Source: Nonlabens xylanidelens
GTDB lineage: Bacteria > Bacteroidota > Bacteroidia > Flavobacteriales > Flavobacteriaceae
Assembly (NCBI RefSeq): GCF_002934445.1
Contig: NZ_PTJE01000001.1
Coordinates: 930,001-994,000 of the forward strand
Length of the DNA stretch: 64,000 nt
Direction: 5' to 3'
This document shows, one piece after another, positions 1 through 64,000 of the stretch. The notes under the pieces were generated by a model that was not told where the DNA came from, did no database searches, and saw only the letters and a list, made by a program, of their open reading frames with translations. The first letter of the stretch is position 1. Each line of letters begins with the position of its first letter. The position numbers and the translations under genes are program-made.

Positions 1-389
1 GGTCCATAATACTCACTACCATCTTTGATTAAATTGCGCGTTAAAAATACACGTGGGAAACGTTCTTTTTTAATGACTAGCCAGGGATAAGTTTTATCAT
101 CTCGCAACATGATGTTATACCGTGGGTTGCGACTTTTAATTAAGCTGTTCTCTAACAATAAAGCATCAGTTTCTGTCTCTACCACGATATGCTCAATGCG
201 GTAAATGTTTTTAACCATCGTTTTTATGCGATAGCTGTCATGCGTTTTATTAAAATAGGAGGAGACTCTTTTTTTAAGTTTTTTAGCTTTTCCTACATAA
301 AGTAGCTTGTCCTTTTTATCAAAGTACAAGTAAACTCCAGGTGATAAGGGTAGGGTTTTAATCTGAACCTCTAAAGGTGGTGTTTCCAT
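1..389 (-). CDS. uvrC: UvrABC excinuclease subunit C, N-terminal part
   Basis: This is the start of UvrC, the dual-incision nuclease of nucleotide excision repair, cut off by the window edge (about 129 codons present). The reading frame begins METPPLEVQIKTLPLSPGVY and continues with FDKKDKLLYVGKAKKLKKRV, the GIY-YIG nuclease signature that makes the 3' incision. The later segment ETDALLLENSLIK and the RDDKTYPWLVI stretch are also typical of this domain. The UvrB-binding, RNase H-like and HhH domains would lie beyond the window. It is divergent from manA across a 220-bp gap. Confidence 0.93.
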   Translation of the reverse strand, partial: METPPLEVQIKTLPLSPGVYLYFDKKDKLLYVGKAKKLKKRVSSYFNKTHDSYRIKTMVKNIYRIEHIVVETETDALLLENSLIKSRNPRYNIMLRDDKTYPWLVIKKERFPRVFLTRNLIKDGSEYYG

Positions 390-609
390 AGCACAGTAAA
401 GATAGGGATTATGCTTAATGGGTTAAATATATTTTAATAGAAGTTTATGTTGAACTAACTTTTGCAAAAGCAGAATAATTATCATCAATAATCATAAGTA
501 TTCTGAATATTTGCCACATATTCTTAGTAATAAGGCTAAACTATGCTGTAAAACAAAGGAATATTTATTCGGTTTGGTTAAATTGCGCACAGTAACCCTA
601 AAGTACTAA

Positions 610-1593
610 ATGGAATTTTATCCCTTAAAATTTAAACCTGTTTTTCACTACCGTATTTGGGGTGGTGACCAGCTGAAGACTAGCCTTAATAAAGAGTATG
701 ATCAAGAGTATGATCAAGAGTCCATAGGTGAATCTTGGGAGATAAGTGCTGTTCCAGATAGTGAAACTGTTGTTGCAAACGGTGTTTATGCTGGGGCAAC
801 CATCAATAATTTAATTGAACGATTTAAAGATGCGTTTTTAGGGAAGTCTGTGTATGATAAATTTAATGGAGAATTTCCATTACTTATTAAATTTATAGAT
901 GCAAAAAAACCACTTTCTATACAAGTACATCCTAATAATGAAATAGCCAGAGAACGACACGGTTCATTTGGTAAAAATGAAATGTGGTACATCATGCCTT
1001 CTTATAAAGATGCTACTATAACAGTAGGTTTTAAAGAAGAGGTGGATAGAGATTCTTATCAAAAACATTTAGAAAACAATACACTTACAGAGGTACTCAA
1101 TGAGTTTAAGGTAAAAGCAGGAGATGCTTTTTACATTCCTACTGGTAGAATACATGCCATAGGAGCAGGAGTGATGCTTGCCGAAATCCAGCAGTCCTCT
1201 GACGTGACTTATCGTATTTATGATTATGACCGTAAGGATGTGAGAACTGGGCAAACTAGAGAGCTACATACAGACCTAGCGCTAGATGCGATAGATTTTA
1301 ACTTGCAAACCCAATATCATACCGATTACAGTCGTAAAAAAAATCAACCTAATAAGCTGATTAATTCGCCTTACTTTAAAACTAATTTTTTAAAAATAAA
1401 AGGTGTTCTAGAAAGAGATCTTTCTGATATTAATTCTTTTACCATTTATATGTGTGTAAAAGGAAGTGCTACCTTAGTATGTCAAGAAGAGAATTATTCT
1501 TTGGTACAAGGAGAGTGTATTTTATTACCTGCAGGAATTGATTTAATTACTCTAGATTCTAAAGATGCACAATGCATCGAGGTTTATTTATAA
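610..1593 (+). CDS. manA: Mannose-6-phosphate isomerase, class I
   Basis: Interconverts fructose-6-phosphate and mannose-6-phosphate in the cytoplasm, feeding mannose use and GDP-sugar synthesis. The 327-residue length fits the short class I enzymes of Bacteroidota and Firmicutes. The N-terminus has the family signature PVFHYRIWGG. Likely zinc ligands are in QVHPNN (about residue 104), NEMWY (about 124) and GRIHAIGAG (about 181), and EIQQSSDVTYRIYDYDR follows. Residues about 29-36 contain an EYDQ-EYDQ tandem made by a perfect 12-bp duplication at 694-717, in a surface-type loop. The next gene, a thioredoxin, starts 17 bp downstream, so the two may be cotranscribed. Confidence 0.93.
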   Translation: MEFYPLKFKPVFHYRIWGGDQLKTSLNKEYDQEYDQESIGESWEISAVPDSETVVANGVYAGATINNLIERFKDAFLGKSVYDKFNGEFPLLIKFIDAKKPLSIQVHPNNEIARERHGSFGKNEMWYIMPSYKDATITVGFKEEVDRDSYQKHLENNTLTEVLNEFKVKAGDAFYIPTGRIHAIGAGVMLAEIQQSSDVTYRIYDYDRKDVRTGQTRELHTDLALDAIDFNLQTQYHTDYSRKKNQPNKLINSPYFKTNFLKIKGVLERDLSDINSFTIYMCVKGSATLVCQEENYSLVQGECILLPAGIDLITLDSKDAQCIEVYL

Positions 1594-1610
1594 TCTAAAA
1601 TAAAAATTTT

Positions 1611-1904
1611 ATGTCTAGCTTTAAAGAACTTACTAATAGTGATACACCAGTGTTAATAGATTTTTTTGCAACCTGGTGTGGTCCATGTCAGACCATGATG
1701 CCAGTTTTAGATAAATTGAAAGAAGATCTAGGTGATCAAGTACGTGTTCTTAAAATAGATGTAGATAAAAACAAAGCACTTGCGACAAAGTTTGCTATAA
1801 GAGGCGTGCCGGCTTTCATGATTTTTAAAAACGGTAAACAAGTATGGAAAGCTGCAGGGGTACAGCCCTTACATGAATTAAAAGCGCAGATTCAAAAGGC
1901 ATAA
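1611..1904 (+). CDS. Thioredoxin
   Basis: A 97-residue single-domain thioredoxin, a cytoplasmic dithiol-disulfide oxidoreductase. The active site is WCGPC (residues 22-26), preceded by the usual buried Asp strand LIDFFAT, and the cis-proline loop is GVPAF. There is no signal peptide. The length is slightly short for TrxA (about 105) because the N-terminal helix is abbreviated. It follows manA closely with no visible terminator between. Its specific partners cannot be read from the sequence, and a second, longer TrxA probably exists elsewhere in the genome. Confidence 0.93.
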   Translation: MSSFKELTNSDTPVLIDFFATWCGPCQTMMPVLDKLKEDLGDQVRVLKIDVDKNKALATKFAIRGVPAFMIFKNGKQVWKAAGVQPLHELKAQIQKA

Positions 1905-2020
1905 ACATTCTGTCAGTTAGTTTATTCAATATCATACCGTTTATTTAATCTTCTTACATTTTATGTAACAAATAACTATCTTCATACTCTAGTTTTAATA
2001 TAGATTAAAAACTTAGATTT

Positions 2021-3412
2021 ATGAAAACTGTTGTCCATTCTGCTTTATGGGTAGTAACCCTATTATTCTCATTAATCACCTTTGCACAGGAATTTAATGG
2101 TTCTTGGACAGGAGCAATTCAAGGAATGCCGTTGGTTTTTGAAATTTCAAACATTAATGGTGAGTACGCGGCAAAGATGCAAAGCCCCACTCAATCTAAA
2201 ACTTATATTCCTATGAATAGTGTCATGGTAGACGGTAATCAAATCACTATGCTGCTAGATGTTTATAAAATAAAATATAAAGGAGAATTAATAGATAGTA
2301 AAATCATAGGGACTTTTACTCAAGGTGCTGGCTCAGGAAAAATGATTCTAGAGAAAAAAGAATATGTAGAAGTAAAACCTAATAGACCACAAGAACCTAA
2401 AGCACCGTTTCCTTACCATATAGAAGATGTGGTGTTTACTAATCCCAAAGCAAATGATATTAAACTGGCAGGTACATTAACCTTACCTAATAATGTTAAC
2501 AATCCAGCAGTGGCGATTCTTATTTCAGGTTCTGGGCCTCAAGATCGTAACGAAGAGCTTTTTGATCATAAACCGTTTTTAGTTCTCGCAGATCATTTGA
2601 CTAGAAAGGGTATTGCTGTTCTTAGATATGATGACCGTGGAGTCGCCCAATCTCAAGGAACTCAAAAAGGAGCAACCAGTGAAGATTTTGCTACAGATGT
2701 AGAAGCGGCTATTGCTTATCTCAAATCTCGTAAAGATGTTGATTCTAAAAAAATCGGACTTATAGGACATAGTGAAGGCGGTTTAATTGCGCCTATGGTG
2801 ATCGCAGATAATAGAAGAAATGTAGCATTCTTTGTGTCTCTAGCTGGACCTGGCGTAGATGGTTATCATGTTTTACTGCCTCAAATAGAAAAAAGTCTCA
2901 GGTTTCAAGGAGTGGTAGGAAGTCAGTTGGACTTTGAAAAAAAACTGATGGATGCTATGTTCTTAAAAATAATAGACTCTAAAAAGTTATCTTCTCAAGT
3001 GTTAGAAAATGAGCTTGTAATTGTAATGAAGAAGAAGGTTGCTGAGGCTCCTGATGTTTCAAAAGCAAAATATACCGATGAAGTTATATCAGCTCTCAGC
3101 AAACAGTTTTCTGATGACTGGATGCGATTTTTTTTAAGTTATGATCCGGCTACTAATTTGAGTAAAGTAAAATGCCCAGTTCTAGCTATTAATGGATCTC
3201 TAGATTATCAGGTAATTCCAGAAATCAATTTACCAGGTTTTGAAACGGCACTTTCTAAAAATAAAGACGTGACCATCAAGAAAATAGCTGGACTTAATCA
3301 TCTGTTTCAAAATGCGCAAACAGGTAGTGCTGGTGAGTATGGACAGTTAGAAGAGACGATAGACCCTAGGACACTAAATTTAATTTCTAGCTGGATTAAT
3401 TCTAGATTTTAA
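2021..3412 (+). CDS. Secreted alpha/beta hydrolase (esterase/peptidase-like)
   Basis: Exported serine hydrolase of 463 residues. A signal peptide (residues 1-22, ending TFAQ) is followed by a small all-beta N-terminal region (about 23-115) like those of secreted Bacteroidota hydrolases, then an alpha/beta hydrolase domain. Visible landmarks are the oxyanion strand LISGSGPQDRNE, the RYDDRG turn, the nucleophile elbow GHSEGG (Ser about 250), an acid in NGSLDYQV (Asp about 394) and the His in GLNHLF (about 426). This layout resembles EstD/DAP2-like esterases. The substrate is unknown. It stands alone between non-coding gaps of about 115 and 275 bp. Confidence 0.8.
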   Translation: MKTVVHSALWVVTLLFSLITFAQEFNGSWTGAIQGMPLVFEISNINGEYAAKMQSPTQSKTYIPMNSVMVDGNQITMLLDVYKIKYKGELIDSKIIGTFTQGAGSGKMILEKKEYVEVKPNRPQEPKAPFPYHIEDVVFTNPKANDIKLAGTLTLPNNVNNPAVAILISGSGPQDRNEELFDHKPFLVLADHLTRKGIAVLRYDDRGVAQSQGTQKGATSEDFATDVEAAIAYLKSRKDVDSKKIGLIGHSEGGLIAPMVIADNRRNVAFFVSLAGPGVDGYHVLLPQIEKSLRFQGVVGSQLDFEKKLMDAMFLKIIDSKKLSSQVLENELVIVMKKKVAEAPDVSKAKYTDEVISALSKQFSDDWMRFFLSYDPATNLSKVKCPVLAINGSLDYQVIPEINLPGFETALSKNKDVTIKKIAGLNHLFQNAQTGSAGEYGQLEETIDPRTLNLISSWINSRF

Positions 3413-3586
3413 AAGCTTTCATTCCTATTTTGTTTTTACAACCATACTTAATGTTGCGTTGGTAAATATGAAATTTGATACGTTTTGAATACTGCTATTT
3501 ATGAATAGTGTTCACAAAACTGTTGTTTTAAGTGTTTGTGTTAAAGGTTTTTGTGCAATCAAATGTGTGTATTTTGATATGTGATA

Positions 3587-3602
3587 CGCTTTCGCGAAAG
3601 CG
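3587..3602. repeat. Interspersed palindrome, copy 1
   Basis: Perfect core CGCTTTCGCGAAAGCG, 86 bp upstream of the mrp ATG and before its promoter. Confidence 0.95.
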
Positions 3603-3661
3603 GAATAATTTTTATCTATCCCTTTTATTTAGAATGGGTTTTAACTAACGGCTGTGATCGT

Positions 3662-3669
3662 TATCTTTG
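3662..3669 (+). promoter_or_regulatory. -7 promoter element of mrp
   Basis: TATCTTTG matches the Bacteroidota -7 consensus TAnnTTTG, 19 nt before the ATG at 3689. No clear TTG lies at the -33 position. It sits downstream of the GTG at 3581, which argues against that codon being the start of mrp. Confidence 0.6.
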
Positions 3670-3688
3670 TAACACTCTAAACGTCAAA

Positions 3689-4828
3689 ATGAAAATAGAA
3701 AAGAAAGATGTTCTCAAAGCACTAGAAACCATATCGGTTCCTGGTGAAGGACAAAATATGGTAGAAAGTGGTGCAATTAAAAATGTACTTGTTTTTGGTG
3801 ATGAGGTTGTGGTAGATGTTACTATCAACAACCACAGTTTACAAGCTAAGAAAAAAACAGAAGTTTCTATCTTACAGGCTATTCATAAAGAAGTTTATGA
3901 AAAAGCGCAAATCAAAGTAAACCTTAAAGTAGAAGCTCCAGAAACGACAGATAAAAAACCTGAAATTAAAGGTAAAGCGATTCCTGGAATAGATAATATA
4001 ATTGCTGTAGCATCTGGAAAAGGTGGAGTAGGTAAATCTACTGTAACGGCAAATCTAGCTGTGACTCTTGCAAAAATGGGCTTTAAAGTAGGTCTTCTAG
4101 ATGCAGATATTTATGGTCCTAGTGCGACTATAATGTTCGATATCGTTCATGAAAAACCACTATCGGTAACGGTAGACGGTAAATCAAAAATGAAACCAGT
4201 AGAGAGTTATGGTGTTAAAATTCTTTCTATAGGCTTTTTTACACAGCCAGATCAGGCTGTAGTGTGGCGTGGACCTATGGCTGCAAAAGCTTTAAATCAA
4301 ATGATTTTTGATGCAGCATGGGGAGATTTAGACTTTTTAGTAGTAGATCTACCGCCTGGTACAGGAGATATACATTTAAGTATCATGCAATCATTACCAT
4401 TAACAGGTTCTGTTGTAGTTTCTACACCTCAAACTGTCGCACTGGCCGATGCTCGTAAAGGTGTCGCAATGTTTCAACAAGAAAGTATCAATGTACCTGT
4501 TCTAGGTATTGTTGAAAACATGGCTTATTTCACACCGCCAGATATGCCAGAAAATAAATATCATATTTTTGGTAAAGACGGTGCGAGAAACCTAGCTGAG
4601 GATTTGAAAATTCCATTTTTGGGAGAATTACCTTTAATACAATCTATTAGAGAGGCAGGAGATGTAGGTCGTCCAGCAGCAATGCAAGAAGGCACAGATA
4701 TAGAAAATGCATTTATCGAGATTACTAAAAAAGTAGTGTCTGAAACGGTGCGTAGAAATGATGCTTTACCGCCTACAAAGGCGATTGAAATTACTACCAT
4801 GGCAGGTTGTAGCGCCACAAATAAATAA
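3689..4828 (+). CDS. mrp: Mrp/NBP35-family iron-sulfur carrier ATPase
   Basis: P-loop ATPase that carries or transfers Fe-S clusters (ApbC/Mrp family), 379 residues. An N-terminal DUF59/MIP18-like domain (KKDVLKALETISVPGEG, residues 1-90) precedes the ParA/MinD-like domain. The deviant Walker A GKGGVGKST is at about residue 110, followed by the switch LLDADIYGPS and DLPPGTGDIHL. I start it at ATG 3689 rather than the upstream GTG 3581: the extra 36 residues include a translated interspersed palindrome and precede the promoter. It is followed after 2 bp by an Nfu scaffold gene, which supports an Fe-S role. Confidence 0.92.
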   Translation: MKIEKKDVLKALETISVPGEGQNMVESGAIKNVLVFGDEVVVDVTINNHSLQAKKKTEVSILQAIHKEVYEKAQIKVNLKVEAPETTDKKPEIKGKAIPGIDNIIAVASGKGGVGKSTVTANLAVTLAKMGFKVGLLDADIYGPSATIMFDIVHEKPLSVTVDGKSKMKPVESYGVKILSIGFFTQPDQAVVWRGPMAAKALNQMIFDAAWGDLDFLVVDLPPGTGDIHLSIMQSLPLTGSVVVSTPQTVALADARKGVAMFQQESINVPVLGIVENMAYFTPPDMPENKYHIFGKDGARNLAEDLKIPFLGELPLIQSIREAGDVGRPAAMQEGTDIENAFIEITKKVVSETVRRNDALPPTKAIEITTMAGCSATNK

Positions 4829-4830
4829 TT

Positions 4831-5112
4831 ATGACTGGATCAGAATTAAAAACAGCGGTCGAAGCTGGGTTAGAGGAGATAAGGCCTTTTTTACAAAGGG
4901 ATAATGGCGATATAGAACTAGTTTCTATAGAAGATGATAAGTTTGTTAAAGTACGCTTATTGGGTACTTGTGTAGGGTGTCATGTAAATCAAATGACTCT
5001 TAAGTCTGGTGTAGAGCTTACTGTTAAAAAACATGCTCCACAGATAGAAAGCGTTACCGATATTTCTGGTCAAGAATTAAAAGAAGAACAACGAGATAGC
5101 GTAGAGTTGTAA
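4831..5112 (+). CDS. NifU-like Fe-S scaffold protein (Nfu domain)
   Basis: A 93-residue stand-alone NifU C-terminal domain that would bind and transfer a [4Fe-4S] cluster as a dimer. The diagnostic motif is GTCVGC followed by NQMTLKSGVE, with the CxxC ligands. EIRPFLQRDNGDIELVSIED is the typical N-terminal stretch. The stop of mrp and this ATG are 2 bp apart, so the two are cotranscribed and probably act together in cluster delivery. A strong terminator follows. Confidence 0.92.
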   Translation: MTGSELKTAVEAGLEEIRPFLQRDNGDIELVSIEDDKFVKVRLLGTCVGCHVNQMTLKSGVELTVKKHAPQIESVTDISGQELKEEQRDSVEL

Positions 5113-5125
5113 TCCTAATAAAATG

Positions 5126-5158
5126 AAAAAAAGCCGATTCGTGAGAATCGGCTTTTTT
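5126..5158. terminator. Bidirectional terminator between nfu and the DUF3050 gene
   Basis: A-run, GCCGATTC, loop GTGA, GAATCGGC, T-run. The perfect 8-bp stem plus A/T flanks would work on both strands, as suits two convergent genes. Confidence 0.9.
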
Positions 5159-5162
5159 GAGT

Positions 5163-5996
5163 TTAAACTAGCTCTGGTTCAGACTCTTTTATTTCTTTTA
5201 AAATGCCGTCAAATAGTTCTATTCTTGATTGTAGAGCCTCTTTTGCAACTTGTATAGCTTCTTCCCATTTTAATTGATCATCGTCGCAAAGCATAGCTGC
5301 CATTTTATGTGCCATGGGTCCGTGTTCATCTCCATCTAGCTCTATATGTCTGTCAAAATAGTATTTAATGGGTTCTAGATCGATATCAAATGAAGATGTT
5401 GAGATACCGTCCAGTATTTCAGTAAACATTTCTGGGATTAAATCTTCTCTTCCATATGTAAATGCTGCAGCTATTTCATGGTCTTTACCTCTGTTGATAA
5501 TGGTAAATGTGGTAGTCAGAAATTGTTTTACATGTTGGGGCAATAAGGAGTTATTTATGGTTTCAAGAATGTGGCTAGATAATGACAGTCCGTCTATTTC
5601 TTTTCTAGCAATATTTACATCTATACCTACTGCATTCATGGCGTTTAAATACATTTCATAATGACTCATTCTGTTGCCTAGATGGTCTATGTCTGTCTCT
5701 TCGGCAAGAACTATTTCATTGATTAAATACCTTAGATCAGGATCACCTACTGGTGTCCATGGAGTAGTGGTGCAAGTAAGAGAGTTTTGTAAAGCTTTTA
5801 AAAGCGACATAAAGTCCCAAACAGCATAAATGTGTGAAGACATAAAAACCCTTAAATCTTCATCATTTTTAATATGGTTGTATAGCTGGTGATTCAATAA
5901 CTGTTCACGCACCGTACTAATTTTATTCAAGATTAAATTGGCTTCCATCGCTGTGTTTTCTAGTGCAAAAATAGTTGCTGGAGAGATCTTAACCAT
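5163..5996 (-). CDS. DUF3050 domain-containing protein
   Basis: All-alpha protein of 277 residues matching DUF3050, a family of unknown function with a predicted heme-oxygenase-like fold. Recognisable parts are LLNHQLYNHI, the block HIYAVWDFMSLLKALQ, PWTPVGDPD, NEIVLAEETD and the later FDRHIELDGDEHGPMA. The conserved His/Glu residues resemble metal-binding positions in that fold (inference). No signal peptide is evident. The start could instead be the Met at residue 17. It is convergent with nfu across a shared terminator. No pathway is suggested by its neighbours. Confidence 0.8.
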   Translation of the reverse strand: MVKISPATIFALENTAMEANLILNKISTVREQLLNHQLYNHIKNDEDLRVFMSSHIYAVWDFMSLLKALQNSLTCTTTPWTPVGDPDLRYLINEIVLAEETDIDHLGNRMSHYEMYLNAMNAVGIDVNIARKEIDGLSLSSHILETINNSLLPQHVKQFLTTTFTIINRGKDHEIAAAFTYGREDLIPEMFTEILDGISTSSFDIDLEPIKYYFDRHIELDGDEHGPMAHKMAAMLCDDDQLKWEEAIQVAKEALQSRIELFDGILKEIKESEPELV

Positions 5997-6055
5997 CTTC
6001 AGAAAAGAAATTATTATAGGATTAACTAGTGTTGTGTACTTTATCGAATTGAGAA

Positions 6056-6093
6056 TAAAAAAAAGGCCTAAGAAATTTAATCCTTAAGCCTTT
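6056..6093 (-). terminator. Terminator after the lipoprotein gene
   Basis: Eleven-base arms around a 10-nt loop, with one G-U pair on the minus-strand RNA, followed on that strand by a run of Ts. It lies 24 bp past the stop of the 6117-6623 gene. Confidence 0.75.
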
Positions 6094-6116
6094 GATTTTT
6101 TTTGATTGTAGATCGT

Positions 6117-6623
6117 TTATTGTCTTACTAAAGTATAAGTAGCCTCTGCCTCATAGCTGTAATCAGTATCTATTTCAGTAAATTGTAGGTATAGCTCCAG
6201 ACCGTTGCTAGAAAAGTTTCTAACAGTTACACTAAAACCGTCTGTATTTGTTATGATTAAAGAATTACCAGAAATGGTAAAAGCGCCATTTATTTCTAGA
6301 TCTTCCACATTTGTTTCGGTTTCTGTCATTCCGTCTTCTGTATAAATAGACGTTTGAGTATAAGATCCGGTTGAAGTAACTAAACCAGATTCTGTAAATG
6401 TAACTGTCGCATTGTTAAAGTTGCTAGCGGTAAAATCTGCTTCGGTAATATCAGGGGTGTTTCCAGACGTATCAGACTCTGTAGCGTTGCCAGAAAATGC
6501 AGTTACATTATAAGTACCAGCTAGACTAGCGTTAGTTAATGCAGGTCCGTTATCATCATCAGATTCACAAGAGAAAATAAATAGAGACAGGATTGCAAGG
6601 CTTAAAATTTTAAAATTTTTCAT
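6117..6623 (-). CDS. Small lipocalin-like lipoprotein of unknown function
   Basis: A 168-residue exported lipoprotein. It begins MKNFKILSLAILSLFIFSC, a SpII signal with lipobox Cys at residue 19, followed by an acidic ESDDDNG tether. The rest is beta-rich and Thr/Ser-rich (SLAGTYNVTAFSG, NNATVTFTESG, GAFTISGNSLIIT), the pattern of lipocalin-like DUF proteins abundant in Flavobacteria. A frame open 16 codons further upstream is rejected as a start: it adds charged residues before the signal and would run into the terminator hairpin of the upstream gene. Function unknown. Confidence 0.75.
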   Translation of the reverse strand: MKNFKILSLAILSLFIFSCESDDDNGPALTNASLAGTYNVTAFSGNATESDTSGNTPDITEADFTASNFNNATVTFTESGLVTSTGSYTQTSIYTEDGMTETETNVEDLEINGAFTISGNSLIITNTDGFSVTVRNFSSNGLELYLQFTEIDTDYSYEAEATYTLVRQ

Positions 6624-6653
6624 AATTGGTTTTTTTAGTTCAACCAAATAAAC

Positions 6654-6688
6654 AAAAAAAAATCCTTTCAATTCAATTGAAAGGATTT
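6654..6688 (-). terminator. Terminator after the acyl-CoA dehydrogenase gene
   Basis: Perfect 13-bp stem (6660-6672 with 6676-6688) with a 3-nt loop, followed on the minus strand by nine Ts. It separates the dehydrogenase from the downstream lipoprotein gene. Confidence 0.9.
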
Positions 6689-6713
6689 AAACTTAGTACT
6701 AATTAACTGTGGT

Positions 6714-7898
6714 TTACTTAAAAGCGTTCTCTCCAGTAATGTCTAATCCAGTAATTAATAAATGTATATCATGAGTACCTTCATAAGTGATTACGCTTTC
6801 TAGGTTCATCATATGACGCATGATGCTGTATTCTCCTGTAATTCCCATACCGCCTAGTATTTGTCTTGCCTCACGAGCTATTTTAATAGCCATGTCCACG
6901 TTGTTACGTTTTGCCATAGATATTTGTGCGCTTGTAGCTTTTCCTTCTTCACGCAATACACCTAGTCTCCAAGCGAGTAATTGTGCTTTGGTAATTTCGG
7001 TAATCATCTCAGCGAGCTTCTTTTGTTGTAGTTGGAATGCAGCAATCGGCTTGCCGAATTGGATACGTTCCTTTGCATATCTTAACGCAGTGTCATAACA
7101 GTCCATTGCAGCGCCTATTGCGCCCCATGCAATACCGAAACGTGCAGAATCTAAACAACCAAGTGGTGCTCCTAATCCTGATTTACCTGGTAAGATATTA
7201 CTCTTAGGAATTTTTACATCTTGAAAAATTAATTCACCTGTCGCACTAGCTCTTAGTGACCATTTGTTATGAGTCTCTGGAGTAGTAAAACCTTCCATGC
7301 CACGCTCTACGATTACTCCATGAATGCGTCCTTCTTCATTTTTTGCCCATACTACAGCAACATCGCAAAACGGACTGTTGGAAATCCATAGTTTTGCACC
7401 GTTAAGAATAATATGCTCTCCATCTCCAGCATCTTTAAAGCTAGTAATCATACCGCTAGGATTAGAACCGTGATCAGGCTCAGTAAGGCCAAAGGATCCC
7501 ATAAACTCGCCACTAGCTAGTTTAGGTAAGAATTTTTTACGATGTTCTTCACTACCGTATTTCCATATAGGATACATAACAAGAGAAGATTGAACAGATG
7601 CTGTAGATCGCACACCGCTGTCACCACGTTCTATTTCTTGCATGATAAGGCCGTAAGAAATTTGATCCAGTCCAGCGCCACCATATTCCTCAGGGATATA
7701 CGGCCCGAATGCACCTATAGAAGCCAAGCCAGGTATTATGCTCTTAGGGAATTTTGCCTCTTGTGCAGCTTCTTCTATAATAGGCGATACGTCACGTTTT
7801 ACCCAAGCTCGGGCAGCATCACGTATCATCTTATGTTCTTCTGTTAAAAGGTCGTCCAGGTTATAATAATCTGGTGCTTCAAATAAATCTGGTTTCAT
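6714..7898 (-). CDS. gcdH: Acyl-CoA dehydrogenase, glutaryl-CoA dehydrogenase type
   Basis: FAD-dependent acyl-CoA dehydrogenase of 394 residues, best matching the glutaryl-CoA dehydrogenase branch (oxidative decarboxylation of glutaryl-CoA to crotonyl-CoA in lysine/tryptophan breakdown). Landmarks include FGLTEPDHGSNP (FAD/substrate loop), KLWISNSPFCDVAVVWAK, NKWSLRASATGELIFQDV, ERIQFGKPIAAFQLQQKKL, RQILGGMGITGEY and the catalytic-base region TYEGTHDIH (Glu about 370). The whole three-domain fold is intact. It is a single-gene unit with its own terminator, and no other catabolic gene is adjacent. Other short-chain specificities are possible. Confidence 0.85.
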   Translation of the reverse strand: MKPDLFEAPDYYNLDDLLTEEHKMIRDAARAWVKRDVSPIIEEAAQEAKFPKSIIPGLASIGAFGPYIPEEYGGAGLDQISYGLIMQEIERGDSGVRSTASVQSSLVMYPIWKYGSEEHRKKFLPKLASGEFMGSFGLTEPDHGSNPSGMITSFKDAGDGEHIILNGAKLWISNSPFCDVAVVWAKNEEGRIHGVIVERGMEGFTTPETHNKWSLRASATGELIFQDVKIPKSNILPGKSGLGAPLGCLDSARFGIAWGAIGAAMDCYDTALRYAKERIQFGKPIAAFQLQQKKLAEMITEITKAQLLAWRLGVLREEGKATSAQISMAKRNNVDMAIKIAREARQILGGMGITGEYSIMRHMMNLESVITYEGTHDIHLLITGLDITGENAFK

Positions 7899-8027
7899 TC
7901 TATATCTTTTAAGTTAGAAACTACATCGATAGAGTAATTTCACGGCTGTTTTTGAATTGGTCGTAAAAATAGCGATCTACAGACGGTTTTTTGATAAAAA
8001 ATGTCAGATATTTTTATTGATGCTCAA

Positions 8028-8768
8028 TTACATTTTGAGATAAAAGTCTTTAGTCAGGCTTTTGTAATCTTCTGTATAATCATGTCGTGCTTTCTCTATA
8101 ACTAGTTCGCTGACTAAGTTTTTGGAGTTGTTTTCTTTCACGCTTTCGCGGAAGCGGAACTCCATCAAACATCTTTTAACTTTACTGTCTACGGTGCCTT
8201 TTACATAAGTAGTACGTACAGGTTCTAGTTGAAAATGAGAAGTGATTTCTAGAAATCTCGTTTCTCTATCCTTGGGTATTATACAAGCAAAAGTACCGTC
8301 TATATCTAGTAATTGATAGACGCCGTAAACTAATTCTTCAAACGGTAAAGCGTCATCAAAGCGTGCTTGCTGGCGTTTTTCTTCGATTTGAGAATCTGTT
8401 TTGACACTGCTAGAATCGTAAAATGGAGGATTGCTTATTATTAAATCATATCGTTCTTCTACTTCTTCATAGAATTCTTGAAACTCTGCATGAAAGCAGA
8501 AAAGACGATCGCCCCATGGGCTGTTTTCAAAGTTCTCAGCAGCTTGTTCATAAGCGTCTTGATCTATTTCTATCGCCTCTATGTTTGCGCGGTGATAACG
8601 TTGTGCTAGCATGAGAGATATGACTCCAGTACCACTACCTATGTCTAATATGGTGTGTGGTTCTTTATAAGGAGCAGCCCATGCGCCTAATAGTACACCG
8701 TCGGTTCCTATTTTTTGAGCACATTTATCCTGAGCTATTGTGAATTCTTTGAATTTGAATAGACTCAT
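8028..8768 (-). CDS. trmN6: tRNA1(Val) A37 N6-methyltransferase
   Basis: SAM-dependent Rossmann methyltransferase of 246 residues, YfiC/TrmN6 type, which methylates adenine 37 of tRNA1(Val). It shows the opening KFKEFTIAQDKCAQKIGTDG, the SAM loop LDIGSGTGVISLML (about 43) and the N6-adenine motif IISNPPFY (about 113). It is the last gene of the rpsP-rimM-trmN6 run, in keeping with translation-related jobs. Near residue 206 the protein reads EFRFRESVKENNSK. The RFRES part is encoded by a copy of the interspersed palindrome with one mismatch, and the loop looks longer than usual for the family. Confidence 0.88.
   Translation of the reverse strand: MSLFKFKEFTIAQDKCAQKIGTDGVLLGAWAAPYKEPHTILDIGSGTGVISLMLAQRYHRANIEAIEIDQDAYEQAAENFENSPWGDRLFCFHAEFQEFYEEVEERYDLIISNPPFYDSSSVKTDSQIEEKRQQARFDDALPFEELVYGVYQLLDIDGTFACIIPKDRETRFLEITSHFQLEPVRTTYVKGTVDSKVKRCLMEFRFRESVKENNSKNLVSELVIEKARHDYTEDYKSLTKDFYLKM
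8141..8156. repeat. Interspersed palindrome, copy 2 (one mismatch)
   Basis: CGCTTTCGCGGAAGCG lies inside trmN6 and is translated on the minus strand as RFRES. It is one of two copies that deviate inside the 16-bp core by a base while lying within a coding region. Confidence 0.9.
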
Positions 8769-8787
8769 TTATAAAAATTAAGATGTT

Positions 8788-9315
8788 TTATGAGAGGTAA
8801 AGGTCTATTAAACCTTCTGGAGTGGTGATAGTGATAGTTTTATTCTCACGATCTACTTTATCGATAAAATGATCGTTAAGCGGAATCAGAATTTCACTAC
8901 CGTTGTTATCTATTTCAAATAGAGCCTGACTGGTAGTGTCATTAATACCTGTTATGGTACCTATGTCTCCATGAGTAGCGTCTATCATTTTGTAATTGAT
9001 CACCTCATGAAAATAAAATTTATTTCCTTCTAGTTTAGGTAGAAAATCAAGGGGTAGATAAAGATCTCTTTTCATTAATGTGTCAGCGCCTGCGTCGTCA
9101 TCTATGTCTTCTATTTTTATTCTTAGAAGTAATGATTTGTGCAGCTGACTTCTTTCAATAAAAAATGGAACCAGGTTTTTACCGATTTCGATAAAAACTG
9201 ATTCCATTTCTGTAAAAAGCTCAGGCTCGTCAGTATCTAGTTTTACTAGTAACTCACCTTTAAAGCTGAATTTATTTACTACGGTTCCTACGTAAAAACA
9301 TTTTTCCTTACGCAT
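8788..9315 (-). CDS. rimM: 16S rRNA processing protein RimM
   Basis: A 175-residue RimM, the 30S assembly factor that binds S19 and helps mature the 16S 3' domain. The N-terminal beta-barrel begins CFYVGTVVNKFSFKGELLVK, and the C-terminal PRC-barrel includes NKFYFHEVINYKMIDATHGDIGTITGI, LIPLNDHFIDKVDRENKTI and the closing PEGLIDLYL. It starts 11 bp after rpsP, the usual partnership in many bacteria, and is followed by trmN6 after 19 bp. The three form one operon. Confidence 0.95.
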   Translation of the reverse strand: MRKEKCFYVGTVVNKFSFKGELLVKLDTDEPELFTEMESVFIEIGKNLVPFFIERSQLHKSLLLRIKIEDIDDDAGADTLMKRDLYLPLDFLPKLEGNKFYFHEVINYKMIDATHGDIGTITGINDTTSQALFEIDNNGSEILIPLNDHFIDKVDRENKTITITTPEGLIDLYLS

Positions 9316-9326
9316 GACCTATAGAT

Positions 9327-9830
9327 TTACTCTTCTTCTCCTGTTGCGTCATCACCTTCAGCAGCTGGTTCTTCAACTACTTCTGGAGCATTTGCTGCGA
9401 TACGAGCTTCGTTCACTGCTTTTTCTGCTTCAAGAGCTTTTGCAGCTGCTGCATCAGCATCTGCTTGAAGTCCAGATGCTTTACCAGCAATCTTAGCTTC
9501 TTTTTCAGTTAACCAAGAGTTGAATTTTTCATCTGCTTGCTCTTCTGTGAATGCACCTTTCTTTACACCACCTTTAAGGTGTTTTTTCATCATAACACCT
9601 TTGTAGCTTAATAAGTTACGTGCAGTGTCAGTAGGTTGTGCACCATTTTCTAACCATGTGATAGCACCGTCTACATCTAAGTTTACTGTTGCTGGGTTAG
9701 TGTTAGGGTTATAAGTACCTAATTTTTCAAGATATTTACCATCTCTTTTTGAACGTGCATCAGCTGCAACGATCCAATAAAATGGTTTTCCTTTTTTACC
9801 GTGTCTTTGTAATCTAATTTTTACTGGCAT
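9327..9830 (-). CDS. rpsP: 30S ribosomal protein S16
   Basis: Ribosomal protein S16, an early 30S assembly protein. The conserved core is [21 protein letters not shown] and LGTYNP, through about residue 85. The protein is 167 residues, about double the E. coli length. The extra C-terminal half is a helical Ala/Glu-rich tail ending in acidic [10 protein letters not shown]. Such tails are common in Bacteroidota S16. It heads the rpsP-rimM-trmN6 operon. The 5' leader holds a small GGGT/ACCC hairpin of uncertain meaning. Confidence 0.95.
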
Positions 9831-9879
9831 AACTATTAAAGTTTATGGGTGCCCGACCCTGATTATTAATTTGAGTTTG

Positions 9880-9887
9880 CAAAAGTA
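9880..9887 (-). promoter_or_regulatory. -7 promoter element of the rpsP operon
   Basis: On the minus strand this reads TACTTTTG, a full TAnnTTTG match, 49 nt before the rpsP ATG. No clear -33 TTG is seen. Confidence 0.6.
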
Positions 9888-9929
9888 TCATTATATTTAA
9901 TAATATTCATCATATGTGTATATTTTATT

Positions 9930-9937
9930 TACATTTG
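9930..9937 (+). promoter_or_regulatory. -7 promoter element of the 9961 lipoprotein gene
   Basis: TACATTTG, a full TAnnTTTG match, 23 nt before the ATG at 9961 and divergent from the rpsP promoter 42 bp away. Confidence 0.6.
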
Positions 9938-9960
9938 CTTAAACACATTTATCCTATTCT

Positions 9961-10788
9961 ATGAAACTGATTTGTAAATACTTGTTGATAGCCCTAGCCA
10001 TTATTTCATTCTCTTCTTGTTCTGATAATCTAGAAGATAACAATACACCTGCTATACAAGCGGTACGTAATGGAGAGTTTTTTAAAGCAGACCGTATGAG
10101 TGCCACTGTTAATGCAGATGGTACGATGTCTATAATAGGACAGAATTTTCTTGAAACATTAGAAATTAACCTTCAGGATGATTCGGTAGGTGTTTATAGA
10201 TTAGGTGCTGGATCCCAAAGTGAAGCATTGTATACGTTTAATGGTGCAGAGCAATTTTCTAGTAATTTAGGTAACGGTCTAGGAGAGGTGCGCATCACGT
10301 CTGTAAATGCAGAAACTGGCGTGACTGGTGAGTTTAGCTTTGTTAGTTATCTAGCAAGTAATGTAGATTCACTTTATATGAGAACAGGAGTGATTTATCA
10401 GGTGCCATTCGGTGCTGCGTTAGGATCTGGTGCTGGTGGTTCTACAGCGGCAACGTTAACAGCAAATGTGGACGGAACGGCTCTTAACCCTACGGCTGTA
10501 GGAGCTGTAGAGGCAGGTGGTACAGTTCTCGTAAATGCATCTAACGGTCCTAGTTCTATAGTTTTAAGTTTTCCTGATAGCGTAGTGCCAGGAACTTATG
10601 CTTTTGATGGAGCAACTTACTCAGCAAATTATATTAATGGTGGTACACTAGACCCTGCGGTTTCTGGATCTCTAGTTGTGCTAACGGCAGATGCTACTGC
10701 AAATACTATTACTGGAACTTTCAGCTTTATGACTGGTCCACCTAATAATTTTGATATTACAGACGGTACTTTTAATGTTTCTTACTAG
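9961..10788 (+). CDS. Lipoprotein of unknown function (DUF6252-like)
   Basis: A 275-residue exported lipoprotein. The signal is MKLICKYLLIALAIISFSSC with the lipobox Cys at residue 20 and a SDNLEDNN tether. Two similar beta-rich halves follow, each with a small-molecule or peptide-like strand pattern (ATVNADGTMSIIGQNF near 45; TANVDGTALNPTAVGAVEAGG near 165). Halves of this type occur in DUF6252-like lipoproteins of Flavobacteria, but I am not certain of the family. It has its own promoter and a terminator, so it is a single-gene unit. Confidence 0.7.
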   Translation: MKLICKYLLIALAIISFSSCSDNLEDNNTPAIQAVRNGEFFKADRMSATVNADGTMSIIGQNFLETLEINLQDDSVGVYRLGAGSQSEALYTFNGAEQFSSNLGNGLGEVRITSVNAETGVTGEFSFVSYLASNVDSLYMRTGVIYQVPFGAALGSGAGGSTAATLTANVDGTALNPTAVGAVEAGGTVLVNASNGPSSIVLSFPDSVVPGTYAFDGATYSANYINGGTLDPAVSGSLVVLTADATANTITGTFSFMTGPPNNFDITDGTFNVSY

Positions 10789-10819
10789 TATATTAGGAAT
10801 TACATTTTTCAAATAAATC

Positions 10820-10853
10820 AAAGCCTTGACTTATAGAGTCAGGGCTTTTTTTT
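10820..10853 (+). terminator. Terminator after the 9961 lipoprotein gene
   Basis: Stem of 12 bp with one G-U pair (10820-10831 with 10837-10848), 5-nt loop and a T-run. It touches the stop codon of the convergent protease gene. Confidence 0.85.
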
Positions 10854-11292
10854 ATGGTTTTAAATAGATCTTCTTTCCTTTGTAATCGATTACGGCCTTG
10901 GCAGCTATTAAAAAATCGGCTCCTAATAGGCCTTGAATGGATCGCATTCCTTCAGTCTTTAAAGCGGTGTTTATGTAACTCATGTCCATACTTAATAAGG
11001 TAGTGTCTTGGTCTGACCAGTCGCCTAATTCTAAGGTGTTGTTGTGCGATATGCGTGGCCTTAAAGAACCGCTGGCAGTACCTATTTGTCTGTCCATAAA
11101 TTCTGTTTCTAATTGAAATTCTTTATACATGGCCTGGTTGACACACGTCGCACTAGCGCCAGTATCTATTATAAATCTACCAGAATGGCCGTTTATAGAA
11201 GCTTTGGTAACTATATGCCCACTTTTTGTGGCAATTCTAATATTGTGGCTGGTGTAACCTTGTGATAGTAGTAATTTTTTAAGTGAAGCCAT
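10852..11292 (-). CDS. Retropepsin-like aspartic protease family protein
   Basis: A 146-residue clan AA aspartyl protease domain. The active-site motif is FIIDTGASATCV (catalytic Asp about 45), and the second conserved part is GLLGADFL near residue 122, the flap-distal hydrophobic-Gly element. Such single-domain proteins act as dimers, like retroviral proteases. There is no signal peptide, so it is probably cytoplasmic, though the first residues are hydrophobic. It is divergent from tatD, and a copy of the interspersed palindrome lies between the two starts. The substrate is unknown. Confidence 0.82.
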   Translation of the reverse strand: MASLKKLLLSQGYTSHNIRIATKSGHIVTKASINGHSGRFIIDTGASATCVNQAMYKEFQLETEFMDRQIGTASGSLRPRISHNNTLELGDWSDQDTTLLSMDMSYINTALKTEGMRSIQGLLGADFLIAAKAVIDYKGKKIYLKP

Positions 11293-11321
11293 GAAATATG
11301 TTTATGAGGTAAATATAATTC

Positions 11322-11337
11322 CGCTTTCGCGAAAGCG
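11322..11337. repeat. Interspersed palindrome, copy 3
   Basis: Perfect 16-bp core, 18 bp with flanks, between the divergent protease and tatD genes. It ends 16 bp before a -7 element TATTTTTG (11354-11361), so it overlaps the -33 region of tatD. Confidence 0.95.
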
Positions 11338-11365
11338 GACTACTAACTATTCCTATTTTTGTTTT

Positions 11366-12133
11366 ATGATTTTTACAGATACACATACACATTTATATAG
11401 TGAGGCTTTTGATGAGGACCAAGAGCAAATGATACAGCGAGCAATGGATGCTGGAGTTGAGCGATTTTTTATTCCTGCTATAGATTCTACGTATACAAAT
11501 GCGATGCTAGATTTAAAAAAACGCTATCCTGAAAACGTTCATTTAATGACAGGATTGCATCCTACCCATGTTAAGGAAAATTATCTAGAAGAGCTGGCTC
11601 ACGTAAAGCAAATGCTAGAAAAAGAGAATTATGTGGCAGTAGGTGAAATAGGTATGGATTTATACTGGGATAAGACATTTAAATCTGAGCAGCAAGATGC
11701 TTTTCATACCCAGATTAAATGGTCTGTTGAGAACAAGTTGCCTATAGCTATTCACTGTCGTGAAGCATTTGACGAAGTTTTTGAGGTTTTAGAGGAATAT
11801 AAAAACACCTCTTTACACGGTATTTTTCATTGTTTTACAGGTAATGTAGAGCAGGCAAAAAAAGCTGTTGATCTTAAAATGAAGCTAGGAATAGGTGGTG
11901 TTGTGACTTTTAAAAATGGTAAAATAGATCAGTTTCTAGATCAAATACCACTTTCTGAAATAGTTCTAGAAACAGATGCGCCTTATCTGGCACCAGTGCC
12001 GTACCGAGGTAAACGTAATGAAAGTTCTTATCTGGTAAATGTTGCAGCAAAACTAGCGACAGTTTATAACAAAGACATCGCAGAGATAGCAGAAATTACA
12101 ACCTTAAATTCGCGTGAAGTCTTCGGTATATAA
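11366..12133 (+). CDS. tatD: TatD-family metal-dependent hydrolase
   Basis: TIM-barrel metal-dependent DNase/hydrolase of the TatD/YcfH family, 255 residues. Metal ligands are visible in FTDTHTHLY at the N-terminus, GEIGMDLYWD (Glu), AIHCREA, GIFHCFTG and LETDAPYLAP. I choose ATG 11366: the longer frame from 11291 would translate the palindrome and add 25 residues with no family match before the conserved first strand. A -7 element ends only 4 nt upstream of this ATG, so the transcript may be leaderless. Confidence 0.92.
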   Translation: MIFTDTHTHLYSEAFDEDQEQMIQRAMDAGVERFFIPAIDSTYTNAMLDLKKRYPENVHLMTGLHPTHVKENYLEELAHVKQMLEKENYVAVGEIGMDLYWDKTFKSEQQDAFHTQIKWSVENKLPIAIHCREAFDEVFEVLEEYKNTSLHGIFHCFTGNVEQAKKAVDLKMKLGIGGVVTFKNGKIDQFLDQIPLSEIVLETDAPYLAPVPYRGKRNESSYLVNVAAKLATVYNKDIAEIAEITTLNSREVFGI

Positions 12134-12145
12134 ACCTGAGTTGAT

Positions 12146-12153
12146 TACATTTG
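12146..12153 (+). promoter_or_regulatory. -7 promoter element of the acyltransferase gene
   Basis: TACATTTG, a full TAnnTTTG match, 21 nt before the TTG start at 12175. It supports that start, since no ATG lies between. Confidence 0.6.
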
Positions 12154-12174
12154 CGCACCCTATAGCATCATATT

Positions 12175-13305
12175 TTGAGTAGATACGACGACATAAGATT
12201 TTTTAACGACGCCGAAGTGCAAATAGCGCTTAAAAGCGCCGTGCGTCACCCTATGATAAAAGAGCTTTTTCAATACAGTTTTCCTAAGAAGAACTATGAA
12301 GAGGTAAAAGAAATTGTACTGGCATGTAAATCTATTAACGATTTCCAGCGAGACGTAATTTGCAACACCGTAGAGCGTGTGCTAGAAGAGTCCAGTGCCG
12401 GTTTAACCACGTCTGGTTTTGACGATCTAGATCCAGAAATTACCTACTTGTATATTTCTAATCATAGAGATATCGTCTTAGATACATCTCTTATTAATCT
12501 TACCTTATTTAAAAAAGGCTTGATAAGAACAGCTAGTGCGATAGGTGATAATCTAGTGCAAAGACCATTTGTAAATGCATTGAGCAAACTAACTCGCAAC
12601 TTTATCGTGAGACGTGGTGCTAGTCCTAGAGAGATTTTATTAAGTAGTAAGAAGTTAAGTGAGTATATAGACTATTTAATGCACAAAGAAAATAGAAGTG
12701 TATGGATAGCGCAAAGACAGGGACGTACTAAAGATGGTAACGATGTTACTGAGCAAGGTGTTCTTAAAATGATAGGCCTGGCTGCAGGTAAAAACGGTAT
12801 AGAAGGTTATTTAAATAATTTGCGCATTGTACCAGTTTCTATCTCTTATGAATATGATCCTACAGATATTTTAAAAGTACCAGAACTGCTCGCAAAGCAA
12901 GCTGATGAAGAGTACATAAAATCAGAAAACGAAGATTTTAATAGCATACTTAAGGGTGCATTAGGACAGAAAAAGCATATCCACATTCACGCAGGAGAGC
13001 CAGTTCATATTCACGCACTAGAAGATCAGAGTACCAACCAAGTATTGCAACGTGTGGTACAACATCTAGATAAAGAAATACAGAATAATTACATGTTATG
13101 GCCTACTAATTATGTAGCACATGACTTATTAACTTCTAGTTCTAAATATAAAGAACACTATTCTGACCACGATATGCAACAATTTGAACGCAGATTAAGG
13201 TTAAGGGTAAATGTAGAAGACCATAAAGCGGTAGAGAGTTTCCTTAATATGTATGCTCGACCAGTTCTTAATAAAGAAAAACTGGCTGTTTCAAATGAAG
13301 CCTAA
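12175..13305 (+). CDS. 1-acyl-glycerol-phosphate acyltransferase-like protein
   Basis: A 376-residue PlsC-like acyltransferase, probably adding an acyl chain to a phospholipid precursor at the inner membrane face. The catalytic motif is YISNHRDIVLDTSL (about 100), with later blocks FIVRRGASPREI, WIAQRQGRTKDG (acceptor-phosphate site) and IVPVSISYEYDPTD. It starts with TTG, supported by the promoter just upstream and an intact N-terminus. Its end overlaps the asparaginase start by 11 bp, so the two are cotranscribed. The acyl donor and acceptor cannot be read. Confidence 0.82.
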   Translation: MSRYDDIRFFNDAEVQIALKSAVRHPMIKELFQYSFPKKNYEEVKEIVLACKSINDFQRDVICNTVERVLEESSAGLTTSGFDDLDPEITYLYISNHRDIVLDTSLINLTLFKKGLIRTASAIGDNLVQRPFVNALSKLTRNFIVRRGASPREILLSSKKLSEYIDYLMHKENRSVWIAQRQGRTKDGNDVTEQGVLKMIGLAAGKNGIEGYLNNLRIVPVSISYEYDPTDILKVPELLAKQADEEYIKSENEDFNSILKGALGQKKHIHIHAGEPVHIHALEDQSTNQVLQRVVQHLDKEIQNNYMLWPTNYVAHDLLTSSSKYKEHYSDHDMQQFERRLRLRVNVEDHKAVESFLNMYARPVLNKEKLAVSNEA

Positions 13306-14371
13306 TATATTATTAATTTATACCGGTGGTACCATCGGTATGATGAAGGATCCAGAGACTAAAGCCTTAAGAGCTTTTGACTTCTCAAAATTACTTGTTC
13401 ATATTCCAGAAATTAAACAACTGGACTGTAAAATAGACACCTACTCCTTTGATCATCCTATAGATTCATCTGACATGAATATAGAAGAATGGCGCAAATT
13501 AGGAAACGTCATTCATGAGAGATATGATAATTATGATGGTTTTGTAGTCTTGCACGGTAGTGATACCATGTCTTATACTGGTAGTACACTTAGTTTTATG
13601 TTTGAAAACTTAACTAAGCCTATTATCCTTACAGGTTCTCAACTCCCAATAGGAGACCTGCGTACTGATGCAAAAGAGAATCTTATAACCAGTCTGCAAC
13701 TAGCTACTGAGCAGTATAATAATGAGCCTATCATTAAAGAGGTTTGTATTTATTTTGAATACCAGTTGTATAGAGCAAATAGAACTGCAAAGATGAATGC
13801 CGAGCATTTTGAGGCCTTCAGCTCGCCGAATTATCCGCCACTGGCTATAAGTGGTGTGCATTTAAATATTGATGAGAGTTTGTTATGGAAATGGCAGGTG
13901 GATGATCCCGCTTTCGCGAAAGCGAATACAGAAAAATCCCTCTTGTTAGATTCTAGCCGCATGAGATACCGTCCAGACCTTGTTGAGGATGTGGTAGTTT
14001 TAAAGTTATTTCCAGGAATTACAAAAAAAGTAGTACAAGCTATTTGCGGTATACCAGGACTTAAAGGTATTATTTTAGAAACTTATGGTAGTGGTAATGC
14101 ACCTACTCAAAAGTGGTTTGTGGATATTCTTAGCGAGGCTTTATTAAAAAATATTAGAATAGTAAATGTAACACAGTGCGTGGGTGGTGCGGTGTCGATG
14201 GGAAAATATGAAACCAGTGTACAGCTCAAAAATATAGGTTTAGTCTCTGGTAAAGATGTTACTACAGAAGCAGCACTAGCTAAGATGATGTACTTATTAC
14301 AGCACACAGATAGTATAGAAGATTTTAGACATTATTTTGAAACTTCATTACGAGGCGAAATAAGTGAGTAG
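13295..14371 (+). CDS. ansA: Type I L-asparaginase
   Basis: Cytoplasmic type I asparaginase hydrolysing Asn to Asp and ammonia, 358 residues. The first catalytic Thr is in IYTGGTIGMM (near residue 10) and the second in VLHGSDTMSYTGSTL (about 90), followed by GSQLPIGDLRTDAKENL and LETYGSGNAP. The start is ATG 13295, where the conserved first strand begins; the longer frame from 13253 overlaps the upstream gene needlessly. In a linker at about residue 207 the protein reads PAFAKANTEK, encoded by a perfect interspersed palindrome. Confidence 0.93.
   Translation: MKPNILLIYTGGTIGMMKDPETKALRAFDFSKLLVHIPEIKQLDCKIDTYSFDHPIDSSDMNIEEWRKLGNVIHERYDNYDGFVVLHGSDTMSYTGSTLSFMFENLTKPIILTGSQLPIGDLRTDAKENLITSLQLATEQYNNEPIIKEVCIYFEYQLYRANRTAKMNAEHFEAFSSPNYPPLAISGVHLNIDESLLWKWQVDDPAFAKANTEKSLLLDSSRMRYRPDLVEDVVVLKLFPGITKKVVQAICGIPGLKGIILETYGSGNAPTQKWFVDILSEALLKNIRIVNVTQCVGGAVSMGKYETSVQLKNIGLVSGKDVTTEAALAKMMYLLQHTDSIEDFRHYFETSLRGEISE
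13909..13924. repeat. Interspersed palindrome, copy 4
   Basis: Perfect core inside ansA, read in the frame that gives AFAKA. It lies in the linker between the two asparaginase domains, a variable part of the family. Confidence 0.95.
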
Positions 14372-14438
14372 ACTTTAAAATAAAAAATTGGCTTTAAAAG
14401 GTATATTGCCTTATTATTGCAAACTGAATTTATCATTT

Positions 14439-14523
14439 AGAGAGGTGGCCGAGTGGTCGAAGGCGCACGCCTGGAAAGCGTGTAAACGGCAACGTTTCGA
14501 GGGTTCGAATCCCTTCCTCTCTA
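14439..14523 (+). tRNA. tRNA-Ser (anticodon GGA)
   Basis: Class II tRNA with acceptor arms AGAGAGG and CCTCTCT, D-arm GGCCGAGTGGTCGAAGGC, anticodon stem CACGC/GCGTG with loop CTGGAAA (anticodon GGA at 14473-14475), a long variable arm and T-arm GAGGGTTCGAATCCCTT. CCA is not encoded. The base after the acceptor stem is A rather than the G usual in Ser tRNAs. Confidence 0.95.
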
Positions 14524-14528
14524 CTTTT

Positions 14529-14562
14529 AACCTCGTAGTCGTCTGATTGCGAGGTTTTTTTT
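14529..14562 (+). terminator. Terminator after tRNA-Ser
   Basis: AACCTCG pairs with CGAGGTT around a 14-nt loop, followed by a T-run, starting 6 bp past the tRNA. Confidence 0.8.
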
Positions 14563-14593
14563 ATGATTTTATTTCCTTGAAGAGATTTAGGAA

Positions 14594-14960
14594 TTAAAAC
14601 TCTCCTAACATGGCAAATGGTTTTAATAATCTTTTTAATTTAAGATTAGTAGAATTTGATATGTCTTGATTAAGGTAATTAACGATAGTTTTTAAATCTT
14701 CTGGAGATTTTACGATATCAAATTGCGATTTATAATCTAAAAAAACTGGATGCTCTGTGCGCTTGTTATATACTTCGTAGATATCACTATGCCTAGTATC
14801 TTCTTGAATTTTTTCAAATAGATTTTTTAGATAACTTTCTTTACCTTCTAAAACCTGAAAGAAATTATCTAGAGAATGAAGAAGGAATCCGCTTACTTGA
14901 TTGTTGTGTAAGTCCTGGAGTAGCTTTGCTTATGTAACAAATGGTGTAAGTAGAGTCCAT
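14594..14960 (-). pseudogene. Broken BLUF-domain blue-light sensor
   Basis: Two reading frames together recall a BLUF flavin photoreceptor. From ATG 14960 the frame reads MDSTYTICYISKATPGL, the first strand with its light-sensing Tyr, and then stops after 31 codons. A second frame carries on without a start: NNQVSGFLLHSLDNFFQVLEG, then KIQEDTRHSDI and EHPVFLDY, ending LKPFAMLGEF. Intact BLUF proteins have about 22 codons between the Tyr and the NN; here there are 31 nt, so about 35 nt are missing, which shifts the frame. A -7 element survives upstream. This is inferred from motif memory, not an alignment. Confidence 0.78.
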
Positions 14961-14978
14961 AAAAAATAATTGAATGGA

Positions 14979-14986
14979 CAAATTTA
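14979..14986 (-). promoter_or_regulatory. -7 element upstream of the BLUF pseudogene
   Basis: Minus-strand TAAATTTG, a full TAnnTTTG match, 18 nt before the ATG of the broken BLUF gene. It suggests the loss is recent. Confidence 0.5.
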
Positions 14987-15082
14987 AATGTTTGTAAGAA
15001 TAAAACTTATAATAAAGTGTGAATTATTATTTAGTAAAAATCTAGTATAAGTTAAACAAGAGTGGTTTTGGTTTTTTTTGGT

Positions 15083-15211
15083 TCACTTTATTTGATGCGG
15101 TGTCTTGTATTTTTGATGGTGTTGATCTCGCTTTCGCGAAAGCGAACTTATTAAACACTCTAAACTATGTAAACCTCTTGGGCCACAGCCAATAATAGCA
15201 ATTCTTTTCAT
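15083..15211 (-). pseudogene. N-terminal remnant of an FAD/NAD(P)-binding protein
   Basis: A 42-codon frame from ATG 15211 begins MKRIAIIGCGPRGLHSLE, the dinucleotide-binding GxGPxG motif that opens the 400-600-residue FAD-NAD(P)-binding proteins (NAD_binding_9 type). The frame then runs through a perfect interspersed palindrome (SLSRKR) and stops at a TGA. Nothing recognisable follows. It is therefore a truncated remnant, next to the broken BLUF gene on the same strand. The rest of the 14.96-15.38 kb gap holds no gene I can see. Confidence 0.65.
15129..15144. repeat. Interspersed palindrome, copy 5
   Basis: Perfect core, 18 bp with flanks, lying inside the truncated FAD/NAD(P)-binding remnant exactly where recognisable protein similarity ends. 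Confidence 0.95.
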
Positions 15212-15384
15212 TAGTTAGTATTATGGTTTAATAATACTCGTCAATTGTTATTTTTAATGTTAACAATCTTGCAATAAGGTTATTATTAACAGTATAAAGT
15301 GTGAATTACGGAATAATAAAGTTCGTTTTACTTGTATTTTCATAATTTTTCTGTAATTTAAAAGATCTTAAAAATCAAATAGTT

Positions 15385-15849
15385 ATGGGAATTAAAAACT
15401 TTATGGGTAAACGTGAAGAGTCTTCTTCTATTGAACGTCAAAAATTTCAAGTAAAGGATTTTATGACACGTAAATTAATTACTTTTTCTCCAGATCAAGG
15501 AATCACATCTGTCATGGATACTTTACTTAAACAAAGAATAACAGGTGGCCCTGTGGTAGATGCTAGTGATAATCTGGTAGGAATTATTAGCGATACAGAT
15601 CTCATGCATGTCATAAGTGATAGCAGGTATCACAATATGCCTGTAGGTAATAGATTAGTTAGTGAGTTTATGTCTTCACAATCGGCAACTATAGATCAAG
15701 AAGCAGATATATTTGATGCAGCATCTAGGTTTTTAAAAACCGGTCACAGACGTTTTCCTGTTACTAAAGACGGTAAGTTGATAGGTCAAATATCTAGAAT
15801 GGATGTTATCATCGCTGCTACACAACTCAAAGGAGACGAGTGGAGATAA
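15385..15849 (+). CDS. CBS-domain-pair protein
   Basis: A 154-residue protein made of two CBS domains (about 25-80 and 90-150), a Bateman module that senses adenine nucleotides or similar ligands. Motifs are VKDFMTRKLITFSPDQ, GGPVVDASDNLVGIISDTDLM, VSEFMSSQSATI and FPVTKDGKLIGQISRMDVI. It has no enzymatic domain, so it probably regulates a partner or stores ligand. It is convergent with the histidine kinase gene, only 4 bp apart, with no terminator in the gap. The partner is unknown. Confidence 0.88.
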   Translation: MGIKNFMGKREESSSIERQKFQVKDFMTRKLITFSPDQGITSVMDTLLKQRITGGPVVDASDNLVGIISDTDLMHVISDSRYHNMPVGNRLVSEFMSSQSATIDQEADIFDAASRFLKTGHRRFPVTKDGKLIGQISRMDVIIAATQLKGDEWR

Positions 15850-15853
15850 GTGT

Positions 15854-18082
15854 CTATAAAGACTCTATTTGTTTAGCAAGTATGTTGTTGATGATTACGT
15901 TCTTAAATACCTTCACGTCATAAGGTTTTATAATGATATCATCCATACCAGAGTCTAGAATACTCTGTCGCATTTCTGCTATTTCTACGGCTGTTAATGC
16001 AATAATAGGTGTGTTATAGGTCTTTTTAATTATTTTAGTAGCATCTAGTCCGTTCATTACTGGCATGTTAACGTCCATTAATATGAGGTCGTAAGTATTG
16101 TGTTCTACTGAGTTTATTGCCTCTTTTCCGTTTTCTACTATGGTGCAAATGGCACCGTCTTTTTCTAAAATCTTTTTAGTCACCATTTGATTGATGCGGT
16201 TGTCCTCGGCAATAAGGATATGTTTGTCCTTTAAGATGTCAGTGTCTACTACATAAGAGTTTTTAGACAGATGCTCTTGCTTATTTACATGGGCTACGAT
16301 TTCATAGATCAGATCAAAGCTGAATGTTGATCCTTTACCTAATTCGGTCTCTAAATTTATATCAGACCCTGATAGATTTAGTAAGCGTTTTACAATAGGC
16401 AGTCCCAGTCCGGTACCTTGGTAATTATAACTAAGAGAGTCCCCTTGTTTAAATTCTTCAAAAATGTGTTCTTTCTTATCTTGTGCAATTCCTTCACCAT
16501 CATCCTTTATGGAAAATCCTAACTTTATATTATTGTCAGGCAGTAAGTGTGTGGTTACGGTAATTTCTATGAGTCCGTTTTCGGTAAATTTACTTGCATT
16601 ACCTATTAGGTTCATTAATATTTGAGACAGTCTCGTCGCATTTCCTTTAACCAGAGCAGGTAAATCATCAGCAAGATGGATAGCGATGTTGTTTTTATTT
16701 TGCCTGCGCATGTATTCAAAGGTGGTGACTATTTTTTCTATTAACTCACGAGGGTTAAATTGTACTTCTTCATCATCTATCTTATCAGAATCAATTTTAT
16801 TAATTTGTAATACATCATTTACTAGAGCTAATAAATAATCGGCAGAGAATTTTAAAGATTTTAAGTCGTCCTCAACATCTTTTTCTTTATTGTTTTCTAA
16901 CAGTATGGTGCTAAGGCCTATTACTCCATATAAAGGTGTGCGCAATTCATGGCTTACTGTGCTGAAAAAGTCACTTTTTGCAAGAGCTAGTTGTTCTGTT
17001 TTGGTTTTTTGATTTAGGTATTGGGTGTTTTTATCTTTTAAAGCTTTATTGAGTTGTTTTCTTTTTTTAGAAAGCTTGAAAGTAAAATAAAGGCCTAAAA
17101 AGGCTATGACTGTAATACATATCAAAGCATAATTAAAGGCTGTTTTTGTGCGTATTTGCTTTTCTTGTAATTCGCTTTCGGCTTCTGATTTTTCTAGATC
17201 TTTTTTAAATTGATCGTTTTTATACGCAGCAGCTAGTCTGTTGTTTTCTATAGCTGCTTTTTCCTTTGCTCTTAACTTAAATACATTTTCATATTTAAGT
17301 CTCGTTTCATATGCTTCTTTGTACTTCTCTTGTGCGGTAAGACTTAGTGAGAATAATTCATATGATCTCTGTAATTCGTCATTGAAGCCTAGATCTTTGC
17401 TTAAAGAAATTGCCGCTAGTAATAAGGAATCTGTCTTTTTATAATCTCCAGAATGAAAGTAATAATTTGCCGTCATGTTATTGATAGAAGAGCGGTAAAG
17501 AGGTTCGTCATATTTCTCAAACATTGCTCCATTAAGTTTATCGATTACCAGTTTCATCTCGGTAAACCTGCCGCTGTCATTTAATGCATCTGCATAGTTA
17601 TGATATATATACTGTAGGCCTAATGTGTCGTTAGTAGCTTTATAAGTTTCTATGGCTTTTAAAGTAAATTCTCTGGCTAGGTTTTGCGTTTTTGGATTTA
17701 GGGAATAGATGCTAGAAAGGTCGCCATATGTATTTGCTAGTATGGTTGGGTCGTTGAGTTCTTTTGCAATATCGTGTGCTAGCTTAAAATTTCTAAGAGC
17801 TTCTATCGTGTCTCCTTGGTTAAGATAGTCGTATCCTAAATAACCATAGGCCCTACTAGCATAAAGATCATCTTTGACTAATAAAGCTAGTTTTAATGTT
17901 CTTAAATTGATTTCAAAGGACTTTACATAATTCCCTTCAGAAAATAAATTGTAGGATTTTTCAAATAAGGAGTCCATTAATTTCACATCTAACACAGTAG
18001 AGTCTTTCTGTGCAGTAGTTGTGCCAGTCCAAAACGTAAATAAAATAAAGAGTAGTGCGTATGGAGCGTTTTTATGCGTCAA
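15854..18082 (-). CDS. Hybrid sensor histidine kinase with periplasmic TPR sensor
   Basis: A 742-residue membrane sensor. A signal peptide (MTHKNAPYALLFILFTFWTG...) leads a periplasmic alpha-helical TPR-like array (about 30-290, e.g. ASRAYGYLGYDYLNQGDTIE), then a coiled coil and one membrane span (about 317-337). The cytoplasmic part holds HisKA (FFSTVSHELRTPLYGV, His about 380), HATPase_c (NLIGNASKFTENGLIEI, DDGEGI, GTGLGLPIVKRL) and a C-terminal receiver (LIAEDNRINQMVTKKIL, phospho-Asp in LMDVNMPVMNG about 669, Lys in IIKPYD). No response regulator or DNA-binding protein is adjacent, so output goes through a separate phosphotransfer protein or the signal ends at its own receiver. Confidence 0.93.
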   Translation of the reverse strand: MTHKNAPYALLFILFTFWTGTTTAQKDSTVLDVKLMDSLFEKSYNLFSEGNYVKSFEINLRTLKLALLVKDDLYASRAYGYLGYDYLNQGDTIEALRNFKLAHDIAKELNDPTILANTYGDLSSIYSLNPKTQNLAREFTLKAIETYKATNDTLGLQYIYHNYADALNDSGRFTEMKLVIDKLNGAMFEKYDEPLYRSSINNMTANYYFHSGDYKKTDSLLLAAISLSKDLGFNDELQRSYELFSLSLTAQEKYKEAYETRLKYENVFKLRAKEKAAIENNRLAAAYKNDQFKKDLEKSEAESELQEKQIRTKTAFNYALICITVIAFLGLYFTFKLSKKRKQLNKALKDKNTQYLNQKTKTEQLALAKSDFFSTVSHELRTPLYGVIGLSTILLENNKEKDVEDDLKSLKFSADYLLALVNDVLQINKIDSDKIDDEEVQFNPRELIEKIVTTFEYMRRQNKNNIAIHLADDLPALVKGNATRLSQILMNLIGNASKFTENGLIEITVTTHLLPDNNIKLGFSIKDDGEGIAQDKKEHIFEEFKQGDSLSYNYQGTGLGLPIVKRLLNLSGSDINLETELGKGSTFSFDLIYEIVAHVNKQEHLSKNSYVVDTDILKDKHILIAEDNRINQMVTKKILEKDGAICTIVENGKEAINSVEHNTYDLILMDVNMPVMNGLDATKIIKKTYNTPIIALTAVEIAEMRQSILDSGMDDIIIKPYDVKVFKNVIINNILAKQIESL

Positions 18083-18315
18083 GTGATTCAGTATAAGATC
18101 TACGGTAAAAATATTATGTTTTTATAATTAAATGGCTCTTTACTTAAAGAAATCAGTGAATGTTTCATATTAAAAACCGTTTGCCGAATAAACCACAGTC
18201 GCAATTAATATTTTAAATACTCATTTATAGATTCTTGTAAATATCTTAGGGCAAAGCATTTTCATTCTCACTGTCTAAACCTTATTTTTGATCATACCCT
18301 AAACAACTATTTCTA

Positions 18316-18906
18316 ATGGACGATTTTATTTTATATGTTAAAGAAGGTTTTTATCACGTTATGAACTTTAACGTCGGTGCATATGATCATGTACTTTTCT
18401 TTATTCTTATGGCAGTGCCATTTTTATTTAATAGTTGGAAAAAGCTTTTAGGACTGAGTCTTGCATTTACAGTAGGTCATATTCTTTCATTATTGCTAGT
18501 GATTTATGGTAAGGTGTCATTTAATAGTTCTTATATAGAGTTTTTAATTGTGGTCACTATAGCTATTACGGCGCTGTATAACATTTTTACAGCAGGAAAA
18601 AGACATCGCGATAACCATAACTGGATCACCATGATATTTGCATTGTTCTTTGGTCTTATCCATGGATTTGGTTTCTCTAGTGGTTTTAAAATGTTAGCTG
18701 CTGGAGCAGAGAGTGATTTGTTAATGTTATTAGAGTTTGCTCTAGGACTGGAGTTGGGTCAGTTGCTTATCATATTAGTGATTTTAATCTTAAACTTTAT
18801 ATTTACAGGGATATTCCGATTTAATAAAAAAGAATGGGTTCAGATTATCTCTTCCATCATTTTAGGAATGATACTGCCATTGTTAATTGTAAGATGGATT
18901 TTTTAA
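18316..18906 (+). CDS. HupE/UreJ-family membrane protein
   Basis: A 196-residue membrane protein with about six spans, of the HupE/UreJ_2 family, whose members include nickel/cobalt permeases. Histidines expected to handle the metal lie in GAYDHVLFFILM, FTVGHILSL and GLIHGFGFSSG. Many Bacteroidota encode this protein without urease or hydrogenase genes, as here, so the cargo is uncertain. It has no operon partner: the upstream gene is divergent and the downstream dCMP deaminase is separated by 122 bp containing a palindrome copy. Confidence 0.82.
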   Translation: MDDFILYVKEGFYHVMNFNVGAYDHVLFFILMAVPFLFNSWKKLLGLSLAFTVGHILSLLLVIYGKVSFNSSYIEFLIVVTIAITALYNIFTAGKRHRDNHNWITMIFALFFGLIHGFGFSSGFKMLAAGAESDLLMLLEFALGLELGQLLIILVILILNFIFTGIFRFNKKEWVQIISSIILGMILPLLIVRWIF

Positions 18907-18921
18907 AAATTGTTTTCATCT

Positions 18922-18937
18922 CGCTTTCGCGAAAGCG
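18922..18937. repeat. Interspersed palindrome, copy 6
   Basis: Perfect core, 15 bp after the stop of the HupE/UreJ-like gene and 91 bp before the dCMP deaminase start. Confidence 0.95.
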
Positions 18938-19028
18938 GAATTTTAAAAATCATTTCAAATACTTACTTATTTTATAAGTACCTAACAAGCTTTTTAACTA
19001 GAAGGCAATTTACTATTATACCAAAAAA

Positions 19029-19457
19029 GTGAAAAAAGAAAAACAACATAGATACGACGTTGCTTATTTGAGAATGGCGACGGAATGGGGTAAATTATCG
19101 CACTGTCAGCGCCGTCAGGTAGGTGCGCTTATCGTACGTGATCGCATGATTATAAGCGATGGTTATAATGGTACACCTAGTGGTTTTGAAAATTTTTGTG
19201 AAGATGACGAGGGTTATACAAAATGGTATGTGCTACATGCTGAGGCTAATGCGATTTTAAAAGTAGCTGGTTCTACACAAAGTTGTCGCGATGCAACGCT
19301 TTATATAACCATGTCACCCTGCAAAGACTGTAGTAAATTAATACATCAAAGTGGCATAAAACGTGTAGTCTACATGGAAGGTTATAAAGATGATAGCGGC
19401 TTGCAATTTCTAGAAAAAGCAGGAGTTATTATAGAACAAATAGAAGAAGTCGATTAA
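19029..19457 (+). CDS. dCMP deaminase family protein
   Basis: Zinc-dependent deaminase of 142 residues, ComEB/dCMP-deaminase type, converting dCMP to dUMP for thymidylate synthesis. The zinc site is HAEANAI (His, catalytic Glu, about 70) with SPCKDCSKLI (two Cys, about 96), and the N-terminal block CQRRQVGALIVRDRMIISDGYNG is typical. It starts with GTG. Its stop overlaps the S41 protease start by one base (TAATG arrangement), so the two are cotranscribed; this pairing is common in Flavobacteria. Confidence 0.9.
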   Translation: MKKEKQHRYDVAYLRMATEWGKLSHCQRRQVGALIVRDRMIISDGYNGTPSGFENFCEDDEGYTKWYVLHAEANAILKVAGSTQSCRDATLYITMSPCKDCSKLIHQSGIKRVVYMEGYKDDSGLQFLEKAGVIIEQIEEVD

Positions 19458-21034
19458 TGAAAAAAAGTTACCTGTATTATCCTTTGTTTTTGGGAATATT
19501 CTTTGCCATAGGTATATGGTTAGGGAGTGCTCTTAACAGTAGTAATTTAGGTGATAATTATATCGCATCTTCTAGCACTGCAAAAAAACGCAAGCTTAAT
19601 AGATTGATAGATCTCATAGACCAGCGTTATGTAGATAAAATCGATACAGATAGTATTGTGGATGTAACGGTAAATGAGATCATGCAAAATCTCGATCCGC
19701 ATTCGGTATACATACCTAGTGACCAGACAGAAGATGTAGAGAATAGCATGAGAGGCGACTTCGTAGGTATAGGAATACGCTTTTTTGTGAATCAGGACTC
19801 CATATCTGTTTTGAGATCTATAGAAGATGGCCCTAGTGATAAGGCTGGAATAAAAGGTGGTGATAAAATATTATATGCAGACGGTAAACCACTATTCGGT
19901 GAGAACGCCGTTTCTACAAATGTTTTAAAAGGAGAAGAAGGTTCTCGTGTTGTTTTAGGAGTTTTAAGACCTGGAGATGATACTGTAATTAATATACCGG
20001 TTACTAGAGGTAATGTAGCTATTAAAAGTATAGATGCTGCTTATATGCTCACGAGAAGTCTAGGGTATATTAAAATTAACCGCTTTGCAGAAACTACCGA
20101 TGCCGAGTTTGAACAAGCAATTAAAGACTTAAAAAAAGCTGGTGCTACTCAAATAGCACTAGATTTAAGAGATAATCCAGGTGGCGTTTTAAGTGCAGCA
20201 GTTCACATAGCCGACGAGTTTCTGGAAGATGATAAGCTGATTCTTTTTCAAAAAGATCGCGATCAAAAACGTAAGGATAGTTATGCTACTGATTACGGCT
20301 CTTATGAAAGTAGTGACGTATTTATCTTAATAAATGAGAATAGTGCTAGTGCAAGTGAAGTAGTAGCAGGTGCTTTACAAGATAATGATACCGGTACTAT
20401 TATAGGTCGCAGGAGTTTTGGTAAAGGACTGGTGCAACAAGAAATTAAATTAGGAGATGGCAGCTCTGTACGTTTAACTATTGCAAGATATTACACACCT
20501 ACTGGTAGGAGTATTCAAAGACCTTATGAAAATGGTAATGAAGATTACTTTAAAGAATACATAGATAGATATAATAATGGAGAGTTATTAGATGAGTCTA
20601 ATATAGAAGTAAACGATTCATTGCGCAAGGTGACACCTGGTGGTAAAGTAGTTTATGGCGGTGGTGGTATTATACCAGACGTTTTTGTGCCTAGTCCAGA
20701 TGGTTATATCTTACAGACTTTAGATTATTTCGGTAGAACAGGATTTGCAGATCAATTCGTTAATAAATACCTGCAAGAAGATGGGCTTTCTATGAGATCT
20801 ATGTCTCAAGAAGAATTCATAAACAACTACGAAGTCTCAGAAAAACTGATGGAAGATTTTATAGTCTATGCACAACTATACAATACAAGCATGAAACTGC
20901 CAGGCTATAGAAGTGAAATAGCTTTGATCATTAAGTCTTCTATGGCAGAGCAGCTTTTTACGACAGAGCTTAAAATCAAATTATTAAATCAAGACGATAT
21001 AATGATTGAAAAGCTGCTGGAATTGAGTAACTAA
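19457..21034 (+). CDS. S41-family C-terminal processing peptidase
   Basis: Periplasmic, membrane-anchored tail-specific protease (CtpA/Prc type), 525 residues. One N-terminal membrane span (residues 5-25), then a helical region (LDPHSVYIPSDQ), a PDZ domain (about 90-180, GIGIRFFVNQDSISVLRSIEDGP), and the S41 domain with LDLRDNPGGVL, the nucleophile Ser in NENSASASEVVAG (about 296) and the Lys in GRRSFGKGLVQ (about 321). It degrades or trims envelope proteins. A C-terminal helical extension of about 110 residues follows the protease domain. Confidence 0.93.
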   Translation: MKKSYLYYPLFLGIFFAIGIWLGSALNSSNLGDNYIASSSTAKKRKLNRLIDLIDQRYVDKIDTDSIVDVTVNEIMQNLDPHSVYIPSDQTEDVENSMRGDFVGIGIRFFVNQDSISVLRSIEDGPSDKAGIKGGDKILYADGKPLFGENAVSTNVLKGEEGSRVVLGVLRPGDDTVINIPVTRGNVAIKSIDAAYMLTRSLGYIKINRFAETTDAEFEQAIKDLKKAGATQIALDLRDNPGGVLSAAVHIADEFLEDDKLILFQKDRDQKRKDSYATDYGSYESSDVFILINENSASASEVVAGALQDNDTGTIIGRRSFGKGLVQQEIKLGDGSSVRLTIARYYTPTGRSIQRPYENGNEDYFKEYIDRYNNGELLDESNIEVNDSLRKVTPGGKVVYGGGGIIPDVFVPSPDGYILQTLDYFGRTGFADQFVNKYLQEDGLSMRSMSQEEFINNYEVSEKLMEDFIVYAQLYNTSMKLPGYRSEIALIIKSSMAEQLFTTELKIKLLNQDDIMIEKLLELSN

Positions 21035-21041
21035 GGGTTGC

Positions 21042-21242
21042 TTAGCTTTTCTCGTATTTGTCCTTAATTTTATAGGATACTAACATGATACTCATGAGTA
21101 TAGCTACACATAATGCTGCCACTATGCTTATAGCGCCTATCTGGCTTTCTCCTTGAAGCAAGTTGTTAAAGTCTAATTTTGTTGCGTTAAAAACGATACT
21201 GGCGATCGCAAGAATTAGGATAAAATAAAATACATATTTCAT
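21042..21242 (-). CDS. Small two-span membrane protein
   Basis: A 66-residue protein with two predicted membrane helices (about 3-20 and 36-56) and a lysine-rich C-terminal tail (YKIKDKYEKS). It begins 2 bp after the marC-family gene on the same strand, so they are cotranscribed. I recognise no family. The tight pairing suggests a helper of the MarC-like protein, but this is inference. Confidence 0.7.
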   Translation of the reverse strand: MKYVFYFILILAIASIVFNATKLDFNNLLQGESQIGAISIVAALCVAILMSIMLVSYKIKDKYEKS

Positions 21243-21244
21243 AA

Positions 21245-21847
21245 CTAGAATAGCTCTTTAATATTTGCTGTAAATAATTTCACAGCTATGGCTAGCAAGA
21301 TAACACCAAAGATTTTTCTAACCACGTTAATTCCTTGTTTACCTATTAGTTTTTCTATGCGACCAGAGTTTTTAAGAACTATGTACACAAAACCGATGTT
21401 GAATATAATCGCTAGTATAATATTAATAGCAGAGTATTCAGATCTTAAAGAAAGTACAGAAGTTAATGTTCCTGCACCAGCAATAAGAGGGAAAGCGATA
21501 GGGATAATCGCAGCAGTTTCCGGCGCGTCATCTTTATAAAGCTGTATACCTAAAATCATTTCTAGAGCAATAAAGAAGATAATAAAAGCACCTGCTACAG
21601 CAAATGAGTTCACGTCTATACCTATAAGTCCCAACATGCTCTCTCCTACAAACATAAAAACGATCATAAGAATACCAGCAACTATAGATGCTTTTTCACT
21701 TTGTACATGACCCACTTTACGTCTTAAATCAACGATAATAGGAATACTACCTATAATGTCAATAACGGCAAAAAGTATCATCCCAGCCGTAAAAGTCTCC
21801 TTAAGATCAAAGGCAGTAAAAAATTCAATAAATGCATTATTTCCCAT
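21245..21847 (-). CDS. MarC-family integral membrane protein
   Basis: A 200-residue membrane protein with about six spans and the MarC/UPF0056 pattern: FAVIDIIGSIPIIVDL near the N-terminus, AGAFIIFFIALEMILGI in the middle, IPIAFPLIAGAGTLTSV later. The family's function is unknown (no proven role in antibiotic export). I start at ATG 21847: the frame is open to a TTG at 21871, but that TTG is the end of the -7 promoter element TACTTTTG, so it cannot be in the message. The small membrane protein gene follows at 2 bp. Confidence 0.88.
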   Translation of the reverse strand: MGNNAFIEFFTAFDLKETFTAGMILFAVIDIIGSIPIIVDLRRKVGHVQSEKASIVAGILMIVFMFVGESMLGLIGIDVNSFAVAGAFIIFFIALEMILGIQLYKDDAPETAAIIPIAFPLIAGAGTLTSVLSLRSEYSAINIILAIIFNIGFVYIVLKNSGRIEKLIGKQGINVVRKIFGVILLAIAVKLFTANIKELF

Positions 21848-21868
21848 AACATCTGTATTTTCAGCGTG

Positions 21869-21876
21869 CAAAAGTA
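21869..21876 (-). promoter_or_regulatory. -7 promoter element of the marC operon
   Basis: Minus-strand TACTTTTG, a full TAnnTTTG match, 21 nt before the ATG at 21847. Its last three bases are the TTG that a naive start caller would pick. Confidence 0.65.
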
Positions 21877-21972
21877 ATTCTAATAAACTGTTTAATGATT
21901 AACAATATAGGTTAAATAAACATTAAGGATAATTAGACACATAAATAACACTTAGTTAATCGCTTAAATGCT

Positions 21973-22021
21973 AATAGCCTTATCGTTACATCGATTAATT
22001 TGATGTGATGATAAGGCTATT
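21973..22021. repeat. Long inverted repeat between marC and rpe
   Basis: Arms AATAGCCTTATC and GATAAGGCTATT pair perfectly over 12 bp, with an inner ACATC/GATGT pairing. There is no strong T-run on either side. It lies 50 bp past the rpe stop and may be a weak terminator or 3' stabiliser. Confidence 0.6.
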
Positions 22022-22071
22022 TAAAGTTTTATTATCGTTATTATAAAGCGACTACGTCACTTATAATTCTA

Positions 22072-22728
22072 CTAGTTAACTAGTTTTTTAAGGCCAGCAA
22101 CGGTAGCTTCTTGATCATTAGACTTAAATACATAGCTACCGGCAACTAGAACATCTGCTCCTGCGTCTACCAGTTGTTTTGCATTTTTATCAGTAACGCC
22201 ACCATCTATTTCTATAAGAGTGTCGGCACCTTTTTCAGTAATTATCTTTTTAAGAGCTTTTACTTTATCATAAGTGTTCTCAATAAAGCTCTGACCACCA
22301 AAACCAGGGTTTACACTCATAATACACACCATATCTAGATCTTGTATAACATCTTTTAATAAATCAACACTGGTATGCGGATTTAATGCTACACCAGCTT
22401 TCATTCCATGTGATTTAATTAACTGTAGCGTTCTATGTAAATGAGTACATGCTTCATAATGTACTGTAAGAATGTCGCAACCTAAATTTGCAAAAGTCTC
22501 TACATATCGATCTGGATCAATGATCATCAAGTGACAATCGATAGTTTTAGTCGCATGCTTTACGATATCTCGCAATACAGGCATGCCAAAGGAGATATTA
22601 GGAACAAAAACGCCATCCATAATATCGATATGAAACCAGTCAGCATCACTGCGGTTAATCATTTCTACATCACGTTGTAGGTTAGCAAAATCTGCTGCAA
22701 GTACTGATGGTGCAATAAGTTTAGACAT
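22072..22728 (-). CDS. rpe: Ribulose-phosphate 3-epimerase
   Basis: Pentose phosphate enzyme interconverting ribulose-5-phosphate and xylulose-5-phosphate, a 218-residue TIM barrel. Motifs are IAPSVLAADFANLQRDVE, DWFHIDIMDGVFVPNISFG (metal His and Asp), IDCHLMI, GVALNPHTS, MSVNPGFGGQSFIE and IEIDGGVTDKN with AGSYVF for phosphate binding. It is a single-gene unit. Its promoter is unusual in that a perfect palindrome copy occupies the -33 region. Confidence 0.96.
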   Translation of the reverse strand: MSKLIAPSVLAADFANLQRDVEMINRSDADWFHIDIMDGVFVPNISFGMPVLRDIVKHATKTIDCHLMIIDPDRYVETFANLGCDILTVHYEACTHLHRTLQLIKSHGMKAGVALNPHTSVDLLKDVIQDLDMVCIMSVNPGFGGQSFIENTYDKVKALKKIITEKGADTLIEIDGGVTDKNAKQLVDAGADVLVAGSYVFKSNDQEATVAGLKKLVN

Positions 22729-22750
22729 CTTGTGTGTTTTAAAGGTTTTG

Positions 22751-22758
22751 CAAATTTA
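22751..22758 (-). promoter_or_regulatory. -7 promoter element of rpe
   Basis: Minus-strand TAAATTTG, 22 nt before the ATG. The palindrome at 22772-22787 starts 13 bp upstream, where the -33 contact should be. Confidence 0.6.
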
Positions 22759-22771
22759 AGTTTTTTGATTC

Positions 22772-22787
22772 CGCTTTCGCGAAAGCG
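22772..22787. repeat. Interspersed palindrome, copy 7
   Basis: Perfect core, 18 bp with flanks, covering the -33 region of the rpe promoter on the minus strand. Confidence 0.95.
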
Positions 22788-22878
22788 GGAGGTAATAATA
22801 TTTTTTCATTTTCTCACTTCTTTTCTTAAAGTTTCTCTTGTTTTTTTAGACGATTCACACCAATGCTTGTCATACAAA

Positions 22879-22949
22879 AGTTAATGTTTAGTTAATGTTT
22901 TTTTTTAAAATTTAGAGGTAATCCCTTTTTTTTTACATTTGAAATGTAA
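22879..22949 (+). promoter_or_regulatory. Promoter region of the 23-25 kb cassette
   Basis: The -7 element TACATTTG (22934-22941) sits inside a 17-bp inverted repeat, TTACATTT-G-AAATGTAA (22933-22949). Two tandem copies of AGTTAATGTTT lie upstream at 22879-22900. This looks like repressor and activator sites around one promoter, with an 82-nt leader to the ATG. The rest of the 22.79-23.03 kb gap holds nothing else I recognise. Confidence 0.5.
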
Positions 22950-23031
22950 TTACAACAAAATCACTTCCCCCTGAAGATGAGGTAGCCGAAAAGCATCAGT
23001 TTAGAGTAGGCGCAAATTAATTTTTATAATA

Positions 23032-23718
23032 ATGAAAAAATTTTTCAAAACATTTCCGCTATTTTTATTACTCTGTTGCTCAGTTTTCACTGGTATACAA
23101 AGTTGTTCTACTGCAGATGAGACGGATGATAATGTCACTTTAAATAATCTAGAAGAGGTCAATCTTTTTAAAAGTATGAAAGCCATTCAGAACGAGTTGA
23201 CTAACAACAATGAATTAATCGATAAAATTAGAAACAATGCTGCCTTAAAATCGTCAGGTAATGATCAACAATTTATCGATCAGGAGAGTTTGGATTATTT
23301 ATTAGATGTTGCCGGAGTATCAAATTTAGAAATTTCTTTAGAAGAGGTAAATTCACTAATCGGAGAGTCGCTTGCAGCTCAAGATTTAGGGTATGATATT
23401 TACATTCAAAACAACATTGCTATGAGTTCACAAGCGAAATTTTATTTAGAAGATATCGTTAATAATGAAACATTTATTGTAGGATTAGAGCAGCAACAAT
23501 CATTTCTAAACTTGTCAAATGAAGAACAAAATATATTAGTTGGTGTTAACAACTACGCTAAGAATTACATTACTAAATCTAAAGATCCGTTCTTTAATGA
23601 TGGATTTTGGGTAGGTAGTTCCGTTGGTTCTGCTTTAGGTCTTTCTATTCCCTTTTGTCCACCATGTGGTTTAGTAGGATGGATTGTTGGAGGGATTGTT
23701 GGATCTTTAACAAAATAA
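23032..23718 (+). CDS. Lipoprotein with C-terminal glycine-zipper segment, unknown
   Basis: A 228-residue exported protein I cannot assign. The signal MKKFFKTFPLFLLLCCSVF ends in a lipobox-like IQSC (Cys 25). Residues about 30-185 are acidic, Asn/Gln-rich and helical. The last 40 residues are quite different: GFWVGSSVGSALGLS, then IPFCPPCGLVGW and IVGGIVGSL, a hydrophobic Gly/Ser zipper with a CPPC pair, like membrane-inserting segments of bacteriocins or Gly-zipper proteins. It starts a cassette with a beta-barrel gene 8 bp downstream. A pore-forming or inter-membrane anchoring role is only inference. Confidence 0.65.
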   Translation: MKKFFKTFPLFLLLCCSVFTGIQSCSTADETDDNVTLNNLEEVNLFKSMKAIQNELTNNNELIDKIRNNAALKSSGNDQQFIDQESLDYLLDVAGVSNLEISLEEVNSLIGESLAAQDLGYDIYIQNNIAMSSQAKFYLEDIVNNETFIVGLEQQQSFLNLSNEEQNILVGVNNYAKNYITKSKDPFFNDGFWVGSSVGSALGLSIPFCPPCGLVGWIVGGIVGSLTK

Positions 23719-23726
23719 TCATCACG

Positions 23727-24338
23727 ATGTCTATTAAAAATAAATTTTTATTAATTCTGATTTTAGTTCTGCTGCCATTAGTTGGGGTTTCACAATCTGA
23801 TGAAAAATCTAATTTATTTGATATTTCATTAAGATCAGGGTTTTCTAGTTATGAAGTTGAAAACCTTTCTAAATCAATTGCTGTAAATTATGGAGCTTAC
23901 ATTTTGAAAGAAATTAAATTAAGTGACCAAAACCGGATCAATTTAGGATTAGGAATCAATAATTTCCAATTTGATTATGTTAACAGTAACCAACTAGATG
24001 TCAATGTACAAAACTCATTTATAGAACTACCCATTGGTTTTAAGAGATATGTTTTTGATTCTGAGAAAAAAAGAGCATTCGTTACGGAAATCGGTGTTGT
24101 TAATAGATTTAAGGTTGATGAGGACATTACTTCATTTCCAGAAATTAACATTGATAAAGATTTTGGTTACAATCTAGCTTATGCAGTAAGTTTAGGTTAT
24201 CACACTACAATAAATACTAAAATGGACTTTTCCTTGGGGTTAATTTACTCAGGAGATTTATTTGATAGTGGTTATAATAATTCCAATGTGATTGATAATC
24301 AAATTAGTATTTATTTTGATTTTAAATTTTTTAATTAA
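23727..24338 (+). CDS. Small outer-membrane beta-barrel protein
   Basis: A 203-residue protein with a signal peptide (MSIKNKFLLILILVLLPLVG, cleavage near VSQ) and alternating beta strands such as DISLRSGFSSYEVEN, NRINLGLGINNFQFDY and FIELPIGFKRYVF. It ends in IYFDFKFFN, the terminal-Phe signature of outer-membrane barrels. About eight strands would fit an OmpA/OmpX-size barrel. The start is ATG 23727; the longer open frame from 23655 overlaps the lipoprotein and lacks a signal. Function unknown, but tight spacing ties it to the two neighbouring lipoproteins. Confidence 0.72.
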   Translation: MSIKNKFLLILILVLLPLVGVSQSDEKSNLFDISLRSGFSSYEVENLSKSIAVNYGAYILKEIKLSDQNRINLGLGINNFQFDYVNSNQLDVNVQNSFIELPIGFKRYVFDSEKKRAFVTEIGVVNRFKVDEDITSFPEINIDKDFGYNLAYAVSLGYHTTINTKMDFSLGLIYSGDLFDSGYNNSNVIDNQISIYFDFKFFN

Positions 24339-24954
24339 ATATTTAAAGTGGTTTTATTTTTTTGGAATACTGTTAACACTAATTTCTTGTGTCCAATCAA
24401 ATAAAACTTCTAATGACTTGTTTTCTGAAAACTCTGTTTATATAATCTACAGAACTACAAACTCTAAATTCGGAATAATTTCTTCGGATTATAATGTAAC
24501 CGACGAGTCGTTTACTCATGTTGGGTTATTGTTAATGACAAAGGGTAATTCATTGGTTTATCATGTAATGCCAGATTATAATGATAGTAGTGGACATTTA
24601 AGAATTGATAAATTTGAAGAGTTTATAGATGAAAAATCACAAAACTTAACTGAATTTAGGATATTTAAATTAGATGATTTTGATGTAGGTAGAGTACGCT
24701 TAGTTTTACAAAATATGGTTGCTAGTGATATACGCTTTGATAAAAAATTTGATTTAAATGATGATAAGTTCTATTGTTCTGAATTTGTTTGTCATGTACT
24801 AGGTAATGCAAACGATCAATTTGCGTGTAAAGTTTATAAAAAAGATAATCTAATTGCCATAGATCGAGCCTTTTTAAATAGAGATACATTGTTTTATTAC
24901 CCTGTAGACGGCTTGTTAATAAATAAAGATCTAAATTTAAAAAAGATAAAATAA
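24316..24954 (+). CDS. YiiX/YebB-like permuted papain-fold amidase lipoprotein
   Basis: A 212-residue exported lipoprotein with a signal ending LLTLISC (Cys 25), then a circularly permuted NlpC/P60 (papain-like, DUF830/C92 type) domain. The catalytic His is in FTHVGLLL (about 69) and the Cys in FYCSEFVCHVL (about 154), the order expected for permuted members. Such enzymes cleave amide or ester bonds in peptidoglycan, peptides or lipids. No ATG is near: TTG 24316 gives a normal signal length, and TTG 24292 is possible. It overlaps the barrel gene by about 20 bp. The substrate is unknown. Confidence 0.7.
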   Translation: MILNFLIKYLKWFYFFGILLTLISCVQSNKTSNDLFSENSVYIIYRTTNSKFGIISSDYNVTDESFTHVGLLLMTKGNSLVYHVMPDYNDSSGHLRIDKFEEFIDEKSQNLTEFRIFKLDDFDVGRVRLVLQNMVASDIRFDKKFDLNDDKFYCSEFVCHVLGNANDQFACKVYKKDNLIAIDRAFLNRDTLFYYPVDGLLINKDLNLKKIK

Positions 24955-25014
24955 AAATATAGATTTATCTAAAAACCTTTTAGCTTCAAAGTTAGAGGGT
25001 TTTTTTAGTAAATG

Positions 25015-25030
25015 AGCTTTCGCGAAAGCG
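25015..25030. repeat. Interspersed palindrome, copy 8 (first base differs)
   Basis: AGCTTTCGCGAAAGCG, with a 14-bp perfect inner palindrome. It lies between the amidase gene and the alginate-lyase-like gene. Confidence 0.9.
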
Positions 25031-25079
25031 AAAATAAAAAAGATATCATTCTGAGATAATTATTCATTTATAAATTATT

Positions 25080-25097
25080 AAATTGGTCAACCAATTT
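25080..25097. promoter_or_regulatory. Putative operator upstream of the PL6 lyase gene
   Basis: AAATTGGT-CA-ACCAATTT is a perfect inverted repeat (8-bp arms, 2-nt gap), 25 bp before the ATG and directly upstream of a near -7 element TATCTTTA (25102-25109). The spacing resembles operators of GntR- or LacI-type sugar regulators. Confidence 0.5.
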
Positions 25098-25122
25098 TTA
25101 TGATATCTTTAAAAAGTCCTCT

Positions 25123-27618
25123 ATGATTTCACGATATTCTTTTTTAGCGATTTTAGTTTTTACCTTATTAAATTCTTTTCAATCGCTAGCCACAGACTAT
25201 ACTGTAAACTCAGTAGGTCAGTTCAATGCACTGAACCTTCAACCATGTGATGTCGTTACTTGGACTGACGGGACCTATTCTAATCAAAATATAATCTTTA
25301 ATGCTTCTGGTACGCTTGGTAGTCCTATTGTTTTAAGGGCTCAAACACCTGGTGGTGTTATTTTTATTGGTAGTTCAGAAATGAATATTTATGGAGATTA
25401 TTTAATAGTAGATGGCTTTTACTGGAATGGTGGAGTAGGTACTAGAAATCATGTAGAATTTAGACGCGATGGATCAAGCAGTGATTTTGCAAACAATAGC
25501 GTTATTAGAAATTGTACGTTTAATAACCTAGCGACCGTAGGAGATGAAAAAAGTCGATGGATTGTACTATATGGGACAAATAATACAGTAGAAAATTGCA
25601 CGATGATGAATAAGAACACTACAGGTGTTTTTATCCTGGTAGAATTATCTCATCAAAATAGTGGTGTTGCTGGTCATATTATAAGAAATAATTATTTCTA
25701 TAATGTGCCTCCTAAAGATGGTCGTGCAAACGCAGGAGATTCTGAAGGTATACGTATAGGGTCTAGTGGTAGGCAATTTGTTAATGCCGGTGTGCTGGTA
25801 GAGGGAAATTATTTTCAAGATGTAGATGGCGAGTCTGAAATTATATCAAATAAGAGTTTAGGAAATACGTATCGCAATAACACTTTTAGAAGCTGTCGAG
25901 GCTCGTTAGTGCTAAGACATGGTGCTGGAGCTCTGGTAGAAGGGAATTATTTTTTAGGTGAAAATAAATCTGGTTCTGGCGGTATTAGAGTTATAGATCA
26001 GGATCATATTATCATTAACAATTACATGCAAGGACTTAATAATTCTAGCAGTACGTTTAATGGTGGTATAACTATTATGGGAGGTGATTCAGTTTCTGGA
26101 GGAACGAGTAATAGTTATCAATTTGTAACCAACGTGTTGATTGCTTTCAATACTATTTATAACTCTGACGATCCTATTTATTATAATAGTGAAAGAGCGA
26201 CGACTCCACCGCAGGGGATTATTGCAAACAATTTGATTTACAGTACAAATGGAACTATTGTGTCTGGTTCTGTAGCTGCAATAGGCGGTCAAATGACTTA
26301 TCAAGGAAATATTTTTGGTGGTTCCAACATCGGAATCACTAATTCTGGAATTACAAATGCAAATGCTAATTTCAGTCCAAGTGGCGAGATTTTTAAACCA
26401 AGTACAACTGGTCCAGCAGTAGATGTTTCGTCTGGAACTTTTAATCAAGTCTCTAGAGATATAGAGGGTTTTACAAGACCGTCTACAAATAAAGATGTGG
26501 GAGCTCATGAAATAGTAGGAGCAACTGGTATGGCTACAAATCCATCTCCTATAATAGATGCTCAGGTAGGTAATGGTAAAGGATCTTGTTATATAAATGC
26601 CATAGGAACTACTGTTACTTCAACATGTTCTCCTATTGTTACTTGTGCACCTGTTTCAGTAACTGGGCTGAGTGTAAATCCTACTACAGCAACTGTTCAA
26701 GAATCAGGAACTATTCAAGTGAGTGCAACTGTTACTCCATCAACTGCTGCAAATCAACAAGTGAATTGGTCTTCTAGTGATACCACGACGGCAACTGTAG
26801 ATGCAAGCGGTATAGTAACTGGTGTGGCAGCAGGAAATGCAACGATCACAGCCACTACGGTAGATGGTGGTTTTACAACAACATCTATGATTACGGTAAC
26901 AGCACCGTTAATGGCTCCAGATTGTTTGCCAGGAACTAACCTTGCGTTAAATGCAAGTGTAGATAGTTTTACAAATGAGCAAGTTGGTAATGAGGCTATA
27001 AATGTAATTGATGGCAACGATAGTAATAGATGGAGTGCGATGACATTTCCACAATCTATGGTTATTGATTTAGGTGAAGGACTCAATGTAAGTGGTATGA
27101 ATCTAATTCCATTTTCAGGACGCGATTATCAATATATAATTGAAGGTTCTTCAACATCAGCAACTTCTGGGTTTACAACCTTAGTAGATCGTCAGGCAAA
27201 TACTACTGGTGGTACTTCTATAAATGATACTTTTAACCCTACTGTTGTGCGTTATGTAAAACTAACAGTTACAGGAGCAGCAACATATACAGGTCCATGG
27301 GTTTCTATATCTGATCTAGAAATTATTTGTGGTGGTGTTGTATTATCTAACACTGATAACATCTTAGAAGCTCAAATAGGTATTTATCCAAATCCATTTA
27401 AAAATCAATTTACTATTGATATACCAAATACTTTTGTAAATGAAGTAAGCTCTATAAAATTAGTCGATCTTCTAGGGAAAGTGGTGTATGAAAGTGACAC
27501 CATCAATTCTAGTAATCAAATTTCAATTAATAGTTCATTAACTGCTGGAATGTACTTTATACAGCTGACAGGAGATAATAATGAAGTTTTGTTTATTGAT
27601 AAAGTGATTAAACAATAG
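25123..27618 (+). CDS. Secreted PL6-family (alginate/chondroitin-lyase-like) polysaccharide lyase, T9SS substrate
   Basis: An 831-residue secreted enzyme. The signal peptide ends at about residue 23. A parallel beta-helix follows (about 25-465: SPIVLRAQTPGGVIFIG, NSVIRNCTFNNL, LRHGAGALVEGNYF, GGIRVIDQDHIIINNYMQG), matching chondroitinase B/alginate lyase PL6. Then come a Big_2 Ig-like domain (VTGLSVNPTTATV, about 510-590), an F5/8-type C domain (about 605-735) and a type IX sorting domain (IYPNPFKNQFTIDI ... GMYFIQL). It would attack brown-algal polysaccharide outside the cell. No SusC/SusD or other lyase is adjacent. Substrate is by family only. Confidence 0.83.
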   Translation: MISRYSFLAILVFTLLNSFQSLATDYTVNSVGQFNALNLQPCDVVTWTDGTYSNQNIIFNASGTLGSPIVLRAQTPGGVIFIGSSEMNIYGDYLIVDGFYWNGGVGTRNHVEFRRDGSSSDFANNSVIRNCTFNNLATVGDEKSRWIVLYGTNNTVENCTMMNKNTTGVFILVELSHQNSGVAGHIIRNNYFYNVPPKDGRANAGDSEGIRIGSSGRQFVNAGVLVEGNYFQDVDGESEIISNKSLGNTYRNNTFRSCRGSLVLRHGAGALVEGNYFLGENKSGSGGIRVIDQDHIIINNYMQGLNNSSSTFNGGITIMGGDSVSGGTSNSYQFVTNVLIAFNTIYNSDDPIYYNSERATTPPQGIIANNLIYSTNGTIVSGSVAAIGGQMTYQGNIFGGSNIGITNSGITNANANFSPSGEIFKPSTTGPAVDVSSGTFNQVSRDIEGFTRPSTNKDVGAHEIVGATGMATNPSPIIDAQVGNGKGSCYINAIGTTVTSTCSPIVTCAPVSVTGLSVNPTTATVQESGTIQVSATVTPSTAANQQVNWSSSDTTTATVDASGIVTGVAAGNATITATTVDGGFTTTSMITVTAPLMAPDCLPGTNLALNASVDSFTNEQVGNEAINVIDGNDSNRWSAMTFPQSMVIDLGEGLNVSGMNLIPFSGRDYQYIIEGSSTSATSGFTTLVDRQANTTGGTSINDTFNPTVVRYVKLTVTGAATYTGPWVSISDLEIICGGVVLSNTDNILEAQIGIYPNPFKNQFTIDIPNTFVNEVSSIKLVDLLGKVVYESDTINSSNQISINSSLTAGMYFIQLTGDNNEVLFIDKVIKQ

Positions 27619-27642
27619 TAATAAATAACGATTTATGTAATC

Positions 27643-27682
27643 AAAAAAAGCCCTGTAACTTAATAGTTATAGGGCTTTTTTT
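27643..27682 (+). terminator. Terminator after the PL6 lyase gene
   Basis: An 18-bp stem with one internal mismatch (27643-27660 with 27665-27682), loop TAAT, and a T-run. Confidence 0.9.
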
Positions 27683-27686
27683 ATAC

Positions 27687-27702
27687 CGCTTTCGCGAAAG
27701 CG
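27687..27702. repeat. Interspersed palindrome, copy 9
   Basis: Perfect core 5 bp past the terminator of the PL6 lyase gene and 48 bp before the next gene. Confidence 0.95.
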
Positions 27703-27749
27703 AGATAGCAAATAGTTGCTACATAAAAAAAAACTATTATTTTAGAACT

Positions 27750-28007
27750 ATGAAAAAAACAACTAACCTTCCAATTCTTATATTTTTATTTCTTTTTGTG
27801 TACTACATGTTTGTGAGAAAGTATGTAGAGGACTTCAGAATTGAAATGGCTATTTTATTAGTTGCAATAGCTGTTTTTAGTTTCTTGATTTTTAAGAAGG
27901 TTAAAAATGGCGAGATTGTAAAAAGTAGAACCTCTTGGATTATTTCTGGAGTGTTTATCTTAGGTAGCCTAGTCTATGGCGGCTACATGATGTTTTATGT
28001 ATTATAG
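27750..28007 (+). CDS. Small membrane protein of unknown function
   Basis: An 85-residue protein with three predicted membrane helices (about 8-22, 33-48 and 62-84) separated by short charged loops (VRKYVEDFR, KKVKNGEIVKSR). No family recognised. It stands alone between the terminators of its neighbours. The ATG follows an A-rich stretch, common for genes without Shine-Dalgarno sites here. Confidence 0.65.
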   Translation: MKKTTNLPILIFLFLFVYYMFVRKYVEDFRIEMAILLVAIAVFSFLIFKKVKNGEIVKSRTSWIISGVFILGSLVYGGYMMFYVL

Positions 28008-28073
28008 TCGCTTTACTATAAGCCTTTTTAGGGCTGTATTAGACGCTTTTAGAGCAATGACAAACTATAGATT

Positions 28074-28107
28074 AAAAATCCCTCTTGAAATTTCAAGAGG
28101 GATTTTT
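28074..28107. terminator. Bidirectional terminator
   Basis: A 34-bp perfect palindrome (arms AAAAATCCCTCTTGAAA and TTTCAAGAGGGATTTTT) between the small membrane protein gene and the convergent DUF302 gene. Confidence 0.92.
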
Positions 28108-28130
28108 AAGTTTTATGAAATGATGTTATA

Positions 28131-29054
28131 TTATAATCCAGCTGCCGTATTTGCTATCTTTTGTAATGCTTTTGATATTTTATCAATTGACTTTTCTGTA
28201 TCTTTTAAATGGTGACGATTGGTTAGAAAGTCAGTACTGTTGTAACTAATTTTAACCTCGCCTAATTCATTTTCATACACCAGCATTTTTTGTGGTAAAT
28301 CGAGTGCAGTAGTTGGAGACGAAGCCATTAATGGGCTTCCTAGATTAGGATTGCCAAAAATAATCACTCGCGTAGGTCTTAGTTCTATGTCAGTATTTTG
28401 AGCATTTGCTTGATGATCTAACTCTGTAAATATTCTTAAGGCAGGATTATTTTCAATCTTGTTTTTAAGAGTTGTGTAGGTAGCGTCAAAGTCTTGTTTA
28501 CTTACTGTAGTAATAATTCCTTCATTAAGTGTTGTTTGAGTGTCGTCACTTTCCATGACAGTAGAATTGCTTGCCTTTTTTGTGAGCATAGCAAGAGCAT
28601 TAGAAATTTTGTCTAAAGTTATTTCTTCAGAAGTTAGACCGTGACGTTGACTCAAAAAGGCGCTGTTGTTGTAGGCCAAGTAAACATCTTTATTACTGTC
28701 TTGAAAAACGAGAATACGTTGTGGTAAATCTAAACCAGCTTGTTGATTTTCTAACATCAGTGGACTTCCTAATTTGGGGTTTCCAAATAAAATTAACTTA
28801 GCTGGATTCAGTTCAATGTTGGAATTACCAGCGTTAGCGCTATGGTCGACTTCGGCAATTATTTTTATAGCAGGGTTGTTGGATAATGTAGTTTTTAAAC
28901 TCTGGTAGGTGTCATCAAATGATTGATTGCTCTTCATGTAATTCATTCCGTTTACTTGATGAGAATTAGCGATGACAGGTGTTGTCTTTTTATCTGTAGT
29001 ATTACAAGAGATAAAGATGATAGGTAAAGCAAGTATTAGGTATATGAACTTCAT
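28131..29054 (-). CDS. Lipoprotein with two DUF302 domains
   Basis: A 307-residue lipoprotein: signal MKFIYLILALPIIFISC (Cys 17) and two tandem DUF302 domains. The repeats are plainly homologous: KLILFGNPKLGSPLM with LDLPQRILVFQD near residue 90-115, and RVIIFGNPNLGSPLM with LDLPQKMLVYEN near 225-250. DUF302 is a small alpha/beta domain of unknown function, and fused pairs occur in Bacteroidota. It would sit in the periplasm facing side of a membrane. The gene is alone and convergent with the small membrane protein gene. Confidence 0.85.
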   Translation of the reverse strand: MKFIYLILALPIIFISCNTTDKKTTPVIANSHQVNGMNYMKSNQSFDDTYQSLKTTLSNNPAIKIIAEVDHSANAGNSNIELNPAKLILFGNPKLGSPLMLENQQAGLDLPQRILVFQDSNKDVYLAYNNSAFLSQRHGLTSEEITLDKISNALAMLTKKASNSTVMESDDTQTTLNEGIITTVSKQDFDATYTTLKNKIENNPALRIFTELDHQANAQNTDIELRPTRVIIFGNPNLGSPLMASSPTTALDLPQKMLVYENELGEVKISYNSTDFLTNRHHLKDTEKSIDKISKALQKIANTAAGL

Positions 29055-29118
29055 GTCGTTTTTTTTGCTTAAAACTAAGCTTGTTAACTCAATATAAGGT
29101 CTAAAATGATCTTAAAAT

Positions 29119-29152
29119 AAAATCCCTGCAACAATTAAGTTACAGGGATTTT
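29119..29152 (-). terminator. Terminator downstream of pnp
   Basis: A 14-bp stem with one mismatch (29119-29132 with 29139-29152), T-rich afterwards on the minus strand. A second hairpin (29181-29213) lies closer to the pnp stop and may act with it. Confidence 0.75.
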
Positions 29153-29223
29153 AAATTTATAATAATCTATAAGAATAATACTATCAGACTCTGAAATGAA
29201 TTCAGAGTGATAGTTTTAATTTA

Positions 29224-31455
29224 TTACTCAGACTTAGAATCATTAGCATCACGACGTGGTCTGTCGTCTTTCTTACGGTCATCACGACGTGGACGACGGT
29301 CATTAGAACGACGGTCATCACGCTGGCGTGGTGGACGCTCTACCCAACCTTCTGGTTTAGGCATACATTCTTTACGAGATACTTTTTGCTTTTTAGTACG
29401 TGGATCTACACCCATGTATTTTACGTCAAGAACATCTCCTACTTTAAGAACTGTAGATGGGTCTTCAATACGCTTGTAATCAAACTCACTTACATGAAGT
29501 AATGTTTCTTTACCTGGCCTTAATTCTACTACTGCACCAAAGTCAAGCATTTTTACAACTTTTACGCTGTAAACCTCACCGACAGTTGGTTCAAAAATGA
29601 TGTTTCTGATTTTTTCTAGAGCAGCCTCGATCTTAGCACGGTCTGTACCAGCTATCTCGATAACACCCATATCACCATCTTCTTTGATGTTGATTACAGT
29701 CTCAGTTTCTTTTTGCATCTCTTGGATAACTTTTCCACCAGGTCCTATTACAGCACCTATGAATTTACCTTCGATCTCTAAAGATTCCATTTTAGGAGCG
29801 TGTGACTTCACGTCTGCAGCTGGTACAGCGATAGTGTCAGTAAGTTTTCCTAATATGTGCATACGACCATCTCTAGCCTGCATTAAAGCGTTAGTAAGAA
29901 TTTCATAAGAAAGACCTTTTACTTTAATATCCATTTGACAAGCAGTGATACCATCTGCTGTACCAGTTACTTTAAAGTCCATATCTCCTAAGTGATCTTC
30001 ATCACCTAAAATATCGGAAAGAACTGCGTATTTATCACCATCTGTGATTAATCCCATTGCGATACCAGAAACTGGTTTCTTCATAGGTAAACCTGCATCC
30101 ATCATAGCCATAGTACCAGCACAAACTGTTGCCATAGAAGAAGAACCGTTAGATTCAAGTACTTCAGATACTACTCTTACTGTGTAAGGAAGATCTTCTG
30201 GTAACATTCTTTTTAATGCACGTTGTGCTAGGTTACCGTGTCCTATCTCACGTCTAGACGTACCACGTAATGGGCGAGCCTCTCCTGTAGAGAATGGAGG
30301 GAAGTTATAGTGTAAGTAGAAACGCTCTTCTCCTTCTTGAGATGCCATGTCTATTACATTTGCATCTCTAGAAGTACCTAGAGTTACTGTTGCCAGTGCT
30401 TGAGTTTCTCCACGAGAGAAGATAGCACTACCGTGTGTAGATGGAAGGTAATCTACCTCACACCATATATCACGTATATCTGTAGTCTTACGACCATCTA
30501 GACGTACACCTTCGTTAAGTAGTACATCACGTACTGCTTTCTTATGTGTTTTGTTGAAATACTTAGAGATAAGATCTCCATTTTCAGCTTGATCTTCTTC
30601 AGAAAAAGTTGCTTTGATCTCTTCTTTGATTTCAGAGAATGCTGCGCTACGTTCGTGCTTTGCACTTCCTTTTTTAGCAACATCATATACTTTTTGGTAA
30701 GCAAGTTCTGCTACTTTTGTTTCTATGGTAGCATCTTCTTTTTCACCTTCGTACTCACGTACATCTTTCTTACCTACTTGTTCAGCAAGAGCGATTTGCG
30801 CAGCACATTGATCTTTGATAGCTTCATGAGCGGCTTTGATAGCAGCGATCATTTCTTCTTCAGAAATTTCACTCATCTCACCTTCAACCATCATTACAGA
30901 GTCAGCACTAGCACCTATCATCATCTCAAGATCTGCTGCTTCTAACTGTGCATAACTTGGGTTGATAACAAACTCACCATCTACACGCGCAACACGTACT
31001 TCAGATATAGCACATTCAAAAGGTAAATCAGATAGTTGTATTGCAGCACTTGCAGCAAGACCTGCCATAGCATCTGGCATTACTTCTGGGTCATGAGACA
31101 TTAATTGAATCATTACCTGTACTTCTGCATGGTAATCTTTAGGGAATAATGGACGTAATACACGGTCTACAAGACGCATAGTAAGTACTTCTCCATCGTT
31201 AGGACGTGCCTCACGCTTAAAGAATCCACCTGGATATTTACCGGCAGCGGCAAATTTCTCACGGTAATCTACAGTAAGTGGTAAGAAGTCTAGTCCAGTT
31301 GATTTGTAGCTGGATACTACAGTTCCTAGAAGCATTGCTTTTCCACATGTGATCACAACAGATCCATGTGCTTGTTTTGCAAGCGCTCCAGTTTCGATAG
31401 TGATGTCAGGCCCGTTGGCCATTTTAATCACTTGTTTAAAAACTTGTGGTTTCAT
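29224..31455 (-). CDS. pnp: Polyribonucleotide nucleotidyltransferase (PNPase)
   Basis: The 3'-5' phosphorolytic exoribonuclease of RNA turnover, 743 residues. Order: first RNase PH domain ([33 protein letters not shown]), helical linker, second RNase PH domain ([48 protein letters not shown]), KH domain ([19 protein letters not shown], about 570) and S1 domain ([14 protein letters not shown], about 635). After S1 comes a basic/acidic RDDRR-type low-complexity tail of about 45 residues, likely RNA-binding. It is downstream of rpsO, the classic rpsO-pnp order, with a structured leader. Confidence 0.97.
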
Positions 31456-31530
31456 AATTATAGTTAAACATTAATCTCAAGTTGTGTGGTAGAGAAGGCG
31501 TTTACTTTGTGAGAAACCAGCTTTGATTTG

Positions 31531-31683
31531 CAGTGCAGTCCTTACACTGTTAAGACGCATCGCATGCATCTTGAACTGCGATTTGTATTTTTGTTACGCT
31601 TTCGCGAAAGCGTAAGTAGAATCTAACTTCTACGTTTAAAAACCGCAATGTATGCGGTAAGAAATTTCTACGCATGCGATGCG
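31531..31683 (-). promoter_or_regulatory. Structured leader/spacer between rpsO and pnp
   Basis: A perfect 12-bp inverted repeat (31556-31567 with 31672-31683) encloses a 22-bp palindrome (31594-31615) and a CCGCA/TGCGG hairpin (31643-31657). A CAGTG/CACTG hairpin (31531-31549) lies on the pnp side. On the minus strand this follows the rpsO terminator and precedes pnp. By analogy with E. coli it may be the RNase III/PNPase autoregulation site (inference). Confidence 0.55.
31597..31612. repeat. Interspersed palindrome, copy 10
   Basis: Perfect core, 22 bp with flanks, in the middle of the rpsO-pnp spacer, inside the larger inverted repeat. Confidence 0.95.
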
Positions 31684-31691
31684 CAGAAAAC

Positions 31692-31714
31692 AAAAAAGGG
31701 GACGCAAGGTCCCC
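31692..31714 (-). terminator. Terminator after rpsO
   Basis: Stem GGGGAC/GTCCCC with a 5-nt loop, then six Ts on the minus strand, 7 bp past the rpsO stop. Confidence 0.85.
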
Positions 31715-31720
31715 AATTTA

Positions 31721-31990
31721 TTATTTTCTAATACCTAAGTCTTTAATCAACTCACGGTAAGCAACGATGTCTTTTCTCATCTTGTAATCAAGAAGTGAAC
31801 GACGCTTTCCTACTAGTTTTACTAGACTACGCTCTGTGTTGTAGTCATGACGGTTTTTCTTAAGGTGTCCCGTTAAATAGTTAATACGGTAAGTGAATAA
31901 CGCGATTTGCGCGTCTGTGTTACCTGTGTCGTTTGCGTCTTTTCCGTACTTTGCGAAAATTTCTGCTTTTTTTTCTGGTGCTAAATACAT
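31721..31990 (-). CDS. rpsO: 30S ribosomal protein S15
   Basis: Ribosomal protein S15, which binds the central domain of 16S rRNA, 89 residues. Recognised by EIFAKYGKDANDTGNTDAQI, LTYHL-type helix YLTGHLKKNRHDYNTERSL, and LVGKRRSLLDYKMRKD near the C-terminus. A long leader (about 75 nt) holds a GTCAG/CTGAC hairpin near 32024-32038 that could be an S15 autoregulatory site. It precedes pnp with a terminator between, so part of pnp transcription may be read-through. Confidence 0.97.
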   Translation of the reverse strand: MYLAPEKKAEIFAKYGKDANDTGNTDAQIALFTYRINYLTGHLKKNRHDYNTERSLVKLVGKRRSLLDYKMRKDIVAYRELIKDLGIRK

Positions 31991-32068
31991 GCCAAAATTA
32001 TTTTATAATGAATATTATGTATGTCAGTCTATCTGACGGTGCCGCGAGATTCATTCTCTTAGCGTTTG

Positions 32069-32076
32069 CAAAAATA
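32069..32076 (-). promoter_or_regulatory. -7 promoter element of rpsO
   Basis: Minus-strand TATTTTTG, a full TAnnTTTG match, 78 nt before the rpsO ATG, giving the long leader noted for that gene. Confidence 0.55.
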
Positions 32077-32222
32077 CGATTAATTAATAATATGCGATCA
32101 TTTATATCTTTATTTTCTAACTAACTATAGGTAAGATTCAAAAAAAACAACGTTAAATTAATGATAGCTGTCATAAAACCGTGATCTCTTTACCTTAATA
32201 TTGTAGTTATAAACCCTTTCTT

Positions 32223-32840
32223 TTGAATACAAATAATTCCAATTGCCTTATCATTTTTACTCGCAATCCTGAAATAGGAAAGGGTAAACGACGTCTTGCC
32301 GCTACCGTAGGAGATCAAGTTGCATTTGATATCTATAAATTTTTACTAGCTCACACCAGAGAAATTACAGGAAACCTTAACGCTACTAAACAGGTGTGGT
32401 ATAGTGAGCGTGTTCATGAAAACGATGCTTGGGATAATAAGGTGTATGATAAATATGTGCAGGATGGTGAAGATCTAGGCGTGCGTATGGAAAATGCTTT
32501 TCAAGAAGCATTTAAAAATCATGACCATGTTATTATCATTGGGTCTGATATGCATGATATGAGTCAGGCAGATTTAGATCATGCTTTTAAACAATTAAAA
32601 ACTAACGATGCTGTAATAGGCCCTGCCGAAGATGGAGGTTATTACCTTCTAGGGTTTACTAAAAAACTAATCGATGGCGTTTTTGAAGATAAAGAATGGG
32701 GAGCTGAAACGGTATTAGAAAAAACTCTTAATAATCTAAAAAACGTAAATTATGCTATGCTGGAAGAGCGTAATGATGTAGATTATTATGAAGATATAAA
32801 AGACATTCCAGCATTTCAACCTTTTTTAAAAAACATATGA
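32223..32840 (+). CDS. Arsenosugar-cluster glycosyltransferase, TIGR04282/DUF2064 type
   Basis: A 205-residue nucleotidyl/glycosyltransferase-like GT-A protein. The start block IIFTRNPEIGKGKRRLAATVG, the core IIIGSDMHDM and IGPAEDGGYYLLGF identify the TIGR04282 family named for arsenosugar clusters. It begins with TTG, since no ATG precedes the conserved first strand. Its stop overlaps the nucleoside phosphorylase start by 4 bp. A DUF547 lipoprotein and a TIGR04283 glycosyltransferase follow, the usual company. The product of the cluster is unproven here because no arsM or radical SAM arsS lies in the window. Confidence 0.83.
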   Translation: MNTNNSNCLIIFTRNPEIGKGKRRLAATVGDQVAFDIYKFLLAHTREITGNLNATKQVWYSERVHENDAWDNKVYDKYVQDGEDLGVRMENAFQEAFKNHDHVIIIGSDMHDMSQADLDHAFKQLKTNDAVIGPAEDGGYYLLGFTKKLIDGVFEDKEWGAETVLEKTLNNLKNVNYAMLEERNDVDYYEDIKDIPAFQPFLKNI

Positions 32841-33658
32841 TGCTTAGTAAAAAACAACTCACACAGTCTATAGAATATTTACAATCTCAAGGTTTTGAAG
32901 CTCCTGAGGTAGGAATCGTTCTTGGGACTGGTCTAGGTAAACTAGTGGATAGTATAGAAAATCAAAAAGTCGCACACTATAATCAAATACCTTCTTTTCC
33001 ACTGGCAACAGTAGAATTTCATTCTGGTAAATTGATTTATGGAGATTTAGGTGGTAAAAAAGTGGTGGTCATGCAAGGTCGTTTTCATTTGTATGAAGGT
33101 TATGATTTTATTGATATCACGTACCCAGTAAGAGTAATGCATGGTTTGGGAATTAAAAACTTATTAGTTTCTAACGCTGCAGGTGCGGTGAATCTAGATA
33201 TGAAAAAAGGTGATTTAATGCTTATCGATGACCATATCAATTTACAAGGTGGTAGTCCGCTTGCGTTTAAAGGTGTAAGTGAATTTGGTGAGCGATTCAC
33301 AGATATGAGTGCTCCTTATGATAAGGAGATGAATGATAAATTAAAATCGCTTGCAACATCTCAAAATATCTCTCTTAAAGAAGGTGTTTATGCTAGTGTA
33401 GTAGGACCGCAACTAGAAACTAGAGCAGAGTATAGAATGCTTAAAATATTAGGTGCAGACGCCGTAGGTATGAGTACGGTGCCAGAAATCATTGTGGCAA
33501 ATCATTTAAACTTGCCAGTAAGTGCTATATCTGTACTGACTGACGAGTGTGATCCTGATAATCTTGAACCAGTAGACATTGCAGATATTATCGCAATAGC
33601 CGGTACAGCAGAGCCTAAAATGGTTGCTTTATTTAAAGGGCTGATTGAATTGATCTAA
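32837..33658 (+). CDS. Purine nucleoside phosphorylase
   Basis: Trimeric-type purine nucleoside phosphorylase, 273 residues, splitting nucleosides with phosphate to base and ribose-1-phosphate. Motifs: GIVLGTGLGKLVDSI (phosphate loop), FHLYEGYD, SNAAGAVNLDMKKGDLMLIDDHIN, YASVVGPQLETRAEYRML, GADAVGMSTVPEIIVA. In arsenosugar-type clusters this enzyme is thought to act on an adenosyl-arsenical intermediate, but ordinary purine salvage would need the same enzyme. It is translationally coupled to the preceding gene. A terminator follows. Confidence 0.93.
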   Translation: MMLSKKQLTQSIEYLQSQGFEAPEVGIVLGTGLGKLVDSIENQKVAHYNQIPSFPLATVEFHSGKLIYGDLGGKKVVVMQGRFHLYEGYDFIDITYPVRVMHGLGIKNLLVSNAAGAVNLDMKKGDLMLIDDHINLQGGSPLAFKGVSEFGERFTDMSAPYDKEMNDKLKSLATSQNISLKEGVYASVVGPQLETRAEYRMLKILGADAVGMSTVPEIIVANHLNLPVSAISVLTDECDPDNLEPVDIADIIAIAGTAEPKMVALFKGLIELI

Positions 33659-33719
33659 TTTATATAATTGTACACTGTTATATTGATGTGATATTATCCT
33701 ATTACTTTTACAATGAATT

Positions 33720-33749
33720 AAAAAGCGGAATCTTGTTTTCCGCTTTTTT
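33720..33749 (+). terminator. Terminator after the purine nucleoside phosphorylase gene
   Basis: Arms AAAAAGCGGAA and TTCCGCTTTTT with an 8-nt loop, then Ts. The arm sequence recalls the interspersed palindrome but is a different structure. Confidence 0.85.
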
Positions 33750-33771
33750 GTTCTTTAAAATTAAGATAGAA

Positions 33772-33800
33772 TTGTTGTGCTTGAAGCAACACTAAGTTTG
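33772..33800 (+). promoter_or_regulatory. Promoter of the DUF547 lipoprotein gene
   Basis: TTG (33772-33774), 18-bp spacer, TAAGTTTG (33793-33800). The ATG at 33806 is only 5 nt downstream, so the transcript probably begins at the start codon. Confidence 0.7.
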
Positions 33801-33805
33801 ATATC

Positions 33806-34582
33806 ATGAAGTACATAACTATAGTATTATTAGTCCTATTAACAGCATCTTGTGTAGGTGGTGGTGATCTTTATTACGATACTTTGGAAAAAGGTCAAGA
33901 AATACCGTCTGAAAATGGACAGTTAGATCATAGTAAATGGGATGCTATTCTTAAAGAGTATGTAAATAGCGAGGGATTTGTGGATTATGTAGGTCTTAAA
34001 GAAGAACAGGCAGAATTAAAAGAATATTTAAGTTACTTAAATGAAAACGTTCCTCAAAAATCATGGAGTATTAATGAGCAATTTGCCTATTACATCAATT
34101 TGTATAATGCAAATACAGTAGACCTTATTCTTATGAATGACCTGCCTGCTAGTATTAAAGATATAGATGGACCTTTGGGTCAGGTGTGGTTAAAGAAATT
34201 TGCTCAAGTTGGAGATAAAGAATATTCTCTCGCAGCAATAGAAAAAAATGTGCTTCAAAAAATGGGAGACGCTCGCATTCATTTTGCTATTAATTGCGCT
34301 AGCTTTTCATGTCCTAAATTACAGAATACTGCGTTTACAGCAGCAAATGTGGACGCACTTATGGATAAAAGCGCAAAAGAATTTGTAAATTCAGAAAAGA
34401 ATGATCTTAGCGATCCTCAAAATCCTAAATTGAGTTCTATTTTTGATTTTTACCCAGAAGATTTTACCCAAAACGGTATGACACTCGCACAATTTATTAA
34501 TCAATATGCTGACTCACAGATAGCAGAAAAAGATTCTTATTCTTATAAGGATTATGACTGGTCATTGAATAGTCAGAAATAA
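33806..34582 (+). CDS. DUF547 domain-containing lipoprotein
   Basis: A 258-residue lipoprotein. Signal MKYITIVLLVLLTASC (lipobox Cys 16) is followed by DUF547: VDYVGLKEEQAELKEYLSYL, EQFAYYINLYNANTVDLIL, ARIHFAINCASFSCPKL, SIFDFYPEDF. The conserved His and Cys in IHFAINCASFSCP suggest a papain/transglutaminase-like active site, but the function is not known. DUF547 proteins recur beside arsenosugar-type glycosyltransferases. It has a strong promoter of its own and likely a leaderless message. Confidence 0.87.
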   Translation: MKYITIVLLVLLTASCVGGGDLYYDTLEKGQEIPSENGQLDHSKWDAILKEYVNSEGFVDYVGLKEEQAELKEYLSYLNENVPQKSWSINEQFAYYINLYNANTVDLILMNDLPASIKDIDGPLGQVWLKKFAQVGDKEYSLAAIEKNVLQKMGDARIHFAINCASFSCPKLQNTAFTAANVDALMDKSAKEFVNSEKNDLSDPQNPKLSSIFDFYPEDFTQNGMTLAQFINQYADSQIAEKDSYSYKDYDWSLNSQK

Positions 34583-34618
34583 AAACCGAACCTAGCTTGC
34601 TTACGTACATGTGACCAT

Positions 34619-35323
34619 ATGATCAGTATTATTATTCCGGTTCTTAATGAAGAATCTTCAATTATAAAATTATTAGACTACCTCTGTGGCTATGCAAATA
34701 ATGCTAGCTTATTAGAAGTTATCATTGTAGATGGTGGTAGTGATGATGAGACTGTAAAGTTAGTAAATGATTTTGCTTGTGCTCATCAGGATATGTCCGT
34801 ACGATTAATTAATTCGCAAAAAGGACGTGGTAAGCAATTACATAATGGCTCAAAAGTAGCCACAGGAGAAATTCTCTATTTTCTGCATGCAGATTCTTAT
34901 CCGCCTAAGGATTATGATTTGTTAATTATAAATGCGGTTAAAAATCAGCACGCTGCTGGTTGTTTCAGGATGAAGTTTAAAAGCTCACATCCTTGGTTAA
35001 TCATCATAGGATGGTTTACAAGATTCTCATGGAAAGCAAGTCGTGGTGGAGATCAATCTCAATACATTACGCGAGAATTGTATGATAAAATAGGTGGCTA
35101 TAAAACAAATATTCCTATTTATGAAGATTATGATCTTATTACAAGATTATATGAAATAGATCAATACTATGTAATCCCCAAATGGTTAAAAACTAGTGCA
35201 AGACGCTATCATGAAAAAGGCGTGATTAAGCTTCAGTGGTTTTATTTAACCATCTATTGGAGAAAATATCGAGGTGCAACTATTGACGAGTTGTATGAGT
35301 ATTATTTGAGTAAATGTGATTGA
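34619..35323 (+). CDS. Arsenosugar-cluster glycosyltransferase, TIGR04283 type
   Basis: GT2-family glycosyltransferase of 234 residues. Motifs: ISIIIPVLNEESSI at the start, VDGGSDDET (nucleotide-sugar binding), GRGKQLHNGSK, LHADSYPP (DXD-like), KASRGGDQSQYI and YEDYDLITRLYE. This fits TIGR04283, named from arsenosugar biosynthesis clusters, and pairs with the TIGR04282 gene upstream. There is no membrane span of note near the C-terminus, so it is probably peripheral. The acceptor is inferred from cluster context only. Confidence 0.83.
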   Translation: MISIIIPVLNEESSIIKLLDYLCGYANNASLLEVIIVDGGSDDETVKLVNDFACAHQDMSVRLINSQKGRGKQLHNGSKVATGEILYFLHADSYPPKDYDLLIINAVKNQHAAGCFRMKFKSSHPWLIIIGWFTRFSWKASRGGDQSQYITRELYDKIGGYKTNIPIYEDYDLITRLYEIDQYYVIPKWLKTSARRYHEKGVIKLQWFYLTIYWRKYRGATIDELYEYYLSKCD

Positions 35324-35328
35324 TATTA

Positions 35329-36231
35329 TTACTCTGCAGTTAACTCGGTAAACATCGCTTCTAGATTTTTATTCTTTTTATTAAGGGATAGAATTTTTAA
35401 TCCATTATCATGAGCAAAATCAAAGACCGTGCTGCGCATGTCTTCTTTAGTCTCAAATTTAAGGCTGTAGTTAAAACCCTGTAGTTGTTTTACCTCTCGT
35501 ACTCTATTTATTTGATTGAGTAATTCTGGCTCTACGCGGTAATCAAATTCTACCTCGATAACTTGAACAGTATCACTATTAAGATTTTTAAGATAATCGT
35601 CTGCGACTATTTTGCCTTTATTAATAATAATCACGCGATCACACATCGCTTCTACCTCTTGCATGATATGCGTGGAGAGAAGAATGGTAGTGTTTTCACC
35701 TACTTTTTTAATTAATTGACGTATTTCTACCAATTGATTAGGGTCTAGACCTGTTGTTGGTTCGTCTAGAATTAAAACTTTAGGACAGTGCAGTAACGCA
35801 TTGGCTAGTCCCACACGTTGTTTGTAACCCTTAGAAAGTTCGTTTATTTTTTTACCTACATGAGACGTTAGTCCAGTTTCTTCAATAACCTCGTTGATTC
35901 TTTTTTTAGAATCAGTGATGTTATAAACTCCTGCACTAAAAGAAAGATATTCCTTTACGTACATATCTGGATATAAAGGATTGTTCTCTGGTAAATAGCC
36001 TATCGATTTCTGTACCTCACGTTGTTCTTCTACAACATCATGTCCGTTTACAATCGCATTTCCTTCATTTGCATTAAGGTAGGTAGTGAGAATGCGCATC
36101 ATGGTAGATTTTCCAGCACCATTAGGGCCTAAAAAACCAACTATTTCACCACTATTAATGGTAAAACTAACTTCATCGAGAGCTTTTTGCTGCCCGTAAT
36201 ATTTAGATACTTTACTTACTTCTATAGACAT
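35329..36231 (-). CDS. gldA: Gliding motility ABC transporter ATP-binding subunit GldA
   Basis: ABC ATPase of 300 residues. Walker A GPNGAGKST (about 41), signature LSKGYKQRVGLANALL (about 130), Walker B VLILDEPTTGLDP (about 152) and the H-loop LSTHIMQEVEAM. The length, the SIGYLPENNPLYPDMYVKEYLSF block and the host group fit GldA, partner of GldF/GldG in gliding. The membrane subunits are not in this window. The start is ATG 36231: a frame open to 36300 would translate the interspersed palindrome 47 bp upstream. A DUF-level homologue with another cargo is possible. Confidence 0.85.
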   Translation of the reverse strand: MSIEVSKVSKYYGQQKALDEVSFTINSGEIVGFLGPNGAGKSTMMRILTTYLNANEGNAIVNGHDVVEEQREVQKSIGYLPENNPLYPDMYVKEYLSFSAGVYNITDSKKRINEVIEETGLTSHVGKKINELSKGYKQRVGLANALLHCPKVLILDEPTTGLDPNQLVEIRQLIKKVGENTTILLSTHIMQEVEAMCDRVIIINKGKIVADDYLKNLNSDTVQVIEVEFDYRVEPELLNQINRVREVKQLQGFNYSLKFETKEDMRSTVFDFAHDNGLKILSLNKKNKNLEAMFTELTAE

Positions 36232-36277
36232 AAGGTAAAGATAAGAAATGTAACGCTTAGAAGATTGTTTTTTATCT

Positions 36278-36293
36278 CGCTTTCGCGAAAGCG
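36278..36293. repeat. Interspersed palindrome, copy 11
   Basis: Perfect core, 22 bp with matching TCT/AGA flanks, 47 bp upstream of the gldA ATG. Confidence 0.95.
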
Positions 36294-36399
36294 AGAACAT
36301 TACAATTACCCTACTATAACGATAGAGTAGTAAATATTCCTTAAAAGTTCTTGAAAACTAATGGATTTATAAAAATCTATTTTACATTAGCTGCTTATT

Positions 36400-36468
36400 A
36401 TGATGACAAATATTTATTTCTGGTATGGATTTTACTTCTATTTTATAGAGGGAAAGGCTGTATTGTAA
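36400..36468 (+). CDS. Aromatic amino acid leader peptide
   Basis: A 22-codon frame too short for usual gene finders: MMTNI, then YFWYGFYFYF, then IEGKAVL and TAA. Codons 6-15 are Tyr, Phe, Trp, Tyr, Gly, Phe, Tyr, Phe, Tyr, Phe, so nine of ten are aromatic. A terminator and a competing pairing follow before pheA at 36532. This is the layout of ribosome-mediated attenuation leaders such as those of enterobacterial pheA and trp. A ribosome short of Phe, Tyr or Trp tRNA would stall here. The stop lies 64 bp before the pheA start. Confidence 0.85.
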   Translation: MMTNIYFWYGFYFYFIEGKAVL

Positions 36469-36523
36469 TAATTAAACAATTTATATAACAACAAAGCCTT
36501 GATCTAATCAAGGCTTTTTTTTT
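36454..36523 (+). promoter_or_regulatory. Transcription attenuator of the aromatic operon
   Basis: Terminator: perfect 11-bp stem (36493-36503 with 36507-36517), loop CTA and T-run to 36523. Antiterminator: AAGGCT (36454-36459) can pair with AGCCTT (36495-36500), which destroys the terminator stem. An inner ATTGT/ACAAT pair (36462-36466 with 36476-36480) would support it. A ribosome stalled on the aromatic codons leaves AAGGCT free; one reaching the stop at 36466 covers it. Confidence 0.8.
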
Positions 36524-36531
36524 ACTCAAAA

Positions 36532-37344
36532 ATGAAAGTAGCTATTCAAGGTATTAAAGGTTCTTATCACCATCAGGTGGCTGTCGAGCTATGTGGTGAT
36601 GTGGATTTATTAGAATGTGATTCATTTGACCAACTAGTAATAGCTGTTTCAAACGGTCAGGTGGATAAAGGAATTATGGCTATAGGTAATTCTATTGCCG
36701 GTAGCATATTACCCAATTACAGTTTGATTAGAGAACAAAAACTACATATAACAGGAGAGTATTATTTAAATATAGAGCACCAGTTAATGGCGCTGCCAGG
36801 TCAGGATATTACAGATATAATAGAGGTGCAATCTCATCCTATGGCTTTGTTGCAATGCAAGCCATATTTTAGAAACCACGAACAAATTAAACTGGTAGAA
36901 ACAGATGACACAGCGGCTGCCGCTTTTAGAATTGCGCAAAGTAATAAACGTGGTATTGCGGCAATAGCGTCTGCACACGCGGCACAATTGTATGGATTAG
37001 AAATTATATCAGGAGATATTCAAGAAGTAAAGAAAAACGCAACCAGATTTGTGGTCGTAGAGAAATCAAATGGCTTTGTAAAAGAAGTGAATAAAGCGAC
37101 TATTAATTTTACTACCGGACACCAGCCAGGTAGTCTGGGAGAAATTTTAATCACTTTAGGTAAACTAGATATTAATGTTTCAAAAATTCAATCCATACCT
37201 ATTGTAGAAAAGCCGTTCTTATTTTCATTTGTCGCAGATCTTGAATTTAAACGAATGGGTCAGTTTGAAGAAGCAAAATTAGAACTAGGTATTCTAGTAG
37301 AATCACTAGTTATTTTAGGAATATATAAATCACACTCGCTATGA
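36532..37344 (+). CDS. pheA: Prephenate dehydratase
   Basis: Converts prephenate to phenylpyruvate, the last unique step toward phenylalanine, 270 residues. The catalytic domain shows VAIQGIKGSYHHQVA, GIMAIGNSIAGSI, VQSHPMALLQC and the TRF motif KKNATRFVVVE (about 165). The C-terminal ACT domain (about 188-265) has the Gly loop HQPGSLGEIL; the usual ESRP regulatory motif is replaced by QSIP. It lacks the chorismate mutase domain, which is instead fused to the DAHP synthase at the end of the operon. It overlaps the next gene by 4 bp and is controlled by the attenuator just upstream. Confidence 0.93.
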   Translation: MKVAIQGIKGSYHHQVAVELCGDVDLLECDSFDQLVIAVSNGQVDKGIMAIGNSIAGSILPNYSLIREQKLHITGEYYLNIEHQLMALPGQDITDIIEVQSHPMALLQCKPYFRNHEQIKLVETDDTAAAAFRIAQSNKRGIAAIASAHAAQLYGLEIISGDIQEVKKNATRFVVVEKSNGFVKEVNKATINFTTGHQPGSLGEILITLGKLDINVSKIQSIPIVEKPFLFSFVADLEFKRMGQFEEAKLELGILVESLVILGIYKSHSL

Positions 37345-38504
37345 TACAACCAGCAAAGAGACTCGATAGCGTCCAAGAATATTATTTTGCGACAAAGTTG
37401 CGCGAGGTAAGAGGTTTTATAAATGAAGGTAAACCTGTTATAAATGCAGGTATAGGTAGTCCAGACTTATTACCGCCACCTAATGTGGTGCCGGCTCTTA
37501 TAGAAGCGGTTCAAGATGCTAGAGCACATGGTTACCAGAGCTATTTAGGATTGCCAGAATTAAGAAATGCCATGGCTGGCTTTTATAAAAAGCAATATCA
37601 AGTAATAGTAAATCCAGAGTCAGAAGTAGTTCCTTTAATGGGAAGTAAAGAAGGTATTTTGCATATTTCTATGGCTTTTTTAAATCCAGGAGATGAGGTT
37701 TTAATTCCAGATCCTGGTTATCCTACTTATGCAAGTGCGACTAGATTATGTGAGGCGACTGCTGTAACTTATAATTTAACAGCATCTCAAAACTGGATGC
37801 CAGATTTTGAAGCGTTAGAAAAACTCGATCTTTCTAGAGTAAAGATCATGTGGACTAACTACCCTCATATGCCTACAGGCGCTGCTGGGTCGTTAACTGT
37901 TTTTAAAAAATTAGTAGCATTTGCAAGAAAGCATAACATTCTAATAGTTAATGATAATCCATACAGCTGTATAGGTTATGATAATAAAATAAGTATCCAT
38001 CAAATAGATGGTGCTATGGATGTTGCTCTAGAATTAAATTCTATTAGTAAAACTTATAACATGCCTGGGTGGAGAGTAGGTATGCTTACTGGTGCTGCTG
38101 CATTACTTAAAGAGGTTCTTAAAGTAAAGACTAACATGGATAGCGGTATGTTTTATGGTGTGCAAAAAGGAGCAATTGCTGCTTTGCAAACAGATAATAG
38201 CTGGTTAAATACTCAAAATGAAATCTATAAAAAACGTAGAGCTGCAACTATAAAACTTGCAACAAGTTTAAGCTTACAACCGCAGGAACAAGATGGCGGT
38301 TTATTCTTATGGTGTAAACTACCAGATGGGCAGTCAGATGATAAAGCATTTGTAGACCATTTATTACATAATAATGATATCTTCATCGCTCCAGGAAGTA
38401 TTTTTGGTAAAAACGGAAAAGGCTATGTGCGTTTTTCTCTTTGTGTAGAAGAAAAGCAAGTAGAAGAAATGATATTAAGAGTGGCTAATAATGTAGAGGT
38501 ATGA
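37341..38504 (+). CDS. PLP-dependent class I/II aminotransferase
   Basis: A 387-residue fold-type I aminotransferase. Features: GIGSPDLLPPPNVV, YQSYLGLPELRNAM, the aromatic-stacking PDPGYPTYAS, NDNPYSCIGYD, the PLP-lysine block ELNSISKTYNMPGWRVGM (Lys in SKTYN, about 236) and the C-terminal Arg in GYVRFSLCV. Placed between pheA and tyrA, it most likely transaminates phenylpyruvate and 4-hydroxyphenylpyruvate to Phe and Tyr. Prephenate is a possible substrate instead. It overlaps both neighbours by 4 bp. Confidence 0.9.
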   Translation: MIQPAKRLDSVQEYYFATKLREVRGFINEGKPVINAGIGSPDLLPPPNVVPALIEAVQDARAHGYQSYLGLPELRNAMAGFYKKQYQVIVNPESEVVPLMGSKEGILHISMAFLNPGDEVLIPDPGYPTYASATRLCEATAVTYNLTASQNWMPDFEALEKLDLSRVKIMWTNYPHMPTGAAGSLTVFKKLVAFARKHNILIVNDNPYSCIGYDNKISIHQIDGAMDVALELNSISKTYNMPGWRVGMLTGAAALLKEVLKVKTNMDSGMFYGVQKGAIAALQTDNSWLNTQNEIYKKRRAATIKLATSLSLQPQEQDGGLFLWCKLPDGQSDDKAFVDHLLHNNDIFIAPGSIFGKNGKGYVRFSLCVEEKQVEEMILRVANNVEV

Positions 38505-39361
38505 AAAATATATTTCTAATAGGGACAGGACTAATAGGTGGCTCAATCCTTAAAGACTTGCGCAACCATTATCCAGAGTCGACATTATATGGTATTGATA
38601 AAAATCCAGAACATGCTTTAAAGGCAAAAAGCAATAAAATTATCGATCACGTTGCACAGATAGAAGATGTTAAAGATGCACAGTTAGTCATCGTTTCTAT
38701 ACCAGTAGATGTGGCACTAAAAGTTTTACCTCAAGTACTCGACCTAGTAAATGAAGAAGCATTAGTTATAGATGTAGGATCTACTAAAGAGGCTATTTGT
38801 AAATCGGTAGAAGAGCATAAGAATAGAAGACAGTTTCTAGCCGCACATCCTATAGCAGGTACTGAGTTTTCTGGACCAGATGCAGCTATTCATGATTTGT
38901 TTAAGAACAAAACAATGATAGTTTGTGAGGTAGAAAAAACAGCTTTTAAATTGCAAGAAAGCGCAATAGCACTTTTTGAGAAATTAAAAATGAGAGTGCG
39001 TTACATGACGCCGGCGGCACATGATAAACATATCGCTTATGTCTCTCATTTATCGCATATATCTAGCTTTATGTTAGGGAAAACAGTGATACAAGAAGAG
39101 GTGAATGAGCGTGATATCTTTGATCTTGCAGGTAGTGGTTTTGAAAGCACAGTACGATTAGCAAAAAGTTCTCCGGCCATGTGGACACCTATCTTTGCAC
39201 AAAATAAGGAACACGTTCTAGCTAGTCTAGATGGATATATTGAGAATTTATCTCGCTTTCGCGAAAGCGTAAAAAACAACGATCATAACGCCATATTTAA
39301 AGATATGGAACAAACAAATAGAATAAAAACGATACTGAAAGGAATAGAAAATGGAAAATAA
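38501..39361 (+). CDS. tyrA: Prephenate dehydrogenase
   Basis: NAD(P)-dependent oxidative decarboxylation of prephenate to 4-hydroxyphenylpyruvate on the Tyr branch, 286 residues. The Rossmann motif is FLIGTGLIGGSILKDL at the N-terminus, then VIDVGSTKEAI, the catalytic His region LAAHPIAGTEFSGPD, and the helical dimer domain with HLSHISSFMLGK and DLAGSGFESTVRLAKSSPAMW. Near residue 253 the helix reads LSRFRESVKNN, encoded by a perfect interspersed palindrome with no apparent length change. It overlaps the downstream gene by 11 bp. Confidence 0.93.
   Translation: MKNIFLIGTGLIGGSILKDLRNHYPESTLYGIDKNPEHALKAKSNKIIDHVAQIEDVKDAQLVIVSIPVDVALKVLPQVLDLVNEEALVIDVGSTKEAICKSVEEHKNRRQFLAAHPIAGTEFSGPDAAIHDLFKNKTMIVCEVEKTAFKLQESAIALFEKLKMRVRYMTPAAHDKHIAYVSHLSHISSFMLGKTVIQEEVNERDIFDLAGSGFESTVRLAKSSPAMWTPIFAQNKEHVLASLDGYIENLSRFRESVKNNDHNAIFKDMEQTNRIKTILKGIENGK
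39254..39269. repeat. Interspersed palindrome, copy 12
   Basis: Perfect core inside tyrA, read as SRFRES in a C-terminal helix. Confidence 0.95.
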
Positions 39362-40433
39362 AAAAGAATTTAGGAGTTGGTTAGATGCTCACAAATTAGA
39401 GCATCCGATAGTAATCGCTGGGCCATGCAGCGCAGAGACAGAAGAACAAGTACTTAAAATTGCACACCAGTTAAAAGACACTGATGTGACTTACTTGCGT
39501 GCTGGTATATGGAAACCTAGAACACGTCCAGGTAACTTTGAAGGTGTAGGTGCGATAGGTCTTAAATGGTTGCAAAAAGCCAAAGCAGAAACAGGACTTT
39601 TAACCGCAACTGAGGTAGCAAACCGTGCTCACGTAGAACTAGCACTAGAACATGATATAGATTTATTATGGATAGGAGCAAGGTCTACTGTAAGTCCTTT
39701 TATAGTTCAAGAAATAGCAGATGCTCTTGAGGGAACGGATAAAGTGGTACTGGTTAAGAATCCAGTAAATCCAGATCTAGCACTATGGATAGGTGCTGTA
39801 GAGCGCTTTCATACGGCAAATATTAAAAACCTAGGTGTTATCCATAGAGGTTTTTCTACCTATGATAAGTCAAAGTACCGTAATAATCCAGAATGGCAAA
39901 TAGCTGTCGATTTCCAGACACGCTATCCAGATATACCTTTAATATGTGACCCATCACACATTACTGGTAAAAGAGATATGATACTAGAAGTATCGCAAAC
40001 GGCACTAGATTTAAACTTTGACGGTTTAATGATAGAGACGCATTACGATCCAGATAATGCATGGAGTGATGCAGCACAGCAGGTAACGCCAGATTCTCTT
40101 ATCCAAATATTCAAGGATTTACGCATAAGAAAAGAGCAAGATGATGAAGTAGGTTACCAGTCTAAGTTAGGTGTTCTTAGAGCCCAAATCGATATTATAG
40201 ATAATTCTATTATTGAGACATTAGGTAAAAGAATGAAAACTGCCGATGCTATAGGGGAACTTAAAAAAGAGCGTAACGTTGCTGTTTTACAATCTAAAAG
40301 ATGGAATGAGATTTTAGGTAAAATGATTCTCGCTGGAGAAGAGCAAGGTTTAAGTGAAGAGTTTATACTGCGTGTTTTTAAAGCAGTGCACCAAGAATCT
40401 ATTGTGCATCAAGAAAAGGTGATTAATAATTAA
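39351..40433 (+). CDS. Bifunctional DAHP synthase/chorismate mutase
   Basis: A 360-residue fusion: an N-terminal KDPG/AroG-like 3-deoxy-7-phosphoheptulonate synthase (about 15-260: IVIAGPCSAETEEQ, LRAGIWKPRTRPG, LLTATEVANRAHVE, LWIGARS, VLVKNPVNPDLALW, LICDPSHITGKRD) and a C-terminal AroQ chorismate mutase (about 270-355: LRAQIDIIDNSIIETLGKRM, AIGELKKE). It holds the first committed step of the shikimate pathway and the branch to prephenate, so this operon contains both ends of the route to Phe/Tyr. Such fusions are typical of Bacteroidota. A terminator follows. Confidence 0.93.
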   Translation: MENKKEFRSWLDAHKLEHPIVIAGPCSAETEEQVLKIAHQLKDTDVTYLRAGIWKPRTRPGNFEGVGAIGLKWLQKAKAETGLLTATEVANRAHVELALEHDIDLLWIGARSTVSPFIVQEIADALEGTDKVVLVKNPVNPDLALWIGAVERFHTANIKNLGVIHRGFSTYDKSKYRNNPEWQIAVDFQTRYPDIPLICDPSHITGKRDMILEVSQTALDLNFDGLMIETHYDPDNAWSDAAQQVTPDSLIQIFKDLRIRKEQDDEVGYQSKLGVLRAQIDIIDNSIIETLGKRMKTADAIGELKKERNVAVLQSKRWNEILGKMILAGEEQGLSEEFILRVFKAVHQESIVHQEKVINN

Positions 40434-40447
40434 ATTACTACATTCAT

Positions 40448-40474
40448 AAGGGCAGATTAATTTCTGTCCTTTTT
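40448..40474 (+). terminator. Terminator of the aromatic operon
   Basis: AAGGGCAGA pairs with TCTGTCCTT (one G-U) around a 6-nt loop, then Ts, 14 bp past the stop. Confidence 0.75.
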
Positions 40475-40509
40475 GATTTTTAGAAAAATCTCTTTAGCTT
40501 TAAAAAGCG

Positions 40510-40517
40510 TAATTTTG
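40510..40517 (+). promoter_or_regulatory. -7 promoter element of rsgA
   Basis: TAATTTTG, a full TAnnTTTG match, 27 nt before the rsgA ATG and after the aromatic operon terminator, so rsgA starts a new unit. Confidence 0.6.
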
Positions 40518-40544
40518 TGATATGCAGAAAATACAACTTAATTA

Positions 40545-41552
40545 ATGACTGGAATTGTTTATAGGTCAACAGGTAGCTGGTACGAAGTAAAAGGTGAGGA
40601 TAACGCATTTTACTCTTGTAGGATTAAAGGAAAATTCCGTTTAAAAGGGATTAAAAGTACTAATCCTGTTGCTGTAGGTGATAAAGTACAGTTTGAGATT
40701 GAGAAAAAAGGAGATGAAGAAATAGGAATTATTAATGTGATAGAAGAGAGAGATAATTATATCGTACGCAAGGCGGTAAATCTTTCTAAACAAACTCATA
40801 TTATAGCTTCAAATGTAGATCAGCTTTTTTTATTGGTTACCTTAAATAATCCGCCCACATTTACTTCTTTTATAGATCGTGTCCTTGTCACTGCCGAAGC
40901 TTATCACATACCAGTAGTTATCGCTTTTAATAAAGTAGATACTTATAATGATGACCAGGGTGAAGTAATGATAGATCCAGAAACTGGAGAAGAATTACTT
41001 ACCATGACAGAGCTGGATGAAGTACGGTATTTAATGAGTCTTTATAAATCTATAGGTTATGAATGTATAGCTATAAGTGCCGCTAGCGGTAAAAATATAG
41101 ATATAATAAAGGAAAAGATGAAGGATAAGACCAGCATGTTTGCAGGTCATAGTGGAGCAGGAAAAAGTACACTAGCAAATGCTGTACAACCAGGATTACA
41201 GATAAAAACAAAACAAATTTCAGAACAGCACAAACAAGGTCAGCATACCACCACATTTGCACAAATGTTTGATTTGGATTTTGGCGCACGTCTTATAGAC
41301 ACGCCAGGTATAAAAGGTTTTGGAGTAGTAGATATGGAAAAGGAAGAAATAGGAGATTACTTCCCAGAAATTCAAGAGTTAAAACAAGACTGTAAATTCC
41401 ATAATTGCATGCACATAGAAGAGCCTAAATGTGCAATAAAAGAAGCAGTAGAAAACGGCGAGATGGTATTAAGTCGCTATGAGAGCTATGTGCAAATAGT
41501 AAATGGAGACGAAGAAAATTACCGTCAGGATAAACACCAGGCGCAACCATGA
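40545..41552 (+). CDS. rsgA: Ribosome small subunit-dependent GTPase A
   Basis: Circularly permuted GTPase that checks late 30S assembly, 335 residues. An N-terminal OB fold (about 1-70) is followed by G4 FNKVD, G5-like AISAASGKN, then G1 GHSGAGKSTLAN, G2 region QHTTT and G3 DTPGIKG, the permuted order G4-G5-G1-G2-G3. The C-terminal zinc finger is DCKFHNCMHIEEPKC. It overlaps dtd by 4 bp, so the two are translationally coupled. Confidence 0.95.
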   Translation: MTGIVYRSTGSWYEVKGEDNAFYSCRIKGKFRLKGIKSTNPVAVGDKVQFEIEKKGDEEIGIINVIEERDNYIVRKAVNLSKQTHIIASNVDQLFLLVTLNNPPTFTSFIDRVLVTAEAYHIPVVIAFNKVDTYNDDQGEVMIDPETGEELLTMTELDEVRYLMSLYKSIGYECIAISAASGKNIDIIKEKMKDKTSMFAGHSGAGKSTLANAVQPGLQIKTKQISEQHKQGQHTTTFAQMFDLDFGARLIDTPGIKGFGVVDMEKEEIGDYFPEIQELKQDCKFHNCMHIEEPKCAIKEAVENGEMVLSRYESYVQIVNGDEENYRQDKHQAQP

Positions 41553-41998
41553 GAGTAGTAATACAAAGAGTTACTAGTGCAAGCGTTACCATAGAAGATA
41601 AAATACATGGAGAGATAGGTGACGGACTCCTTGTTTTATTAGGAATTACAGATGGAGATGCGCAAGAAGATATAGACTGGTTAGTTAATAAGATAACTGG
41701 TATGAGAATCTTCTCAGATGCAGATGGTAAGATGAATCATAGTGTAAAAGATACCGATGGTGATGTATTATTGATATCCCAATTCACCTTATTTGCAAAT
41801 GTAAAAAAAGGCAATCGACCTAGTTACATAGAGGCTGCAAGACCAGATGTAGCAATACCTTTATATGAGGCTTTTATAGATTCGCTTTCGCGAAAGCTGA
41901 ACAAAAATATAGCCACAGGAAAATTCGGAGCTGATATGAAAGTTCAATTGATTAACGACGGTCCGGTAACTATTACTGTAGATAGTAAGAGCAGGTAA
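41549..41998 (+). CDS. dtd: D-aminoacyl-tRNA deacylase
   Basis: Removes D-amino acids (and Gly from tRNA-Ala) from mischarged tRNA, 149 residues. The diagnostic motifs are SQFTLFA, the NRPSYIEAARPD block and the C-terminal Gly-cisPro NDGPVTITVDS. The segment EAFIDSLSRKLNKNIATGKFGADM lines up in length with ordinary Dtd proteins, yet SLSRKL is encoded by the interspersed palindrome with its last base changed so as to keep the Leu codon. It follows rsgA with a 4-bp overlap. Confidence 0.95.
   Translation: MRVVIQRVTSASVTIEDKIHGEIGDGLLVLLGITDGDAQEDIDWLVNKITGMRIFSDADGKMNHSVKDTDGDVLLISQFTLFANVKKGNRPSYIEAARPDVAIPLYEAFIDSLSRKLNKNIATGKFGADMKVQLINDGPVTITVDSKSR
41883..41898. repeat. Interspersed palindrome, copy 13 (last base differs)
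   Basis: CGCTTTCGCGAAAGCT inside dtd, read as SLSRKL at a site of conserved length. Confidence 0.9.
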
Positions 41999-42069
41999 TT
42001 TAAGATTACTAATTAACTTCTCTCTTTTATTATGGTAGTTACCCATAAATTTATTTTCTTTGAGATGTT

Positions 42070-43980
42070 ATGAAAAAACTATTACTACTATTTGTTTTTT
42101 GCTTGTCTATTTCTCACACTCTTAAGGCACAAGACATAGAATACCAATCTTCTCAAAATATACCAGCAGAGCTTTTAAAAAATGCTAATGCTGTTATTAG
42201 AAAAAACAACATTTCCATTGTTATTAAAGATTTTGATGATGTTGAAGTGACGACGGATAGAGTGGTTACAGTTTTAAATAAAAAAGGATTGTCAGATATC
42301 AATGCGGCAGAATCTTATGATGAAGATACTAAGGTAGATGAGATAGAGGCTACAATTTATGATGCTGTAGGTAATAAAGTTGTTAGAATTAAAGAAAAGG
42401 ACTTTAAGGATGTAAGTGCAGTTTCTAACGGGACTTTATATAGTGATAATCGAGTAAAGTATTTAGACTATACACCTCGCGACTACCCATTTACGATTCA
42501 TTTTACTTCTACCGTAGAATATAGTACTACGGCTTTTCTACCTAGTTGGGTGCCGTTAGAATATTTTTATGTGAGTACGCAATCTTCAAATTATCAAGTG
42601 ATCAATAATTCAGGGATTGAGGTGAAGTTCAAAGAATCTCATCTAGATGATTATGCTATAACTAAGAACGGTAATTTAAATTATACAGCGACTAACTTAA
42701 CCGCACTTGTACCACAGGCCTACAGTCCAGGGTTCGATACTTATGGGCCAATTGTGAAAATTGCGATGAAAGAGTTTAATATGAAAGGTGTAGCAGGTGT
42801 AAATAATGACTGGAAAGATTTTGGTAAATGGATGAATGATGAATTATTGTCTGATGTTGGAGAATTACCTAAAGAGGTTATTGATGAGGTGAAAACACTT
42901 ACTAAAGACGCTAAAAGTCAAAGAGAAAAAGCAAAAATAGTATATGAATTCATGCAAGAAAGGTCTCGTTATATAAGTGTACAAGTAGGCATAGGTGGCT
43001 GGAAACCTATAGATGCAATGAGCGTGCATAATGTAGCTTATGGAGATTGTAAAGGACTGTCTAATTATACCAAAGCTTTATTGAATGAAGTAGGGATAGA
43101 GTCTCATCACGCAATTATTTATGGAGATAGTAATATACGTAGTGTGGATAAAAGCTTTTCTTCTACACAGGGAAATCACATGATTTTATATGTACCACAA
43201 CTTGATGATGAAAAGAACATCTGGTTAGAGTGCACGAGTAAAACAAATCCTTTTGGTTATATAGCAGGATGGACAGACGATAGAGATGCCTTAGTCGTAA
43301 GTGATGCAGGTGGAGAGATTCTTCATACTACGGTTTATGAAACAAAAGGTAATTTACAAAAAAGTAAAGCTCAAGTAAAACTTAAAGCAGACGGTAGTTT
43401 AACTGCTACCATAAAACAAGAAGTTAATGGTTATCAATATTTCTTTAAAGATAAATTAGACAATTACTCTAATAAAGAAGTAATCTCTTATTACAATAAT
43501 TACTGGAATCATCTAAATGGGATTTCAATTATTGATCATAAATTTATAAATAATAAAGATGCTGTTGTTTACTCAGAAGAATTGGAATTGAATGTTAATA
43601 AATATAGTTCTAAAGCTGGTGATTTAATACTATTTCAGCCAGTTGTTTTTAATCGTAATACTAATGTCCCTAAAAAAGTTCAGGATCGAAAACTGGGTTT
43701 TGAAATTGACAGAGGTTATATAGATAAAGATCATTACATTATTGAAATACCAATGGAGTATCAAATAGATGTACTTCCGAAAATAATAGATATTGAGAAT
43801 AAGTTCGGAAAATATTCCTTAAAAGTAGAACTTACTAAGGATGGAATTGTGCAAGTTAAAAGGGAATTAAAGATGAATAAAGGGAAGTTTTCTGCTGCTG
43901 ATTATGAAGCTTATCGTTCTTTTAGAAAGAAAATATCAAAAGCAGATCAATCAAAAGGGGTTATTAAAATAAAGAAATGA
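42070..43980 (+). CDS. DUF3857 transglutaminase-like exported protein
   Basis: A 636-residue periplasmic or surface protein: signal peptide to about residue 20, DUF3857 beta domain (about 50-220), transglutaminase-like domain (about 260-420) and a DUF3858-like C-terminal domain. The likely catalytic triad is Cys in YGDCKGLSNYTKALL (about 326), His in GNHMILYV (about 369) and the acid in WLECTSK. It may cross-link or cleave amide bonds, but family function is unproven. The following gene overlaps by 4 bp and is a paralogue that has lost the Cys. Confidence 0.88.
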   Translation: MKKLLLLFVFCLSISHTLKAQDIEYQSSQNIPAELLKNANAVIRKNNISIVIKDFDDVEVTTDRVVTVLNKKGLSDINAAESYDEDTKVDEIEATIYDAVGNKVVRIKEKDFKDVSAVSNGTLYSDNRVKYLDYTPRDYPFTIHFTSTVEYSTTAFLPSWVPLEYFYVSTQSSNYQVINNSGIEVKFKESHLDDYAITKNGNLNYTATNLTALVPQAYSPGFDTYGPIVKIAMKEFNMKGVAGVNNDWKDFGKWMNDELLSDVGELPKEVIDEVKTLTKDAKSQREKAKIVYEFMQERSRYISVQVGIGGWKPIDAMSVHNVAYGDCKGLSNYTKALLNEVGIESHHAIIYGDSNIRSVDKSFSSTQGNHMILYVPQLDDEKNIWLECTSKTNPFGYIAGWTDDRDALVVSDAGGEILHTTVYETKGNLQKSKAQVKLKADGSLTATIKQEVNGYQYFFKDKLDNYSNKEVISYYNNYWNHLNGISIIDHKFINNKDAVVYSEELELNVNKYSSKAGDLILFQPVVFNRNTNVPKKVQDRKLGFEIDRGYIDKDHYIIEIPMEYQIDVLPKIIDIENKFGKYSLKVELTKDGIVQVKRELKMNKGKFSAADYEAYRSFRKKISKADQSKGVIKIKK

Positions 43981-45995
43981 AAAAAATTTTAGCAATTGGC
44001 ATAATTATATTGATGTCATTACAATTAAATGGACAAGATTTAAGATATGGAAAAGTAGGCAATGTAGATTTTACTTTAAAAGCAAAAGATGTCGAAGAGG
44101 TGCCAGATGCTATAGTGATTTTAAAAAAAGAGCATGTTGATTTTGATATAAATAAAGAGGTTGGTTTACTTCAAAGAAGAACTATTCATGAAAGAATAAA
44201 AATTAACACAGAAGCAGGATTAGAATATGCTACTAGGAAAGTACTGCTATATATGGATGACGGAAGAGTGTCAGAAAAAATAAAATCCTTAAAAGCGGTA
44301 ACTTACAACTTAATTGATGGAGAATTAAATAAAAAAAAATTAAAAAAATCTGCCGTATTTAAAGAGGTTATAAATGATCAATTGAGAATAGAGTCTTTTA
44401 CAATGCCAGATGTAAAAATAGGCTCGGTAATTGAATTTACTTATGTGGTGGTGTCACCATATGTTGTAATTGATGATGTTATTCTTCAATATGGTGTTCC
44501 TATACTTAATATAGATGTGAAAATGGTATGGTTAGAACTTTATCAATATAAAATGCACTTTAATCCTAGGGCTACTTACGTTCCTATATTTGATTTTGAA
44601 GATAGTGAGAAAAATTTCAGTATGATCTCAAGGCCAAATTCAATTTACAGTTCTAATGGCACATATAAGAGTGTTGACTTAGATAGATACAAGCTAGATA
44701 GTAAGATTATATCACTTAAAGATTCGAACATTCCAGCATTGAATATCGAACCTATGGCGGGAAATATGAATAATTATAGATCGAAGGTTATTGTTGAGTT
44801 GACGGGAAAAAAAATAGCAGATTATGATTATAAACAATATTCTACTACTTGGGAAGACGTTTCTAATAATATTTTAAATAATGATAAATTTGGAGATCAG
44901 ATTGATCCATCGCGTTTCTTTAAAAAGGATCTAGAATCTTTAATTAAAGACCTAAAGACAGATAAAGAGAAAATTAAAGCTATTTTACAGTTTGTAAAAG
45001 AAAAAGTGAAATGGGATGGTGGTTATGGTAAATATGCAGATAACGGAGTGAAAAAAGCGTTTAAGGTTGGTTCAGGGAATGTAGCGGACATTAATTTATT
45101 ATTGATAGCTATGCTTAGAGAAGCAAAATTAAATACATTTCCAGTTCTTGTGAGTACAAAAAATAATGGTATCCCTTTTTATCCTACTATAGATGGTTTT
45201 AACTATGTCATTGCTAGTGTTATAGTTGGTGGGGAAACTTATTTATTAGATGCTACTGAGAAACATACTGGTTTAAATATGTTGCCGCTAAGAGTTATGA
45301 ACTGGCAAGGGAGATTGATAGAAAAAGAAGGACAGTCGGAATGGATAGATTTGTTTCCAAGTAAAAATTCAAAAGAATTTATTTTAATTGACGGAGAATT
45401 CAATAAAGATGGTGAAGTTGATATTTCTGTTAAGAAAAGGCTTACGGATTATAGAGCTTTGAACATTCGTGATAAATATGCAAATTCAAATATGTCGGCA
45501 ATGCAAACTCTTTTGGAGTCTGGTGATTCTGGTATCGATATTTCGAATATAGCAACTGAAAATATGGATATGGAAGATGTCCCTCTTTCCATTTATTATG
45601 ATGGAATTGTAAGTAATGCTATTGAGGAAATTGGGGAGAAACTTTTTATTACACCATTATTACATGAGGCAAATAGAGAGAATCCTTTTAAGTTAAAACA
45701 CCGTAAATTCCCATTAGATCTAGGGTATCCATTGTCTACTAAGGTAATAGTGAATTTAAAAATTCCAGAAGGATATGTAGTGGAGTCCATACCTGAAAGT
45801 GTTAAACTTAGTTATGAAGATGGTTTAGGATCATACACTTATAAAGTCAATGAAATAAATGCTATGATAAGTACGGTAGTTGATTTAAAATTAGATACTT
45901 ACTTAATAGAGCCAGAAGATTATGAGACTTTTAAAAGCTTTTTTGAAGCCATAGTAGCTAAGGATGCAGAAAAAATAGTCCTCAAAAAAATATAA
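43977..45995 (+). CDS. DUF3857 transglutaminase-like protein, catalytically degenerate
   Basis: A 672-residue exported paralogue of the upstream gene, same layout: signal peptide (ends QLNGQ), DUF3857, transglutaminase-like and C-terminal domain. In the catalytic block it reads GSGNVADINLLLIAML where the partner has GDCKGLSNYTKALL, so the nucleophile Cys is gone; the His position reads GFNYVIASV (Asn), while the acid persists in LLDATEK. It is probably non-catalytic, perhaps a binding partner of the active one. The arrangement, 4-bp overlap, favours a heteromer (inference). Confidence 0.85.
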   Translation: MKKILAIGIIILMSLQLNGQDLRYGKVGNVDFTLKAKDVEEVPDAIVILKKEHVDFDINKEVGLLQRRTIHERIKINTEAGLEYATRKVLLYMDDGRVSEKIKSLKAVTYNLIDGELNKKKLKKSAVFKEVINDQLRIESFTMPDVKIGSVIEFTYVVVSPYVVIDDVILQYGVPILNIDVKMVWLELYQYKMHFNPRATYVPIFDFEDSEKNFSMISRPNSIYSSNGTYKSVDLDRYKLDSKIISLKDSNIPALNIEPMAGNMNNYRSKVIVELTGKKIADYDYKQYSTTWEDVSNNILNNDKFGDQIDPSRFFKKDLESLIKDLKTDKEKIKAILQFVKEKVKWDGGYGKYADNGVKKAFKVGSGNVADINLLLIAMLREAKLNTFPVLVSTKNNGIPFYPTIDGFNYVIASVIVGGETYLLDATEKHTGLNMLPLRVMNWQGRLIEKEGQSEWIDLFPSKNSKEFILIDGEFNKDGEVDISVKKRLTDYRALNIRDKYANSNMSAMQTLLESGDSGIDISNIATENMDMEDVPLSIYYDGIVSNAIEEIGEKLFITPLLHEANRENPFKLKHRKFPLDLGYPLSTKVIVNLKIPEGYVVESIPESVKLSYEDGLGSYTYKVNEINAMISTVVDLKLDTYLIEPEDYETFKSFFEAIVAKDAEKIVLKKI

Positions 45996-45996
45996 T

Positions 45997-46326
45997 ATGA
46001 GTATTAAGAAATCACAAGAGCAGGTTGATCAGTGGATCAAGCAGCATGGAGTACGTTACTTTAATGAACTTACTAATATGGCACAACTTACAGAAGAGGT
46101 AGGTGAAGTGGCGCGTATTATAGCAAGAAGATATGGGGAGCAAAGCGAGAAAGAAAGTGATAAGAATAAAGATCTAGGAGAAGAACTGGCAGATGTGATG
46201 TTTGTGGTTCTATGTCTTGCAAATCAGACAGGAACAGATCTAGAGGCATCTTTTAATAAAAAATTACAGATTAAGACAGAGCGCGATCACGATAGACACC
46301 ATAACAATGAAAAACTAAAATCTTAA
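45997..46326 (+). CDS. MazG-like nucleotide pyrophosphohydrolase
   Basis: A 109-residue all-alpha NTP pyrophosphohydrolase domain. The metal-binding motif is EEVGEVARIIARR (ExxE) with DLGEELADVMFVVL (ExxD), followed by FNKKLQIKTERDHDRH. It hydrolyses non-canonical or excess NTPs to NMPs. It begins 1 bp after the DUF3857 gene and 3 bp before aroA, so it is inside the same transcription unit. Its exact nucleotide substrate cannot be read. Confidence 0.88.
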   Translation: MSIKKSQEQVDQWIKQHGVRYFNELTNMAQLTEEVGEVARIIARRYGEQSEKESDKNKDLGEELADVMFVVLCLANQTGTDLEASFNKKLQIKTERDHDRHHNNEKLKS

Positions 46327-46329
46327 TAC

Positions 46330-47613
46330 ATGGATTTAAGATTGCATAAAGTAGAAAAGCCTAGAGGGCATGTGGCATTAACTATTTCAGGATCAAAAAG
46401 TGAAAGTAATCGCTGGTTGATATTGCAAGCGCTTTATAAAAATTTAGACATTGATAATTTATCTGACAGTGATGATAGTGATCATTTAAGTCATGTTTTA
46501 AAAAGTGAAGAAAGCATTCTTGATATAGGACATGCAGGTACTGCGATGAGATTTGGGACAGCTTTCTTTGCTTCTCAAGAAGGTAGAGAAATTACTTTGA
46601 CTGGTAGTGATCGCATGAAGCAACGTCCTATAGGTATACTAGTAGATGCACTTAACTCTTTAGGAGCAGAGGTGTCATATCTTGAAAAAGAAGGGTTTCC
46701 ACCCTTAAAAATTAAGGGGAAAAAGATTCAGGGTGGTAAACTGTCGGTAGACGGTAGTGTGTCCAGTCAGTTTCTTACAGCCTTACTGTTAATAGCACCC
46801 AGTTTTGAGAGTGGACTTCAGCTAGAAATTTATGGAGACCTAACCTCGCGACCTTATCTAGAAATGACAGTAGATATTTTGAAACAACTTGGTGTAAATG
46901 TTAATTTCTCATCAGGTAATAAGGTTGTAGAATCAGCAAGTAGTACCCAAAAGGTTAATGAACTTATTGAGGTAAAGCCATTACATAATAATGCTATTAC
47001 TAACGCGCTAGTAGAAAGCGACTGGAGTAGTGCCGGCTACTGGTACAGTTGGGTAGCGATGCAAGAAGTAGGGTATGAAATGAGTCTTTCTTTTTACCAA
47101 GATAACTCGTTGCAAGGAGATAGTGAGTTGGTTCAAATATATAAACCACTAGGTGTGGAAACTGTTTTTGTTGAAAATGGAATTCGTCTAGTAAAAATAG
47201 ATCAACAACTGCCAGATATGGTCATGTTGGACCTAACTAATGAACCAGATCAGGCTCAAACGATATTTGCTACTTGTTTAGGACTAGGTGTAGATGCGCA
47301 ATTAACAGGTTTACATACTCTTAAAATTAAAGAGACAGATCGAATAGAGGCAATGAAAACTGTTGGGGCACGCTTTCGCGAAAGCGAGATAACAACAACT
47401 AACGACTCTATAAAATTACATTTTAAAACCTCATCTAGTTTTAATCCAGAGGTAACTGTGGACACTTACCAAGATCATAGAATGGCAATGGCATTTGCGC
47501 CGTTGTGCATGAAAACAGAGCTCGTTATTAACGAGGCGATGGTAGTAACAAAAAGTTATAAAAACTTTTATAATGACCTTAATAAGGTAAATGTAAGGAT
47601 TACAGAAATTTAA
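46330..47613 (+). CDS. aroA: 3-phosphoshikimate 1-carboxyvinyltransferase (EPSP synthase)
   Basis: Sixth step of the shikimate pathway, transferring enolpyruvyl from PEP to shikimate-3-phosphate, 427 residues, two inverse alpha/beta barrels. Motifs: SGSKSESNRWLILQAL, GHAGTAMRFGTAFFA, RMKQRPIGILVDAL, GSVSSQFLTALLL and KIKETDRIEAM near the end. It is separated from the main aromatic operon by 6 kb and has no leader of its own. Residues about 346-352 (ARFRESE) are encoded by a perfect palindrome copy within a variable loop. Confidence 0.95.
   Translation: MDLRLHKVEKPRGHVALTISGSKSESNRWLILQALYKNLDIDNLSDSDDSDHLSHVLKSEESILDIGHAGTAMRFGTAFFASQEGREITLTGSDRMKQRPIGILVDALNSLGAEVSYLEKEGFPPLKIKGKKIQGGKLSVDGSVSSQFLTALLLIAPSFESGLQLEIYGDLTSRPYLEMTVDILKQLGVNVNFSSGNKVVESASSTQKVNELIEVKPLHNNAITNALVESDWSSAGYWYSWVAMQEVGYEMSLSFYQDNSLQGDSELVQIYKPLGVETVFVENGIRLVKIDQQLPDMVMLDLTNEPDQAQTIFATCLGLGVDAQLTGLHTLKIKETDRIEAMKTVGARFRESEITTTNDSIKLHFKTSSSFNPEVTVDTYQDHRMAMAFAPLCMKTELVINEAMVVTKSYKNFYNDLNKVNVRITEI
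47371..47386. repeat. Interspersed palindrome, copy 14
   Basis: Perfect core inside aroA, read as ARFRES just after the KETDRIEAMK motif. Confidence 0.95.
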
Positions 47614-47625
47614 GCGCTTATTTAC

Positions 47626-47657
47626 TTGACAAGGCCTATGCGCAAATCGTATATTTG
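47626..47657 (+). promoter_or_regulatory. Promoter of queA
   Basis: TTG (47626-47628), 21-bp spacer, TATATTTG (47650-47657), 23 nt before the ATG. This is the best full Bacteroidota promoter in the window. Confidence 0.8.
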
Positions 47658-47680
47658 CAGCTTATAATAAAAAGGAATTA

Positions 47681-48733
47681 ATGAAGTTATCACAATTTGG
47701 TTACGATCTGCCAGAAGATCGCATAGCACAATATCCAGCAGAAAATAGAGATGAGTCTAAGTTAATGGTCTTGCACAAGAAAACTGGAGAAATTGAACAC
47801 AAGATGTTTAAGGATGTGATAGACTATTTTAATGAAGATGACATTTTTGTGATGAATGACACTAAGGTTTTTCCTGCCAGATTATATGGTAATAAGGAAA
47901 AGACTGGTGCTAGAATCGAGGTTTTCTTACTTAGAGAACTTAATCCTGAAACAAAATTGTGGGACGTTTTAGTAGATCCTGCTAGAAAAATAAGAATAGG
48001 TAATAAATTATATTTCGGTGATGACGAGAGTCTGGTCGCTGAGGTTATTGATAACACTACATCTAGAGGACGTACTTTGCGTTTTCTTTATGATGGTAGT
48101 TACGAGGAGTTTAGACAGGCTCTTAAAGATTTAGGAGAAACACCGCTTCCTAAAGAGTTAAATAGAGAAGTAGAGCCAGAAGATGAAGAACGTTTCCAAA
48201 CTATTTTTGCTAAGAAAGAAGGGGCTGTAGCGGCACCGGTTGCAGGTTTACACTTTTCTAAGCATTTATTAAAGCGTCTAGAGATTAAAGGTGTTAAGAT
48301 GGCTACGGTTACTATGCATATAGGTTTAGGTACATTTGCACCTGTAGAAGTAGAAGATCTATCTAAACATAAAATGGACAGTGAGCAAGCTTTTATTACA
48401 GAAGAAACTTGTGCTGCAGTTAATGAAGCGCTGGATAATAAAAGGAATGTTTGTGCTGTAGGTACTACAACTATGCGTACTTTAGAAAGTGCTGTGAGTA
48501 GTAATGGTCGTTTAAATACATTTGATGAGTGGACTAATAAATTTATTTTCCCTCCTTATGATTTTTCTATTGCAAATAGTATGATTACTAACTTTCACCC
48601 TGCAAAATCTACTTTAATGATGCAAGCAGCTGCATTTGCAGGTTATGATCTACTTAAGAAGGCTTATGACGTAGCTCTTAAAGAAGATTATAAATTCAGT
48701 ACATATGGTGATGCGATGCTTATTATTGATTAA
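47681..48733 (+). CDS. queA: S-adenosylmethionine:tRNA ribosyltransferase-isomerase
   Basis: Makes epoxyqueuosine in tRNA from preQ1 and the ribose of SAM, 350 residues. Motifs: [20 protein letters not shown] at the start, [35 protein letters not shown]-type block split here as [18 protein letters not shown] and [29 protein letters not shown] and [12 protein letters not shown]. It has its own strong promoter and terminator. Other queuosine genes are not in the window. Confidence 0.96.
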
Positions 48734-48756
48734 TAATAAATAAAACTCATTATTTT

Positions 48757-48791
48757 AAAATGCCACAAGTTTTACTTGTGGCATTTTTTTT
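48757..48791 (+). terminator. Terminator after queA
   Basis: Stem AAAATGCCACAAGT/ACTTGTGGCATTTT with loop TTT and T-run. Confidence 0.92.
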
Positions 48792-48923
48792 GATTTTCAT
48801 TTATAAGAAGAGTTAATTAATGTTATCAAAGGTTTATGTTTATATTAACAATTTAACCTAAGAAATTATGTGGAATACTAACATTGAATTATCTTGCCAT
48901 CATTCCCTTAAAACTATTTTATA

Positions 48924-50579
48924 ATGAAAAAATTATACTTTATAGCTGTTTTATTTGTTTCTCAAATAGCTCTAGCACAAGTAACAAACGAAGCAACTCC
49001 ACGCGGCTGGGATTTGACTTTTAAAAGTCAGCCTCAAAAAATATCAATGCCTCAGTTTGATCAAGCGTCTTTAGAGCAAGAAGATGCTTTAGCGAGTTTT
49101 GAATTGACTAAGCCATATAGATTTGGAGAGAAAATCCCTGTTGATCTTAATTTGTTTAACTCAGGTCAGTGGTTAGAGTTAGATAATGGTGATAGAATAT
49201 GGAGGTTAAATATCGAGTCGACAGGGGCTAAAACTATAAACTTTTTATTTGATCGTTATGAGCTTCCTGTTGGAGCTGAGTTGTATTTATATAATAATGA
49301 GCATACCGATAAGATAGGTCCGTATACTCACAAAGAAAATCAAGAAGATGGTATTTTAGGATCTTGGATTGTATATGGCGATAACATATGGTTGGAGTAC
49401 TACGAACCGGCATCTGTTAAAGATCAAGGTCGTATATCTATTGAAAATGTTGTTCATGGCTATAGAGGTTTTGGAGAGGCAGAAAATGAATTTCTTAAAA
49501 TAAATGAATCTGGATTTTGTAATGTAGATATTATGTGTGATCCTAATCAAGGTTCTTTTAACGGTCAAGATTGGACAACTATAAGAGATAACTATAGACA
49601 TGCTGTTGCTAGAATTATTATTAATGGTAATGGTTTGTGTACCGGGACATTAGTGAATAACGTAAGGGGAGACTCTACTCCTTATTTTTTAACTGCAAAC
49701 CACTGTCTGTCAACTGCTGATGGTTCTTCAACTTCTTATAATGCTAGCAATTGGTCTTTTGGATTTGATTGGTTCACAAATACACCAGATTGTGCTACTT
49801 TTAGCGATACAGTAGGTAACCTTAATCCAACTAGAGTTTTAACAGGTGCAACTTTAAGAGCAAACAGAGGAGCAAGTGATGTAGCGTTATTTGAAATTAA
49901 TCAAACTCCACCAGCATTATGGAACCTTTATTATGGTGGATGGAATAACGGGAGCTCTGCAGCTTCTTCACAAATTAGTTTTCATCACCCATCTGGAGAT
50001 ATAATGAAGTTAGCTCGTAATGATCAATTTACTTTTGCTCAAACAGTGTCAGGTGTTGCTTGTTGGACTATATCTGATTGGGATTACGGAGTGACTGAAG
50101 GAGGGTCTTCTGGTAGTTGCCTTGTAAATCAAAATGGTCAAATAGTAGGTCAATTGCTCGGTGGTGGTGCAGCTTGTAGTGGAACGACAGATAATGGTGC
50201 TCCAGACTATTATGGTAGAATGGATACATCATGGGCAGGCGGTTTTAATTCAGCTACTCGATTGAGAGATTGGTTAGATCCTGATAATACTGGTGCTACG
50301 TTTGTAAATGGAGATTATTATGATGTATTAAGTAATGAAGAAGTAAATACTATCATGAATATTCAATTGTATCCTAATCCATCTAGAGGTATTTTTAATG
50401 TGGTGTTAGAGAATCCTGCTAGTTATGGAGTTTATGATCTTTCTGGTAAGTTGATACGTTCTGGTTCTTTTAACCAAATAGAGAATCAATTAGATATTCA
50501 AAATTTATCTAGCGGTATTTATTTCTTAAAAGTTGAAGACGGAAATAACTCTATAACAGAAAAGATTTCTAAAATCTAA
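48924..50579 (+). CDS. Secreted trypsin-like (lysyl endopeptidase-like) protease, T9SS substrate
   Basis: A 551-residue secreted S1-fold serine protease. The signal peptide ends LALAQ (residue 19). A propeptide-like beta region runs to about 190. The protease core has CTGTLVNN, the His in FLTANHCLS (about 259), Asp in ASDVALFEI (about 317) and Ser in EGGSSGSCLV (about 396), as in Achromobacter-type lysyl endopeptidases. A type IX sorting domain closes it (NIQLYPNPSRGIFNV ... SGIYFLKVEDG). It would be released or surface-attached by T9SS and digest external protein. Lys specificity is only by resemblance. Confidence 0.88.
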   Translation: MKKLYFIAVLFVSQIALAQVTNEATPRGWDLTFKSQPQKISMPQFDQASLEQEDALASFELTKPYRFGEKIPVDLNLFNSGQWLELDNGDRIWRLNIESTGAKTINFLFDRYELPVGAELYLYNNEHTDKIGPYTHKENQEDGILGSWIVYGDNIWLEYYEPASVKDQGRISIENVVHGYRGFGEAENEFLKINESGFCNVDIMCDPNQGSFNGQDWTTIRDNYRHAVARIIINGNGLCTGTLVNNVRGDSTPYFLTANHCLSTADGSSTSYNASNWSFGFDWFTNTPDCATFSDTVGNLNPTRVLTGATLRANRGASDVALFEINQTPPALWNLYYGGWNNGSSAASSQISFHHPSGDIMKLARNDQFTFAQTVSGVACWTISDWDYGVTEGGSSGSCLVNQNGQIVGQLLGGGAACSGTTDNGAPDYYGRMDTSWAGGFNSATRLRDWLDPDNTGATFVNGDYYDVLSNEEVNTIMNIQLYPNPSRGIFNVVLENPASYGVYDLSGKLIRSGSFNQIENQLDIQNLSSGIYFLKVEDGNNSITEKISKI

Positions 50580-50630
50580 TTACTTAAATATTAGACTTAG
50601 TTAAAAAGTAATAAAGTTAAGATTTCATAC

Positions 50631-50673
50631 AAAACGCGTTGCAAGATCATGTAATTTTGCAATGCGTTTTTTT
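50631..50673 (+). terminator. Terminator of the protease gene, overlapping the rlmN promoter
   Basis: Fourteen-base arms (50631-50644 with 50657-50670, one G-U) around a 12-nt loop, then Ts. The rlmN -7 element lies across the loop and right arm. Confidence 0.8.
50652..50659 (+). promoter_or_regulatory. -7 promoter element of rlmN
   Basis: TAATTTTG, a full TAnnTTTG match, inside the preceding terminator. It lies 24 nt before the TTG start at 50684 and downstream of the TTG at 50639. Confidence 0.65.
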
Positions 50674-50683
50674 ATATACTATT

Positions 50684-51727
50684 TTGAAAGAGAAGAAGAA
50701 AGATATTAGATCACTTACTAAAGATCAACTTAGAGATTATTTCACTGAAAATGGAGATAAGGCTTTTAGAGGTAACCAGGTTTATGAATGGTTATGGAAA
50801 AAAGGTGCGCATTCATTTGGCGATATGACTAATGTTTCTAAAGATACGAGAGCGTTTCTTGAAGAGCATTTTGTTATCAATCACATTAGGGTGGACGATA
50901 TGCGGAGGAGTGAAGATGGTACAATAAAAAACGCAGTTAAACTTCATGACGGTCTAACTGTAGAGTCTGTACTTATACCTACTGCTACTAGAACAACGGC
51001 TTGTGTGTCTTCTCAAGTAGGTTGCAGTCTTAATTGTGAATTTTGCGCTACTGCAAGATTAAAACGTATGAGAAACTTGCAACCAGATGAGATTTATGAT
51101 CAGGTTATAGCTATAGATCAACAAAGTAGACTGTACCATAATATTCCTTTATCTAATATTGTGTTTATGGGTATGGGTGAGCCGTTGATGAATTATAACA
51201 ATGTTCTTAAATCTATAGAAAAGATTACAGGTGAAGATGGTTTAGGAATGTCTCCTAAGCGTATAACTCTTTCTACCAGTGGAGTTCCTAAGATGATGAA
51301 AAAACTTGCTGATGACGGCCCTAAGTTTAATCTAGCGCTTTCATTACATAGTGCAATAGATGAAAAGCGTACTAAGATTATGCCTTTTAATGAGCAGTTC
51401 CCATTGTCTGACATAAAAGATGCCTTAAAATACTGGTATGATCAGACTGGTACAAAGGTTACTTATGAATATGTGGTGTGGAAAGGTATTAATGATACAG
51501 AAGAAGATGTACATGAATTGGTTAAATTCTGTAAGGTTATACCTTGTAAGGTAAATATTATTGAATATAACTCTATTGATGATCCTAGATTTGAACAAGC
51601 TAGCCCCAAGGCTATAGAAATGTATAGATCACAACTAGAACGCAACCGTATAGTTGTTAATGTTAGAAGGAGCAGAGGTAAGGATATCGATGCAGCTTGT
51701 GGTCAACTGGCTAATAAACAACAGTAA
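50684..51727 (+). CDS. rlmN: 23S rRNA/tRNA adenine C2-methyltransferase RlmN
   Basis: Radical SAM enzyme methylating A2503 of 23S rRNA and A37 of tRNAs, 347 residues. The N-terminus IRSLTKDQLRDYFTENGDKAFRGNQ is followed by the radical SAM CxxxCxxC in GCSLNCEFCATARL (about 115), FMGMGEPLMNYNNV, ALSLHSAIDEKRTKIMP and the C-terminal Cys in AACGQL. I start it at TTG 50684 (MKEKKKDIRS), since an earlier TTG at 50639 lies upstream of the promoter and inside a terminator. No ATG is available at the family's usual N-terminus. Confidence 0.93.
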   Translation: MKEKKKDIRSLTKDQLRDYFTENGDKAFRGNQVYEWLWKKGAHSFGDMTNVSKDTRAFLEEHFVINHIRVDDMRRSEDGTIKNAVKLHDGLTVESVLIPTATRTTACVSSQVGCSLNCEFCATARLKRMRNLQPDEIYDQVIAIDQQSRLYHNIPLSNIVFMGMGEPLMNYNNVLKSIEKITGEDGLGMSPKRITLSTSGVPKMMKKLADDGPKFNLALSLHSAIDEKRTKIMPFNEQFPLSDIKDALKYWYDQTGTKVTYEYVVWKGINDTEEDVHELVKFCKVIPCKVNIIEYNSIDDPRFEQASPKAIEMYRSQLERNRIVVNVRRSRGKDIDAACGQLANKQQ

Positions 51728-51729
51728 GT

Positions 51730-53103
51730 TTACTCCATTATATCTAGTGCTATGACTCCATCATAAATTTTGCTATAACTGCGAGATTTAAAACCAGATG
51801 AATTAATTTCTAGTTCTCCATTAACCTCTATCGACGCGTCCAGTTCCCAAACAACTTCGTTATTGTAGTTAACTTCTCTTATGATGTTACTTGATGTACT
51901 TGTAATAAGAGTGTTACCTGAGTCGAGTCGTTGTGCGCCAGACGTTCTTGGAGATAGTATTTCAGGGCTTGAGTATGTCCAAATCGGTGCAGTAGGATTA
52001 TTCCCTGAGGTAGGGATGTTATCGTAAAAACCATCTGCTGTGACATTAATATTAATTTCTTTAATGGTTGAAAAAGTTGAGGAGTCTTGGTTGTCAAAGA
52101 CTAAGAAAGTTCCTCTAGAAAAATTATTATTTCCTACAAAAGTTGCGTCATGTTGGTCGTGCAGTTGTTGGTCATTAATAGTTCCTGAATTATAAGAAGC
52201 TGGATTACCCCATCGGTATAATATATCACCACCGCGATTATATCTACCGCCGGTGCTAGTTGCTGCCTGGGTTGTACTGGTGTTATGATCAATAATTATA
52301 AATTCATTTAAGACTCTGCTGTTTAATATAATTTGATCTAATGATGGTATATAATCAAGTCCATTTCCGTGAGTAAAATTGATGCCCTCAGTAGATTGAT
52401 TGATGTCAAATAGTTGTCCGTTACTTGCGTCCCCAAAATTAAGTTTTGATGCGTCAAAGTCCTGAACTAAATGATCCCAAACTGACCACTCCCATACTAT
52501 ATTAGCTTGATTTGTTCCTATAGGTTGTATTTCAATTATCCTGTCGATTACTAATTTATCATCTATAATAGTGCTAGGGTCTCTGCCGTTTTCAATGGCC
52601 TCTATTCTATCTTTAACAGTCCATACAGAGGCTAAGATGTTTCCATTAGGTAACAAAGCAATGTCATGGTGTAAAACATCTGTTGGGGTATCTAATGTCC
52701 ATTTCCAAATCTGGTTGTTCTCTTTGTCGATAATTTCTATTGCTCCTGTATTGCCGCCTAAATTTATTCCATTATCTACACCTGTGTTTATGGCGCGTAC
52801 TGCTGAGCCGTCTTCTCTTAGATATGCCATAAATACAGATTCTGAACTTGTCCATCTGTGTAGGATGTTACCTAGACGATCTATTAGGAATGAAGTGTTT
52901 TCTCTAAACGGAGAGATAAAGACATAGTCGTCCGTTAAATTATTTACATCGTATACTGTAATATTGCTTTGAATGGTAGGGACAGGATCGGTAATAATTT
53001 CGATAGCTTCATCATCGTTGCATGATATTATTAAAGAGGTTAAAATTAATAACATAATTATTAAGCTCGAATATCTGAAATTTTTAAATGCAAATGGGCT
53101 CAT
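51730..53103 (-). CDS. Arylsulfotransferase (ASST)-like lipoprotein
   Basis: A 457-residue exported lipoprotein with an N-terminal membrane signal ending LIISC (Cys 28) and a beta-propeller with repeated NG-I and W-W strands, as in aryl-sulfate sulfotransferases. Motifs: FLIDRLGNILHRWTS, VLHHDIALLPNGNIL, IIEIQPIGTNQANIVWEWSVWDHL, ILYRWGNPASY, LHDQHDATFVG, SGAQRLDSGNTLITS. The His-rich positions (HHD, HDQHD) match the catalytic histidines expected of ASST. The PAPS-independent donor and acceptor are unknown. It is convergent with rlmN, 2 bp apart. Confidence 0.83.
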   Translation of the reverse strand: MSPFAFKNFRYSSLIIMLLILTSLIISCNDDEAIEIITDPVPTIQSNITVYDVNNLTDDYVFISPFRENTSFLIDRLGNILHRWTSSESVFMAYLREDGSAVRAINTGVDNGINLGGNTGAIEIIDKENNQIWKWTLDTPTDVLHHDIALLPNGNILASVWTVKDRIEAIENGRDPSTIIDDKLVIDRIIEIQPIGTNQANIVWEWSVWDHLVQDFDASKLNFGDASNGQLFDINQSTEGINFTHGNGLDYIPSLDQIILNSRVLNEFIIIDHNTSTTQAATSTGGRYNRGGDILYRWGNPASYNSGTINDQQLHDQHDATFVGNNNFSRGTFLVFDNQDSSTFSTIKEININVTADGFYDNIPTSGNNPTAPIWTYSSPEILSPRTSGAQRLDSGNTLITSTSSNIIREVNYNNEVVWELDASIEVNGELEINSSGFKSRSYSKIYDGVIALDIME

Positions 53104-53290
53104 CTCTATTTTATTTTAATTTACGTGAAATTAATGATTAGGTATCACAAAGCTATTGTTTCTATAGATTCAAATTAATATAATAATTAGAATACTTAAA
53201 AAAATAAACTTATCTAATAACATTGATTGTATAGGTACGATTTGTTGATTGTCTGTAGATTTAAGATTGTTGTAAAAATAAGTCTTAAGC

Positions 53291-53322
53291 AAAAAAAAAG
53301 CACCTCAATTGAGGCGCTTTTT
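53291..53322 (-). terminator. Terminator after the 53339 gene
   Basis: Stem of 14 bp with one mismatch around GCCTCAATTGAGGT on the minus strand, then nine Ts. The rest of the 53.10-53.34 kb gap shows no gene. Confidence 0.8.
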
Positions 53323-53338
53323 AGTTGTTGAAAGCTTA

Positions 53339-54820
53339 CTATTGTTTGATGAAACGGATAGTTTGTGTTCCTAACTCGCTTGTAGCTGATAAGAAATATA
53401 AGCCGTTTTTAAGAGAGCTAACATTTAGTCTGTTATTCTCTAGTTTTAAATTGTTGCTTATAGATTGACCTAGAGCATTAGTTAAAACGATGTCATCTAT
53501 TGCTAGCTCAGTATTTAAATTGATATAATCAGTTGCTGGATTAGGGCTTAATGTCATGAAGTTAATCTCTTCATCATTTACAGAGGCAGTAATTCCAGTT
53601 GTAAATTCCCAAACAGGACTAGACGTGTTTTCTCCACCTAAATTTTCCGCATCTAATTTCCAATAAAAAGTAGTGTTGTCAGGTACACCGCTTAGTCTAA
53701 AACTAGACGCTGGACCTACTATACCTGTAGTAAATAGAGATAAATCTGTTGGAGAAGTTCCTAGGCTGAAAGTATATATTTCTACTGGATCTCCAGAAGG
53801 TTCTGTCCACATGAAAGTTATTGCATTATCAGGGCTACCATCCATATCTACGTCAGTAGTTTCTAATGGTACCGTAGCAGTATCTGCAGGAGTTGGGTTT
53901 GAAACTGTTCCAGGTGCGATAGTTGTTCCTGTCATTGTTGTAAAACTCCATACTGGTTGAGTTGTTGATGGGCCAAAACTATTACCTGGTACCACTTGCC
54001 AGTAGTATGTAGTTCCTTCAAAAAATCTAGGTAATGTAACCGTTGTTGCTGTCCCTGCTAGAGTACCTAAAGATTGAAGAGTAGTCGGTGAATCACCTAA
54101 GAAAAATTCGATTTGATCAGCAGCTTGTCCTAGTGCTGAAACTTGCCAAGCAAAGTTGACTGAATTATCAGGAACATTGTCAGCATTTGCATCTGCAGTG
54201 CTTATTGCAACTCCTGAAGCCATGTCAGCAGGTGTAGGTCTAGTTATATCGTTTGGTACTGCCGTTGCTCCTTGTACAACTTCCACGTTGTCAAAGGTGA
54301 TAAAGTCACCATCATTTTGTCTGTGTACAAATGCGATGTATACACTTTGTCCAACATATGCTCCAAGATTTACTTCAAATTGAGAGAATACAGCAGAGTT
54401 AGGTGCTGGATTACCTAATTGAGCCTCGTTGAATGTTTCTATTTCCGTAAAAGAATTTGGATCTGTTTGAGAAGTAGTTGATACTTGAATAGATAAGATA
54501 GATCCGAAGTCTCCTTGATTAAAATCTGTTGCAAGAAATCTTAATAGATTTTGAGTTGCGTTAATTGGTATAAGTGGCGATACAATAAAATCTTCAGCAA
54601 CCATACCTGCAGTAACAACTTCAAAACCTGACTGTGGTCTGAATTCAGGATCAGTACCTGCTTGAACCCATTGTTCAACCGTACCTAGTCCGTTTGCACC
54701 GTTATAAACTGCCCAACCAGCTGGTGGAAACGCTGCATTTGTGCCGTTAAAGTCTTCAGAAAATTGCGCGAAGCTAATCGTGAAGCTAAAAAGCATTAAT
54801 AAAATAGTAATTTTTTTCAT
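53339..54820 (-). CDS. T9SS-sorted secreted protein with choice-of-anchor J domain
   Basis: A 493-residue secreted protein. Signal MKKITILLMLFSFTISFAQ, then a choice-of-anchor J/MAM-like beta-sandwich (about 20-190: FNGTNAAFPPAGW ... YIAFVHRQNDGDFITFDNVEVV). Two fibronectin-like repeats follow, each opening with a PADMASGVA / PADTATVPLETTD stretch containing a DxDxDG-like calcium loop (DANADNVPDN, DVDMDGSPDN). The C-terminus is a type IX sorting domain (LSPNPATDYINL ... KNGLYFLSA). No enzyme domain is seen, so it is probably adhesive or structural. The start is ATG 54820, not the earlier codon at 54865. Confidence 0.85.
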   Translation of the reverse strand: MKKITILLMLFSFTISFAQFSEDFNGTNAAFPPAGWAVYNGANGLGTVEQWVQAGTDPEFRPQSGFEVVTAGMVAEDFIVSPLIPINATQNLLRFLATDFNQGDFGSILSIQVSTTSQTDPNSFTEIETFNEAQLGNPAPNSAVFSQFEVNLGAYVGQSVYIAFVHRQNDGDFITFDNVEVVQGATAVPNDITRPTPADMASGVAISTADANADNVPDNSVNFAWQVSALGQAADQIEFFLGDSPTTLQSLGTLAGTATTVTLPRFFEGTTYYWQVVPGNSFGPSTTQPVWSFTTMTGTTIAPGTVSNPTPADTATVPLETTDVDMDGSPDNAITFMWTEPSGDPVEIYTFSLGTSPTDLSLFTTGIVGPASSFRLSGVPDNTTFYWKLDAENLGGENTSSPVWEFTTGITASVNDEEINFMTLSPNPATDYINLNTELAIDDIVLTNALGQSISNNLKLENNRLNVSSLKNGLYFLSATSELGTQTIRFIKQ

Positions 54821-55043
54821 AGTTATGGAATTTTTTGAATAAGCGATAAATATATAAGATTTCAAGGTTTATTAAACAGATTATTACGAGTAAATCATTA
54901 TTAATTAGTATTAAATTAACATATTTTCGTTATCTAGTAGGTTAAATCAGACGTATTGACATGTGCGTTTGTTCAATGAAGTAATCACTACTAACATAAT
55001 CTGTTAAAATAGCATTCTATTTAATAGATAAACGTGGTAGTCT

Positions 55044-55051
55044 TATATTTG
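55044..55051 (+). promoter_or_regulatory. -7 promoter element of the polyprenyl synthetase gene
   Basis: TATATTTG, a full TAnnTTTG match, ending 7 nt before the ATG at 55059, so the transcript likely has little or no leader. Confidence 0.65.
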
Positions 55052-55058
55052 CAACCTT

Positions 55059-56036
55059 ATGAAGATAGTAGAGCAAATAAAAGAGCCTATAGCTCATGAA
55101 ATGGAGCTTTTTGAAAAGAAGTTTCATCTTTCTATGGCTTCACGTATTGCTTTATTAAATCGCATAACGCATTTTATAGTAAACCGTAAGGGGAAACAAA
55201 TGCGCCCTATGTTTGTCTTTCTAGTAGCAAAAATGGTGGGTAATGGACAGGTTAATGAGCGTACTTATCGCGGCGCATCTGTTATAGAACTTATTCATAC
55301 AGCAACGCTAGTTCATGATGACGTAGTGGACGATAGTTTAAAACGCAGGGGTTTCTTCTCTGTAAATGCTTTATGGAAAAATAAAATAGCCGTTCTAGTA
55401 GGTGATTATTTACTTTCTAAAGGACTACTTCTTAGTATTGATAACAAAGATTTTGACCTTTTACAAATCATAAGCGTTGCTGTACGTGAGATGAGTGAAG
55501 GTGAATTACTGCAAATAGAAAAGGCTAGACGCCTAGATATTACAGAAGATGTCTATTATGACATCATTCGTAAAAAAACGGCCACTTTAATAGCTGCATG
55601 TTGTAGTCTAGGTGCTGGCGCTGTCTCTCCAGAAAGTGAAGACGTGGAGAAGATGCGCAAATTCGGCGAGCTTATAGGGATATCATTTCAGATCAAAGAT
55701 GATCTTTTTGATTATGGAAATGAGCGTATAGGAAAGCCTACTGGAATAGATATTAAGGAGCAAAAAATGACATTGCCATTAATTTATTGTCTTAATAATG
55801 CTAGTGCTAAAGATAAAAAATGGCTTATCAACTCAGTTAAAAAGCATAATCGAGATAAGAAAAGAGTGCGTCAGGTTGTTGAATTTGTTAAGAATAACGG
55901 CGGTTTAGACTATGCGATAAAGGCTATGTATGAATATAAGGAAGAGGCACTTGCTATCTTAAATACATATCCAGAATCTGAATATAAGAATTCACTAAGA
56001 ATGATGGTGGATTATGTAATAGATCGCAAAAAGTAA
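55059..56036 (+). CDS. Polyprenyl diphosphate synthase
   Basis: An all-trans long-chain prenyltransferase of 325 residues that builds the isoprenoid tail of menaquinone. First Asp-rich motif LVHDDVVDDSLKRRG (about 88), second motif QIKDDLFDYGNERIGKP (about 212). The NRKGKQMRPMFVFLVAK block binds IPP. It resembles octaprenyl/heptaprenyl synthases of Bacteroidota. Chain length cannot be read from the sequence. It is a single-gene unit with its own promoter, and a palindrome copy lies 47 bp past its stop. Confidence 0.92.
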   Translation: MKIVEQIKEPIAHEMELFEKKFHLSMASRIALLNRITHFIVNRKGKQMRPMFVFLVAKMVGNGQVNERTYRGASVIELIHTATLVHDDVVDDSLKRRGFFSVNALWKNKIAVLVGDYLLSKGLLLSIDNKDFDLLQIISVAVREMSEGELLQIEKARRLDITEDVYYDIIRKKTATLIAACCSLGAGAVSPESEDVEKMRKFGELIGISFQIKDDLFDYGNERIGKPTGIDIKEQKMTLPLIYCLNNASAKDKKWLINSVKKHNRDKKRVRQVVEFVKNNGGLDYAIKAMYEYKEEALAILNTYPESEYKNSLRMMVDYVIDRKK

Positions 56037-56083
56037 GATCCACACTTCAGGCTTTTATGGCGCAATTTGGTTGGTGTTTAGCC

Positions 56084-56099
56084 CGCTTTCGCGAAAGCG
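56084..56099. repeat. Interspersed palindrome, copy 15
   Basis: Perfect core, 18 bp with flanks, between the polyprenyl synthase and der genes. Confidence 0.95.
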
Positions 56100-56153
56100 G
56101 AATTTTTATCAAACATCTTAACCTAGCTAGTACGCTAATCCTCAATAAAAAAC

Positions 56154-56161
56154 TACCTTTG
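56154..56161 (+). promoter_or_regulatory. -7 promoter element of der
   Basis: TACCTTTG, a full TAnnTTTG match, 20 nt before the der ATG. Confidence 0.6.
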
Positions 56162-56181
56162 CAGACGCAAAAAATGCCATC

Positions 56182-57483
56182 ATGAGTATAGTAGCAATAG
56201 TAGGAAGACCTAATGTAGGTAAGTCAACTCTTTTTAATCGTATGATTCAAAGGAGAGAGGCGATCACTGATTCTGTAAGTGGAGTAACTAGAGATAGACA
56301 TTATGGAAGAAGTGACTGGAATGGTAAAGAGTTTTCTCTTATTGATACTGGTGGCTATGTAGTCGGTAGTGATGATATTTTTGAAGAAGAGATAGACCAG
56401 CAGGTTGAGCTAGCTATTGATGAGGCAGACGCGATTCTTTTTATGGTTAATGCTGAAGAAGGCATTACTCCTATGGATGAAGATGTAGCAACATTATTGC
56501 GCAAGGTGACTAAGCCTGTATTTCTAGTAGTTAATAAAGTAGATAATAATCAACGTGAGCAAGATGCTTATGAATTCTATAACCTAGGTCTAGGTGAGTA
56601 TTATTCTATTTCTAGTATGAATGGTAGTGGTACTGGTGATTTATTAGACGAGGTAGTGAAAATATTACCAGATACAGAAGAAGAAAAGGTAGATGATTTA
56701 CCGCGATTTGCTGTAGTAGGAAGGCCTAATGCTGGTAAAAGCTCTTTTATCAATGCACTTATAGGTGAAGAAAGATATATCGTTACAGATATCGCTGGTA
56801 CTACAAGAGATTCTATAGATACAAAATACAATCGTTTTGGTTTTGAATTTAATCTAGTCGACACGGCTGGTATTAGAAGAAAGAAAAAAGTACGTGAAGA
56901 TCTAGAATTTTATAGTGTAATGCGTAGTGTAAGAGCTATAGAACATGCAGATGTTTGTATACTTATGCTGGATGCAACTAGAGGATTTGATGGTCAGGTG
57001 CAAAATATTTTTTGGTTAGCAGAGCGCAATCGTAAAGGAATCGTTGTTCTAGTGAACAAATGGGATCTGGTTGATAAAGAAACTAACACGGCTAAGGAGT
57101 ACGAGGCAATGATTAGAAAAGAAATGGAACCTTTTACAGATGTTCCCATTGTCTTTATTTCTGTAATGAATAAACAACGTATTCATAAAGCTATTGAAAC
57201 TGCTGTAGCGGTTTATAAAAACCGTAGTAAAAAGATTAAAACGAGTCAACTTAATGAGGTGTTACTTCCATTAATTGAGAATTATCCACCGCCATCATTA
57301 AAGGGTAAATTTGTTAAAATTAAATTTATTACTCAATTACCTACACCACAGCCGCAGTTTGCATTTTTCTGTAACTTACCACAGTATGTAAGAGATTCTT
57401 ATAAAAGATATCTAGAAAATCAATTGAGAAAACATTTTGATTTCAATGGTGTGCCGATTAGTGTATACATGAGAAAAAAGTAA
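56182..57483 (+). CDS. der: Ribosome biogenesis GTPase Der (EngA)
   Basis: Two tandem GTPase domains and a KH-like C-terminal domain, 433 residues, needed for 50S assembly. First G domain: [22 protein letters not shown]. Second: [14 protein letters not shown] (about 180), [14 protein letters not shown]. The C-terminal part includes [19 protein letters not shown] and ends at [18 protein letters not shown]. The double GTPase layout is unique to Der. It is a single unit with a terminator after it. Confidence 0.97.
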
Positions 57484-57502
57484 AAGAGATTTTATATCAT
57501 TT

Positions 57503-57533
57503 AAAAAAGCATTCTGAAAAGGATGCTTTTTTT
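57503..57533 (+). terminator. Terminator after der
   Basis: AAAAAAGCAT pairs with ATGCTTTTTT around a short internal mismatch and loop, then Ts. Confidence 0.85.
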
Positions 57534-57663
57534 ATGCTCTTAATGGAGAGTTAGATAATGGGCTTGTGGTTTCTTAAGAAATTGTTAAGAATAGCGCGAC
57601 GTTAAAATTTTACTAATAACATTGCGTTTCCCTCTAGACCATAACTAACCATACCACTCAACT

Positions 57664-60432
57664 ATGAGATTACTCTTTGTTGCCGTTTTTTTAATGGCTT
57701 TTTCTTTCTCGTCACAAGCACAGCAATTTACTATTAAGGGAATCGTAAGCGATTCTTTAACTAATGAAAAACTCCTGAGCGCAACCGTCTACCTCGAGAG
57801 CGCTAAAGACTCTACTTTAATAACCTATTCTATTACCGATATAGAAGGTGTCTTTACCTTATCCGGTAATACGGCTTATGAAAAAGTAGCGCTTATAGCC
57901 TCTTTTCAAGGATATAAAAATTATTCTAAAACAATAAACCTTAACGATGAGCGTGAGTTAGATCTAGGTGCTATTTACCTTAATAGTGATATAGAGTCTC
58001 TTAACAGCATCGTGGTAACCGCTCGTAAAGCACCTATAACTGTAAAACAAGATACTCTAGAATTTAATGCAAAGTCGTTTAAAACAAAAGCAGATGCTAC
58101 TCTAGAAGATGTGATGAAAGAGCTGCCAGGAGTGAAGGTTGATAAAGACGGTAAAATCACCGTAAATGGTAAAGAGGTTTCTAAGATTTTAGTAAACGGT
58201 AAAGAATTCTTCGGCGATGATCCACAAATTGCTCTCAAAAATTTACCTAAAGAAATTATTGATAAAATCCAGGTGACAGAGTCTAAAACTGATGCCCAAA
58301 AAGCAAATGGAGAAGATGGAGATGCTAACGTTAGTGAGATTAACATAACCATAGACGAAGATAAAAACAAAGGTTGGTTCTCGAGATTAACAGCTGGTGG
58401 CGGTACTGATGATAGGTACTCTATGAGTGGTATCGTTAATTATTTTAATGAAGATTTTAAATTAAGTGTTCTAGGAAGTAGTAACAATATAAATAGTCCC
58501 GGATTCTCCTTTGATGAGATATATGACGCCATGGGCAGCAGTGCTTATTCTATATCTAGAAGTAGTAACGGTAGTTTTGGTGTTAATGGTGTCAACTTTG
58601 GTGGTAGTGGTGGTATTACTTCTAGCGATAGCGCTGGACTTAATATGTCTAACGATTGGGGTAAAACCGTAAGTGCGTCTGTAAACTACTTTTATGGAGG
58701 TAATGATACAAAGTCAGCGTCTGATAGTCGTCGTACTACGTTCTTACCAGATAGAACATTTAATACAGAAAGTTCTAGCCGTGGTGATAGATCTGGAAAT
58801 AGTCATAGAATAAGTGGCCGTGTTGAAGTTAAACCAGATACTCTTACCACTATTAGTGTAAGGCCTAACATAAACATTTCAGATAACTATAGTGATAGCA
58901 CGAGTAGTTCGCTTTCTAGTGATGAAAATGGCAATAATATCAATAGCGTTAATACATCTTCTATATCAGATTCCAAAAGCAGGTCTTATAGTGCCAGTAT
59001 GAATCTGTCTAGAAGAACTCAAGAAAAAGGTACTAACTACGGTTTTTATGGGAACGTAAATAAAAATAACAGTGATTCACAAAGTGATTTTAATAGTACA
59101 ACAACCACTTTTGATACATCAGGTAACCCTGAGACCCCAGAGGTTCAAGATCAATTAATAGATGAAGATTCGGACTCACAAAGCTTTTCCATAACTCCAT
59201 ATCTCAATAAGAAGCTTACAGAAACTATGGGACTGGTTTTGAATTATAATTTTGAAGCAGGAAAAGAGACTAATCAGAGAAGTATTTTTGATAGAGATGG
59301 ATCTGGTAATTTAGTTTTCAATACGACGCTAAGTAATGATTATGAGGTTAAAAATACACAGCAAAGACCTAGTGTAGGATTAAGGTATAAGAAAAATGAT
59401 TTAAGACTAGATGTAAGTGCAGGAGTTATTTATCAAACACTAGATAGTGAAGATCAATTATTGAGTACTAGTTTTGAGAAAGAATTTACAGACCCATATG
59501 TGCGAGCAAACCTTAGTTATAAATTTGGCAAGTTTGGTAGAGTATATTTAAATTACCGCAATAGTGTAAATATACCTAGTGTACGACAGTTGCAGCCTGT
59601 AGAAAATACTACAAACCCACAAAATATAGTTATAGGTAACCCAGATCTAGATGCTAGTCAACGACATAATGTGTACTTTAATTTAAGTCGTTATGATTGG
59701 GAAAAAGGTTCTGGTTTTTATTCTGGTGGTGGGTTTACTTATACAGATAATAGTGTTGCAGCGATTACAACTACAGATTTAGATCTAATAAGAACCACTA
59801 CATATACTAACATAAATGGAGAGTATAACGGTTATCTTTATTCTAGTTTTTCAAAAACATGGAAAAAAGATGCTAGAGAAATAGGCTTTGATTTAAGTTT
59901 AGATGCAAGCATTTCTGTAGATAAAGGTTTTACTAACGGTGTGGCTTTTCAGTCAGATAATTTAAGTTTTTCTCCTAGTCTTACTTTTGAATATAGTTTA
60001 AGAGATTACATAGATGTAGATCTAGAGTATCAAATCACGGCAAATAAAACGCAATATGATATAGCTTCTATAAGCGAGCAAGATTTTGTAAACCAGCGTG
60101 TCGCTATAGATATTACTACTTCCTGGCCGCAACATGTTATTTTAGGATTGCGTGGTGAGTACAATAAATTCGGTAATATTTCTGGTGATTTTGATGACGA
60201 CTCTATCGTTCTTATCGGTAGTCTAGGATATAAATTTGCTAAGGATAAAGCGACGGTTAAGCTTAAAGCCTATGATATACTTAACCAGATTATAGATACC
60301 AATAGAACCATTACAGGTGACTACGTTGCAGACACGAGTAGTCTTGTTCTTAAGCAATACTTTATGCTTAGTTTTACTTATAAGTTCTCAAAATTCGGTG
60401 GTAAAGATCCTAATAGAGATAATGGTTTTTAA
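57664..60432 (+). CDS. Large outer-membrane beta-barrel (TonB-dependent-receptor-like)
   Basis: A 922-residue outer-membrane protein. The signal peptide ends SSQAQ (residue 20), then a CarboxypepD_reg-like domain (about 22-105: TIKGIVSDSLTNEKLLSATVYLES), a plug-like region (LEDVMKELPGVKVDKDGKITV, VNGKEFFGDDP, about 145-205) and a long barrel to the C-terminus (YFMLSFTYKFSKFGG). This matches the OMP_b-brl_3 group of Bacteroidota, related to TonB receptors but without a SusD partner. Very Ser/Asn-rich loops lie at about 270-500. Cargo unknown. Confidence 0.88.
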   Translation: MRLLFVAVFLMAFSFSSQAQQFTIKGIVSDSLTNEKLLSATVYLESAKDSTLITYSITDIEGVFTLSGNTAYEKVALIASFQGYKNYSKTINLNDERELDLGAIYLNSDIESLNSIVVTARKAPITVKQDTLEFNAKSFKTKADATLEDVMKELPGVKVDKDGKITVNGKEVSKILVNGKEFFGDDPQIALKNLPKEIIDKIQVTESKTDAQKANGEDGDANVSEINITIDEDKNKGWFSRLTAGGGTDDRYSMSGIVNYFNEDFKLSVLGSSNNINSPGFSFDEIYDAMGSSAYSISRSSNGSFGVNGVNFGGSGGITSSDSAGLNMSNDWGKTVSASVNYFYGGNDTKSASDSRRTTFLPDRTFNTESSSRGDRSGNSHRISGRVEVKPDTLTTISVRPNINISDNYSDSTSSSLSSDENGNNINSVNTSSISDSKSRSYSASMNLSRRTQEKGTNYGFYGNVNKNNSDSQSDFNSTTTTFDTSGNPETPEVQDQLIDEDSDSQSFSITPYLNKKLTETMGLVLNYNFEAGKETNQRSIFDRDGSGNLVFNTTLSNDYEVKNTQQRPSVGLRYKKNDLRLDVSAGVIYQTLDSEDQLLSTSFEKEFTDPYVRANLSYKFGKFGRVYLNYRNSVNIPSVRQLQPVENTTNPQNIVIGNPDLDASQRHNVYFNLSRYDWEKGSGFYSGGGFTYTDNSVAAITTTDLDLIRTTTYTNINGEYNGYLYSSFSKTWKKDAREIGFDLSLDASISVDKGFTNGVAFQSDNLSFSPSLTFEYSLRDYIDVDLEYQITANKTQYDIASISEQDFVNQRVAIDITTSWPQHVILGLRGEYNKFGNISGDFDDDSIVLIGSLGYKFAKDKATVKLKAYDILNQIIDTNRTITGDYVADTSSLVLKQYFMLSFTYKFSKFGGKDPNRDNGF

Positions 60433-60449
60433 ATGTTGGATGAGTGTTC

Positions 60450-60465
60450 CGCTTTCGCGAAAGCG
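60450..60465. repeat. Interspersed palindrome, copy 16
   Basis: Perfect core, 22 bp with TTC/GAA flanks, 17 bp past the stop of the large receptor gene. Confidence 0.95.
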
Positions 60466-60606
60466 GAATACATACCAGCCCAACCTTATTTTGTACATAG
60501 TTCCCAACTTATGTCAGATTTTACCTTTTTGAAATAGTCGTATACCCTTTTGTGATCAAAATGTGATGTGTTTCTATGTTCTTTGAAAAGAATAAGAGAT
60601 ATCATC

Positions 60607-61089
60607 ATGAAATATATAGGAGCCTTAATTTTAGTATTAAGTAATTTGTTTTTTTTGAGTACCGATAAGGAGTATGTCAAAGATTATCAAAACGGTGTGT
60701 TAACTAGTGAAGGTTGGGTAGTAAATGGAGAAAAAGATGGTTACTGGAAATTCTACAAGGCTGGTGAGATAAGTGCTCAAGGGCATTTTAAAAGTAATGA
60801 AAAGGACGGTTATTGGTATTTGTACACAAATGGAATGTTAGATAAGGAAGGGTTTTATAAAAATAATTTTAAGCAAAATTGGTGGGTGTTTCATAATCAT
60901 AAAGGATACCGCACAATTAAAAAACAGTACGAACACGGCAAAGTTTCTGGTTATGCACTTTATTATAAAAAATCTAGTCTCTCTAAAGTAGAGGAGTATA
61001 AGTCTAATGAAAAATTAGGAGAATGGACCAGTTACTGGAAGTTTAGAGCAGACCATCCTGATTTTTCTATGAAAGATTTAAAGAAGTAA
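60607..61089 (+). CDS. MORN-like repeat protein, exported
   Basis: A 160-residue protein with an N-terminal hydrophobic stretch (MKYIGALILVLSNLFFLST) and MORN-like beta-hairpin repeats: GWVVNGEKDGYWKFYKAGEI, GHFKSNEKDGYWYLYTNGML, GFYKNNFKQNWWVFHN, EYKSNEKLGEWTSYWKF. Such YwqK-type repeat proteins are common in Flavobacteria and have no known function beyond binding. I start at ATG 60607; a frame open from 60568 adds no signal. A palindrome copy lies 141 bp upstream. Confidence 0.78.
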   Translation: MKYIGALILVLSNLFFLSTDKEYVKDYQNGVLTSEGWVVNGEKDGYWKFYKAGEISAQGHFKSNEKDGYWYLYTNGMLDKEGFYKNNFKQNWWVFHNHKGYRTIKKQYEHGKVSGYALYYKKSSLSKVEEYKSNEKLGEWTSYWKFRADHPDFSMKDLKK

Positions 61090-61155
61090 ATTGATTAGTT
61101 TTTATGACTAACCCATTCATAATCCTTAAATTGCCCCACTTTTAAACTCCCTGTT

Positions 61156-61857
61156 CTGAAAACAAATCCTATTATAAGAGTTATTATACCTGCCTATAAC
61201 GAGGCAGATTCCATACCTCTAGTCATTAAAGCGGTACCTTCTATGGTTACTGAGATAATCGTATGTAGTAATAATTCTAACGATGATACGGTAATAAATG
61301 CCCGTAATGCTGGTGCCACGGTAGTAGAAGAATCTACACCAGGGTATGGAAATGCATGTTTAAAAGGAATGGATTATGTCGCTTCATTACCTGAGTCTAC
61401 AGATATTATCGTGTTTCTAGATGGAGATTATAGTGATTATCCAGAACAGCTAGTAGAACTGGTATCGCCCATAATAGAAAAGGATATAGATTTTGTGATA
61501 GGTTCTCGAGTTAAAGAATTAAGAGAGGCAGGTTCTATGACTGGTCCTCAAATATTTGGAAACTGGCTGGCAACCAGTTTAATGCGATTATTCTTTAACT
61601 CTCGTTTTACAGACCTAGGACCTTTTAGAGCGATTAAGTATGATAAGCTTTTAGAGCTTAAAATGGAAGATCGTACTTATGGATGGACTGTAGAGATGCA
61701 ACTCAAGGCTTTAAAGAAAAGTTTTACTTATACTGAAGTTTCTATGAAATACCGCAATAGAATAGGTGTTTCAAAGGTATCAGGTACGGTTAAAGGTGCT
61801 ATCTTTGCAGGCGTTAAAATTTTGACATGGATTTTCAAATACGGTTTTAAAAAATGA
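61156..61857 (+). CDS. GT2 glycosyltransferase (polyprenol-phosphate sugar synthase-like), CTG start
   Basis: A 233-residue GT2 enzyme resembling dolichyl/undecaprenyl-phosphate mannosyl- or glucosyltransferases, with motifs RVIIPAYNEADSIP, CSNNSNDDT, FLDGDYSDYP (DxD), GSRVKE and TYGWTVEMQLKAL, and a C-terminal membrane-lying tail. The first ATG (61243) would remove the conserved nucleotide-binding strand RVIIPAYNEAD. The frame is open upstream to 61123 with CTG 61156 (giving MKTNPIIRV...) as the only reasonable start. The next gene overlaps by 4 bp. Confidence 0.78.
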   Translation: MKTNPIIRVIIPAYNEADSIPLVIKAVPSMVTEIIVCSNNSNDDTVINARNAGATVVEESTPGYGNACLKGMDYVASLPESTDIIVFLDGDYSDYPEQLVELVSPIIEKDIDFVIGSRVKELREAGSMTGPQIFGNWLATSLMRLFFNSRFTDLGPFRAIKYDKLLELKMEDRTYGWTVEMQLKALKKSFTYTEVSMKYRNRIGVSKVSGTVKGAIFAGVKILTWIFKYGFKK

Positions 61858-63338
61858 TTTTAGAGTGGATATGTATAGTAGTTTATTCTATATCGTTGAT
61901 TTTGATTTTATTCTATGCTTTTGCACAGCTTAATTTATTAATTAACTACGTTAGAGCCCAAAAAATAGTAGATAACTCTCCTTTATTAGATCTTAAGAAT
62001 CCTGAAGAGGTTCCTTATGTGACTATTCAATTGCCAGTGTTTAATGAGGCATATGTAATGGATAGATTGCTAGATAATATAGCGTTAATAGAATACCCTA
62101 GAGAAAAATTAGAAATACAGGTGCTAGACGACTCTACAGATGAGACGGTAGAAACTACAGCGGCACATGTAAATAGACTAGCAGCGACAGGTCTAGATAT
62201 AGTTCATATTACAAGAACAGATCGCAGCGGATTTAAAGCCGGTGCTTTAAAAGAAGGTCTAGCCATTGCAAAAGGTGATTTAATAGCAATTTTTGATGCA
62301 GATTTTTTACCAGATGCAGACTGGCTGTATAAAACGATTCCTTATTTCAAAGATCCAGAAATAGGTGTTGTGCAAACGCGATGGGCACATCTTAATCGTA
62401 ATTATTCTATTCTTACTCAAATACAAGCATTTGCACTAGATGCTCACTTTACTCTAGAGCAAGTTGGTCGTAATTCTAAAGGGCATTTCATTAACTTTAA
62501 TGGAACTGCTGGTGTATGGCGCAAAGAGACTATTTATGATGCAGGTAACTGGGAAGGTGATACCTTAACTGAAGATCTAGATTTAAGTTATCGAGCCCAA
62601 TTAAAAAACTGGAAATTTAAATACTTAGAACATGTAACCACTCCTGCAGAGTTACCTATCGTTATTAGTGCGGCTAGATCGCAACAGTTTAGATGGAATA
62701 AAGGTGGAGCAGAGAATTTTAGAAAAATGTTTAAAAGAGTGGTTTCTTCAGAGATGTCTTTTAAATCAAAAATGCATGGCGTACTTCACTTGTTAAATAG
62801 TACGATGTTTCTTAATGTACTTATAGTAGGTATTCTTAGTATACCTATGTTATACATAAAGAACGAGTACGGTCATTTACGAGAGTATTTTATAGTCATG
62901 AGTTTCTTTGTAATTAGTACGATCATATTTTTTATATGCTATTGGTACATGTATAAGAAGACTTATGGTAGTGGCCTTAAAAACTTCATATCATATATAG
63001 GTATGTTCTTTACTTTCTTTTCTATAGCAATGGGATTTTCTTTTCATAATTCTATAGCAGTATTAGAAGGTCACGCAGGTAAGCGCAGTGAATTTGTTCG
63101 TACTCCTAAGTTTAATCTGAAAGCAATGGGAGGCAACTGGAAATCAAATAAATACTTGCGTAAAAAAATTAGTCCGCATGTTATTATAGAAGGGATTTTG
63201 ATGTTGTATTTTGCATTTGGTATGTACTCTGCGTTTGTAGTGGGGACCGAGCCAGATTTCGGACTGTTTCCTTTTCACTTAATGCTTACTGTTGGTTTTG
63301 GATTTGTATTCTTCCGTAGTTTAACAGATAAACAATAA
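61854..63338 (+). CDS. Membrane GT2 glycosyltransferase (cellulose synthase-like)
   Basis: A 494-residue membrane glycosyltransferase. One N-terminal span (about 5-30), a cytosolic GT-A domain with IQLPVFNEAYVMDRL, LDDSTDETVE, IFDADFLPD (DxD), LTEDLDLSYR (TED) and QQFRWNKGG (QxxRW), and four C-terminal spans. The QxxRW motif marks processive beta-glycosyltransferases (cellulose, hyaluronan-like). The gene sits between a lipid-phosphate sugar transferase and a GT-C enzyme, so it may build a glycolipid or exopolysaccharide backbone. The donor is unknown. Confidence 0.85.
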   Translation: MILEWICIVVYSISLILILFYAFAQLNLLINYVRAQKIVDNSPLLDLKNPEEVPYVTIQLPVFNEAYVMDRLLDNIALIEYPREKLEIQVLDDSTDETVETTAAHVNRLAATGLDIVHITRTDRSGFKAGALKEGLAIAKGDLIAIFDADFLPDADWLYKTIPYFKDPEIGVVQTRWAHLNRNYSILTQIQAFALDAHFTLEQVGRNSKGHFINFNGTAGVWRKETIYDAGNWEGDTLTEDLDLSYRAQLKNWKFKYLEHVTTPAELPIVISAARSQQFRWNKGGAENFRKMFKRVVSSEMSFKSKMHGVLHLLNSTMFLNVLIVGILSIPMLYIKNEYGHLREYFIVMSFFVISTIIFFICYWYMYKKTYGSGLKNFISYIGMFFTFFSIAMGFSFHNSIAVLEGHAGKRSEFVRTPKFNLKAMGGNWKSNKYLRKKISPHVIIEGILMLYFAFGMYSAFVVGTEPDFGLFPFHLMLTVGFGFVFFRSLTDKQ

Positions 63339-64000
63339 TGGAACGCCGGTTAAGTAATGCTTTAGGTATTTTAACCATTATTAGTGCTGTACTTTATGGA
63401 TTGTTCTTTTCTATAGAGCGCAAGGAGTTTTCTAGTTTACTTATTATTTATGTATTGCTTTTTACGCTATTTGGAACGTTAACTTATGTTCTAGATAAAG
63501 CGACTAAAAGCAATCTTAAACTCTTACCTGACTTTATTGGAAAACGTTTTTACGGAATGCCATTACTAGGTGGAGTGTTTTTAATCGGACTGTTGTTAAG
63601 GTTTTTATTAATTGATAATACGCCACATCTTTCTCAAGATTTTTTCAGATTCATATGGGATGGACATCAATTAATTAATGGTTTTAATCCTTATTTATAC
63701 TTACCAGATGATGTTATAGCTTCTGGTGCAACCCATATTCCTAATGCTTCTTTTTTACATGCTTCTATGGGAGAACTCTCTAGTGGTTTGTATACAAATT
63801 ATCCACCTTTAAATCAGTTATTCTTTGCTGCAGCGGCATGGTTGGGTGGCGATAGTATCTTATCCAGTATCATATGGATGCGTGTATTCTTAATTCTCGC
63901 AGATGTAGGTATATTTATTTATGGTATAAAACTTTTACGTTTACTGGGTAAGTCAGAGTGGCTTATCACCTTGTATTATCTCAATCCTTTTACGATTATA
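63338..64000 (+). CDS. GT-C type membrane glycosyltransferase, N-terminal part
   Basis: The first 221 codons of a multi-span protein cut by the window edge. It starts by overlapping the previous stop by one base (TAATG) and shows hydrophobic spans and the GT-C luminal signature SQDFFRFIWDGHQLINGFNPY, in two parts SQDFFRFIWDGH and NGFNPYLYLP, with LYTNYPPLNQLFF. This is the polyprenol-phosphate mannosyltransferase type, whose donor would be the product of the GT2 gene at 61156. It was too near the edge for longer reading. Confidence 0.8.
   Translation, partial: MERRLSNALGILTIISAVLYGLFFSIERKEFSSLLIIYVLLFTLFGTLTYVLDKATKSNLKLLPDFIGKRFYGMPLLGGVFLIGLLLRFLLIDNTPHLSQDFFRFIWDGHQLINGFNPYLYLPDDVIASGATHIPNASFLHASMGELSSGLYTNYPPLNQLFFAAAAWLGGDSILSSIIWMRVFLILADVGIFIYGIKLLRLLGKSEWLITLYYLNPFTII

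Follow-up and report, generated by a model that had tools for sequence, protein, structure and literature searches.

We conclude with high confidence that the pheA operon of Nonlabens xylanidelens, a member of the Flavobacteriaceae, is preceded by a ribosome-mediated transcription attenuator, a mechanism well known from textbooks. In the window, the 64,000-nucleotide stretch of DNA that was analysed here, a leader frame of 22 codons holds nine aromatic residues at codons 6–15 and is followed by an intrinsic terminator of 11 bp with a 3-nt loop and a T-run, which both its sequence and its covariation place between the leader ORF and pheA. The motif AAGGCT in the last codons of the leader pairs with AGCCTT in the 5' arm of the hairpin, excluding the terminator (Table 1). 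These elements had been proposed in a first-pass annotation made from the letters alone, and its coordinates and codon count, the length and position of the stem and the alternative pairing all proved right. The operon annotation likewise agrees with the earlier assignment of the downstream genes to the synthesis of Phe and Tyr and to DAHP synthase, and the end products correspond to the amino acids that the leader codons specify. Upstream of the leader lies gldA, divergent on the opposite strand, so the terminator does not serve to end a co-directional upstream gene. The case is built on the parts, their conservation, their covariation and the constraint on the codons, all of which were observed, and a folding model adds the geometry of the switch.

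Table 1. Features of the leader region, the pheA operon and the repeated palindrome, with positions in the window
Feature	Position	Strand	Remark
Predicted −7 promoter box	36383..36390	+	TACATTAG; TAnnTTTG type of Bacteroidota
Predicted 5' UTR of leader RNA	36395..36399	+	~5 nt; predicted start site
Leader peptide ORF	36400..36468	+	MMTNIYFWYGFYFYFIEGKAVL; 22 codons
Regulatory codons 6–15	36415..36444	+	Tyr Phe Trp Tyr Gly Phe Tyr Phe Tyr Phe
Strand 2, antiterminator 5' arm	36454..36459	+	AAGGCT; within last codons of leader ORF
Leader ORF stop codon	36466..36468	+	
Terminator hairpin	36493..36517	+	11 bp, 3-nt loop, T-run after
Strand 3, terminator 5' arm	36493..36503	+	
Antiterminator 3' arm	36495..36500	+	AGCCTT; within strand 3
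Strand 4, terminator 3' arm	36507..36517	+	
T-run of intrinsic terminator	36515..36523	+	
pheA, prephenate dehydratase	36532..37344	+	First operon gene
Class I/II aminotransferase	37341..38504	+	
tyrA, prephenate dehydrogenase	38501..39361	+	
aroF-type DAHP synthase fused to chorismate mutase	39351..40433	+	
Palindrome CTTTCGCGAAAG, 15 copies	3589, 11324, 13911, 15131, 18924, 22774, 25017, 27689, 31599, 36280, 39256, 41885, 47373, 56086, 60452		

According to the mechanism that we propose, RNA polymerase would start a few bases ahead of the leader ORF and a ribosome would follow it. With charged tRNA-Phe, tRNA-Tyr (and tRNA-Trp) plentiful, the ribosome would reach the stop codon and cover strand 2; strand 3 would then pair with strand 4, and transcription would terminate in the T-run ahead of pheA. 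When one of the aromatic amino acids runs low, stalling of the ribosome within codons 6–15 would leave strand 2 free. Pairing of the free strand 2 with strand 3 would make the terminator come too late, and the Phe/Tyr/DAHP-synthase operon would be transcribed. For this locus we infer where transcription starts, that the leader is translated, and that termination occurs in vivo and responds to amino acids.

A chance origin of the aromatic leader ORF is excluded. Nine Phe, Tyr or Trp residues within ten represent the maximum among the 700 ATG-started frames of 10–60 amino acids in the window. Dinucleotide shuffling of the window (n = 30) yielded 27,003 frames, none of which reached nine aromatics and one of which reached eight, and when the local intergenic stretch was shuffled 5,000 times, none reached nine and three reached eight. 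Dense aromatic frames do turn up by chance, in 27 of 2,180 shuffles of upstream DNA from the family and in 9 of 919 non-leader tiles of 29 family loci, about 1% in either case; a single leader alone would be weaker evidence than the whole set. A simple scan of a 1-kb stretch found three terminator-like sites versus 0.5 in shuffles, two of the three being the pheA-leader hairpin read on both strands. The leader RNA as a whole folds better than 200 shuffles (z = −3.3), mostly owing to the terminator.

To follow the leader among relatives, we sampled 199 Flavobacteriaceae genomes from 198 genera and found PheA in 178. The upstream DNA of 110 family PheA matches (30 search loci and 80 stretches) and of three further relatives gave 113 loci; one of these, L004, is titled 'uncultured Bacteroidetes bacterium', with its family unstated. 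An aromatic leader and a terminator lie at most 400 nt from pheA in 109 of the 113 loci, the terminators of L068, L072 and L090 having been located by eye. Relatives that keep the terminator and lack the aromatic codons, the pattern named beforehand as speaking against the attenuator, were thus not what the comparison of Flavobacteriaceae leaders returned. The 109 leaders are 16–28 residues long, of which 7–11 are aromatic. Three further loci (L059, L069 and L094) had passed for leaderless in a first scan until a covariance model found their leaders more distantly upstream, that of L059/L272 beyond an inserted ORF, and in L041 the leader was absent from the ~2 kb searched upstream. The ORF inserted between leader and pheA in genome G128 (MKTIPFEPSKYYHFFNRGNNKENIF..., L272:335-925) has no Pfam match at 1e-5; we presume that it resembles a REP-associated transposase.

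The covariance model was built from 62 leaders and matched 185 of the 199 family genomes at E ≤ 0.01, a count that includes the training loci and whose weakest members may be bare terminators. Among 19 leader-bearing stretches inspected, PheA lies downstream in 18 and the remaining one ends at its contig. The window genome has one strong match, of 91 bits; the next scores 34, and all others 34 bits or less. Genome G048 had appeared to bear two leader copies, but both sit at contig ends and are probably one locus split in assembly. The order pheA, aminotransferase, tyrA, DAHP synthase/chorismate mutase is found in 76 of the 80 loci with 4 kb of downstream DNA, and the shorter loci begin with pheA, aminotransferase and tyrA in 34 out of 34 cases.

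Within the genus, PheA-locus matches were obtained in 18 of 23 genomes, and all 16 congeners that have upstream DNA carry both leader and terminator. Over the whole analysis, four rows were dropped: L002, which is the same place as L006, two loci that start at contig edges (L206 and L218) and one locus without a recognisable core; L208 and L003 have an identical leader. The nearest named relatives of the window PheA are from an uncultured Nonlabens (91%) and N. ulvanivorans (71%), and the leader ATG at 36400 is homologous to the start used in congeners.

Beyond the family, 69 of 78 matched genomes remained and 40 loci were taken, mostly top-listed ones, with one shortened by a contig end. This sample was drawn within the GTDB class, which we take to be Bacteroidia. 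Scored for ATG-started frames in which seven or more of twelve residues are aromatic, 23 of the 40 loci were positive and the other 17 showed no aromatic leader; shuffling these stretches gave such a frame in 10 of 2,000 cases, and stretches that precede his and trp matches had one in 0 of 35. The earlier proposal that one leader answers to all three aromatic amino acids holds in part. Phe and Tyr codons are present in 109 of the 109 family-sample leaders, and on these sequences joint sensing of Phe and Tyr would be general in the loci seen, but Trp codons are present in only 71.

The RNA strands of terminator and antiterminator covary. In 62 aligned loci, 98.7% of the cells of the terminator stem are paired, and six of its nine pairs are altered on both sides; sliding the alignment as a control left 22.5–55.1% paired. 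MAFFT placed strand 2 in two registers, and antiterminator pairs were therefore counted on each locus's own duplex. Counted in this way over 108 loci, the antiterminator core is paired in 626 of 648 cells, position 4 being T-A in 57, C-G in 49 and T-G in 2, and the next position C-G in 96, T-A in 10 and T-G in 2. The strand 2 region pairs with its own strand 3 at −11.3 kcal/mol, versus −8.8 kcal/mol with the strand 3 of other loci. In most of the congeners shown, AAAGTCCTG is combined with CAGGACTTT (CGGGACTTT in one), and strand 2 usually contains GGAC. The window genome has AAAGCCTTG / CAAGGCTTT with AAGGCT, and N. ulvanivorans provides a G-U intermediate, AAAGTCTTG / CAAGACTTT with CAAGGC.

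Sequence comparison shows the aromatic codons to be under constraint at the level of the peptide. Across 521 close pairs of leaders, which overlap, and with 404 codons carrying more than one change left out, we counted 828 single-base differences in aromatic codons, comprising 474 silent changes, 263 swaps between aromatic residues and 91 losses. Loss of the aromatic residue thus accounts for 91 of 828 differences, as against 72% expected neutrally. This conservation through silent and aromatic-to-aromatic changes tells against the best of the alternatives, a constitutive partial terminator whose hairpin trims expression beside an aromatic ORF that is not translated for regulation, to which we assign a very low probability. 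The terminator is indeed the more stable structure, with a mean of −13.4 kcal/mol versus −11.3 kcal/mol for the antiterminator, as such a device would have it. However, the antiterminator arm changes together with the terminator, and the distance from the aromatic run to the start of strand 2 has a median of 11 nt (5–95%: 7–12; range 3–14), although strand 2 was sought over the whole stretch between the end of the run and the terminator, a median of 51 nt.

The aromatic core kept across the family would also suit a functional small protein or a trans-acting peptide, with attenuation as a secondary matter, and peTrpL in Sinorhizobium is reportedly a precedent for a leader peptide that acts in trans. 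We consider this explanation less probable again than the partial terminator. The C-terminal part of the peptide varies with the RNA pairing (RGTGLL, NETLYV and GKAVL are examples) and the core drifts among Phe, Tyr and Trp, both of which favour the reading of codons over a peptide fold; the drift is compatible with an added role of the peptide in trans, beside attenuation. Rfam, which presumably includes the Proteobacterial Phe leader family, was searched with seven leader-bearing loci and gave no match at E-values as high as 1, nor did any family match the window leader at the gathering threshold. A metabolite riboswitch or T-box that controls the terminator, with the ORF incidental, is the least likely of the three and close to negligible: a passage on F. 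psychrophilum does report a structured 5' element before pheA (PMC9723704), but besides the missing Rfam match the predicted RNA of ~128 nt consists almost entirely of ORF and terminator.

For the attenuator itself, we modelled the ribosome as a footprint under which base pairs are forbidden and applied this to the 109 loci. A ribosome placed on the aromatic run left strands 2 and 3 paired with a probability of 0.98; one placed at the stop codon lowered this to 0.02, and to below 0.2 in 107 of the 109 loci. Because strand 2 had been picked for its optimal duplex with strand 3, the model partly presupposes the high values on the run; the sharp drop past the run is free of this effect. An earlier metric that took any pairing of strand 3 gave 0.57 at the stop codon, with 21 of 109 loci below 0.3; it was blurred by AT-rich pairs and was therefore replaced by pairing with strand 2 only. 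In the window genome, the probability that strand 3 pairs with any upstream segment stayed at 0.82–0.85 up to the second-last aromatic codon, was 0.58 on the last one and 0.04 one codon later, and reached at most 0.25 further along the leader. Sequence, covariation and model together give an antiterminator that excludes the terminator and whose 5' arm a ribosome finishing the leader would cover. At full-length equilibrium the antiterminator was dominant in 0 of 109 loci. With the terminator the more stable of the two, the switch depends on timing, and folding leaves kinetics out.

When the ribosome was removed from the calculation, the probability of pairing between strands 2 and 3 was 0.99 in the window genome, with a mean of 0.68 and values above 0.5 in 76 of 109 loci. 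Other 5' ends gave much the same picture (mean 0.67; above 0.5 in 78 of 109). The corresponding values for the two E. coli controls were ~0.0003 for pheL, which is almost no antiterminator, and ~0.00001 for trpL; in hisL the same calculation detected no terminator. The model thus predicts read-through of the untranslated leader RNA, the opposite of the E. coli case. As long as strand 3 is still to be transcribed, strand 2 pairs upstream with a mean probability of 0.70 (above 0.5 in 97 of 109; 0.50 in the window genome), and the values for pheL and trpL are 0.77 and 0.96. In these models weak pairing between strands 1 and 2 exists in the flavobacterial leaders as well, and the difference from E. 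coli would lie in which pairing wins: in untranslated trpL upstream pairing keeps strand 2 occupied, whereas in Nonlabens the antiterminator prevails. In untranslated RNA of these leaders 1:2 pairing was not found to beat 2:3 pairing, as it does in the four-strand trpL subtype. A first test of the 1:2 hairpin had given a mean of −5.6 kcal/mol versus −4.9 kcal/mol for codon-shuffled leaders, but showed no signal in E. coli trpL and little in pheL. Being insensitive on these controls, it gave way to the pairing probabilities of the untranslated RNA.

A wider generalisation, which we regard as rather unlikely, is that Bacteroidota practise a 'default-on', three-strand attenuation. Leader ORFs would lie near the 5' end, with no Shine-Dalgarno sequence and no dominant 1:2 protector hairpin, immediate loading of the ribosome at the 5' end would take the place of a pause hairpin in synchronising ribosome and polymerase, and lost leader translation would turn the operon on and not off. 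The 5' distances behind this generalisation, all in Nonlabens, are ~5 nt for pheA and ~3 nt for his and trp.

Ahead of the leader ATG, a −7 box at full score is found in 100 of 109 loci versus 7% of shuffles. TTG lies 18 or 19 nt upstream of the box in 70 of 106 loci, and is absent at 18–19 nt in the window genome. The gap from box to ATG is 9 nt, the same in 16 of the 17 genus rows shown. The passage on start sites in F. psychrophilum puts the box at −12 to −5 (PMC9723704), which together with the 9-nt gap yields a 5' UTR of ~5 nt and a predicted start at 36395. Outside the genus, pheA gaps of 10 or 16–18 nt are the most frequent. In Nonlabens itself, the his and trp leaders mostly have gaps of 5–8 nt, corresponding to UTRs of ~1–4 nt, in a listing in which the script mis-assigned L158, L182 and L183; a window-wide check of promoter-to-start gaps covered three promoters only. 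In the F. psychrophilum study the median length of 5' UTRs is 24 nt, and 5.5% of mRNAs are leaderless (PMC9723704). With leaderless mRNAs this rare, efficient translation of a leader behind ~5 nt is not assured. In the start context of the 109 leaders, 82% have A at −3 and 66% have A at −6. The A at −3 fits the initiation signal of F. johnsoniae, in which A-3 is described as a positive determinant of initiation (PMC6847099).

Comparing the Nonlabens leader with known systems, E. coli pheL-pheA is alike in having a short ORF, a run of Phe codons and a terminator before pheA, and the method used here places its antiterminator 5' arm 8 nt past the last Phe codon. It differs in that Phe codons precede a fused chorismate mutase/prephenate dehydratase, whereas Phe, Tyr and, often in the family, Trp codons precede pheA, aminotransferase, tyrA and DAHP synthase/chorismate mutase in Nonlabens. 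In E. coli trpL the position of the ribosome selects antiterminator or terminator, and the Nonlabens pheA leader would share this logic.

The first-pass annotation had held the use of such a leader before this operon to be undescribed experimentally in a flavobacterium. Among the matches listed from open-licence literature we found no direct test of attenuation in Bacteroidota. Lopatovskaya et al. 2010 is said to be a comparative survey of attenuation, which may include Bacteroidetes cases. The novelty is nevertheless smaller than the annotation had put it: Guerin et al. 2021 describe, in their passage on F. psychrophilum, a structured conserved element before pheA and hisG that is common to other Flavobacteriaceae genera, and speak of 'strong clues' of leader-peptide attenuation in amino-acid operons (PMC9723704). 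Their pheA element, given in that passage as having no Rfam hit, is probably the same as the Nonlabens pheA leader, and the passages that deal with it give no codon, covariation or strand detail (PMC9723704). Leader-like sORFs are mentioned in a passage of Ryan et al. on B. thetaiotaomicron (PMC7366714), and the relevant portion of Naville and Gautheret has no ribosome-mediated attenuation known outside Proteobacteria and Actinobacteria before 2010. The attenuator is of a known kind, the pheA leader is new in detail, and the novelty is modest.

Leaders specific for other amino acids occur in the same genus. Each of 14 hisG loci (L156–L169) and 14 trpE loci (L173–L183 and L185–L187) has a His-run or Trp-run leader, with a terminator detected in 12 of 14 in either set; these leaders call for one amino acid each, whereas the pheA leader calls for several. 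In the window genome, hisG (L165) has the His-run leader MKTQNVHHHHFF... and trpE (L173) the WWW leader MKRTNHTWWWNNTAQQP, both followed by a hairpin with a T-run. At its end, this His-run leader reads FFYFPSGELKMY, in another frame than that of the sister genome G010 (FFTSRQAR), which suggests a small indel after the His run.

A separate observation concerns the palindrome CTTTCGCGAAAG, a genus-specific, highly iterated sequence that we take to be HIP1-like. The 64-kb window contains 15 copies where 0 are expected, 13 of which extend to CGCTTTCGCGAAAGCG. There are 685 copies in the window genome and 467–879 in each of 15 genus genomes (its own included), 0–1 in nine genomes from other families of the order, and a single match in the 80 stretches L035–L114. 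The spacing is more even than random, with a CV of 0.49 in the window and 0.81 over 94 sites of genome G493. Literature on Nonlabens palindromes held nothing apparently relevant among the matches listed.

The present analysis adds to the earlier reports the codons, the strand-by-strand covariation, the switch geometry, the spread over the class, and two unusual features that are predicted, the 5' end and the default state. For the Flavobacteriaceae, the Phe/Tyr/DAHP operon gains a candidate regulator and a predicted sign of its response. The presence of the aromatic leader in several families of the class would mean a coupling of ribosome and RNA polymerase tight enough for attenuation, in a phylum that lacks Shine-Dalgarno initiation and whose primary sigma factor is unusual. 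The aromatic leader would offer a natural reporter with which to measure this coupling.
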